The position numbers were made by a program, and so were the translations under genes. Positions 1-49,424 of a DNA stretch of 49,424 nucleotides are shown here, one piece after another. Origin of the DNA: Globomyces pollinis-pini (Eukaryota > Chytridiomycota > Chytridiomycetes > Rhizophydiales > Globomycetaceae); the NCBI GenBank assembly GCA_025399215.1, contig MU621219.1:1-49424 (forward strand). Reading direction: 5' to 3'. Position 1 is the stretch's first letter. Every line of letters starts with the position of its first letter. The notes beneath the pieces were generated by a model. The model was not told the DNA's origin. It did not search any database and saw only the letters and a program-made list of their open reading frames with translations.

Positions 1-15
1 GAAGTAACAAAAACC

Positions 16-731
16 ATGGGCGAAAAGAAAGTTTCTACGTCAACAGGAAATAAGAAATTTCAACGTCATAAAAATAAAACTGCTTTTGGTATGTTTTCCC
101 CTATAATACCATCCATACCAAAAATTAACGTTACTAACTCTCAGTGCCAAACAAGTTCAGTCAAATTGCCCTAAAAATTGCTAATACTCCTATCGCTGGC
201 GTACTAATCACTTCCTCTAATTCTGTATAGGTGTGTGCTAAATGCAAAGAAATCCTTCAATGGAAACAACGTATGGGAAAATATAAACCACTCACACAAC
301 CTAAAACTTGGTAACTTTATTCTCCTCTCACCAATTCAGTTTAATATGTCACAAAAAATCAATCGTTCAAGCTTACCATGTCATCTGTCAACCTTGTCAG
401 AAAGTTAAAAGAGTATGTGCAAAGTGTCATGAAAGTACCGAAATCGAATCAGAAACTCCTAAAACGAATGCTGAACAGATGAAATCTGACCAGGAATTCG
501 AACTTAAAATTGCTTCATTGTCTGAACGTCAGAAACGTTCTTATCTTCGCAAAATTGATAGAGGTTTGCTTTTTGTTGTTTATTTTAGGTGATGAGGAAG
601 CTGCAGAAAAGATTTTAATGAAGGCAGAACTGAATGCTAAAAATAATGATCCATTTGGGTCTTGGGGTGAAGGCTCTGATGATGACTTGGATGATTTTGA
701 CGATGATGATGAGGATGATTTGGATGCTTGA
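16..731 (+). CDS. DUF2039 / C9orf85-like zinc-ribbon protein
   Basis: Homologue of the small uncharacterised eukaryotic C9orf85 (DUF2039) family. Five exons (16-88, 145-200, 231-310, 340-563, 589-731) give 191 aa. The N-terminus has the family's basic KxQRHKNKTAF-type stretch. A run of CxxC pairs follows (VCAKCKEILQWK, KTCLICHKK, HVICQPCQ, RVCAKC), consistent with zinc binding. The C-terminus is very acidic (residues about 170-191, GSDDDLDDFDDDDEDDLDA). The CxxC pairs only come into one frame after removing introns of 56, 30, 29 and 25 nt, so the intron calls and the family call support each other. The start at 16 has a good context (AACCATGG) and matches the usual N-terminal length. Function in the cell is unknown; the family assignment is from recalled motif spacing. 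Confidence 0.85.
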
Positions 732-991
732 ACTGTGTTCCCTTTTCATGTATTATTGATATTTAATATAATGTTCTTTAATATCTCTGTTCATGTAAAC
801 ATCCCGTTACAAGGATACATATGAAGGAAAAACATGGTTATGAACAATCCACTGTTTGCATCTATCAATACAAAGAGTTGAAAACTGTCGTATATTTACC
901 AAGTTGATTCGATCATCAATACTAACTATTAACGTCCAGACTATTCCAAAAATGAACTGAATAACCGTAGAATCATTACAAACATTCTATA

Positions 992-3315
992 TTATTTACG
1001 TAATGTTAACAAAGATAAATGTTTCTCCAAATCAACCTTTAATTCATTCCATAGTTGTAACCGAGCATTCACAATCTCAATAGATCCATTTACATACTCT
1101 TTTATATTTCGATCGTCTTGTGATACATCCAGCAATAACTGACGTTCCTTTCTGGTCAGTTTAGCAGCAGCTGCAACGGCATGAAGATGATTTTCAATAA
1201 TTGTTTCTTCATGTTGCATGATAGTTTCGTTTATCGGATCATTCAATTTCAATACCAGGTCAAGTACACTTTCACGTAACCCTGGGTTATTCTGGAATGA
1301 ATCTACACTGGTTGATTTTGGTAATTTTGATGGTGGATCCAACAGTTTGAATTCGGTAGGTGACAATTCCAAACCTAGACTTGACGAAGCTGGTTGTTTT
1401 GGAACTTCTTCATCATCTAGATCTTCGAATACGTCGTTGGTAGTGATGGGTGTTTCAAAATCAGGAGTTTGGACTTGAGATTCTGTTGGACTTGGTAAAT
1501 CAACTACATCACTGGTGGTGAATTCTTTCACACGATCTGCATAGCGTAATGTGTTCAATGTATGGTCAGCCGAATTCGATCCAGGACTGATCATTGCGAT
1601 CATAACCGTTTGTGATTTTTTACCTATAAATGAATCACGCAATATTTGAGTTAGTTTGGAGGATCTAAATGGAATGTGAGATCCTTTCTCCATTCGACCA
1701 GTTCGTTGTAGATAAATGATTCGAATACATTCTTTCAATGCCAATAACGATTTATTGATCTCTGATCCTTCTTTACGTGATTTACGATCTACATTGCCTA
1801 CATCTACTCCACGTTCCGAACCCGCCAAATCTACCAACGAAAATTTACCCTTTACACTTCCATCCACATTCCTTAGACATATTTGTACAATTGCATGTGA
1901 CCTACTAGAATGCGAATTCGCATTGGTTGTGCCTGTGGTTCTAGTAGCAACCCCACGTTCAATAACACCCATCATTTGTTCCACACTTGTAATCTGGTAC
2001 TCTTCTTGACCCACCAATTGTGACATTCCTTTTCCATCTTCAAGTAACTGCACCTTTGATCGCGTTGAGAATAGATCATAGATACGTTCACCATATATTT
2101 CTACAAAAGAGATTGTCAAAATAGAATCTTTTGGCAAATTCTTGAAGATGTTTGTACATACATACGCATACAAACCAGTAATATTGTCATCTCCAAATAC
2201 CGTATGTGTCTTACCACTTCCTAAATCATCAATTCAATCCAAAATCAAACAAAAACAGAATCATATGTGAAAGAAATTATACATCACTATTTTTACAATC
2301 ACAATTACATATTGTAAGAATATAATGCTCCAATGAAAGTGAGAATACTAAAAGATAATGTATCACATACCTGTTTGACCGTACGCAAACAAAGTAGAAC
2401 GCCCACCATCCAAGAAACTAGCCACCAAAGAATCTGTAGTATCCATGTAAACCATCTCATTACTAGCATACTCATCGAAAACATGGTCAAACACAAAACG
2501 ATGTGTATTGATATCCAATCCTAAATCCAGTTTTACTTTTGGTTCGTGGAGGTAGATGTGAGCGTATGGATGGTGATCAGTTGCTGTGGTGATGATATCA
2601 AATATCCCCTTTTTCATCTCTATCTTGTAAGTTGGTGCATAAGGTACCTAGATTGAGTTTTACAATATAACAAACCTAAAGTTTAGAGAATGAACTCATA
2701 CCTTTAGAATTGACTGGTCGTTTCCTTACACAAACCTTTATTTTCGGTTGATTCTTATCGGTATTTACTGATTCTAATCTTTTAATATTTAAATTAGATC
2801 TAGCCATTGCGAAATCCAATCGAAATGAATCTATAGTTTGACGATAAACAAAAGATTGTTTTTCAATATCATTCATCCCATCCTTTACTTTTTTTAATTC
2901 CATTTGTCGATCTCTACGTTCTTGTCGTTCTAATCTCATTTTCTCCATTTCATAGACAACACCAGATGTGGGTACTACGTTCGATACGCGACGTGATTGA
3001 TTCGGTGAGTTGGATTGTTGGTTCGGAATTGGAGTGATATGTAGATTTAAATCCGGATGGTTGATTTTATTCTTTATATTTGGAATTTGAGTTTTATTTA
3101 AATTCTTCTTTTTGGTTGATATAGGTTGATGATTGAATTCAGAATCAGATGATGATATTCTATCATCCTGTAATTGTTTGATTTTATCTAATCTGGCTTT
3201 GGATGACTATACTTGATTAGCGCGATTTTTTAACACAAACCTTTAACAATGACTTTGGAACATTGAAATTCGAGTTTGGTTTTTGTTCTACTTCATCCTG
3301 AATTATCTCTTGCAT
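992..3315 (-). CDS. Kinesin-13 (MCAK/KIF2-type microtubule depolymerase)
   Basis: Kinesin-13 motors depolymerise microtubule ends in spindles and control flagellar length. Four exons (3315-3241, 3206-2702, 2619-2371, 2220-992) sum to 685 aa, with introns of 34, 82 and 150 nt. Seen: a basic/coiled neck (RLERQERRDRQMELKK), the VRKRPVNSK entry to the motor, P-loop GQTGSGKT (split by the 150-nt intron), switch I NANSHSSRSH, switch II LVDLAGSERG, and the KECIR helix typical of this class. The motor is internal, about residues 170-510, as in kinesin-13. A C-terminal tail of about 170 aa follows. The KVD finger region reads EPKVKLDL. The 82-nt intron acceptor was chosen because it restores VNSK-EMKKGIFDI. 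The gene diverges from the ChaC gene across 226 bp. Start at 3315 is the first ATG after in-frame stops. Confidence 0.93.
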
Positions 3316-3541
3316 TTCTATTGACAAAGATATTTTTTGATGATGTCATTACTTTGTTGTTCATGACTGACGAATTGTTTGATGATCGTTTCCTATTGAA
3401 TCGTTGATTTTTACCCGTTTCTCTTCCAATTGCATTCACCCCTTTCATCCTTTGAGCAGCACTTTAATTCTCCATACAAATTTTCCATCAGATTTCATCG
3501 GATTTCATCAGATTCAATTTCTTTCCCTTTAAAATACAATC

Positions 3542-4156
3542 ATGTCAATCAATCTGGAAGATTCAAATTCAGTATGGGTTTTTGGTTACGGTTCATTAAT
3601 TTGGAAAGTTGATTTCCCATTCAAAAGTCAAAAACCAGGTTATATTACAGGATGGGTACGAAGGTTTTGGCAAGGATCAACAGATCATCGAGGAACTCCT
3701 GAAGAACCTGGAAGAGTTGTTACTCTGATATCATACGATGAATGGAATGAAAAATTCAAAGACCAGGATCCTCAAGCGGATTCTACCAAAGGAATCTGTT
3801 GGGGAATGGTTTATGAAATTAGTGCTCAAGATAAAAAGAAAGTATTTGAACATTTAGATTATCGTGAAAAGGATGGATATGTAATGGAAATCATTCCAGT
3901 ACAAACTCTTGATGATCAAACCATTCATGCTTGTCTCTATATTGCACATGGACATAACGAAAGTTTCTTGGGACCTGGAGAAGGTATCGAGAGTCTTGCG
4001 AAACATATCGCAACCTCGGAAGGTCCATCTGGCCTTAACCATGAATATCTGTTCAACCTGTGCAATGCTTTACGAAATGTTATGGGGTCTAAATTTGATG
4101 ATCAGCATTTGATACAATTAGAAATTCTCGTAAAGAAATATTTAGATCAGTCGTAA
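3542..4156 (+). CDS. ChaC-type glutathione-specific gamma-glutamylcyclotransferase
   Basis: Cytosolic enzyme of the ChaC/Gcg1 family that cleaves glutathione to 5-oxoproline and Cys-Gly. Single exon, 204 aa, matching the ChaC2/bacterial ChaC length. Seen: the substrate-binding loop VFGYGSLIWK at residues 13-22, the RRFWQGSTDHRGTPEEPGRVVTL block at about 40-62 (family hallmark), and YREKDGY near residue 108 with the catalytic glutamate. No signal peptide or membrane segment. The start follows a pyrimidine-rich leader and an AATCATG context. It is divergent from the kinesin-13 gene and convergent with the SCAMP gene, whose stop lies 113 bp away. Confidence 0.95.
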   Translation: MSINLEDSNSVWVFGYGSLIWKVDFPFKSQKPGYITGWVRRFWQGSTDHRGTPEEPGRVVTLISYDEWNEKFKDQDPQADSTKGICWGMVYEISAQDKKKVFEHLDYREKDGYVMEIIPVQTLDDQTIHACLYIAHGHNESFLGPGEGIESLAKHIATSEGPSGLNHEYLFNLCNALRNVMGSKFDDQHLIQLEILVKKYLDQS

Positions 4157-4268
4157 TAAACTCAACCTTCTACAAATGATTTGCGCATTCTGTTGTGATT
4201 AAGTAAACATCAGTAGCAAACAATCAACTTTATAAAACATTTTATTCAACAGAATCGCAAACTGGAAA

Positions 4269-5041
4269 TCAAGGACGTTCCCGAATATGTAAAGGTGGAG
4301 GTACATTAGTCATTGTAGGTCTTGTAGTTGATAACGAAGGTTCCTTGTCAAACGTTCTCACTCCATCAGCAGTAACAATCGTAACCGATTCATCAATCTT
4401 CAAAGGATTTCTAAACTTTTTGGTTAATCTCAACAACACAATCAATAAAACAATCAGAGTGATGGCACGAACGCTCGCCATAAAGACACAGATTCCACCA
4501 ATGGTATACTGATTTTTTTGATAAGCTTCGAATAATAAGACTAAACCTGTATCATAACCTGTCGCGTAGGTGTATGATAGATTTAACCCAATCAGTTTGT
4601 AGATCGTGTACAGTATATGTACAACTAGAAACAAACATGAAATCACTACAGTCAATGTATAGCATTCATCATACGGTAATAAATTGTCAATGGTCGTTTC
4701 AAAAAATGGTAGCATGTAAAATACCAACCTACAAAAATCAGTACATTCCAAACGAAATTGATGAGAATGACACCAATCAATAATATTCATTAGATATTAC
4801 CAAAAAATGAGGTAGGTATGATAATTAGAATGTCTACAATTGAGAATCCAAAATAATTGAATTGATTTAGTATAGCAGCAACCGCGAACGAAGTCATAAC
4901 ATTCAACAAGTAATGTACAGGGACTATAAAGTACCATGCGATGTATGTGAATCGACAGAATGCTTGATGATCGTATGGAATATCTGACTCGATATCATGT
5001 TTGATCACAGCACAGAGATTTGGACAATTTGAACGTTTCAT
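4269..5041 (-). CDS. Secretory carrier-associated membrane protein (SCAMP family)
   Basis: SCAMPs are four-helix membrane proteins of post-Golgi and endocytic vesicles. Three exons (5041-4801, 4728-4675, 4645-4269) sum to 223 aa. The N-terminus (NCPNLCAVIKHDI...IPYDHQAFCRFTYIAWY) matches the SCAMP 'PPLPxFCPVKPCFYxD...IPxxxQxxxK' entry. Four hydrophobic segments follow, with the SCAMP-like amphipathic link IIIPTSFFGWYFTCYHFLK between helices 2 and 3. A single 72-nt intron leaves the wrong frame. Adding a second 29-nt intron (4646-4674, donor GTATGA, acceptor TGTAG) restores the frame and gives a proper third helix (YYLISCLFLVVHILYTIYK). The C-terminal 50 aa are soluble. N-terminal NPF repeats of animal SCAMPs are absent. 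Confidence 0.8.
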
Positions 5042-5463
5042 TTTTTTACAGCTTAGTTTAGAATTTGCAAGAATTATTGGTTTATTTATTTATGATTGGT
5101 ATGGTTTGAGGTTTGTTGTTTATTGTTGTTTGTTTATCACTTAATTTTAGAATACAACCTTTCACGAGAATATTCATGTGTTTATAAAACTGATGTACAA
5201 TAAGCACAGATTATATAACAGAAGTAATCTGCTTCCTTTAAGGAAACCTTAATATCTTTAGAGTACCACATCTTCCTTCAGAGAAACGCGTCCTCCTTAT
5301 ATTTTACTTCGATTAATAACTAACTACTCTTAAGAAACAATTATACAATATTTAACTAACTGAAGGCGATGTTATCTTATCCGCTTTGTTCAAATTCTGT
5401 ATTATGTTTCGTTGATTTCCTCCTTCCATAAAGCGAGTTCATACCGACTTGCTCTGTTCTGAG
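5042..5463. other. Intergenic, no gene seen
   Basis: AT-rich DNA upstream of the SCAMP start. Short reiterated CTTCCTT/CCTTTAAGG words occur around 5230-5300. No open frame with family resemblance on either strand. Confidence 0.5.
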
Positions 5464-5926
5464 TAGTTCGTTCTGGCAAGATGTATTCGGTTTCGGAAGA
5501 ATATTTGGCCAAGGATATGTGTGGCCTTCAATATATGCCAGTGTGGTCAAGAGAAGAGATCCTGAACTGCCACTCTATGCTTTATTCTACCCTTTCTTTA
5601 AACTTGTTAGAAATAGGGTTCCTATCTAATAATTATTAGCTAATAATGACCACTATTAGCTAATATCTGATGAAGCATTGGATGTTTCAAACATTGAGAA
5701 AGTTGTGGAATGTTTCGGTGGAAGCGAGAAGGCAGATGCTTCAACTGCAATTATCAAGGAGGTATCCCAGTTTGTTTTGACATATGCTCTTTTCCAACAA
5801 CTGTTGTATGATGCCTTGTGTTGTAAAGCTCTAAGATATATTTTGAGCGGTTTGACTTTGCCATTATGTTTTAAAGGTTTATTGAATTTACGAGTACAAT
5901 CGTTTACAATGATTATGGCACAATAA
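5464..5926 (+). pseudogene. Broken Crinkler (CRN)/RHS-like ATPase fragment
   Basis: Two open stretches in different frames, about 5467-5634 and 5640-5923. The first contains LQYMPVWSREEILNC, which resembles the 'YMPVWSxEEL..CR' block that follows the NTPase domain in Crinkler and RHS-type proteins. The second contains NIEKVVECFGGS and then a hydrophobic tail. Stops (TAA/TAG within the ATTAGCTAAT words at about 5625-5660) separate the pieces, and no P-loop part is visible upstream. CRN/RHS-like genes are multicopy in several chytrids and in Rozella, where they are candidate host-targeted effectors. I read this as a decayed 3' remnant. The assignment rests on one recalled motif, so it is tentative. 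Confidence 0.4.
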
Positions 5927-6233
5927 ATTGAACCTACATTTTATCTCAGTTAACCAAGAACAATTTTACTCAAAATTCAATCACATAGTATTGAACTGAT
6001 CAAACCACTGAAAAACTTTAATTGCTTAAATAACTTAAATAACAGTATCTACTGTTATTTACATTCAAAGCGTTCCAATTTGTAAAAAGTATTTTATAAA
6101 GCACAGAAGTCATTAACGTATCGAATTTGGGAACGAACCATACCTTCCAGAACTGTTCATTTTCTATACAGCTGCGGAGTCTAACATACCGATGGCATGG
6201 TAGACTCCGCATATAGATAAGGATCACAAATTA

Positions 6234-6239
6234 ACGCGT
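6234..6239. promoter_or_regulatory. ACGCGT element, family member 1
   Basis: Palindromic ACGCGT (MluI-box/MCB-like) 28 bp before the ATG at 6267. One of nine similar elements close to starts in this window. Confidence 0.45.
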
Positions 6240-6266
6240 CGTCAGTTTCTCAAATTTTGAGTGAAA

Positions 6267-7123
6267 ATGCTTCAGCAAGCTCTCTTTTTCTACAACTTCA
6301 GTTCAGTAATAGTTTTCAGTACCGGGATTTTATCATTTCTTGTATCATTATTCTTATTCAGGCAATTCTTTATCAAAACAAATTTTTACAAATTTCACCT
6401 TGCTCTACTGGTTCTATTTAATGGTTTCAATATGTGTTTTCGTTATCTCAGATTAACGGGAGATAATAATGCAGTGTATGTGATTGGCAATTGGTTACAG
6501 GTATCAACTATTTTGTTACTCGAATGGGTTCAGTATGACCTATTGAAACTTGTATGTATTGCTAGTACGTTCCTAACAGTGCGGAAAGTAGAATTGTTTA
6601 GACTAATCTTGATGATTCTTACACTGATAGGATTATCTGGATTACTCTTTATCAAATTGACGTTTCAGTTGGGTGATGGGAGTATTATGGATAAGGTAAG
6701 CACCGCATCTAATGATGAAAATAGTGGAATCGATTTGGTTCTATCATAACGACTGCGTTTGTTCAGTTATTTTCCCTATGCCAAGGAGTTTACATGACTT
6801 TTCTGATGAAAAGTCTGTGTCTAATGAAAGACAAATCAAGATCTGACTACCAAAAACATGTCAAGAAATCTTATTGGCTATTAGGATATTTTGTCACTTC
6901 CAATGTCCTATGCGCACTATGTTACATTTTTGGAATTTTCATACGAGGACCAGAAGGAAGCGCGAACGCATTTAATTACCATTCACTTTCAAATTTTGCC
7001 ACTGTATTTCTTTCTAACCAGATCCTGGGACTAGTATTTCTATTCGAGTCAATCAAAGCTATGAAATTCGGATCTGAGGTGGACAAAACGAAGATGATGA
7101 GCAGACCGAAAAGCGATAGGTAG
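6267..7123 (+). CDS. Seven-helix membrane protein, family member 1 (unrecognised family)
   Basis: Two exons (6267-6695, 6725-7123) joined over a 29-nt phase-0 intron give 275 aa. I do not recognise the family. Seven hydrophobic segments are visible: residues about 7-30, 40-60, 70-95, 112-132, 145-170 (spanning the splice, WNRFGSIITTAFVQLFSLCQ), 190-213 and 228-255. Conserved words: FNGFNMCFRYLRL (helix 2), NWLQVSTILLLEWVQYDLLKLVC (helix 3), GDGSIMDK just before the intron, YMTFLMKSLC after helix 5, and LSNQILGLVFLFESIKAMKFGS in helix 7 and the tail. First of five head-to-tail copies. An ACGCGT lies 28 bp upstream of the ATG. A GTG-initiated extension of two codons is unlikely. A receptor or transporter is possible; function is unknown. 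Confidence 0.85.
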
Positions 7124-7669
7124 TTAATAAATTTTTTCTATACCTGTTGCATTCTGTTAAAATTAATATTGCTTCTATGCAGTCAGCAATACACTGTGGC
7201 TTTTAATACGACTATTTATAGTACAACAGTGTAGCCTTTTGAAAATCCCATACTTCGTAGAGTATTTTAGTTTTTAGAGCAGAACTACACGTTAATTAAT
7301 CTCAACGTTACTGAATTGGTGGGATTCACAGATGATATACTGAATACCAAAATAGTCTTATTCAAGACTTTTATAGGCCTTTTTGTACAGATATCTATAA
7401 TATCAGATTGTGATTAATAAAGTGGGCATGCATTTTGAAATGTTCCAATGACTTGTGTGATAGTTCTTCGAACACATTCCACAAACGAAGATAATCAATC
7501 CAATCGGCCAATATTAGTATTTTGGTAAGAGCACCCTAACATAAGCTAATTATGAGATAGCAGAGTTAGCCAGATGTCACTGTACAATCTAACACAAATA
7601 CATATACCATTCAAAAACATTTTTAGGGAAATTTACGCGTTACGCAACTTGGAAATATATAAAGTCGAA
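7124..7669. other. Intergenic spacer between family members 1 and 2
   Basis: About 545 bp without a supported gene. An in-frame ATG at 7574 would extend member 2 by 32 residues, but that extension has no counterpart in the paralogues. The only element I would point to is ACGCGT at 7635-7640. Confidence 0.5.
7635..7640. promoter_or_regulatory. ACGCGT element, family member 2
   Basis: ACGCGT 30 bp before the ATG at 7670, nearly the same distance as in member 1. Confidence 0.45.
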
Positions 7670-8532
7670 ATGAATATTCAGGAAGCGCTCATTTTCTACA
7701 AATACACTTCCATTGCAGTTTTAACAACTGGAATTTTATCAATACTCATATCGTTATACTTATTCAGGCAATTCTTTATCAAAACAAAATTTTACAAACT
7801 TCATATTGCACTATTGGTTATATTTAATGGTTTCAATATGTGCTTTCGTTATCTCAGATTAACAAGCGACAATAGTGTAGTGTATGTTATTGGGAACTGG
7901 TTACAAGTGTCAACTATATTGCTGCTTCAATGGGTTCAATATGACTTATTGAAACTTGTATGTATTGCTAGTACGTTCCTAACAGTGCGGAAAGTAGAAT
8001 TGTTTAGAATAATCTTGATGATTCTTACACTGATAGGATTATCTGGATTACTCTTTATCAAATTGACGTTTCAGTTGGGTGATGGGAGTATTATGGATAA
8101 GGTAAGCACCGCATCTAATGATGAAAATAGTGGAATCGATTTGGTTCTATCATAACGACTGCGTTTGTTCAGTTGTTTTCCCTATGTCAAGGAGTTTACA
8201 TGACTTTTCTGATGAAAAGTCTGTGTCTAATGAAAGACAAATCCAGATCCGATTACCAGAAAAATGTCAAGAAATCTTATTGTCTATTAGGTTACTTCGT
8301 GATTTCCAATGTTCTTTCATCATTCTGTTACATTATTGGTATATTTATACGAGGACCAGAAGGAAGTGCGAATGCATTTAATTATCATTCTTTGACAAAT
8401 ATTGCTACTTCATTGCTTTCTAATCAGATATTGGGACTAGTATTTCTATTCGAGTCAATCAAAGCAATGAAGTTTGGATCTGAAGTTGACAAAACTGGGA
8501 CAATGAGTAGACAGCGAACAAAAGCCAATTAA
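7670..8532 (+). CDS. Seven-helix membrane protein, family member 2
   Basis: Two exons (7670-8101, 8131-8532) give 277 aa, with the same seven hydrophobic segments and motifs as member 1. The start at 7670 (ATGAATATTCAGGAAGC) aligns with the paralogues' starts; the upstream in-frame ATG at 7574 does not. The central 297 bp (7947-8243), intron included, is almost identical to 6541-6837 of member 1 (3 differences seen), while flanking coding sequence is clearly more diverged. This points to recent gene conversion. The tail reads FLFESIKAMKFGSEVDKTG and is basic at the end. Confidence 0.85.
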
Positions 8533-8638
8533 TAAATTGTATATAGCACTACCTTATTGTGTACTGCTTTATTTTTAAATTGAATATGGATAACACTTGG
8601 AATATTCATTGCTGAATTTAAGCAAAGAGATCTAATTT

Positions 8639-8644
8639 TCGCGT
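8639..8644. promoter_or_regulatory. TCGCGT element, family member 3
   Basis: TCGCGT 28 bp before the ATG at 8672. Confidence 0.4.
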
Positions 8645-8671
8645 AGTGAGTGGTCTAAATTTTTACCTAAA

Positions 8672-9474
8672 ATGATTCTCCAAGAAGCGCTCGATTTCTA
8701 CAACTACTCAGCAATAGCAGTCTTAGTCACAGGGATTTTATCACTACTCATATCTTTCTTCTTACTCCAGCAATTCTACTTAAAGAAAAATCTATATAAA
8801 CTTCATATTGCTCTATTAGTGTTATTCAATGGCGTCAATATGTGTGTCCGTTATTTTAGATTAATGGATGACAGCACGGTTTTGTACATAGTATGTAATT
8901 GGCTTCAAGTGATCACGATTTTGTCATTTGAATGGGTTCAATATGATTTGCTGAAATTAGTATGCGTTGCTAGTAGTTTCTGGACAGCCCGAAGAGTGCT
9001 GGTTTTTAAATTCACTATATTGCTAGTGACATTGATTGGATTTATTGGGTTCTTGTGTGCTAGAGTAACCTTTACACCCGGTAATGGAGATATAATGGAT
9101 AAGGTAAATAATCTTTCTGATATTAAAAATAGTGGAACAGATTTGGTTCCACTGCTGTAACAGCTTTAGCTCAAGCATGTTCGTTATCCCAGGGAGTTTA
9201 CATGACATTCCTTATGAAAAGCTTATGTCTTCTGAAAGATAAATCCAGATCAGATTATGACAAATACGTTAAGAGATCTTATTGGCTACTTGGGTATTTT
9301 GTTATTTCTAATGTGTTTTGTGTATTGGCATACTTAATCGGGGTAGGAATTCGAGGTGAAGCAGGTACTTCCAATGGATTGAACTATCATTCTTTTTCAA
9401 GTTTATCGGTTATATGCTTTTCAAATCAAATATTGGGATTGGCATTTTTATTTGAATCTATTAAGATGATGTGA
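8672..9474 (+). CDS. Seven-helix membrane protein, family member 3 (short tail)
   Basis: Two exons (8672-9103, 9133-9474) over a 29-nt phase-0 intron give 257 aa. Same family: VNMCVRYFRL, NWLQVITILSFEWVQYDLLKLVC, GNGDIMDK before the intron, WNRFGSTAVTALAQ after it, YMTFLMKSLC, and LSVICFSNQILGLAFLFESIK in helix 7. The protein stops after ...FLFESIKMM, so it lacks the KFGSD-plus-basic tail of about 20 residues seen in the others. The rest is intact, so I treat it as a functional shorter variant rather than a pseudogene. TCGCGT lies 28 bp upstream of the ATG. Confidence 0.83.
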
Positions 9475-9604
9475 CAATGTCAAACAAAACGTAACTAGAA
9501 GTCTATGAAATTAAATATATTGCATATGTATAATAAACATTATCTTTGCTTTTTGAAATAAGATCTTTTGTGAACTCTCAGTTAATTTAATGCGAGTGTT
9601 TTTA

Positions 9605-9610
9605 ACGCGA
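9605..9610. promoter_or_regulatory. ACGCGA element, family member 4
   Basis: ACGCGA 19 bp before the ATG at 9629. Confidence 0.4.
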
Positions 9611-9628
9611 CACGACATCACAAAATAG

Positions 9629-10496
9629 ATGGATCTTCCTAAAGCTCTATTATTCTACAACATCACGACACTCACGGTTTTAATCACTGGGATACTATCA
9701 TTAATTATATCCATGTTCTTGATCAGACAATTCATTGCCATTAGAAAGTGGTACAAACTTCAAATTATTCTATTACTTTCATTTAATAGCTTCAATATGT
9801 GTTTTCGTTATCTGAAGCTAACAAATGACAGCAAACTTGTTAATATAGTAGCTAATTGGCTCCAAGTGATTACGATTTTGCTATTCGAATGGGTTCAGTA
9901 CAACTTGCTGAAACTGGTATGTGTAGCAAGTACTTTTTGGACAGTGCAAAAAGTAGAATACCTCAAATTTACTATAATTTTCATAACAGCTATTGGTTTT
10001 ACAGGATTAATTTGTTCAAAGGTAACGTATATGCCAGGGGATGGAAGTGTAATGGATAAGGTAACCAATCAACGAAAACTTTAATCATTTGTAGTGGAAT
10101 AGATTTGGATCTACTGTAGTAACAGCGCTAGCACAGGTTTGCTCGTTATGTCAGGGAATATACATGACTTTCTTGATGAAAACCGTGTGTGTGTTCAAAG
10201 ATGAGAAGGCGATGCTCAACTTTGATAAATATGTCAAAAGATCTTATTGGATGTTGGGATACTTTGTAATCTCAAATGTACTTTGCGGAATAGCTTACAT
10301 AGTTGGAGTATTTATTCGAGGACCAGATGGTTCTCCAAATGGATATAACTACCAGTCCTTTTCAAGTATTTCTACCATATTCCTTTCTAATGAAATATTG
10401 GGATTGGTGTTTTTATTCGAATCAATTAAAGCCATGAAATTTGGTTCAGATGTAGATAGGATAAAGACTCGAACAAAAGAGAAAACCAGAAGATAG
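9629..10496 (+). CDS. Seven-helix membrane protein, family member 4
   Basis: Two exons (9629-10060, 10095-10496) over a 34-nt phase-0 intron give 277 aa. The conserved blocks are FNSFNMCFRYLKL, NWLQVITILLFEWVQYNLLKLVC, GDGSVMDK | WNRFGSTVVTALAQVCSLCQG, YMTFLMKTVC, KYVKRSYWMLGYFVISN and LSNEILGLVFLFESIKAMKFGSD. The C-terminal tail is basic (KTRTKEKTRR). The intron is at exactly the same position as in its neighbours but differs in length and sequence from the shared 29-nt intron of members 1 and 2. ACGCGA lies 19 bp before the ATG. Confidence 0.85.
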
Positions 10497-10794
10497 ATAA
10501 TATAGTATTGATATTAGCATTTCATTTTTGATACTACCTAAACCAATCATTTGGATCAATTATAAGAATGCTTCCTGTGTGGTTATACAAAGTCAGTTCA
10601 TTAAATATAAAAACTTATGAGCTCTCGTGGAGTTATGTATCGCTGTTACGGATTCTAGATTAAGTGTACGTCACGTAAATTACCTTACTTCTATTCCAGC
10701 AAACCAACGTTAAAATGCGATTTTCAGACAACGGTATTGAGGATATAGATAACTAACATGATAGGTATGAATCTAGATTCTTACTTCTTTAGAT

Positions 10795-11712
10795 ATGATA
10801 GTACTGGCTGTTATATTCTATTTATCCTCAGTTGTTATGATATTATATCTACTGAAGACAATTATGCTGATGTACAGGAAAGCGATACCAAATAAGCTAT
10901 TTCAGAGAAGTATCACACTACTATGTTTGTCACACATAACATTTATCTGCCTTTCAGTATTTGTATCACTCCAAAAAACACCAACAACTGAATTAGTAGT
11001 GATACAACGAGTGGCTAGTAATTACTACTACTAAAGGTTTAGTGTCCTTGGTGCTATATTTCAATCTACTTCAAAACGTACAAATTTTTAAGATGTTCTC
11101 GGTTTTGTCTTCATTTTGGACAGTTGAAAGGATAAGAGTTTGTCAATACATATCGATGGTTCTTTTTCTTCCTTCGAATGGTGGACTGTTTCTTGAACCA
11201 ATTTGGCCACGTAGTATTTTTATACTTTGGGTAATACGAATTCAATATTTATAAGATAGTGGATGAGGATAGGACTTGTCATCTGGATTACATCGACAGC
11301 TGCTTGCAACTCTTTTATAAGTTATCATATTTCATATTTGGTTCGAAAAGATTCTGTTAAAGTTCGCGGTAATTTTAGGCAACTAGATCTAGCCAAGTTC
11401 AATTCGTTCTATGACAATTTTCAACGAAATTTGCTTTGGATAACGTTACTAAATTGGTCTTCATTATTGTCAGTGATCGTCATCAAACTATTACCATGGG
11501 TAAACCCAATCTACTCTGAATCAGTTGTGCGATTGGGTATCGTTCCACTAGCTCTTCAACCAATTTTTTATACTTATTTATTTGCATCTATGCTTCAAAT
11601 GCAATTTTCTGCTAATCTACGAATAAGGGATTTGAGTAATGGACACGTTCAGCACTTTAAAAGTTCACTCAAAATTAACTCATTAAAAGTTTTGAAGACA
11701 GAAAATAATTGA
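10795..11712 (+). CDS. Seven-helix membrane protein, divergent family member 5
   Basis: Three exons (10795-11017, 11043-11230, 11260-11712) over introns of 25 and 29 nt sum to 287 aa. Divergent, but clearly homologous: after the first intron it reads MSLVLYFNLLQNVQIFKMFSVLSSFWTVERI, matching NWLQV...LLKLVCVASTFWT of the others. The second intron falls at the family's conserved phase-0 site, again followed by W (WMRIGLVIWITST). It lacks the FLFESIKAMKFGS signature; the tail instead reads LFASMLQMQFSANLRIRDLSNG. The start is uncertain: an ATG at 10758 followed by a possible 34-nt intron would add a few residues. No CGCG element is seen near this start, unlike members 1-4. Confidence 0.72.
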
Positions 11713-11740
11713 TCACAAATAAAGACATTCACAAAACATT

Positions 11741-13971
11741 TTATTTACTTACTTTACTCTTTGTTTTAGATTTGGAATCATCATCTACTAACTTCTGATA
11801 GCCTTTACTGGCTTGAGAACTTCCAACGGATACACCAAAACTCCTATTACTATTTGTTGTTGTAGTTTTAGAGGTACTTCCAAATCCAAAAGGATCTACT
11901 GGCACATGATTGGAAGTAGTAGTAGAGGTGTTGACTGGGGCTTGGTTGCTTCCTCGCTCAGCATATCTTGCAAGCAAATCTGCAGTATTTGTTGCTCTTG
12001 GTGGACCTGAAGCGAGATTACGGCCTTCGCGTTGAAGTCTTCGCAATTCCAAAGTTCGGGCTGGTTTTTAGTTCAAATAGCAAACCTTGTTCTAGTTGCT
12101 GACGACCTTCTGTAGTATTTTTATCTTCACCAATGTTTTCATAAAAGTAATTATTTGAAGAACACAATCGCAAGATTTTTCCATGTAAATTCAAGAGTAT
12201 AATAGTACACAATATAAGAACCACAAATGCAATCCAATCGTTATATCCGTTACCAAGTAATGGTGCCATATCCACCGCAGGCCCAAAATACTAATTGTTG
12301 ATTTTTTTGAACAGTTACCTGAATAAATGCTGGAGAAGCACTATAATCAACTTTGCTTGAACCAGGAGTTCTTTTTCCTTCAGCGAGACCTCCCATATTT
12401 AAGAAATTGTAACAAAGAGGAAAAATAAGTTTGCACATATATGCTCCTACAAAGAGTAGTGTTTGTTCATCAGTGTGATGATTTGGAACCATCAAATAGA
12501 AGTCCAATAGTTTTAACTTCAAAAGCGTAGAGTATGAGCAAGTACACATATAAGCAATAAATCCAAAAACAAGTAACTATCATTAGGAATAAAGCTAGTT
12601 ACTTCAATATTGAAATAAGACAACGCATCTGGTTTTAAAATCAATCCTGGGATCGACATCGTTACTCCGGTAATCTGAAATGTGGATTCGGACCAGATAA
12701 CAAGAACGGAACAAATACCACAAACGACACTTAGTACTTTCATTGCAATTGGTTGAACTTTGATTAACCACCACCATAAAATTTTCGTTTTCAATGGCTT
12801 ATGTTGATCATCTTTAATGGGCCAGAAAACAGACTCAAAGATCTGATTTGGATGATTCTGAGCAGCAATCATATCTTGGTAGAGAAAAGCGCGTTGCTCT
12901 AAAAACTTCAAACGCCTATTGATTTTAATACACTAGAATATGTACGCTTGTTCACGTTTTAGTAGGAATTGTGCTCTCTTAATTCGACCATGTAAAAGAG
13001 CTAATCGTTTTTCATCATACTCGGCTGAAGTATCCTCTTCCATCAAACGTGTTCTTTCATTTAATGCTAAAGGGCACTGAGGATAAGCATACAAATAAAC
13101 AAACTCTTTCTAGAATTTTGTCAAGTTTGGGTCGTAATGGATCACCAGGAATAATTCTTTGTGCTACATTTGCGACAATCTAACAATCAAATCTTTGACC
13201 TTTTTACTCTAGCGATTTCGTAAATTTCAGTTTCCGCATCAACACATGCCTCTTTCAATGAGGGTGCTTCATTTTCCAGATATTTCAACTTCCATTGAAC
13301 ATTGGAATTAAACCACAAACTCCTGGGAATTTCAACCAATCCAACACTCATCATTAAAGTTAAATAAGCCAATCCGTAAGCATTTGAAAGTGGGATAGCC
13401 AAATCCAGCATTGAAGCACTATGATTATTAGAACGTGTCATCAAGTACATAGGAATTCCAATTCCAAATATTGCGTAAAGTACAAAGGGGATACAAGGAA
13501 TAACTACGGCAGCGTAGAAATAAACATTATCCATAATTCCATCTTTTAGTCTTTTCCAACTTGTATATGCACCAGAAGAGCAATAACCCTGCATGATAGG
13601 ATTGATAAACATCTGAACATTGAAAGTGATCCAATAAACGATGGACCAAAAGACCTTTAAGCTTGAAATTTCTACATGTGCCTGATCCAGTTAGTTTAAT
13701 TTGTTCATACTAAAGGTTCTTCACAATTTGTTTCTTGATGCTCCAAACAATATCGATATTGACTCTATAAAATGAATGAGTTAAAAAAGGGTACTGAGGT
13801 CAAATCCAGAGGCAGCATTATAATGATTGAAAATGGTACCAAAAATGAAATAAACAAGGCCAGGTAAACATACCAAGGAAAGGTTCTTCGATCACTGTAG
13901 TAGTCGATGATATATATGATGATTGCAGAAATCAAGATAAACAAAATCGTCAGTATAAATGCAGTGTACAT
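11741..13971 (-). CDS. LMBR1 domain-containing protein 2 (LMBRD2-like) membrane protein
   Basis: Multi-pass LMBR1-like membrane protein of the LMBRD2 branch, which in animals is linked to receptor signalling. The N-terminal helix at 13971 is followed by the family block FLVPFSIIIMLPLDLTS. Then come FWSIVYWITFNVQMFINPIMQGYCSSGAYTSWKR (residues about 100-135), WWWLIKVQPIAMKVLSVVCGICSVLVIWSE near the middle, and CTCSYSTLLKLKLLDFYL. After the last helix (NDWIAFVVLILCTIILL) comes a soluble tail with RRLQREGRNL and a low-complexity Thr/Ser end. Several mini-introns are supported by frame and homology, for example 12061-12085 (25 nt), 12291-12318 (28 nt) and 12577-12602 (26 nt). The gene is convergent with member 5 (28 bp apart). 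TCGCGA lies 44 bp upstream of the start. Confidence 0.9.
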
Positions 13972-14014
13972 TTAGGATGGGAAGGTTTTTTTAAACAGTG
14001 ACATCAGCAATTGT

Positions 14015-14020
14015 TCGCGA
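14015..14020. promoter_or_regulatory. TCGCGA element, LMBRD2 promoter
   Basis: Palindromic TCGCGA 44 bp upstream of the minus-strand start at 13971. Confidence 0.35.
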
Positions 14021-14235
14021 AATAAACATTAATGAAATTCAAGCAAGGATTAGATCCAAATTAGATAGACTCAGTTAAATAGTTTGGGTTTAATGGTCTA
14101 TTGTTGCTATTCTTTTTCTATCCATTTAATTGTTCATCAAAGACTCGGGTTTAAATCAAATTAATTTAAATTTATAAACTTTAATTAAACTACTGATAAA
14201 AAAGCTGTTTTCGTGCTTGGATTACTATAATAGTG

Positions 14236-14241
14236 TCGCGT
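14236..14241. promoter_or_regulatory. TCGCGT element, HYLS1 promoter
   Basis: TCGCGT 33 bp before the HYLS1 ATG at 14274. Confidence 0.35.
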
Positions 14242-14273
14242 ATAGTTTGTTGATGTTTTCAAATCTCTTCACC

Positions 14274-15417
14274 ATGATGACCGGAACATACGACGATTCA
14301 GACTCGGATTTAATCACTTCAGAATTAATACAAAAACATTTAGTAGAAATGGGATATTCTCCTAATGCTCTCCCTCCAGATGTGCTGGAAGACTTTGTTA
14401 AAGAGTTGAAGGATTTGTATATGGCTGGAGCATTTCATGAGGAACCAGCGACTGTAGAAAATAATGATAACAGGTCTATAAGCTCGTCTCCTCAGAATTA
14501 TACGGATGATGAGAACCATTCAGACCTCATTGATTCGTTTTTGGACTCCAATCCTGAAGACTATTTTGAGTTCAAAAACGATTCCAATCTATTCAACAAA
14601 GACAATGAAAGTTTGTATGTAGAACAAGGTATATCTTCCGTTAAAACTGACTCCGGTATAGCCTCCATTGATTTTGTGGATGATGATATAAATGACAATA
14701 ACTCAACAGACAATAGTCACTCAGAATTCCAATTCAATGCTCCGAGAGATCAGGAATCATATTCATCGTCAAATCAAAAAATAATTAAGAAATTGTATAA
14801 GCCATTACAATTCCAAGATTGGAGACAAAGTATTGATCATGATGACTTAGATCATGAGCAGACAATCAAACTTGAAAGGAAAAGTCAAATAAGCCCAAAG
14901 AGCAAAACTTCAACGATCAAGAAAAAGGCGTGGCAAGAAGTGTTGGATTATGACAAGTTAACGGATGATGATGTATCTACCAATTTAAGTCAATTGGATT
15001 TGAATGGCTATAGAAATATTGCCAAAAGGCAGTATTTACGGTCAGGATCTGTTGATTTAAGTGTTACTGATAGATCCGTTGATACCATATCATCAATCGG
15101 AGAAGACTATGTACGGAGTTTTTTATAATCGGTTAGGATACGCAATCAATGACATCTACCAAATCTAAATCAACTCGATCCAAGATTCGACCCAGCTCAG
15201 GCTGTAAGTTTCATTTAACTAACAATCAGTTATTAGAGTACCTCCAACCCCAAGACCTAAAAAGCATGACCCAGTGGCCAGGTTTCATCAACATAAAGAA
15301 GAATGGTCAAAAAACGACTTTCTGAAGCGAGTGGAAAAGAAACCTTCAAATGTTCGGGAAGCGGGACGGTGGGGTGGCATGGCAGCAATAGTTCATGAAC
15401 AGCCAAGAAAACAGTAA
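14274..15417 (+). CDS. HYLS1: HYLS1 centriole/basal-body protein homologue
   Basis: HYLS1 is a core centriolar protein needed for basal-body function and ciliogenesis. Three exons (14274-15110, 15137-15203, 15230-15417), joined over two 26-nt introns, give 363 aa. Near the N-terminus, SELIQKHLVEMGYSPNALPP matches the HYLS1 box. After the second intron, GFIRVPPTPRPKKHDPVARF followed by HQHKEEW matches the conserved C-terminal SFI...DxVARYxxYKxxW block. The middle (about residues 60-280) is acidic, serine-rich and probably disordered. The start at 14274 (ACCATGATGACC) is preferred over the upstream in-frame ATG at 14253. No catalytic domain is expected. The presence of HYLS1 implies a lineage that still builds centrioles. 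TCGCGT lies 33 bp before the ATG. Confidence 0.82.
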
Positions 15418-15772
15418 ATATCGATTTTATTCATAGTAGACATCATAATCTTGCATCCAAACGATCTGATTATGGTATTTATTATCGTTGAACTTATATC
15501 TAGTAATTCCGTCCATGAAGAATAGATCAGATGTTATTTGGGAAATCCGAAATAAGCTAGCTGTCGCTGATAGGAAATTATATTGATAAACTTTCCTTGT
15601 ATTATAATTCAATTATATAGACAAATTTTAATCGTTCAATTGTAATTTGTCTTTCCTTGAATGTTTATTTTGATGTAGAACAATAATGGAGTGATATGAA
15701 TATACTTAAATATCCAATTTCGTACTCGACTCGAACGATTATAGTGGGTAGTATAATTATTTTATGTGACCA
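15418..15772. other. Convergent 3' spacer, no gene seen
   Basis: AT-rich spacer between the 3' ends of HYLS1 and family member 6. It holds only short frames without coding character. Confidence 0.5.
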
Positions 15773-16616
15773 TCATTTGGATACTGTTTTCTTTCCGGCA
15801 TCAGGTCCAAACTTCATGGCTTTGATAGATTCAAATAAGAATGATAAAGCAAAGATTTGATTTGATAAAAAAACAGTAGATACGGTAATTAAGCTGTAGT
15901 AAAGGTATGAATTGTAGGTACCATTTAGTGCTTTATATCTCGGTGCAATTGCGAAAGCAATAACACACAATATTATAGAGACAATGAAATAATTCAAAAA
16001 CCAGAAGGATCTGTTATAATATTTGTCAACGTTCTTCTTGGTTTTCTTATCTTTTACGTGACAGACACTCTTCATTAGATATCGCATATATACGCCTTGG
16101 ATAAGATTGTACACTTGTATTAAAGTTGTCGATATAGGGGCCCCTATGTTCATCCACTATGTAATTAATTTTGGATTCTAGAACCTTATCGAAAACACTA
16201 TTGTCACCCACTACAAAATTGATATTCACAAAAAGCAATCCAACAAATCCAATCAGTACAAATAGCAATAACGTGTAATTGACAAGGTTAATTCGTCTTG
16301 ATGTCCAAAAAGTACTAACAACAGAAAGTAACTTTAATAGTTGATTTTGCATCCAAACGTAGAACATCAAATCGAATACATGAAGCCAGTTATAGATTAT
16401 GGAAAGTGGGATATAATCGAAATAAGTAAATCTAAAAAATCTAGCTGACATTGTTAGGCCATTGGTTATCGAAAGCAACGTGAATTGAAGTTTATACGTT
16501 TTAGGACTCTGTCTATATTGATAACCAAAGTATCCTCCAATAAAAATCCCGATTATACCTGTTATTAGTGAGATTATATTCATAGTCTGAAATAATTGGA
16601 ATGCATCAATAGACAT
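15773..16616 (-). CDS. Seven-helix membrane protein, dispersed family member 6
   Basis: Two exons (16616-16185, 16156-15773) over a 28-nt phase-0 intron give 271 aa. Same family as the 6267-11712 array: TYKLQFTLLSITNGLTMSARFFRF, YNWLHVFDLMFYVWMQNQLLKLLSVVSTFWTSRR, GDNSVFDK | WMNIGAPISTTLIQ, GVYMRYLMKSVC, and LSNQIFALSFLFESIKAMKFGPD with a basic end. The conserved intron position and the WM/WN after it confirm the relationship. It lies on the opposite strand, outside the tandem array and separated from it by LMBRD2 and HYLS1, so it is an older or transposed copy. Confidence 0.83.
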
Positions 16617-16847
16617 TTTATCAGAATAATTGATAACAATTTATTGATGACGTACGTGAATATTTGAGGTATACCAGGTTATGCACACTTGCCACTACAT
16701 AATATAAGCATTTTGCTAAAGAAAAAGGAAGTCATTAGAGAAACTACTTGTAAATTACTAAAGTATTACACGTTGTAATGATTTCGGTTCGCGAATTGGA
16801 AGACAAAAATAAAAGTGAGAATGTATATATTTTAAAAGCAATCTAGA

Positions 16848-17722
16848 TTAATTACTGTTGGCAGCTTTTTGAATTGCTTCGGCCAGAGAGTTTTTCTTTC
16901 CAACGGTTAAATCAGGATACATCTAATAAAGTTAAAAAAATGTTAAGTCTTGTATACTTGAACAATGAAATCAATCATATCTTCTTCTGTGTATAATACT
17001 TTAGAACGGGGACCCCAATAGTAGTAAATTTCATTATCCTCATTTCCATTGGTGGAATCCAAATAACCTTGACGTAGAAATGTCTTCATTACTACAGGCA
17101 TTTCCCCAAATATTTCTGACTTTCCATCTAAATCTATATTGAGTCTGTTCAAGTATATTTTCAGTGAATCTGACATTAAAACCAAATAATTGTTCTTTAC
17201 CATGTGTGATTGAATGTCCATAGGAATAAATGATTGAAAGTATTACAGTTAGTAGATTCATTAGTTTAGACTCTTCTTCGTTCCAAGATATGTAACCCAT
17301 TCGCTCTGTTGAAGGCAAAGTGGATCTGATAGTAAGACTTGACAATCAATCACCTTAAAATATAATTTTTACTTAATTTCGCTTGACTAGAGGTAGACGA
17401 ATTCGATTTCTTTGGTCTTTTGGAATCTGCTAATACCAATTCCATTCCAAAAATATGCTTTAACCTAGTTTGAGCTTGTTGTAGAAGCCAATCAAAAGCT
17501 CTAGAGTGATCCGGAATTGCTTTCTTAACAATATCCTCTCTGGATAATGACTGTCGTTTCTGCTCAGAGTATATAGCCAGACGTACAATATTATTCACAC
17601 ATCGTTCCACATCCTACCAAGTCAAACTACAAATATACGCTAGGGTCCATATTAGATGCATGTCTCGAGGTCCTTGACTGAGTTGCTGGTTCGGGATAAT
17701 CGTCAGAATCTTCACTTGCCAT
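16848..17722 (-). CDS. NSE3: NSE3 / MAGE-domain subunit of the SMC5/6 complex
   Basis: NSE3 (MAGE domain) works with NSE1 and NSE4 in the SMC5/6 DNA-repair complex. Five exons (17722-17639, 17613-17354, 17325-17201, 17169-16958, 16922-16848) sum to 251 aa with introns of 25, 28, 31 and 35 nt. The first winged helix starts DVERCVNNIVRLAIYSEQKR and continues through FDWLLQQAQTRLKHIFGMEL. After the second intron comes NYILRSTLP. The second winged helix contains VILSIIYSYGHSI, FLRQGYLD and the MAGE signature YYYWGPRSKV. The short N-terminus is acidic and Ser/Thr-rich. Each splice was chosen because it restores the MAGE alignment. No signal for membrane or secretion. Confidence 0.88.
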
Positions 17723-17931
17723 TTGGTTGAGTTTTTATGAACGAAAGTTGGACAAAAAATGGACAACCAAAACTGAGCGAATCGAAAGAATTAATGAATC
17801 TGGTTTCCTTCCCTCGATTACACTGGACATCTTAACACGATGCTCAGATACTCACTTCTTCCTAGTGCACAAAAAAATAAACTAGCTATTTACACTTATA
17901 ACTAAAGGTAAATCTAACTCAATCTGATTTT

Positions 17932-17959
17932 ACAACCAGTTAAGTATATAACTGGTTGT
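17932..17959. repeat. Inverted repeat ACAACCAGTTA...TAACTGGTTGT
   Basis: Perfect 11-bp arms (17932-17942 and 17949-17959) around the 6-nt centre AGTATA. It sits about 510 bp upstream of the permease start. It may be a dimeric activator site; this is inference from symmetry only. Confidence 0.6.
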
Positions 17960-18422
17960 GGTTGTAAAGGTCTTTTACACAGATCAAAAAGTCACGCTTT
18001 GTGAAGGCTTCAATCTCATTCCGTCATAAGTTGCCTCTATACAAGATTCAATTGGCTGGGACAAAATACTATAGGCTGGTACATGTATTTCTATTTGCCA
18101 AATGCCATGGATATTAATGTGGATAATTCCCATGATTTATTGGAAACATCCAAATGGAGATGTGATAACCGTTTCTGTGATTGGCCATAATCACTACCCG
18201 CGTATCCTATTAAAATAACAGAAACGTATTTCCAGCAACAAAACACCATCGGCAATACGCGCTTTGTATCATTATTCCGATTGAAGCCATTTCTGCCAAA
18301 TTCACTGGACAGGCTGAGGACTATTTGGCAAAACAGGTGGATCTGGACGTTGCCACAAATCACACAAATACTGATGAAACCGTGGCCACACCTAAACACA
18401 GATACAATGGATGATATCAGGG

Positions 18423-18430
18423 TATATAAA
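18423..18430 (+). promoter_or_regulatory. TATA box of the permease gene
   Basis: GGGTATATAAAGG, a canonical TATA box, 40 bp upstream of the permease ATG. Most other genes in the window lack such a clear TATA element, so this promoter may be of the inducible, TATA-dependent kind. Confidence 0.55.
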
Positions 18431-18469
18431 GGATGGGTTCTCCTGTTTCAACGAAAAAAAAGCTTTTAC

Positions 18470-20074
18470 ATGGCCGACGATACTATCAAAAATGACGAGG
18501 TTATTCTGGCAAGACTTGGTTATCAGCAAGAATTGAAAAGAGAATTAACTTCTTTCTCCAACTTTGCAATTTCCTTCACTATTATCTCCATCCTCACTGG
18601 TGTCAATTCCTTATTCAGTTTCGGGTTACGATATGGAGGACCAGTAGTACTTGTTTGGGGATGGACATTGGTGTTTTCTTTCTCATTGATGGTAGCTTTA
18701 AGTATGGCTGAGATCTGCTCCGCTTACCCAACCAGCGGTGGTTTATATTTCTGGGCTGCTCAACTGTCAACTCCACAGCATGCTCCATTCTGGTCTTGGT
18801 TGACTGGTTGGTTCAACTTAATTGTAATTCTTACCAAATTTATTTTTTAGGGTCAAGTTGCAACAACCACTGGAATTACTTTCGGGCTTGCTACTCTTAT
18901 TTTGAATGTCTACACGTTAGGAAACCCTGATTTCGTTGCTGTCGCGTGGCATAACTTTGTCCTCTTTGTGATCATCATGTTGATTATTGGTGCACTCAAC
19001 TCGTTTGCGAACAAGGTAGTTAAAATTCTATGTGATGTTTCTGTTTGGTGGCACATTTTTGGTATCTTTATTATCTGTCTTGCAGTTTTAATTGGAGCTC
19101 CTCAAAAACGAGATGCTGGATTTGTGTTTACAACATTTCACGAAGATGTAACTGCCGGATTACCTAGTCCAGTCTATACCTTTGCTATTGGTTTACTCAC
19201 TGCTCAATTTACATTTACTGGATATGACGCATCAGCTCATATGTCTGAAGAAACACAAAATGCGTCCTTGGCCGGTCCAATTGGTATTGTCATGTCTGTT
19301 GTCATCTCTTTTTTCTTTGGATTGTTCTACATCATTTGTCTCTTATTTGCCATGCCTGCAGATGTCGAAAGTGTTATTTCTGGGGGTTTAGTTGTCATTT
19401 TTGATTACGCTGTCGGAAAGACTGGTAGTATCTTGCTATCAGTTATCGTGATGGTAGCTATGTTCTTTTGTGGAATGTCTTCTTTAACTTCAAACTCTCG
19501 TATGATGTATGCTTTCTCTAGAGACAATGCATTGCCATTTTCAAACATTTGGCACAGCATTAATCAAGATACGAAAATCCCTACCAATAGTGTATGGCTC
19601 GGAGTTGCCTTAAGTATTATTTTAGCTGTACCTGCATTACTTTCCCCAACCCAACCTCTTTCTAAAGGTATCCCTATTGCATTCAGTGCTGTCACCTCTG
19701 TATCCGTCATTGGATTATACATTTCTTATGTCATCCCAGTATTCCTCCGTCATACTACCAGCAGCGAATCGTTTGTATCTGGTCCATTCCATCTTGGAGG
19801 ATTCTCCAAAGTTGTCGGTTGGGTAAGTATTTTGTGGGTGTTTTTGATTACCATTATCTTCGTCTTACCTACCTCCTTACCGAGTGATGCAAATACTGAA
19901 AGTTTTACTTGGTTAAGTAATATGAACTATGCTGGTCCTATGGTCATTATCTGCGTTCTAATTTTCATGGGATGGTGGGTCGTTGATGCTAGAAAGTGGT
20001 TCAAGGGCCCTAACGTAGTTGCAATTGATAAAGTAGTGGTACCTGCTGGTTCCACTGCAACGGTAAATGCTTAG
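18470..20074 (+). CDS. APC-family amino-acid/GABA permease (UGA4-like)
   Basis: Twelve-helix plasma- or vacuolar-membrane amino-acid permease of the APC superfamily, closest by eye to fungal GABA/choline-type permeases. Two exons (18470-18823, 18851-20074) over a 27-nt intron give 525 aa. Seen: LGYQQELKRELTSFSNFAISF at the entry to helix 1; YGGPVVLVWGW; ALSMAEICSAYPTSGGLYFW, the permease signature; TGYDASAHMSEETQNASLAGPIGI in the helix 6-7 region; and MMYAFSRDNALPFSNIWHSI. Length matches the family (500-560 aa). The intron interrupts LTGWFNLI | GQVA. Base composition is less AT-rich than in its neighbours. Substrate cannot be told from sequence; GABA, glutamate or other amino acids are possible. 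Confidence 0.93.
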
Positions 20075-20199
20075 AATAAATCGAGTCAACCAAATTGAAA
20101 TTGAATTATGCTTATTAGTAATTTTAGTTTGATTGTAATTGGATGAAGAAATAGCCCAGATTCTATTTTTAGTATTACTTTATTTTCTAACTTAATCTG

Positions 20200-21029
20200 T
20201 CAGGTAAGAGTTTTCGGAGTTTGATTTTGCCGACTTTCATCAGACCCAAATCTTAGACATTTGAACGATTCAAACAACAACGCGAAGCTGATGATTTGCA
20301 TTGAAAATGCAGATATAGCGAAGTGGCCAAGTGCTGTTGCAAAAGAGGTATTTCGAATCATCGACAGTATGATGTAAAGAATTGTTGTCAAAATTATAAA
20401 AATATTGAAGCAAACCAAGTAGATATTGGAAAGTCTTAAGTACTTGTCAAAAGTTTGTTTAGCTTGTGCAGTTAATTTCCCATGGTTTACTTTTCTCATA
20501 ATCTTGGTCATGTACAAACCTAAGATAATACTAACCAGTTGATTTAAGATTGTCACAACCAATGTCCCATATTTATTCCACTAAGGTAAGTCGATGTTGA
20601 TGTTACCTGGCTAAATACGGAACGATCCCCATTTGTGAAGAGGTATCCAACGAAAAAATAAGGAATGAATCCAATAAAAGTGATGAGCATGATAACATAC
20701 TGAATGATTCTAACAGTTTTAGGGGTGATTTGAGTATCCAAAATACAAGCGATCTTCAATAATCGAAATTCAATAAATACATACGATAAAATTGAAAGCA
20801 CATTTAATGAATTGGATATTGTGGACATTAATCGACGTTGTAGAAACCAAATGTTGAGTAAATTTATTGCATTGGTAATTCCATTTAAAAAACATACAAC
20901 TGCTACGTACAACAGGTAATGTTTCTTCAAAACTGTGTATTTTCGAATGAAATTCGCGCATATCGTAAGGTTAACAACACAAGTGATTCCCATAATTACT
21001 AAGCAGGTCTCAATGAGTAGTTCTGACAT
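20200..21029 (-). CDS. Seven-helix membrane protein, dispersed divergent family member 7
   Basis: Two exons (21029-20607, 20580-20200) over a 26-nt phase-0 intron give 267 aa. Divergent, but in the same family: HYLLYVAVVCFLNGITNAINLL, SNSLNVLSILSYVFIEFRLLKIAC, NGDRSVFSQ | WNKYGTLVVTILNQ, LGLYMTKIMRKV, and FALLFESFKCLRFGSDES at the end. Seven hydrophobic segments are in the same spacing. The splice is confirmed by the return of the family's W-N after the intron. It is divergent from POC5, and the ACGCGA at 21051-21056 lies 22 bp upstream of its ATG. Confidence 0.8.
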
Positions 21030-21050
21030 GTATAATTAAGCGAAAAAATT

Positions 21051-21056
21051 ACGCGA
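21051..21056. promoter_or_regulatory. ACGCGA element between family member 7 and POC5
   Basis: 22 bp upstream of the minus-strand member 7 ATG and 56 bp before the first POC5 ATG, so it could serve both. Confidence 0.4.
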
Positions 21057-21111
21057 CTAAAAAGAGTTCCAATTACCATCGGCAATATTAAAAATCATTG
21101 ATGGGAAATAA

Positions 21112-22500
21112 ATGGACAAGACTTACGGATACCAAATAACCAATACTTTATTACAAGCCATGTTTTTGTATGTTTGGTTGAATCTAATTAATGCAAAGTT
21201 TGCACCTTGTTTGCAGCATGTTAGAATCGGTCAGACATTAAATATGGCTTGGAATAGGGAACTCTCTGATGAGTGGAAGTGTTTGATTAACAAGTGTGAT
21301 CGCGTTTTTCCTAATGAAAATACAAACAAAACAAAATTCCAGTATAAGTTCAACATTGAAAGGATCAGATGGATCCAAATCACCACACCGGCTTCTTTCT
21401 AATAGCAATGATAAAGACTTAGTGACTTCTCCAACAACTGTTGATTTTACACTCCCACTAGTCAATCAGACAGTTCTAGCACCAGAATTCATTCATTATG
21501 CTCAAAGATTTGGTATATTATTTCAATCATTATACTGATATCTCAGATCATTGGGCAAAGATACTAAAAGATGGATTGTTGAATGAATACCACGAAACTA
21601 GACAAGCCTATTCGATAATTCAACAACAAGAAAAGGCTCAGTTGATTGCTGATCATAAACTGGATATCGATGAATTGAAAGATCAATTAGCCAGTTGCAA
21701 GCTATCAGAAAACAATTTACAGAAGAAGTTACAAGCTAGAAATCTGTTGACTGACAAAATGATCACTTTTATAACCAAAAAGGTAGAATACTTTTTATAT
21801 AACATTTGATAGGTATGTAGTTTCGTGTCTTTAACCGACCAAAGCGAAACCAAGGTGTCTGTATGAAGTACTATACAGTATGGAAGATCAAATCTTCAGA
21901 AAAACAACAGATCAGTTTAGCATATAAAATAGCAGATAAATTTCACCATCAAAACTATTTGAGAAAGATCATTCGCGGTTGGAGCAAAGTGACGAATTCT
22001 AGTTGGAGGCAACAAACTGAAAGGAAAATAAGAGTAAATGAAATATATTTCTCACCAGTTATGATTAGAGAGAAGCTGATTATCAAATGGCTATGTTATC
22101 CAAGGATTGCGAACGAAGAATAGCAGAGGTAATACTATTGGCGACTTAATTGTTGTAGTTAAAAGAAATTGTAATGTTACGATCTAAGGAATTGAATGGA
22201 GTCAAACAAGCTCAAAATCAACAACAAGAGGAAATGCGAATGGCATTTCTTAGAGGAGTAAGCGCTCTAAATGCCGAAGCTATGGGACTATTTAAGAACA
22301 ATCAAGCGGCATTAAAAATACCGCAGTCATATCTCAACGATAACCAAAGAGTTGAAAAAATCTCTGCACCGGCTGGCAAAGAAGTATGGGTAAATGCTGA
22401 CGAATTAAACAACTCAAAGCTAAAGTTCACAAAAAATGATACCGCACACTTATCATCGACCCGAGGTTTAGTTACACGGCATTACAACCCATCTTCTTGA
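21112..22500 (+). CDS. POC5: POC5 centriolar (centrin-binding) protein homologue
   Basis: POC5 is a centrin-binding protein of the distal inner centriole scaffold. Seen: a coiled-coil region (YSIIQQQEKAQLIADHKLDIDELKDQLASCKLSENNLQKK); Trp-containing centrin-binding-type repeats (YYTVWKIKSS, LRKIIRGWSKVTNSSWRQQ); the stretch MAMLSKDCERRIAELKEIVML; and the C-terminal family block RMAFLRGVSALNAEAMGLF. Introns supported by frame: about 64 nt near 21275-21340, one near 21512-21548, one near 21782-21829, a 35-nt one near 22033-22068 that restores READYQMAML, and one near 22129-22158. The start is uncertain: 21112 is the first in-frame ATG, and 21244 (MAWNREL) is an alternative. Like HYLS1, it marks a centriole-bearing lineage. 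Confidence 0.78.
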
Positions 22501-22556
22501 TATTTTTTGTGTTTATAATAAAGAGTCAATTAATCTAAAGTTAATCGTGAAAAAAA

Positions 22557-22562
22557 ACGCGT
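22557..22562. promoter_or_regulatory. ACGCGT element, SEC6 promoter
   Basis: ACGCGT 59 bp before the SEC6 ATG, after a run of eight A residues. Confidence 0.4.
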
Positions 22563-22620
22563 ACTGATTGTGACATCATATTTTAACCAAACTCAAACTT
22601 TTTAAATTTCTCTCATTAAT

Positions 22621-25066
22621 GGACGGCGCAAAGTCCTTGATTGATATTACAGCTGTTGATTTTGTTCAGGATGCTCACGAAGCTGCCATATTACGAATAG
22701 CAGATATGTTAAGACATCCAGATGACTTGGCAACTAAACTTCCCATGGTAATTCACCATTATTATTAATAGAAAGTTGAAGAAAAAGAATGCGATGGAAC
22801 GAGCTTCAATTGAAGCTCAGTTAAAAACAGTGATGGAAACGCAATTAGATGCAACACAAAAAGGTATCGATGCATTACGAAAGTCAAGAAACGAAACCAG
22901 TTATATCAAAACGGCACTGCAAAACATGGACAGTATATGCGGTGATGCTGATAATAATATCAAAAACTATCCATTTATTCAAAAGGTTATAAAAGAATTC
23001 TACTAATTTGATAGATATCTCGAACTCATCAAAACTTTACCACCACTAAACTGCTAACCGAAAGATTTCAAAAAATGAATCAAGAAATGAATCGTGTATC
23101 TAAATTGTTAGATGAAGATTGTAAACGAATTATTGGAAACGCAGACAATCTATTGTTAGTCCATAATGGAATTCATCATTTGGTTATATTCCGAAACCAG
23201 ATAATGCGAAAGGCCAGAGGACTTTCATCAGACGTTATGAATACGCTGGCCAATCTATTTAAAGTAATCAACCTCCATTCTAATAGCTAGAAATTGGAAC
23301 AATTGGAATCAAAATTTGAAGATTTTATTTGGAATCTTGCAAAAAATACTATAGAATTAGTGAAGAATGGATTTCAATCCACTGTAGTTCGGTTAATGAA
23401 AGTAGTGGACGCAGAAGAAAAGCTAGATGAAGCATTACTCAACCTTGAAAATGTGGATGATCTACCATCAGATTCTGAACATCTACAGGGTCGAATCATA
23501 AAGAAATATCGAGAGAAATACTTTAACATTCTAAGTGAAAAGATTTCAGATGAAATTAAAGCAATGTATACTGAACAAAACAAAGATTTTGCTCTCGTAT
23601 TAAAATCTTTTGATGGAATTATAGATACTCTTGTATTCGTACATGATGAAATCGTCCCACTCTTTCCAGCTCGATGTAGTATTTTTAACTTCTTTGTTCT
23701 CGAATACCATAGAGGAATATATATTACTCTAAATACAATGACTGCTGGTGAAATCGACCCAGCTATGATCTTAATATTAATCAAATGGGTGAAAGATTAT
23801 TATCTGGGAATGTCACAGCGGCTAGGCATGAGTGATACACTTTTGGCTCCTCGATTGCTTGATGGACGCGAAAGTGATTATATGGAAAAATACGTTAAAC
23901 TTGTTCGTGTTAAGCTTACTGAATGGTTGAAAAATATTTTGGCAACAGAAACCATTGACTTTCTTGAAAGAAAGTGTCCACCAGAAACTGATACAAATGG
24001 TCAATATTTATTGGTATGCTAAAAAATCTAAAATTATAGACTGGATCTGTGATAGTATTTCAAATGTTTAATCAGCAATTGGATGTTGTAGCTACTACTG
24101 ACAATGAAAAACTGTTATCTGATATAGTTTTTGAATGCTGCAGTATACTGGAACAATTTCAAACAGCATGGATAAAGATTGTAGATGGGGAATACAGCAA
24201 ATTTACTCATAAATCAAATGAATTAGGAGAAGGGTTAGTAGAGTATATTATGGCTCTTGCAAACGACTCTATGAGAAGTACTGAATTTTCAGAAGCGATT
24301 ACCAATCGACTGTCAGAAATGTCAAAAGAAAATGCAAAAGAAAATATTGCTGCAGTTAAGTTTCAATGATAACTCAATGAACAGGTCACAAGAGTGTTAA
24401 ACGGATTTACCAGTATTCAAAAGAAGTGCACAGCGATTTTAATCGAGATTGTAATGCTTGATTTGAAAGCTGCCATAGAAACCCTACATTGCCCAACTTG
24501 GTATGAGCAAGACATAATGAAATTGATCGTGGGTACAATTGAAGATTATTTCGATGACTTTAAGAAGCACATGGCAGACTATTTGTTCAACAAAATGGTG
24601 TAATTGGATTGTTGTTTAAATGTAGATCGGAGATTATTGATAAGCTACTGATACCCTATATTGAATCCTTTAAGAATAGAAATATCAAAGTCTTTAAAAT
24701 GCCAACGGCTCTTGAAAGAATGAGGTCGGATTTGGAACTAATGATAATCTTTTTCTCAAGGAACAAAACTGCAAAACGTGTTAAGGTATAAAACAACGAT
24801 TAACGTTTAAGGCAAGTTTTGATATTGTAGAAAAAGTGATTAAGTTGTTTGAGTCTGATTCACGTACATTGTACATTGATTTTTATCAGCTAAGGAGTCA
24901 ATTTCCTGATTTCCCAATCGAGTATTTGGAAAAAATCATATCAAAGCGAGATGATTTGAAAAAGGAAGATGTGAAAACTATAATGGAGTTGTGTCGCGAA
25001 AAGATAAAGGAAGAGGTCCGACCAGAGTTTGAACCCACCATCTTTAGCAAAATATCAATCAAATGA
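22621..25066 (+). CDS. SEC6: Exocyst complex subunit SEC6 (EXOC3)
   Basis: SEC6 is a core exocyst subunit that tethers secretory vesicles to the plasma membrane. About 740 aa in many exons with mini-introns. The N-terminus (DAHEAAILRIADMLRHPDDLATKLP, then ASIEAQLKTVMETQLDATQKGIDALRKS) matches the SEC6 'ARVADMLQRPDQL...EARLK..I.SQLD' entry. The middle holds LMKVVDAEEKLD, KYREKYFNILSEKISDEIK, VHDEIVPLFPARCSIFNFFVLEYHRGIY and LIKWVKDYY, the family's rod segments. The C-terminus (RDDLKKEDVKTIMELCREKI) matches the last SEC6 helix pair. The intron near 23006 (about 29 nt) joins FIQK to ISRTHQNF. Starts at 22621 in a TTAATGG context, with an ACGCGT 59 bp upstream. AATAAA follows the stop closely. 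Confidence 0.9.
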
Positions 25067-25159
25067 GTATCTAAACATAAACTAAATAAATCATATGATT
25101 CAAATGAATTTCCAAAAATTGTTAAAAAGAACATTTATTGTTTTAAAGAAATTTCAAAG

Positions 25160-25348
25160 TTATAAGCAATCGAAGGCATGGAATCTGTTGAATGCCAAAT
25201 CAACAATATCAATCTGCTGTTGTGGTACAGATACTTCCAAATGAGCAGAATTGATAGTTTGAACGGACTGTGCAGCGACTTTCTTCAAATCTTGAACAGA
25301 AGGAGCAACAGTGGAAGTAGCAGAAGGGAGTTGGGCAATAGAAGGCAT
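25160..25348 (-). CDS. Possible small protein gene (62 aa), unrecognised
   Basis: A short frame on the minus strand with coding-like composition: MPSIAQLPSATSTVAPSVQD... ending ...DLAFNRFHAFDCL. It starts after an AT-rich leader (TTTATTGTCAAATG). An AATAAA polyadenylation signal follows closely downstream (forward TTTATT near 25135), convergent with SEC6. No membrane segment or signal peptide. I do not recognise the family. It could also be the last exon of a longer gene, since an open minus-strand frame lies at 25451-25633. Confidence 0.35.
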   Translation of the reverse strand: MPSIAQLPSATSTVAPSVQDLKKVAAQSVQTINSAHLEVSVPQQQIDIVDLAFNRFHAFDCL

Positions 25349-26144
25349 TTGACAATAAATAAATATAAATAAGTTAAGAGTTGATATTGAATCTGATCAA
25401 ATTGATTACTATTTATAGAATTCTCTGTATCCAGACGCGATGCGGGTCTTCTAGAATTGGTGAAGCCACTCTCCACCAAAAAAAACCATGTGTTGAGGGG
25501 TATTTGGAATCCAAGGATGGTTCGAATTACCAGCTAAAGCCACCGGATTTGCGAGTTTTTTCCAAAAAACTCCGATGTCTTTTGAGTTACTTCTTATGTA
25601 TGTAGGGATGATGAAATGGGTTCGGCAATACACAAAGGTTTGACCAACGCCATCGACTTCTTTTTAAATTTTTTCTTTGATTCCGTGTCGTTTCAGAGTC
25701 CCCAATGAAGAAAAACTGTGGGGGTTTTGGTTGATAGTCTTTGAAGGATAAAGTCAATCTAAAAAGTTTTTTATTGAAATCACACAGTAAAGAAATTCCT
25801 AACTAAAACCATCCTTGTATGGAAAGGAGAATTGTTTTCATTTCTTTGTTCGATGAGATGCGCACTGACTTTCACCGTCCTTTGAGTACAGCCCCGTAAT
25901 ATATACGATTAAATTCGTCTTATTAATTTAATAATGATTCAATTATGCTCTGAATGATGAATGGCTATGAAGATGACTCTAATGATCATCATCATTAGAA
26001 TATCATTAGACACACAGAGTAGCATACATCTATCATTATGAATTACTACATGCGCCAGACGATAACTTATTCTGCACAGTTCATAAAAGTCGTCTGCTAT
26101 TTTTGCCTCCACCTTTTGTGATTATAGTGTGATGTAAATAAAAG
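25349..26144. other. Intergenic, no supported gene
   Basis: About 800 bp. Contains a minus-strand open stretch 25451-25633 without an identifiable family, and reiterated ATCATTAGA-like words at 25975-26035. Nothing else found. Confidence 0.45.
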
Positions 26145-29100
26145 ATGACACGTCTAGTTATCAAATCTAAAAACCACGTTGTAAACTTCTTTGAAAGCTA
26201 CACAACCATGTATCGATTAGATAATCAGGATAGAACCAGCGCGAATTCAACAGCATTTAGGAATACTATAACTGCTCAACGTGAATCTAAAGAGAATGAA
26301 CTCAAATCTTTTTCAGCTTTATCAGAGAGTAAATTAAATGATAGGCGCTCCGAATCTAGCGTTTCAAAAGGAAATTCACGGCAAAAGTTAGCGGGAAGTC
26401 GACCAGCATCAGCAAGACATTTACCAACTGTTGATGGTAGTAAAAGTCATGGAGTGGTAGCAACCTCAAATGAGTTTTTAACCATATCTGGCATATCAAA
26501 TCTTAATCAAAGGGCTAGCTCGGGTAGAATTCGAAGCGAGTCTAGTCAAGATATACATCATATCACTCCATTGTCAATAGAGAATCTACCAAAATCGCGT
26601 CCCTCAACAGGTCGGCAACGCAAATCTTTAAAAGAATCGACTAGTTCCACAATATCAAAACCTGAGGTTACCAATCTAAAATGTAATCGTTCGTTACTAA
26701 ACTTTAGCGGACGGACGTACTAGTAAACTGGAAAGTCATTCTTTCAAATCGGATCCGAAACTAACCAATAAAACCAAATCATTAAAGAAGAAAATATCAA
26801 AGTCAGAAACTGTTCTTCCACCTTGGAATATTTCTACTAGAACAGTATCACCTCATCGTGTCAGCATCAATCCAGTGGTGATACCAGTAACGACTTCAAT
26901 TAACGATTTTAGTCTAAAATGTTAACGGAAGAGCATGATGAAAGAGATCCAACGACAATGTATGAATCAGTAGTTATCTAACCAATCAGTGACATTGAGA
27001 GAGATATACCAGAAGAAATCAGATCGCCTATTTTCTCACCAAGTACATCTGCAGCAGAATTTATGTCACCAATACTTCCGAATTTCAAACGATCCTATCA
27101 TGCTACTCCATATCAATTGGAGATTTGTACCCGATTACTTCCTGCAGCTGATGAACAAGATAACCTTCCAACCCAATCATCTTCAGATTATATTATATCT
27201 CAGGCTTATGTTTTAAGTCAAAGTCTTTTATTACTTAATGTTCAAAACATAATTAACAAATTATGTTATGAGTACCCTATTTTAACAACAACTGTGTATA
27301 GAAATCCCAAAATCATAGATGCAGATATCGAGTGTTACTTGGAGTACACTCCTTGGGAAGATATTCCCAAAGAACGATTCACGGAAGTCATTAAACTTGA
27401 GGATTCCAAAAATGCTGAAAAGGCTATTTGGGAAACAGCACAAGAGTGGATCACAAAGAGGAAAATAGATGAAACTTTTAAATTGTTAATTATAGAGTGT
27501 CCTGCAACTAGTCAGTCCTATTTCATCTTTTCTGCCTCTTTGATTATTATGGATGAAATTTCATTATTGTGGTTATCGAAAAAATTCTTTAGTCTTTACG
27601 ATGCCAGTGTACAAGGATCGGATCTATCAAATTATAATTGTGAAGAGCAAGATACATTTGAAGATTTAACGTATAATACAGTGCGGCTAAAGTCGGATAT
27701 TTCTTTCTGGAGGGATCAATGTATACAAGTCTCACAAGATTCAATCAACTTTGAAGAAAAGAAGACTTTAGAAGTTCAGCTTCGAATGCTGGAGAAGGAG
27801 AGAGTGACACTTAAAACAGCTTTACAAAGTGCGACAAAGCAAAGAGCAGAATATGAAAAATCATTGACAAACCTTCGAAAGCAAAGACTAGCTATTGACC
27901 AAGATAACACTGGAAAAGGCGCCAAGTCTAGCTTTACAGATCCAACAACAGGAGAAGTTTGTATTATATCAAAAACTACAAAAGATGCACTTATCAAGAC
28001 AGTTCTTGGAGATGAAGCGGTTGGTGAAAATGTAATTCCTCTCTTAGCAAAACATGACGTTTCAAAAGAAATTCAACGAAAGATTAATGCTGCATCACTC
28101 AACTTAGAGAATTTCGCTGCCATAACAGAAATGACGATAGATAATTTATATTTAGAAAATCGAGACCATAGAAAAATATTGGCTTTGATTGACTACGTTC
28201 GTAATCGAATTAAAGAATGTATCCAAGAGCAAGGAAAAGTGAAGTTTGTGCTTGAAAGAGAAATTGCAAAATCAAGTCGAGGATTTGAAGCCTCTTCCAA
28301 TAAGGTGAAAATCTCAAGAGATAACTTGGAGGCCAATGAAGACCTCGCATTTCGTCTCAACAATATATTGCACCCACCATATATTGAGAACATCATTGAA
28401 TGCTTGTCACTAAAGAACTTATATGATACATTTACAGATCCAACCACGGTTAATTTAAATCGTTGGGGATTTCAATCGTTTAATATATCAGGGGAGATGC
28501 TCGATAATCTGCGAAAGTTTAGGTCAGACTGGACGCTCAATATTCGGAACAAAAAGAGATTGGCTAAAAAGAAAGCATTTTTGGATCAATCATCTGACAA
28601 TGACAGTTTACTAGAAGATGATAATGATGAAGATGAAAAGGATAAAAATCAAAGGCGGTTACTGGAACACTCTGTAGATGCTGTGTGCTTAGCTGCGTTT
28701 GGTGTGTTAATGAAACATATTTCGGGAATCAATCAATTTACAATTGGGGTAAATTGTTCTTTTCGAACTCCGGGCTTGATTCTCGGGCCATTGACGGATA
28801 TACTTCCTGTTAAAATTGACTTGACCAAAAAAGGAATATCATTCACAGCTTTATTTGCATCGCTGTATAAAGTGTTCAAACAAATTCGAAGGCACGGTCC
28901 TGGATGTCCATTTGGATACATCTCTAAAACTCTTAAAATACCAGCAGAATTCCCGATTCAGTTTGAATTTATATCATTGGCTGAAAAGCGTGATTGGCAA
29001 GCCCTTGGATTTAGCGTTGCAGATTTGATTAGTCCACATGAAAGAACTGCTCTCCATTTTGCAAATCTGAAAGCAGAGCGAGTTTGGACAACCAATCAAC

Positions 29101-29511
29101 AAACGAATTACGATATGAAATTTATAATGGTTGAATGTGAGGACACAATTGAATGTGGTGTACGTTATAGAAGTGACCGGTTTGAACAAGAGAAGATACT
29201 GAAGTGGATCACAAAGTACCAATCTACATTGGAAGGAATAGACTGTAGTCGTCGAAAAATATCTGTTTCATCCATGATATCCAGGTAGTTTATCATACGA
29301 CTAAACTGTAAATAGGTACTATCATCCACTATGGCAAAGCAGTTCATTGAGTAACATTCAGAGTATGACCAATCTTTCAGAAGCACAAAGTTATGGAAGT
29401 TTGGCAGACAGCATTTTTGGATCCAAGTTTAGCATCACAAGTAACTTGTCTAGCACAGACATGTTGAATTCGAATAATTACCTTGCAAGTGAGATGAGCA
29501 CGGCAGAATAG
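26145..29511 (+). CDS. Condensation-fold (CoA-dependent acyltransferase-like) protein with coiled-coil insertion
   Basis: Five exons (26145-26682, 26708-26877, 26913-26959, 26990-29284, 29316-29511) over introns of 25, 35, 30 and 31 nt sum to 1081 aa. The first 270 residues are basic, Ser-rich and disordered. Next comes the front half of a condensation-like domain (YHATPYQLEICTRLLP..., ILTTTVYRN, FKLLIIECPAT). The usual HHxxxDG site reads SLIIMDEI, so both histidines are missing. A coiled coil follows (EVQLRMLEKERVTLKTALQS...). The back half then appears: INQFTIGVNCSFRTPG, TDILPVKIDLTK, and MKFIMVECEDTIECGVRYRS plus a helix, like the FDLxLxxxE...YxxDLF end of condensation domains. The order (half-domain, coiled coil, half-domain) is unusual. 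Probably a non-catalytic scaffold; any flagellar role is a guess. Confidence 0.75.
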
Positions 29512-29615
29512 AATAGGTAAAGGCTATATTTCATAATTCGTTAAATTATTCAAAATAAATATTTGTATAAACTAAGTGCTTGAACTAATACCAATCAATA
29601 TATTAAGCGCGTCTA

Positions 29616-30227
29616 TCAATAGTTTGATACTTTTGCGAGTATCACATCAAATAGCTCTTCAATTCCTGTACCAAGTTTCGCAGAGGTAGCTTTATATTCC
29701 ACTCCCAAATCTTTAGTCTAACAATTAAAATGAAGTACAGTTACCAATTTGATGATATCTTGGATTTTCACAATCAAACTTTCAGGTTCGTCAGCTTTAA
29801 GCCCAACCAAGTATATTGTAGCATCTGGACAGTTGCGTTTAACTTCATTGTACCAGAATGATAATTCTTGAAAGGAAGCAATATTCATAACATCAAAACA
29901 GAGAAGAGCAACCTATTGTTACCATACCAATCCAAATACCCCCGCATCAGAATAAAATTGCGACAATAACGTACGATATCGAACATGCCCACCAAGAACC
30001 CATATATTTAAGGATAATTTTTTATGATCTGTTGCGGTTTTTATATACATTTCAGATCCAAATGATTGAAGATAGTCACTGGAGAAAGCGTTGCTGGTGA
30101 ATCTAAGTATGTAAGAACAATAGCTAATCAACCTTTGAATGAGACTGGTTTTTCCACAACCTGCTGATCCTAGTAAAATCACCTTTTCAGCTCCCGCTGT
30201 GTAAGGCTGTAAGTTTGAGACTACCAT
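29616..30227 (-). CDS. Divergent Rab/Ras-like small GTPase
   Basis: Four exons (30227-30133, 30102-29940, 29912-29745, 29717-29616) over introns of 30, 27 and 27 nt sum to 175 aa. P-loop GSAGCGKTS is intact, followed by LIQRFTSNAFSSDYLQSFGSEMYIK (switch I with SFG for TIG). Switch II reads LNIWVLGGHVRYRTL, so the DxxG aspartate is replaced. G4 reads GLKAD in place of NKxD, with N missing. G5 is TSAK. There is no C-terminal cysteine (ends VSNY), so no prenylation is expected. Rab-like signatures remain (FYSDAGVALLCFDV, SFQELSFWYNEVK). It shares a 164-bp divergent promoter with Ku80. The subfamily is unclear; IFT22/RABL-type or another non-prenylated Rab is possible. Confidence 0.8.
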
Positions 30228-30257
30228 TTATAAGCAGTTGTTTATTTGATCAAAATA

Positions 30258-30263
30258 TCGCGT
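30258..30263. promoter_or_regulatory. TCGCGT element, GTPase/Ku80 divergent promoter
   Basis: 31 bp upstream of the GTPase start (minus strand) and 129 bp from the Ku80 ATG. Confidence 0.35.
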
Positions 30264-30391
30264 GAACAAGAAAGAAACCAACCCCATCCGTTGATCTCTT
30301 ACCCAATACATTTGAAAATGCACTAGTAATTTAAAAATGGGCTAGAAACATACCTTGATTGATCCATTGAGTTTTTGACCATTTTTCTTTG

Positions 30392-32666
30392 ATGGCATCG
30401 AAGGAAGCAACAGTGTTTGTGGTAGATGTGGGAGAATCTATGAGTAGCAGTGGAGATAAGGCTAAAGCTCTAACGATCTTATCAAATATAATTCAAAAGA
30501 AGGTAAGGAATGGCATCATGCTTAAACTCAAAGATAATTGCTGGCCGAAAAGGAGACCATGTTGGATTGTTACTCGTTGGAACTAATGGTAGGAGTGATT
30601 TGATTGATTTGTGATAGAATCCAACAATAGATTGTTTTCAACTCCAGAAGAGGGATATGGGAACATAACGGAATATTTCTATAGTCAATCACAAGATAGT
30701 GACATACTTCAAATGCCCTCTCTAGAATTCTACAAAGAGCTGGAAAATATACCATCTAATTCTTCAAATGGTGATATGTTGGATGGTATTATAGTGGCAA
30801 TTCAAGTTAACACCACTTGCACGTATTAACAGACTTAGATGCTGCAACAACATTGTGTATCTGCATCAACTGGAAAGCCTTTGAAATTCGCAAAAAAGAT
30901 ATATTTGTTTACGGATGCCAAATCAGACATAGAAAAGGATGATGAATCTACCAACTCAACCATAGCTCAACTGGACATGAACGACATTAAAGTGGTTCTT
31001 TGGTAAATTTCACATTACCGAATTCATTCTAAATAGTGGATTTCAATTCAAATCATACGATGATGAAGATGAAGAAGAAAATGCGTTTGATCTGGAAAAG
31101 ATTATCCCTGAGACTCCAAAAGTATTTAATCATTAATTTTAGTTAACATTAAAGGAAGAAAATGAATTATATCTAAGAAAATTTTGTAGTCGGAAAAAGG
31201 AGGAACTGGGATTGTATTTTGATTCAGACGAAGCTTTGATGGCTGTGCAACAGATGGAAGCCAAGCAAGTTAGACCAGTCACTTTATTCCGTGGTTCCTT
31301 AACTTACGGGGATACAACTTTAGGAGATAAAGAAATACTAAGCATACCAATTTGGGTCTATTCAAAAACAGCGCCCGTTAGCTTACCCACAGCAAAAAAG
31401 TTGTCGAAATTTTCCGATTCTAATACTGAGTCAGAAACTAAACGTCACAGTGAAATTGTTTATTCAGAGAGAAATTATAAATACATTGGAGATGATGAAA
31501 TCGGTGATACTAAATTAAATGCAATCAACCCAACGGATCTTATTCGTGCCTACAAATATGGTATTGCACAATCTTTCTAATGGCAGGAAAAAGTTATGTC
31601 CCCTTTAGCGCAGAAGATGAGGAAGCGAGCAAACTAAGAACAGAAAAGTCCATGAAAATCATTAAATTTGCCAGTTTATCGAGTGTATTCGTTTAATTCG
31701 TTTAATCAATTAGATTTCCAGAGAGTTTTCGATGGGAAAAGTTTTAGCAGTCGTTCCAGATCAAGAAAATACATTGGCTGGACATCAATTCTCTGCATTC
31801 ATTCACGCTTTAAGAGAGAAGGATGCTGCAGCAATTGTACAGTATGTTTCAAGAACGGACACATCACCTAAAATTGGTGCTTTGATGTATCACAAAAAGG
31901 GATATGGATTCTTTGTTCAGGTAACTTGAATTTTTGTCTGAATATAGTTGCCGTATGCAGATGATGTTCGATATTATAACTTTCCACCTATTGATTTTCT
32001 CACATTACCAAAGATCAACTCAAAGTCATATCAAATGAGTGCGATTTTACCACCAGAACGTCGGTTAATGTCGGTGGAGTCTTCTCGAAAGCACCCATTA
32101 GATACAAGGACAACAGATAGAGAAGTAGCTCTGCAATTAGTTGATGGTTTTATTGATGCAATGGATCTTCGCAATGCTGAAGATGAACACTTATTTATGC
32201 CTAAACGAGTTTTCAATCCCACATATCAACATATGTATAATCAGATTTTCTTCCGAGCTTTACATGCCAATGATGGTTCTCTACTACCACTTGATCCTGA
32301 AGTTAGAGCGCTAGTCGAGCCTTTAGTAGATATGGCAGAAAATGCAGAGCATATAGCAAAAAAGCTTAAATCTGCGTTTGATTGCAAGCAAGGTTTATTA
32401 TCATTATTTAACCATAGTGCCACCAAAAGCGGTAAAGAAAGGCAAAGAAAAATCAAAAGCGGCTCCTGTTCAATGGTCTCAATTGGATTTGGATCGCATT
32501 GATGACATTTTTGACACTCAAACAGATAATAAGGATAGTCAGGCAGTAAAATTGGAAGATACGAAAAATGATGTCGTTGTGTCAGTAAAGGTATGAAAAT
32601 GAAATAGCGCTCAACTAAAAGGAGGAACCAGAAAAGTTGGATGCTCTCGATTTTTTGTTTGATTGA
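30392..32666 (+). CDS. KU80: Ku80 (XRCC5) subunit of the Ku heterodimer
   Basis: Ku80 with Ku70 binds DNA ends in non-homologous end joining and at telomeres. The N-terminal vWA domain starts ATVFVVDVGESMS and continues IIAGRKGDHVGLLLVGTN, then YLFTDAKSD and the LDMNDIKV strand. The beta-barrel core follows (VRPVTLFRGSLTYGD, SIPIWVYSKT, YKYIGDDEI, DLIRAYKYG, SYVPFSAEDE). Next come GKVLAVVPDQENTLAGHQFSAFIHALREKDAAAIVQYVSR and LPYADDVRYYNFPP, and the helical arm. The last exon encodes EEPEKLDALDFLFD and is joined by an intron of about 32 nt (32592-32623); the joined sequence reads VSVKEEPEK. ATG at 30392 is preferred to the TTG before it. The gene ends 45 bp from the convergent HUWE1 stop. Confidence 0.92.
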
Positions 32667-32711
32667 TTATGAAAATATAAAGATTTTATTCAAACAATAT
32701 ATGTTAACATT

Positions 32712-35700
32712 TTAAGCAAAACCAAATCCTAAAATATTAGTTTCTACCTTTTTTTTACCTGTTCCACACTCTGAAATCGCAGTAAGCAAAGCATTACGCA
32801 GTTGTTCATATGACTCATACTGCGGCAAGTCAATTTGATTGAAACTATAATGAGACTTCATTTTTGTTACCATGTATGAGCACTTGGAAGTCGTAATGCT
32901 GACGAAAACTCTTTATGAATTTGGAATTTCTGTATTCCAGACGAACCTTGGAGTTGTGCAAACCCACCTAAAGGAACCTTACTAGTCCCTGTTGCAAATT
33001 GGATGAGTTTGGCACGTTCTTCTTGACTAAAGCTTCTAACTGCTCTCCAAAACCATTGAATCTGTGGAGATGATGAAGTGTAATTCTGGTAATCAGTGTT
33101 ATTTTTCCAGTCATCAATATCGATATCTGGAAGACCTGATATTAGCAGCTCCAATTCTTGTTCGTTAAATATTTTAATCAAGTCTTTTGGTATAATTTCA
33201 TGAAACCCACTAAGGAAGCCTTGAATTTGGTCTTTGATGGCAACAACAAGACGCTGTTCTGTTACTAATTTCACATATTCAACTTTGTTCTCTTCTGTGA
33301 CAGGAATATTTCGACCATTTGGTTTTAAATCAATAATCTTTTGTCTCCCAAAGTCATCTACTTCCATGCTAAATGTTAAATCCAATACATCAGTAATGTC
33401 GTTGTTAAGCATCCAATCCATTGACTTGTAGAATTCGGGTTCAACTGCTTCCAAATCCTTATGATCAACAGGGGCATTAATCATGCATTTGTAAAACGAT
33501 CGGGTAAAGTATGCATCTAACAAACGGCCATCGTAAATTGCTTTGCCAATAATCCGTCCGACAAATTTGAAGTAAAATATATGGTCTGGGTTGATACCCG
33601 AAGATCGGTTAGGTTGATACGTAACCTTATCAGCTGCAGTAGGGCGGAATAAGGCGTAATCAGGATTGAACATTTGCATTGCTAACGCTGAATACCACTC
33701 TCTGGTTACACCGCCAGCATCAACTCCTTCCTCATCTCGGAATCGAACATTTAATTTTCCATATTTAATTGTATTTCCAGATCTACCTTGTAGCTGTTGA
33801 TATGAGTCTTCAAATACATATTGTCGTCTAACACTGAGTTGAATAGATCCATGATTAAGTCGTTCATTTGGTTTATGAAGTTGCTGATTGAAATAAGTTC
33901 GTTTGTTGTCAAACTGTAAAACCTTTGGATTTTGAACTAGCAAAGAGAATGACCCATTCATTAACGTTGGATTATTTCTCACCATTGCGTTCAGCACTTT
34001 CTTGTTTGCCTCAGCAAAACGGAAAAATGTATCTTGATCTACATCAGCAATATCAGATTGCTGTTTAATAAGGATACTTTGATTGTTGTTTGACTGTGTA
34101 GAATGCTGCCCTTTTGAAATAGACACAGATGGTTTAGACACCACCATAAAAGATTCAATGAAAGGAAGTAATACAGTGGCAATATGTATCAATTCTTCAT
34201 TTTCATCGATTACTGCCATACACTCCCCAAGCTTGTGCCATAATTTTCCCAGTTTTAAATCTTCATATATCTTCTTCAGCAACTCATTTTCTGTCAACTT
34301 AATATTCTCGTCATTGTTGGGTTGAAATTTAGCCAGATAGGTGTCTAATGAAACAGTTAATTTAAATTCAATACCTTGGTATTTTAAAAACATAAAATCA
34401 ACACTCTTTAGAATACGTAGTAGTTTCGCTTGAACAGAAGATGTACTGGTAAATGGTTCCAGGACAGTAGGCTCTATGTATTGTTTCGAGTTTTGAGTCT
34501 TCAGTGTGTCAATTAAAGTTTGCACATCGCCAATCATTGAATCTCCAAGTAGTTGTGCTGAAGAAATGAGTTCCCTGGTGATGATTGCCAAATTTTCTGG
34601 ATAAGAGCTCAAGTGTTGAATTACCAACAAGGTATATTGAAATGTTTTGCTGGAACACACAGAGTCTTTAAGTACATTCACAACCGCACAGACACTGCTT
34701 TCTGGTAAGTTAGGAAGTTTTATCTCTCCTTTCTCTTTGTCTTTTCCATCATCTTTTTCTTTTGATGGAGTCTCAAGGATTGCTTTCGTCTTAGATGTAG
34801 TTGTGGTACTAGCTGGTTCACTGGCGGAAGACAAATCTACAATTGGTTTCTTTCCTTTTTGATTGTATTTTTTGGCTGCTATATGTGCTAATGGTCGCAA
34901 CACATTAGATAATAGGTGCATAAGTTGCTCCAATACAATTGAGTTTTGCAAAAATGTAGCCTTTTCCAATAAATTCAGCAACATAACAACAGGACATGAC
35001 AAAACGGCTGGCTTCTCTTTTCCTTTACCTTTCTTTGCAGATTTTGGTGTTTTCCCGGTTATTTGAGACTCGGATTCTGTCAAAAAATATTTTCCAACTA
35101 AAATACTGGACGATACAAGATGAGTCAACGATTCTAAGCAGCGTTGTGCAACTAGATTTGGAACAGGTTCTGAGCTTGAGATATTGGTTGGTGTAAATGC
35201 CAGAGGTTCGATAACGCCCAATCCCTTAGCACGAGTCTTCAGTGTCAGTTGTGAAAAAGCTCTATCTACACTTGCCAAATCATGACTGCCATTAGCTAGG
35301 ACTGAAAGTAAGAGTCCTAAGAGCTCTGTTCTTGTCTTTGAATTTTCACATAAATTTGTCAAAAGCAAATCAAGTGATGCCTTTCCAGTTGGTTCTGGAA
35401 TAAAAATCAACCTCAACAAACTAGCTAATCCAGATTGATCCAAAAGCTGTATACTTTCCTTGTGTTGATTGTGCTTGCCCTTCGCAGTCGCTGTAGTTGT
35501 ATTTGGTAAAATATCAGTAATGTCAGGGACAGCTGCAGCATTCGTCCTTGCAGGTGTTGGGGCGCTTTGAGCTGCAGCAGCTTGCCGTTGTTCAGCTTCC
35601 AAGCGTTCTTGCTGTAATACTTCCTCTCGAATATGGATGGGGAGAGCATTCAAAAACTCGGCGTTGATTTCTGAACTAGCTAAAGATGGTTCCAATGTTT

Positions 35701-38700
35701 GAGCAGCTCGTTGTTCAGTTAAATATTGATTAATAACTTCCTGTCGTAATTCATCTGGAAGTGCTTCGAGGAATGTGACATCGATACCAGAACCTAATAT
35801 TATTTTATTTTAAATTACCTGTGATGTCAACGGGCTGTCCATCTACAATTACAACCACTCTTTCTTCTTCTACAACCGCTGGTTCCGTGGATTCTTGTGG
35901 AACACCATCTGTGGTGGATGCTGGGTTATTAGTAGAAGGTGCAACATTGTCACCAGGTGCTGCTGTGGACTGGCCTTCTGCTGGTTCGTCAACAACCATA
36001 TCTTTTTCACCATCTTCACTTTCTTGAAGTTTTGCTTCTTCCGCTTTTGCTTCTTCTGCTTTTTTCTTTTCTTCAAGTGCTGCTTTCAGTTCTGCTTGTA
36101 ATCTTGCCGACTCCTTCTCTGCTTCTAGTCGCTTTTGCTTTTCTTCTTCTGCTTTTTTCATTGCTGGAGGAATAAGTTTATTCAACATTGAATTAATTAA
36201 TCTAGAAGCTTTTGCATTGACTGCTGTTCCATACATTAGTCTTACTTCCTGCTTCCAACGATCCTCTGTGAATGATAAAGTGTATCCATGAACAACAGCC
36301 AGTCTCTTGTCAGTTTCATTTCGTTCATCTGGTTGTGTAACGGCGTTTGTAGCAGATATATTGTTGCGGGAGTTAGTTGCAGCTGTCCCTCTATGGGCCG
36401 AGGCAGCACCAGGAGCTGTAAATCCAGTATTACCTGGGGCTGCTCTTCCACGACTAAACATTTGTTCATAGAGTTCGTGAGTAAAGTTGCCAGCATATTC
36501 ATCAACTAGATCAGAAATTTCCATAGTAGATCTGTTTCTAGCTTGTGCATTATCGGTTTGGCTCACCAAGAGAGGATGTGACATATCTTCAAGTCCATTA
36601 GCTGTTCTGATAGTATTAGGTGGTCTACTGAAAACTTGAAAGTCTGTTTCGCTGTTTCCAGCCAAACGACCGACTCCTTCTGCCCAATGAAACTCAATCC
36701 CATTTGGCCCCAGTCCCACATCCAACATTTGCCTCATTCTAGGTACAATTCCAGCAATATGATCGGCTAAAACAACTTGTTAGCTAAAAAAAGATCAAAC
36801 CATCACCATCTGGAGCAAATGCTTCCAAATCAATCTCATCATCATCATCATCAGATTCTGTATCATACTCCATCATTTCTTCATCCACTCGACTCATATC
36901 AGGAGGGTTTGGCAGGAAAGGGTTATCTTCCTCATCGATGGCTTCTTCATCACCTCCAAAGATATCATCCTCATCTTCCACTTCTTCGTCATCATCATCC
37001 TCATCATCGTCGTCATCATCTTCTTCATCATCCCAACTCATTGCGTTGTCATCGTCAATAATATCCACATCTAGCTCTGGATTCAAATCATCATCTTCTG
37101 AAGTCATCATATCATCAGCATCTTGAGCGCCATGATATGGTTGTGGTATCACAAGTTCCATTTCATCTTCAGTGGATGATTCCTAAGAGTTAACATCATG
37201 ATCAAACCTCATCTCCCGAGTCCTCACCACCTTCTTCAATAGCGTCATCCGCATACTCTTCATAAACAACTTCATCGTCACTGTCCATTGAATCATCATC
37301 TTCCGTTTCGGCTGTAGGTTCAAACATACCTAACGCAGAATTTCGATATAAATCATTCAGTTCTGATTCATCTTGCACTGATTCATGATCGATTTCACGG
37401 AACGCATTATCAAATGATGATGGTCCAGGTCCTGGTGTAACAAGTTTCTTTGCTTTATGAGCTCCAACTGCTATTTCGGTTTTACCCATTCGAATAGCAC
37501 ATCGTGATAATGTTTCCAAAGGTTTCAAAACCATAGCGACCACTTGTTGACTAGCAGGATGATGGATATCCAATTCCGCTAAGACAGTAGTAAAAACTCC
37601 AACAAAGCCCTTTTCAATCATCGTTTGTGCAATTTGAAAGGTATGATCATCCACAGGTGCATTTGGTTTTGCAGCCGGCAAATTAATGATACTCTTGGAA
37701 GATAATATTTTGTAACATAATTCTGATAAACTGATCAACTTTCCATATCGAACTTCTACCGCTACATCTTGTAATGCAATTGCATCTTTCAAACATTTAT
37801 AAATTGATTCCAATACAACTGTTCTAACCTGTTTCAATTCTAATGCATATTCATCTTTGTTTCCAGATTTCTTTGCATAACAAAGAGAGGTTACCAAACA
37901 ACTTGCCCAAGCACTTTCCGCTATTTTATTCAAGGACGCAGGTGTATCAGCAGGACTGATTTCATTTGAAAATTTAGCATCTCGAGGGAGTATATCAGAC
38001 AATAAATAACATAAAAATGGATTTTTACCAAATGATCGTGGTGTATGTTTTGGATTTCGTTTCAAAGATGCATTAATCAAATCAATTCTACAAATAGGAT
38101 ATGATATAATGAGTTCCGATAAAGACTGTAATAAAAAGCATCTTCGAATATGTCCTTTTTTGACGGCTTCATCATCAACAAACACTTCATGCTTTAATGT
38201 CATCAATTCAGTAACCAAAAAGTGTACTAATTTGCCTCCAACTGGTGATAATTTGTCCTCGGAAAACACATCACTAGGTACTTGAAACTTGACAGGTGTC
38301 GAAATTGGTGTAGTTTCAGCTTGATCATTTTCACTTGTCACCACAGAATCTTTCTCGGTGGTCAATGGTGTAGAATGAGTAATTAAAAACTGTTTTTGTT
38401 TTGGATCATACTTTGCCAATTTACAAACTACCGATGACGCTTTAATAAACGTCTCTGGATCTCGACAAATAATATGATTGGCAGTTTTTACAAAATTACC
38501 AGCATCAATCGATCTTGATCGTGGTACAGTAAGCAATTGTGTTAATTCTTCCTCCATAGTTTTACGTAATTCTTTTGGTGATTCAATACAATGTCTTAAA
38601 ATCATCATTAGTAATGGATGCTGTGCAGAAAATTTGGCAATGTTTTCATACTTGTATAAAGATGTAATTCCACCTGCTTGGAAAAACATACAAGCTAAAT

Positions 38701-41700
38701 TCCAATTACGTGTTAATCGTACAATCATTCGTAAAACAGCATGAATCACATCATTATCGATAATATCCAATTTGAGTAATCGAATCAATTGTAAAATAAT
38801 CTTTTCACGATCATGTATGGTCAATTCTGGTGGTTTGTTGACAATGGTAGGTTCTTTAGGTGTAGTTCCTTCGGCTGGAAATTCCAATTTTTCTTCCACA
38901 GGTTCATCCAATAAAGATACATAAGCTTCCACAATCAGCAATAATGGTGTCAACCAAGTTTCAACCGTTTCCGCAATAGATAGTAATTCAATCAATAAGC
39001 TTCCAAAAGTAGTTGAAAGTGTTAGAGCAGATGATTGGAACTGTACATCCGAAACAATCATGGCATATAATCTTAAATGTATAGTCAATTTAGTTTTGGT
39101 TTCTAAACAAACTTTGTCATCCTTTGTTACCAATTTCTCTTTGAATTCATTCACAATCGGTATAATCGCATTGATAACTTTTGAAATATCTGCTTTTGAA
39201 ATCAAACACAAGATTTCCTTTAGTGAAAAAATAAGTTCAGCATCAAGTTTATCCAACAAGAACAATGCTCGTTCCATAATAAAAGGCTTATTGGTTTCAC
39301 GAATATCTCCAAGTGATCGTGATAACTCTAAATATTCCTTATTTTCCACTTCCGCTTCCTTTTTAGGTTCTTCTGGTTTAGAACTGGACTCTTGTACAGA
39401 TGTATCCATGACAGATGAAGATGCTTCAGCCATACTAACTGAATTCAACATATCAACTGATTCTCCAGCAGATACCATACTTGCATCTTCGGTATTTTCA
39501 ACGGGGGCGACATTCGGTACTGCAACAGTTTCCAAATTTGAAGCCCCAAGATTATCACCAACAACAGGTGCCACAATAGGTTCTACAACAGGTTGGACAG
39601 CAGGAGCAGGAGGAGGAGCAGATGCAGCAGTAGCAACAATCCCAGGATGATTCAACAAATAATCCGCAGCCCTAGCTACATTATTTCCACACCTTGTCAA
39701 TGCAATTTCAGCAGCACCTTGTGGGAATCCCATTTCAACCAATTGTTGTACTTTGGCAGGATCAACAATCACACGTGGTGGTGCAGCAGTTGTTTGTTGA
39801 TTCATAGCCATATTCATGGCTCGACTGAAAACAGTACCAGCAATGTTTTCCAAATTCGTAAATGTGAAAATATTTCCAGTTTCGGATACCGTTTCCCCTT
39901 CACCATTCAAAATACAAACTAGGATGGAAGTTACTAATTTAGTAGTTGATGTAGATAACAATAAAATATCTTCATGATTCCAAATTGATAAAATAGGTTT
40001 GAAAATAGCAGATCGTAATTGTAATAAAAATAAGGTAGAATCAAAATAATCCGGTAATTTCTTATCTTTTTGTCGATTAATTAATGTAGTTGTATATGGC
40101 GAATCATTCAATAATTTATGATTTACTATTCCACTGAAAATCTCCAAGATAGTTTGAATAGTTAAATTAATTCGATCCACCAATAATTTATCAGTATCCA
40201 ATATTGATTTCGCCGTTTTGTCAATGGTACGTAACATGGTCAAATGCATATTCAATACTTTGAATAATAAATCAATTCCATTGACATTATAAAATGAGAG
40301 TACTTGAATAGTTTGTAATGTTTGTACTGATTTATCTTCAATTAATAATACTTTGAGGTATGGTAAACTGGAAGAAAAATATTCAATCACAAATTTATCA
40401 TCACCCGGACATTTCCAATTTAAGACATTACACATCACACTACTAAATTGATCGACAATTAATTGAACATTCTTTCGATGTGGTCCGTCAGAAACTCTTC
40501 TACCACAAATAAGTTTTAACATTCCTCGATAAACTCCAATCAAATCCGATGGAATTTCATCAACCAAATGGAATAAATATTGAGTATTTTTGGCAGCTGG
40601 AGTGTCACCTGTTTCAATAGTTACAGGATGTTCTAAATCAAATTTAAGTGCACCAGATCCAGATGGTGTGATAGAACTAGAAGGTTCATTTAATATAGGG
40701 ACTGTTTCATCAGTAGAAGGGACAGTCACTGTAGTAGCAACTGCATCCAATTTTTTTCCCAATTCCTTTTGATACCATTCTTTAGGTACATTGTCAATCA
40801 AATGAATTTTTTCAAATGCACATACTCTAAACAATCAATCATTAAAAATAATACCTAGCAATTTCAGCAAATTGTTCAATTAAATGGATTCCATCAGGAT
40901 TAGTAAAAGTAGCAACGATAGCATTTACACTTTTACCATGACTGAGTGAATGAGAACAATATAAATCAGTAAATAATCGAATAAAACATTTCAAGGTCAC
41001 CAAAGCTCGAAAGACATTAGCAGCTTCAGTAGCAAAAGCTAAATCTTTATCTATCAGAATAAAAAATCTTTAAAAAAAAAATTACCATTGACGTAAATAT
41101 ACTTCAACACCTTTGATTCGGTACTATCTTCCAAAAATGGTTTGATTTTATCTAGAGCTAATTGAATTTCTTTGACCATAAGGTTGACAGCTTCAGTAGG
41201 ATTGGATTCAATAACAACTCTGAATAAATATGATAATGAAGCACTAGATGGACTGGTAGCAAAATCATGTGGAATCGATGCCAAAGAATAAAACCTTAAT
41301 AATAATGGTACACCATTACATTTCACAAATTCTTTACAATGTTGAGCATTTTGAAATAATCCTTCCATAAACTAGAAAATAAAAAAATAAAATAGATTTA
41401 CTCTTGAACAAACATCAATAAATTGTGCCATTCGACTTTCCATTTTGTTGTCTGGAAATTTCAAATAAGGATTATCACTTTTTTCCATATTCACATCCAC
41501 TCCTTCAACAATCAATACACATGCTTCATGTTCATCTGGCAACATTTGTTCACCAATTTCTACAACTTTCCGTAACATATTGACAATAGACATCATGACT
41601 GATTCTTTAGTGGTAGGGTGATGTCGCATAAATTCATCAATTGAATTTCCGACTAGATGTGGTACATCATTATCTAATAATGACCGTAAATGATCTTGTT

Positions 41701-43955
41701 TGGTAAAAACGGATAAGAATGTATCAATAGGTGATGCAGCTTGAAAAGCGGCCAATCCAGTAGCATTCAGACAAAGAGCACCAAAAGCATTTGGTAATGC
41801 AGAAATGACTTCAGCTGATACAGGTAAATCTTGATTAGCAGCTTTCAAAAATGCGGTAGGTAAATTAGCTTCTTGTAAAATGGTTAGAGATGTAGGTTCA
41901 TTATGAATAAAGGTAGACATAATATTGACAGCTAAGATGAGATTCGAAATTCAATACCTAATCCAAATGATCCAATATGAGAAAATAATTTTGAATTTTC
42001 AAAGATGATTAAAATAGTACTTGGTAAAGAACTATCAATCAAATTACGCATTCCATCAGCACTTCCAGAGTTTTGTAACATATGTAAGATTAATTTTAGA
42101 ATAGATCTTAAAACAGGCATTCGATATAGTAAATCTAGTTTTTTTTAAGAAATAAAAATAATAAACCTTTGTTTTTTTGATTAGCACCAGGATCTAGTAT
42201 AGATGAAGGTGAAATATCTTCTTCAGTAAAGAGGGGTTTCATTTCCATAACTTTATCTACTTCAATTTTAATTCTTGAAACTAATATATCAAGTCCATTT
42301 GCACCGGTGAAAATATTTAAAGAAGTTGGGAATCCAAACAAGATATTATCCAACATATTTGCACATTTTGTAACATTCTTTGAATTAATGATATTTTTGT
42401 GATTTACTTTTAATTGTAATTCATTCTTATTTTCCAAACCAGAGATGAGTAAAGGTATAATTCCAGCGGAAATAATCATATTCCCACCCGATTGAGTACT
42501 TAATACAAAAGTGAGAAAAGCAAATAGAGTATCATTAAAATCTTGACCATATGTTGTATCTATCATGAATAATTTGAGAATGATACCATCAGTATTTGAC
42601 AAAACTTTACGTAATAAAGTCATTAAATAACCATGATTGGCAGAGACATTAAGAGAGGATAGTACCTCTGTTAATCTCCCACGATAATGAGCCAAACTAT
42701 CTAAAAAGGAAAGAACAATAAGTTGAATATCCTAAAAGAAATAAGGATGCGTTAATCATACCAAAGGAATTAGAATTTTTTCATTTGTTAAAAACTGAGA
42801 GACTTTTTGAATCAAATCCGGTTCCAATAAAAAGATTTTACTACCAATTATTTCTTCGGTATATAAATGCGAAAGAATAGAAATTGACATGAATCTAAAT
42901 TATTTTTTTAGTTATTAGTTTTGATACCTGATTGACATTAAAGATTGACGTAGTTCAAGTGATTGTAATGCAAAACAAATTCTGACACGATGAAATAATT
43001 CAAAGAAACGATCTTGGGAAATATTATGTTGAATTTGTAATTGTTTAGCGATTTCTAATGGAGAGTCGATTGAATTAGGTGAATGATCGAATAGAGATTT
43101 AGATAATAGAATAGAGACTTGATCCAAAGAATCTTTTTTTGGTTGTTTTGAAAAGAATTCCTTGTCATCCGATTGTTGATTTTTCGAAAGTTTTGAAGGT
43201 GATTTTGAGTTTTCATCTGACGTTGAAGTAGGGTTATCTGCATGTGAGGGATGCTGAAAGATACCTAATATTCAGTATCAGTATAATGTTGAAAGATACC
43301 TATTATTAGGAATACATTTTAAAGATACCTATTGTTAGAAATATTATTATTCGAGATACCTGAAAGAGAGGAAAGTTTATCGAGTTCAGTTTTAGTTCGA
43401 TAAAAGTGGTATTTGATTGTTGTAGCATCTTGAGGTAATTGAGTATTTGAAAAGATTGAGTTTAAATCGGTATCGTTCCAACGATCAGCCAGTATCTAAT
43501 GTGAGTTTATGAAAGAGTACCTAAAGGTGAGTTTATTAAAGGGTACCTATGGTAAGTTTATGAAAGAGTACCTAAGGTGAGTATAAGAGTATGATGAATA
43601 CTTGTAATTTTGATTGAGCGGTAACAAAGATAGCTTTTAAAGCTCTTTGAGATGATATACGTTGAGCAGGTTTTAATAAGAATTTCAAGACTTGATAGAC
43701 TATATGAATTTCAGCTAGGGATAGAAACGAGATGAGATGCTACTTGATTAGTTTTTTTTTTTGGAATACTTCGAAAGAATTGTACAAGTTTCTGTTAGTA
43801 GAGTTATCCCATAGTATTTTAGTTAAATTTAAGCAAGCCAAGATGAGGTTAGCGTCATGATGATCTAATGGTTTTGATTGCATTGGTAATTCGTATCTAA
43901 GATTTAATTTAATAATAAGATACTTTTGTACTATTGATTGTAGATAAGAATCCAT
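32712..43955 (-). CDS. Giant HECT E3 ubiquitin ligase, HUWE1/TOM1 family
   Basis: HUWE1/Tom1 ligases ubiquitinate histones, ribosomal and repair proteins. About 3,400-3,600 aa. N-terminal armadillo-like DUF908/DUF913 region (about 43955-40834, e.g. [16 protein letters not shown]). UBA domain near 39640-39770 ([20 protein letters not shown]). Acidic tracts at 37202-37340 and 36784-37161. A charged Ala/Glu/Lys helix near 36060-36180. DUF4414-type repeats ([26 protein letters not shown]) near 35640-35790. C-terminal HECT domain with GGVTREWY, the LPSAHTCFNQ active site and the FGFA end. The catalytic Cys codon is split by a 26-nt intron (32845-32870); a 30-nt intron (32729-32758) precedes the last residues. 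Two N-terminal introns are tandem arrays. Start may be 43955 or an upstream ATG near 44000. Shorter than human HUWE1, near yeast Tom1 length. Confidence 0.93.
43265..43359 (-). repeat. HUWE1 intron made of three tandem mini-intron units
   Basis: On the minus strand the intron is three abutting GT...AG units of 31 (43359-43329), 29 (43328-43300) and 35 nt (43299-43265). Each begins GTATCT and ends in TAG (AATAG, AATAG, ATTAG), with CTAAC/CTAAT-like words near the 3' end. The exon after it also starts GTATCTTT. Removing all 95 nt joins SLS to GIFQH in frame. Confidence 0.8.
43496..43601 (-). repeat. HUWE1 intron made of four tandem mini-intron units
   Basis: On the minus strand four abutting GT...AG units of 30 (43601-43572), 25 (43571-43547), 26 (43546-43521) and 25 nt (43520-43496). 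The last three are near copies starting GTACTCTTTCATAAACT (or GTACCCTTTAATAAACT). Removing all 106 nt joins AQSKLQ to ILADRWND in phase 0. Confidence 0.83.
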
Positions 43956-44221
43956 TTTATTTAGGATGAGTATCCAATGGAATAGATCTGATTTTTGCCA
44001 TATCCAATTCTGATATTTAATATGATTTAATATACAAGATTATTTGATAAATTGATGAAATCTTCAGAATTTGAATTTAATAAAATTTTGATAAAATTTT
44101 GTAAAGATTCCGGCTATTTTTAGAATAGTTAAATTAATTACAGGTTTAAGAGAACGTTTAATTGTTTTTGTGATCAACATTTCAATTCAAATTCAAATTT
44201 AAAATTTTTACTCTTGAAAAT

Positions 44222-44302
44222 AACCCTAGCACTTACTCTTGTTAACCCTAATTACTACTAACCCTAACTCAAATACTAACCCTAATTACTATATAACCCT
44301 AA
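44222..44302 (+). repeat. Cluster of five telobox-like AACCCTAA words
   Basis: AACCCTAG at 44222 and AACCCTAA at 44244, 44260, 44278 and 44295, so starts are spaced 22, 16, 18 and 17 bp, all in one orientation. They resemble the TTAGGG telomere repeat in reverse, but as separated single copies, as in Tbf1/telobox promoters, rather than a continuous telomeric tract. Confidence 0.7.
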
Positions 44303-44378
44303 CGAAAGTAACACTAATTACTAAAAGTAAAACACTAACACCAAATTAAAAGTATTATAAATAACCAAATTATGATTA

Positions 44379-44420
44379 CTATTACTACTAATACTATTAG
44401 TATACTATTAGTAGTAATAG
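44379..44420. repeat. Inverted repeat with 14-bp arms
   Basis: CTATTACTACTAAT (44379-44392) and its reverse complement ATTAGTAGTAATAG (44407-44420) around a 14-nt centre that itself contains ACTATTAGTATACT. Located 100 bp upstream of the GPI-protein ATG. It could form a cruciform, or be chance in low-complexity DNA. Confidence 0.5.
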
Positions 44421-44520
44421 TAGATTCAAAATAAATAATAATTCAATATCAGAGTTGTATACACCACCCAAAGTACAAAAACGTGAAACATTCTTTGATT
44501 CATATTCTCTTTCTTTTAAA

Positions 44521-45296
44521 ATGTTACTGTTATTACTATTAGACTACTCTAATGCTCAATCTTATTATAGAACTACTGTATTCACTGACTCAACTTGCTC
44601 AGACACTTTCTCTTATACTTCCCAATTATTCAACTCAACTGCTACTTGTAAACCTCCTGATAAAATTAACTCTGATAAATGTTTTCAATCATTAAACAAA
44701 GAAATACCTTCAACTTCTGCTGATACTTGTGAAAATAATAACATTTACTCAAACTCTCCTTGGTTACCTACTAAAATGGCTAATCATATAAAAGGTGCTA
44801 ATTACCTTTACATAAATCAATACAATTCTCAAAATTGTTCAGGTATTCCTTAATTCAATTAAAATTAGGTTCTCTATACTTTTTACAACAATCTTTTGTT
44901 GCAAACAATCAATGTTTTCCTATTGGTGCTCCTGCTGAAAATATTTACTTTAAAGCTAATTGTACCTCGCAATCGTCTTCTCTTACCATTTGCTCAGATA
45001 GTAAATGTTTAAATTGTCCTCCTTCTCTAGCAATCACTCCTTATCAATCAAGTTTGGGTAACAATATCTCTCTATCTTCCGTTACCGGTCAAAATTTAAA
45101 ATGTTTAAAAAATATGGATTTAAATTGTGTCTTGGATGCTACCTTTCCTCCTTCGTTCACAAACACTGGTTCAAATTGGAATAAACCTGATCCAAATGCT
45201 ACCTTTCCCGTCAATACATCTCCTACTCCTACTGGGGACGCTTTGCATTCAACTCTCTCTCCACTCGTCTATCTCTTGCTCTTGATTTCCATTTAA
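44521..45296 (+). CDS. Secreted, cysteine-rich, probably GPI-anchored surface protein
   Basis: Two exons (44521-44842, 44869-45296) over a 26-nt intron give 249 aa. A short leucine-rich signal peptide starts at the ATG (MLLLLLLDYSNA, cleavage likely before QS). The mature part has about 17 cysteines (FTDSTCSD, TATCKPPD, SDKCFQSL, ADTCENN, QNCSG, NQCFPIG, KANCTSQ, TICSDSKCLNCPP and others) and several N-x-S/T sites. It ends with a Pro/Thr/Ser stretch and a hydrophobic tail (LSPLVYLLLLISI) preceded by small residues, a typical GPI-attachment signal. I do not recognise the family. A TTG-initiated upstream extension is unlikely because it would bury the signal peptide. A cell-wall or zoospore-surface role is plausible but unproven. 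Confidence 0.78.
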
Positions 45297-45966
45297 TTAC
45301 TTGAACATGCATTCTTTCATAAACTAAATTTACATTATTTTGTTTTGATATGACTTGGCTATATCTTTTTTATACCAGTAATTAAGCTAAAAACTATTTG
45401 TTTTTATACTAGTAAATTAAGCTAAAAACTATTTGTTTTTATACTAGTATATTAAACTAGTTTTTATATGTACTAGTGAATTAAACTAAAGTTACATGTT
45501 AACTTATAGTGTTAACTAATAGTAGTTTAAATAACTTCTTGTACTAGTACATTATACGAAATTAGAAAAAGAACCCTGTTTGTCTCCATCGATACCTTAT
45601 TGTGTAATCACGTTTGATTTATCCGAATCACAAAAAAGTTACTGGTAGAAAGCTAAACTAACCTTCGATAATCATATTTAACTTTCTCGTGATTTTAAGC
45701 CAAATAAATTAAAACCTGTTATAGAGTATCTGACTGTTTAGGCAAGTTTTTTTTCGTATTCCTTTTTTTCATCTGTCCAAGAAGGGATACATACCGTTAA
45801 CTCAATACATTTACATATGAGATATACCAGGTTTTATTATAATACATATCAGTTGTAAAAATTTCCATGGAAGATCTCCCTTGTTTGTTTTATTGTTACA
45901 TTGGTCACGTCATTCTCCCAAGCTTGCCCTCTTCTCTATATAAATATGAGTAAACTCTCTAATAGC
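45297..45966. other. Intergenic with tandem repeat
   Basis: AT-rich spacer of 670 bp. A degenerate tandem repeat occupies 45371-45490. No gene seen. Confidence 0.55.
45371..45490 (+). repeat. Degenerate tandem repeat, unit about 35 bp
   Basis: Units start TATAC[C/T]AGTA and continue with AATTAAGCTAAAAACTATTT. Two good units (45371-45404, 45405-45439) are followed by two decayed ones (from 45440 and about 45468) that keep ACTAGT...ATTAAACTA. Located in the 3' region of the GPI-protein gene. Confidence 0.7.
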
Positions 45967-48319
45967 ATGGATCTACTGCACATTAATGAATCCGATGACC
46001 AAGTCTCGAGTATTGTAAGAAAATATCTTATATTAATCCTTCTCTAAAGAATACTCCAAAAGTTCCAAGAGGTATATTTACAATCCTCATCCTTTAGGAC
46101 ACGCTAAAATGAGTTCAGAGAGTGATGATATTCCTTATTTAATTGATTCTTACACTAATCGTACCAGTATTGAACCAGAATCATTAGATTTTCGAAAATC
46201 AACCAAACATACTTCATATATATTGTCCAATCAATCATCTTATAATAGCAATACTTCTTCGAGTGTCGCCTTTCCACCTCATTTACTAACGGATGCCATT
46301 CGTCAAGAAATTACAGAAGATGCAGAATCTTATGATGGAAGACCATCCTTTGTCGTTGAAACTCCTTTCAAAGAAATCGAATCAGCATTTTCATTAATGG
46401 GAAGTGCACTACAACAATTAGAATCTCGTTATACTATTGTACAAGTAAGAAAGTTTTAATTAATGAATAGGAAACTGCCAAAAAATTGGAAAATTCATTA
46501 GCAGAAGAAGAATCTAAACATAAACAATCTCAAAATTTATTAGCTGATTTATATCGTGAATTTCAAAATTTAAAAACTGCACCAATCATTCAAACTCAAC
46601 AACAAACGATTGAAGTATTAACACAGCAAGTAGAGGTAAATCAATCCATGTACATGTTTGATTATAGACATTGGAAATGAAACAAAAAACACTTGAAACT
46701 CAAACAAATTTACAAAATTTGGATTTATCAAAACAGATGGAAATGTTTGAACAAATGTTATTGTTGTTGAGACGGTATATCAATTCATTTCATTTGCTAG
46801 AGCTGAACATTCGAATAATCCAAGTATGCAGAATATGGAAGCTATTTTAGCACCTATAACAGCTACTGTAAAAATACAAAAAGAATTAGTAGAATCATTA
46901 AAGATTGAAATCGATCAACTAAACCAGAATAAAGTGAAAACAATGGAATTATATACAATTGCAGCAAAAGATCTAGTTACAATCCAAAAACAAGTGATTC
47001 AATCAAAACAATTACTGATTGATAATGCAATCAATACAATTCAAAATCAATCACCTACACGGAATATAGCTTCCAGTGCTCTCTCAGTGACTTTGGCATC
47101 ACCCACCATTGATGGTGGAAAATTAGAAATGACTACAAGTGATCGAAAAGGTAGAGCTAGATCACCATCTATCAATAAAACTTTGGAACCTGCAAAGAAA
47201 TGGGCTAAAGATTTAAAGAATAATATTGGAAAAGTAACTGGGACGACCAAGAATACACATGCAACTACAGTCATGAATCGAGATAAACTAGCCAAAAATA
47301 GTTCATCAGAATCTTTGAATGATAAAGACACTTCAACGGATCAATTCAAAAAAACAGGTTCTTTTTAAATTTCATAATAATGATAGATTATATTGAAAAA
47401 CCATATCATCGATTTTTACCACACAATTATTTAGGACCAAAACGATGTGATTTTTGTCATACTCAAATTTGGGGTAAAGAACTTAAATGTGAAGGTAAGA
47501 ATGTTTTAAAAAAGGTAATAAGAAGCTTGTGGATGTCATTGTCATTCCAAATGTTCAAACATGTCTGGGGCATGTTTTATTAAAAAGGCACCAGGTTCAG
47601 GTTTGATTTCAGATCATTCATAAATTAGAAAATAATGCTGGAATATTTGGAGTGGAATTTGAACTCTTGGCTAAAGGTCAACCCAATATGATTCCCAATA
47701 TTATAGTGAAATGTGTAGAAGCAGTAGAATTACGAGGTAATTGTAAATGGTTAATAAAAAGGATTGGAAGTGGAAGGTATCTATCGAAAATCAGGTCCAG
47801 CAAGTCAAATTTCTCAATTGATTGCATCATTCAATGCAGGTGAAGATCGATCATTGAATGATTCAGACAATCATATTGAAATATCAGCCATCACATCGGT
47901 ATTGAAACAGTTTCTGAGAGAATTACCTGATTCACTCATTTGCTCTAAAATATATAAAGATATCACTGCTGCTATGCGTAAGTATTTTTTCTTTTTTATG
48001 GGTAGGAAAGGAACCATCTCCAGAAAGAGAATTAGAAATGGAAAGTTTAATCAAACAGTGTCCAAAAGAGAATTTATCCACATTATCTTACTTGATACAT
48101 CATCTTCATAGGTATAATCATCAAACTGATTTCTATAGAGTGCAATTGAATAGTGTAAAGAATCTAATGGTAGCTGCTAACCTTGGAATGGTGTTTGGAC
48201 CTAATCTGTTAAAATCAATTGTACAAACTGCTCAAAATGATATTATCGATTCTAATATTAAAGCAAACATCGTGGAGCACCTGATAGTAAATGTAGATAG
48301 ATTCTTTCCATTAAATTAG
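45967..48319 (+). CDS. Coiled-coil, C1 zinc finger and RhoGAP protein
   Basis: GTPase-activating protein for Rho/Rac/Cdc42-type GTPases. Start at 45967 (MDLLHINESDDQ); two short introns then lead into SSESDDIPYLIDSYTN. A coiled coil runs about 46380-47060 (ALQQLESRYTIVQ, NSLAEEESKHKQSQNLLADL, and so on). A C1 finger begins near 47400: HRFLPHNYLGPKRCDFCHTQIWGKELKC, then after a mini-intron ACGCHCHSKCSNMSGAC. The RhoGAP domain has IPNIIVKCVEAVELRG, GLEVEGIYRKSGPASQI with the arginine finger, ISAITSVLKQFLRELPD, and NLMVAANLGMVFGPNLL, ending 15 residues after NIVEHLI. The order coiled coil-C1-RhoGAP matches CYK-4/MgcRacGAP and some fungal Rga proteins; I cannot decide between them. Confidence 0.87.
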
Positions 48320-49424
48320 TAAATGATTTCAATCTATACCTATAATACCCTGTTAACTTTAATTGTTTAATTTGTCATCTGGGAAACATTTTCGTTTTAA
48401 ACTTTCAGAGTTGCACTGATATCAATTTGGATCTCTTGAAATGATTGGTGTGGAATAATTCTCATTTTAAATCACCAAACTTAAACTGTCCGTTCATTTT
48501 TTTCCATATCATAAAATTATTTCCAATATTCTGTTTTATTTGGTTAGACAAGCACTCAAAGTGGTAAAAAACAAAAATATTGGACATTTATTGTTAAATA
48601 CTTGCAAAATAAGAAATTGATAAAACCACTTCATATTTCAATAACCCTTAGGGCTGTTGAAGTGACGTTATTGAAATTTGAAATTTTTGTGAAATGAAAT
48701 TTCTAATGTTAAAATGTTATTACTAAAAAGTAGATTGACTAATAAAAGAGGATAAAATGAAAAGGCATTTGGATGTATCAAAATATCAATGATGAGAGTT
48801 ATTTATGCACACTTCTAGTGACCGTTTTGGGTTGATTTGGTCTTTTGAGCCAGGCAATCACAATAAAGGAGGTTTAGGTTAAGGATTTTATATAGACAAC
48901 GAGTAGGGATGCTTTAAATCATCGCTCTTTTCCAGACTATCTGCTAATAGTAAATTAGACTAAAATTTTATAAACGGAAGTGGTATTTTCGCTTTGTTAC
49001 ACACATACTGAAAAAAATACCCTACTCGACACAAGAGTGAACTGGGTTACGTCCACATTTACAACCAACATTTTCAAAATCTGTTTTATTTTGAGTTGTG
49101 GAACCAGCCCGTTCTAGCTAAGATAGCTTACTATGTGTAATAATTAACATTTTGACATAATTACTAGTCAAGTGTCTTTTCCCTTACTCTCCCTCTCTCT
49201 CGCTCATTTGTAATGTTTACTTGATATATTATTTCACCATTTTTAAAACCATTGATCAAAGCATCATTAGGCTGGAATTCATATTGAGTACTGTAATCAT
49301 AAAAATTTCTTTAGATGATTTAAGGATAGGATGGACATCGTTTGACCCTAAATCTAAAGGAGTTATTTAAAGGCTATATTAATTTCGTTTGTAATCTTCC
49401 CATTCATGCTTGCGCATGTTTAGT
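48320..49424. other. Terminal intergenic region, no gene seen
   Basis: 1.1 kb of AT-rich DNA. Notable only for an 11-bp-arm inverted repeat ATTTCAATAAC / GTTATTGAAAT (48635-48645 and 48667-48677) and a short CT microsatellite near 49190. No tRNA-like or coding signal on either strand. Confidence 0.5.

Follow-up and report, generated by a model that had tools for sequence, protein, structure and literature searches.

Results

The 106-nt intron of the HUWE1/TOM1 gene

A 106-nt intron in the HUWE1/TOM1 gene of the chytrid Globomyces pollinis-pini (Chytridiomycota, Rhizophydiales) is likely composed of four complete minimal introns set head to tail with zero-length exons between them, being one of an estimated few hundred such runs in this genome, in which the signals of each unit would be under selection and growth would proceed at least partly by tandem duplication. 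The features directly visible are the exact AG|GT abutment, the intron-sized units, a branch-like motif near its usual place, and the restoration of a conserved protein upon full removal. From these, we infer that each unit could be defined as an intron by itself, and excision probably occurs unit by unit.

The intron (array A) occupies 43601-43496 of the minus strand of the window, which is the whole of contig C130 (49,424 nt) of the 18.5-Mb, 459-contig genome. Its units measure 30, 25, 26, and 25 nt, and all joins read TAG|GTA. Unit 1 (43572-43601, GTATTCATC...CTCACCTTAG) begins at the outer donor, placed after AAATTACAA in phase 0, and is followed by unit 2 (43547-43571, GTACTCTTTC...CTTACCATAG), unit 3 (43521-43546, GTACCCTTTA...CTCACCTTTAG), and unit 4 (43496-43520, GTACTCTTTC...CTCACATTAG), which ends at the outer acceptor before ATACTGGCT. 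The coordinates, the lengths, the GTA[C/T] starts, the TAG ends, and the exact AG|GT joins described in an earlier note on this DNA were all reproduced. Also, its description of three of the four units as near copies holds, being units 2, 3, and 4 81-88% identical to each other, with 65-70% identity between these and unit 1. An independent detection by Tandem Repeats Finder places the repeat at 43491-43582, with a period of 25, 3.6 copies, and a score of 133. No resemblance was observed between the units and the following exon. At the branch position, the units carry CTCAC or CTTAC, a looser form that leaves units 1, 3, and 4 outside the YTRAY count given below.

When the 106 nt are excised in full, both flanks are in phase 0 and the product reads SKLQ|ILADRW across the junction. 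The solved chains of human HUWE1 align over this junction without gaps, and in Globomyces sp. JEL0801 the HUWE1 protein reads SKLQILADRW at the same site, so that protein alignments and deposited proteins support a removal of array A as a whole. The earlier note had also proposed alternative retention of units; in its productive form, this proposal is not supported for array A, because each of the 15 possible combinations of retained units produces a frameshift or a stop.

The host gene extends over 32867-43955 of the minus strand, with its predicted start at 43955 and the HECT-bearing reading frame at 32867-35695; our gene model splits it in two near 42130 and places its end at 32712. The identification as the E3 ubiquitin ligase HUWE1/TOM1, already made in the earlier note, agrees with the Pfam DUF908 match (residues 33-345 of the 461-aa N-terminus obtained by splicing), with the five solved HUWE1 chain sequences that match this N-terminus, and with the JEL0801 orthologue, whose protein is 97% identical. 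Single introns of the same gene provide a size reference, one upstream (43740-43769, 30 nt) and two downstream (42895-42927, 33 nt; 42732-42761, 30 nt), all on the minus strand. In genes of at least 200 aa, the median length of predicted introns is 29 nt and 437/475 do not exceed 45 nt, so a unit indeed has the length of a normal intron of this genome, as had been claimed. The remaining 38/475 are longer than 45 nt, and the gamma-tubulin gene has introns of 69 and 545 nt.

Other repeats and a possible small gene family were observed in the window. A set of six reading frames, each some 150-190 aa long, resembles by eye a group of paralogous small membrane proteins, and four of the six are arranged in tandem (6261-10084, 16047-16616, and 20553-21029). 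At 45367-45459, outside HUWE1, there is a 35-nt tandem repeat of 2.7 copies with 93% matches. Telomere-like TTAGGG/TAACCC repeats are found directly upstream of HUWE1 (44256-44307) and of gamma-tubulin (locus L027); AGGGTTA is not enriched upstream of predicted genes (2/98 versus 1.6% of random windows).

A further array in HUWE1

The earlier note overlooked a second array (array B), which follows the first one after a 136-nt exon. Array B covers 43359-43265 of the minus strand, or extends to 43238, and has units of 31, 29, and 35 nt: unit 1 (43329-43359, GTATCTCG...CTAACAATAG), with its donor after CTCTTTCAG in phase 1, unit 2 (43300-43328, GTATCTTTAA...CTAATAATAG), and unit 3 (43265-43299, GTATCTTTCAACAT...GAATATTAG). 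The 27-nt segment that follows (43238-43264, GTATCTTTCAGCAT...CATGCAG) is ambiguous, being either a fourth unit or an in-frame exon encoding GIFQHPSHA. A reading of array B as four units was our initial one. However, the segment is open and in frame, its JEL0801 equivalent is GIFQHPSYA, and the gene model too keeps it as an exon, which favors three units followed by an exon; the JEL0801 protein skips exonic sequence elsewhere, and its own model is an imperfect guide. If array B is counted as four units, 14 of the 15 retention combinations disrupt the protein and one leaves the frame open.

The units of array B start with GTATCT, the third one with GTATCTTTCA, and the same start is present in the 27-nt segment, which is possibly exonic. 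This shared start would be the expected trace of a tandem duplication of an exon stretch bearing AGGT. The segment may be an intron unit turned into an exon, or the exonic source of array B.

Arrays in other genes

The gamma-tubulin gene (contig C15) has three multi-unit introns, of four, two, and three units. Array 1 (L027 1451-1558) is 108 nt long (29+24+26+29) with AAG|GTA as its first join, array 2 (L027 1825-1876) has 52 nt (26+26), and array 3 has 86 nt (29+29+28) and is located at IIQ|GEVDPTE (locus L028), residues also present in the deposited G. pollinis-pini protein P0001. Arrays 1 and 2 are missing from this protein, which is 100% identical to the spliced product over 326 aa; deposited proteins are annotations rather than reads and show the end product alone. 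All 15 retention combinations of array 1 are out of frame or introduce a stop. In addition, the last 27 nt of the 545-nt gamma-tubulin intron (L027 2198-2742) resemble another abutting unit (AAG|GTAAGC..CCAAG). HUWE1 and a WD40-like gene (locus L007) have two multi-unit introns each, and arrays may cluster by gene.

The longest array described here is found in a PhyH phytanoyl-CoA dioxygenase gene, where ten units add up to 285 nt at IFK|QPDIGGEV, a position aligned without gaps to PHYHD1; its last 117 nt are one intron in the model and were split by eye into the last four units at AAG|GTA. The similarity among its units is graded from 100% downward, and 1019 of the 1023 retention combinations disrupt the protein, with 4/1023 leaving the frame open. 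Further arrays lie within coding sequence in the genes for DCP1 (117 nt, 29+27+33+28), gamma-COP (32+26), a CDKL-type kinase (29+31), an M48 peptidase (28+29), and DOP1 (29+26+24), the last one inside the Pfam Dopey_N match, for which the match span was what we checked. Near copies of units also occur in the PhyH and DOP1 arrays. Solved-chain alignments are free of gaps at the junction for gamma-tubulin arrays 1 and 2 and for the PhyH, DCP1, gamma-COP, CDKL-type kinase, and M48 peptidase arrays. Also, a 92-nt array (28+32+32) is missing from the deposited protein P0241, a small protein whose distant match carries PF00300, and the sole difference between both products is 3 extra aa elsewhere.

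For the 20 distinct arrays at loci retrieved by pattern, in a pass that covered both strands (eight arrays lie on the second one), 18 fit at least two abutting introns flanked by coding stretches once an abutment bonus of +4 was added to the gene model, and 8/20 did so without it. At loci L002 and L008, no chain of abutting introns was obtained, with or without the bonus. The model without the bonus parses gamma-tubulin array 1 as 79+29. AAG acceptors are predicted in 46 of 570 introns (sample of contigs C1 and C2 with the window, 249 kb); given the AAG|GTA joins inside the gamma-tubulin and PhyH arrays, AAG ends may be acceptable to the G. pollinis-pini spliceosome.

Frequency of arrays in the genome

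The spacing between same-strand TAGGTA pairs, counted on both strands of the 18.5 Mb, gives 21, 252, 149, 15, 115, and 62 pairs in the bins of 11-20, 21-30, 31-40, 41-50, 51-60, and 61-70 nt, with a first peak at intron length and a second one at two units. The mirror-pattern control, whose word is commoner in the genome, gives 203, 195, 182, 165, 185, and 146 in the same bins, without such peaks. With the background set by the 11-20 and 41-50 bins, at about 18 each, the excess is about 365 inner units. Moreover, a three-part array pattern has 239 matches versus 134 in the mirror control, again with the mirrored word being the commoner one. A first pattern specific for the branch site (24 matches versus 9 in the control) was set aside because its lower gap limit missed short units.

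In contigs C1-C84, 153 junction pairs group into 115 arrays, of which 91, 16, 3, 4, and 1 have 2, 3, 4, 5, and 6 TAGGTA junctions, respectively, part of them by chance; this count covers the TAGGTA spelling only and leaves out two-unit arrays and joins such as AAG|GTA. In a smaller sample of 249,424 bases, made up of the window, which was not a random choice, and 200 kb from C1 and C2, we found 10 chains of at least two close [CT]AG|GTA junctions, not all of them necessarily introns; three equally long first-order Markov sequences contained 1, 1, and 0. A simple gene model of these 249 kb predicts 570 introns at 559 sites, seven of them with abutting units. Two of these sites are in the window; among the five outside it, one (74+34) is probably spurious and the donor of another is an unusual GTTT, so the multi-unit share of about 1% of intron sites is a rough value. 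The exons between consecutive predicted introns have 0 nt in 11 cases (5 in the window) and 1-11 nt in two, which suggests that zero-length exons are a class of their own and not the tail of a distribution of tiny exons. Altogether, we estimate that the genome would hold a few hundred such arrays.

Signals and divergence of the units

The units of the arrays were picked by TAG and GTA alone, without use of the branch site. In the 167 units measured, whose length is 20-37 nt and between which there is nothing, YTRAY is found 8-19 nt from the 3' end in 87, versus 21% in shuffled sequences; over this set, the units show the features of a U2-type spliceosomal intron (GT donor, branch site, AG acceptor, and usual length). 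For single introns, the corresponding values are 190/325 and 21.5%, the former being biased upward because the gene model rewards the branch motif. The median length is 29 nt in array units and single introns alike.

The similarity between neighbors is a different matter. The initial 100 of the 239 pattern matches yield 98 distinct adjacent pairs, of which 16 are above the 99th percentile of unrelated pairs and 82 are not recognizably related. The tandem duplication of a complete mini-intron proposed in the earlier note is well supported for units 2-4 of array A but does not carry over as such to many arrays, which, because so few adjacent pairs are clearly alike, would be either old and diverged or of another origin. 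The signals behave otherwise: in the units of dissimilar arrays, YTRAY is present in the same interval in 68/140. Also, C1-C84 contain 70 junction pairs two units apart, with a middle TAGGTA in 38 and without it in 32; we estimate that about 14 of these 32 are due to chance, and some may have a middle junction of other spelling. Inner signals that persist while the sequences diverge point to selection on single units, and hence to their use.

Discussion

Proposed origin and removal of the arrays

According to the mechanism that we propose, an array would start with a tandem duplication at AGGT and would grow by duplication of units. Removal of any unit, or of the stretch from the donor of one unit to the acceptor of a later one, would rejoin AG|GT or exon|GT. 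Because every join is AG|GT, all excision orders would give the same mRNA, and since the product would be the same whatever the route, the copy number would be nearly invisible to the protein and the duplication of whole units would be tolerated as nearly neutral. In contrast, a unit that lost its donor, branch site, or acceptor would leave stranded sequence, with disruption of the frame in nearly every case, and such losses would be selected against. Then, the sequence would diverge while the donor, branch site, acceptor, and length are kept. The closely similar units of array A, PhyH, and DOP1 support growth by duplication, which we infer for most arrays; the diverged arrays that kept their branch motifs and junctions favor unit-by-unit use.

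A simpler explanation is that the array is an ordinary 106-nt intron with a minisatellite inside, in which only the first donor and the last acceptor are used and the inner AG|GT are passengers of the duplication. The near copies among units 2-4 of array A agree with this, and the existence of longer introns in this genome means that 106 nt could be removed in a single step. Moreover, when abutment is forbidden, the HUWE1 model has one intron of 106 nt and another of 122 nt in place of the arrays and scores nearly as well (69.2 versus 72.0). However, dissimilar arrays keep the unit length and carry branch motifs at more than twice the shuffled frequency, and next to the 153 one-unit pairs of C1-C84 more than half of the two-unit pairs retain the middle TAGGTA, whereas passenger junctions are expected to be more decayed. 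We consider this explanation unlikely.

Alternatively, short mobile introns, similar to introners, could have inserted again and again into AG|GT boundary sites and formed the arrays in this way instead of by tandem duplication. AG|GT serves as a proto-splice site, and the many adjacent pairs that are not recognizably related would fit with independent insertions. Nonetheless, for the one array A unit that was searched, 0-2 mismatches gave three matches, all in the array itself, and 3 mismatches gave three elsewhere versus 2 in the mirror control, so it is not clearly dispersed. The graded similarity within the PhyH array and the start shared by the array B units and the following segment, as a local duplication would leave, also argue against insertion, which seems to us rather improbable.

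A further alternative, in which array A would be coding or regulated sequence whose units are productively retained, draws on the open, in-frame 27-nt segment after array B and its JEL0801 equivalent, and is made very improbable by the disruption of the protein in every retention combination of array A and gamma-tubulin array 1. Finally, an assembly artefact is hardly credible: near-identical tandem units are easily miscounted in assembly, yet the units of array A differ from each other, most of the adjacent pairs listed differ widely, and the same spacing recurs at hundreds of places.

Four minimal introns placed head to tail are thus our preferred reading of array A. Extended to the genome, we are modestly inclined toward a class of polyintrons, with up to ten complete minimal introns separated by zero-length exons and excised singly in any order. 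These would behave as splicing-neutral minisatellites in which each copy is constrained to stay spliceable, and would supply new introns and, through exonized units, coding sequence.

Few cases of intron gain have been caught in the act. In a single genome with an estimated few hundred arrays, of which those observed range from identical copies to unrelated neighbors, the steps of duplication, divergence, and constraint would be open to direct reading and to comparison between strains. In addition, the arrays probe the limits of the spliceosome, that is, whether a donor and an acceptor sharing an AG|GT border can work in turn on 25-nt introns without an exon between them, and raise the question of how splicing leaves no unit behind, being almost every retention disruptive for the protein in the four arrays tested. 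Gene annotation is affected as well, because an array can be taken for a long intron or an odd exon.

Comparison with known systems

In the parts of the literature examined, the nearest relatives of these arrays are the ratchet points of Drosophila, the AGGT duplication model, and the stwintrons, none of them consisting of arrays of whole minimal introns. Among the papers listed by literature searches that covered few subscription journals, there was no report of such arrays. For introners, which share with the arrays a mass gain of introns, the terms 'tandem', 'chytrid', and 'Globomyces' are absent from the main text of a survey (PMC9860276); introners are dispersed copies, and the one array unit searched here is not clearly dispersed.

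Recursive splicing in Drosophila has in common with the arrays the juxtaposition of acceptor and donor as AG|GT inside the removed sequence, where a donor is regenerated once splicing has reached the point. In array A, the three inner joins all have this juxtaposition, with no exon kept. According to PMC8605326, ratchet points are found mainly in long introns and require a cryptic exon at the point, whereas array A has 106 nt in all and the Globomyces units, with the lengths given above, directly abut one another in runs of up to ten. Fungal stwintrons are complex intervening sequences too, and their removal takes consecutive splicing reactions; as described in PMC8469720, the inner intron interrupts a splice element of the outer one. 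A parsing of array A as stwintrons was rejected, since no splice element is split and every unit has an intact donor and acceptor joined as AG|GT, being the Globomyces units whole and consecutive.

The AGGT tandem-duplication model of intron gain (described in PMC4974935) shares the supply of both acceptor and donor by the AGGT at the duplication border, with the protein unchanged, and the recognizable tandem copies that it entails are found in units 2-4 of array A and in the 16 similar pairs of the listed sample. In fission yeast, PMC3629103 presents two genes that gained introns made of 24-nt tandem repeats, where the intron arises within exonic repeats and the proto-splice site is given as AGGC. 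In Globomyces, by comparison, the unit would be a whole intron, the arrays are present at many loci, and the signals are kept after the sequences have diverged.
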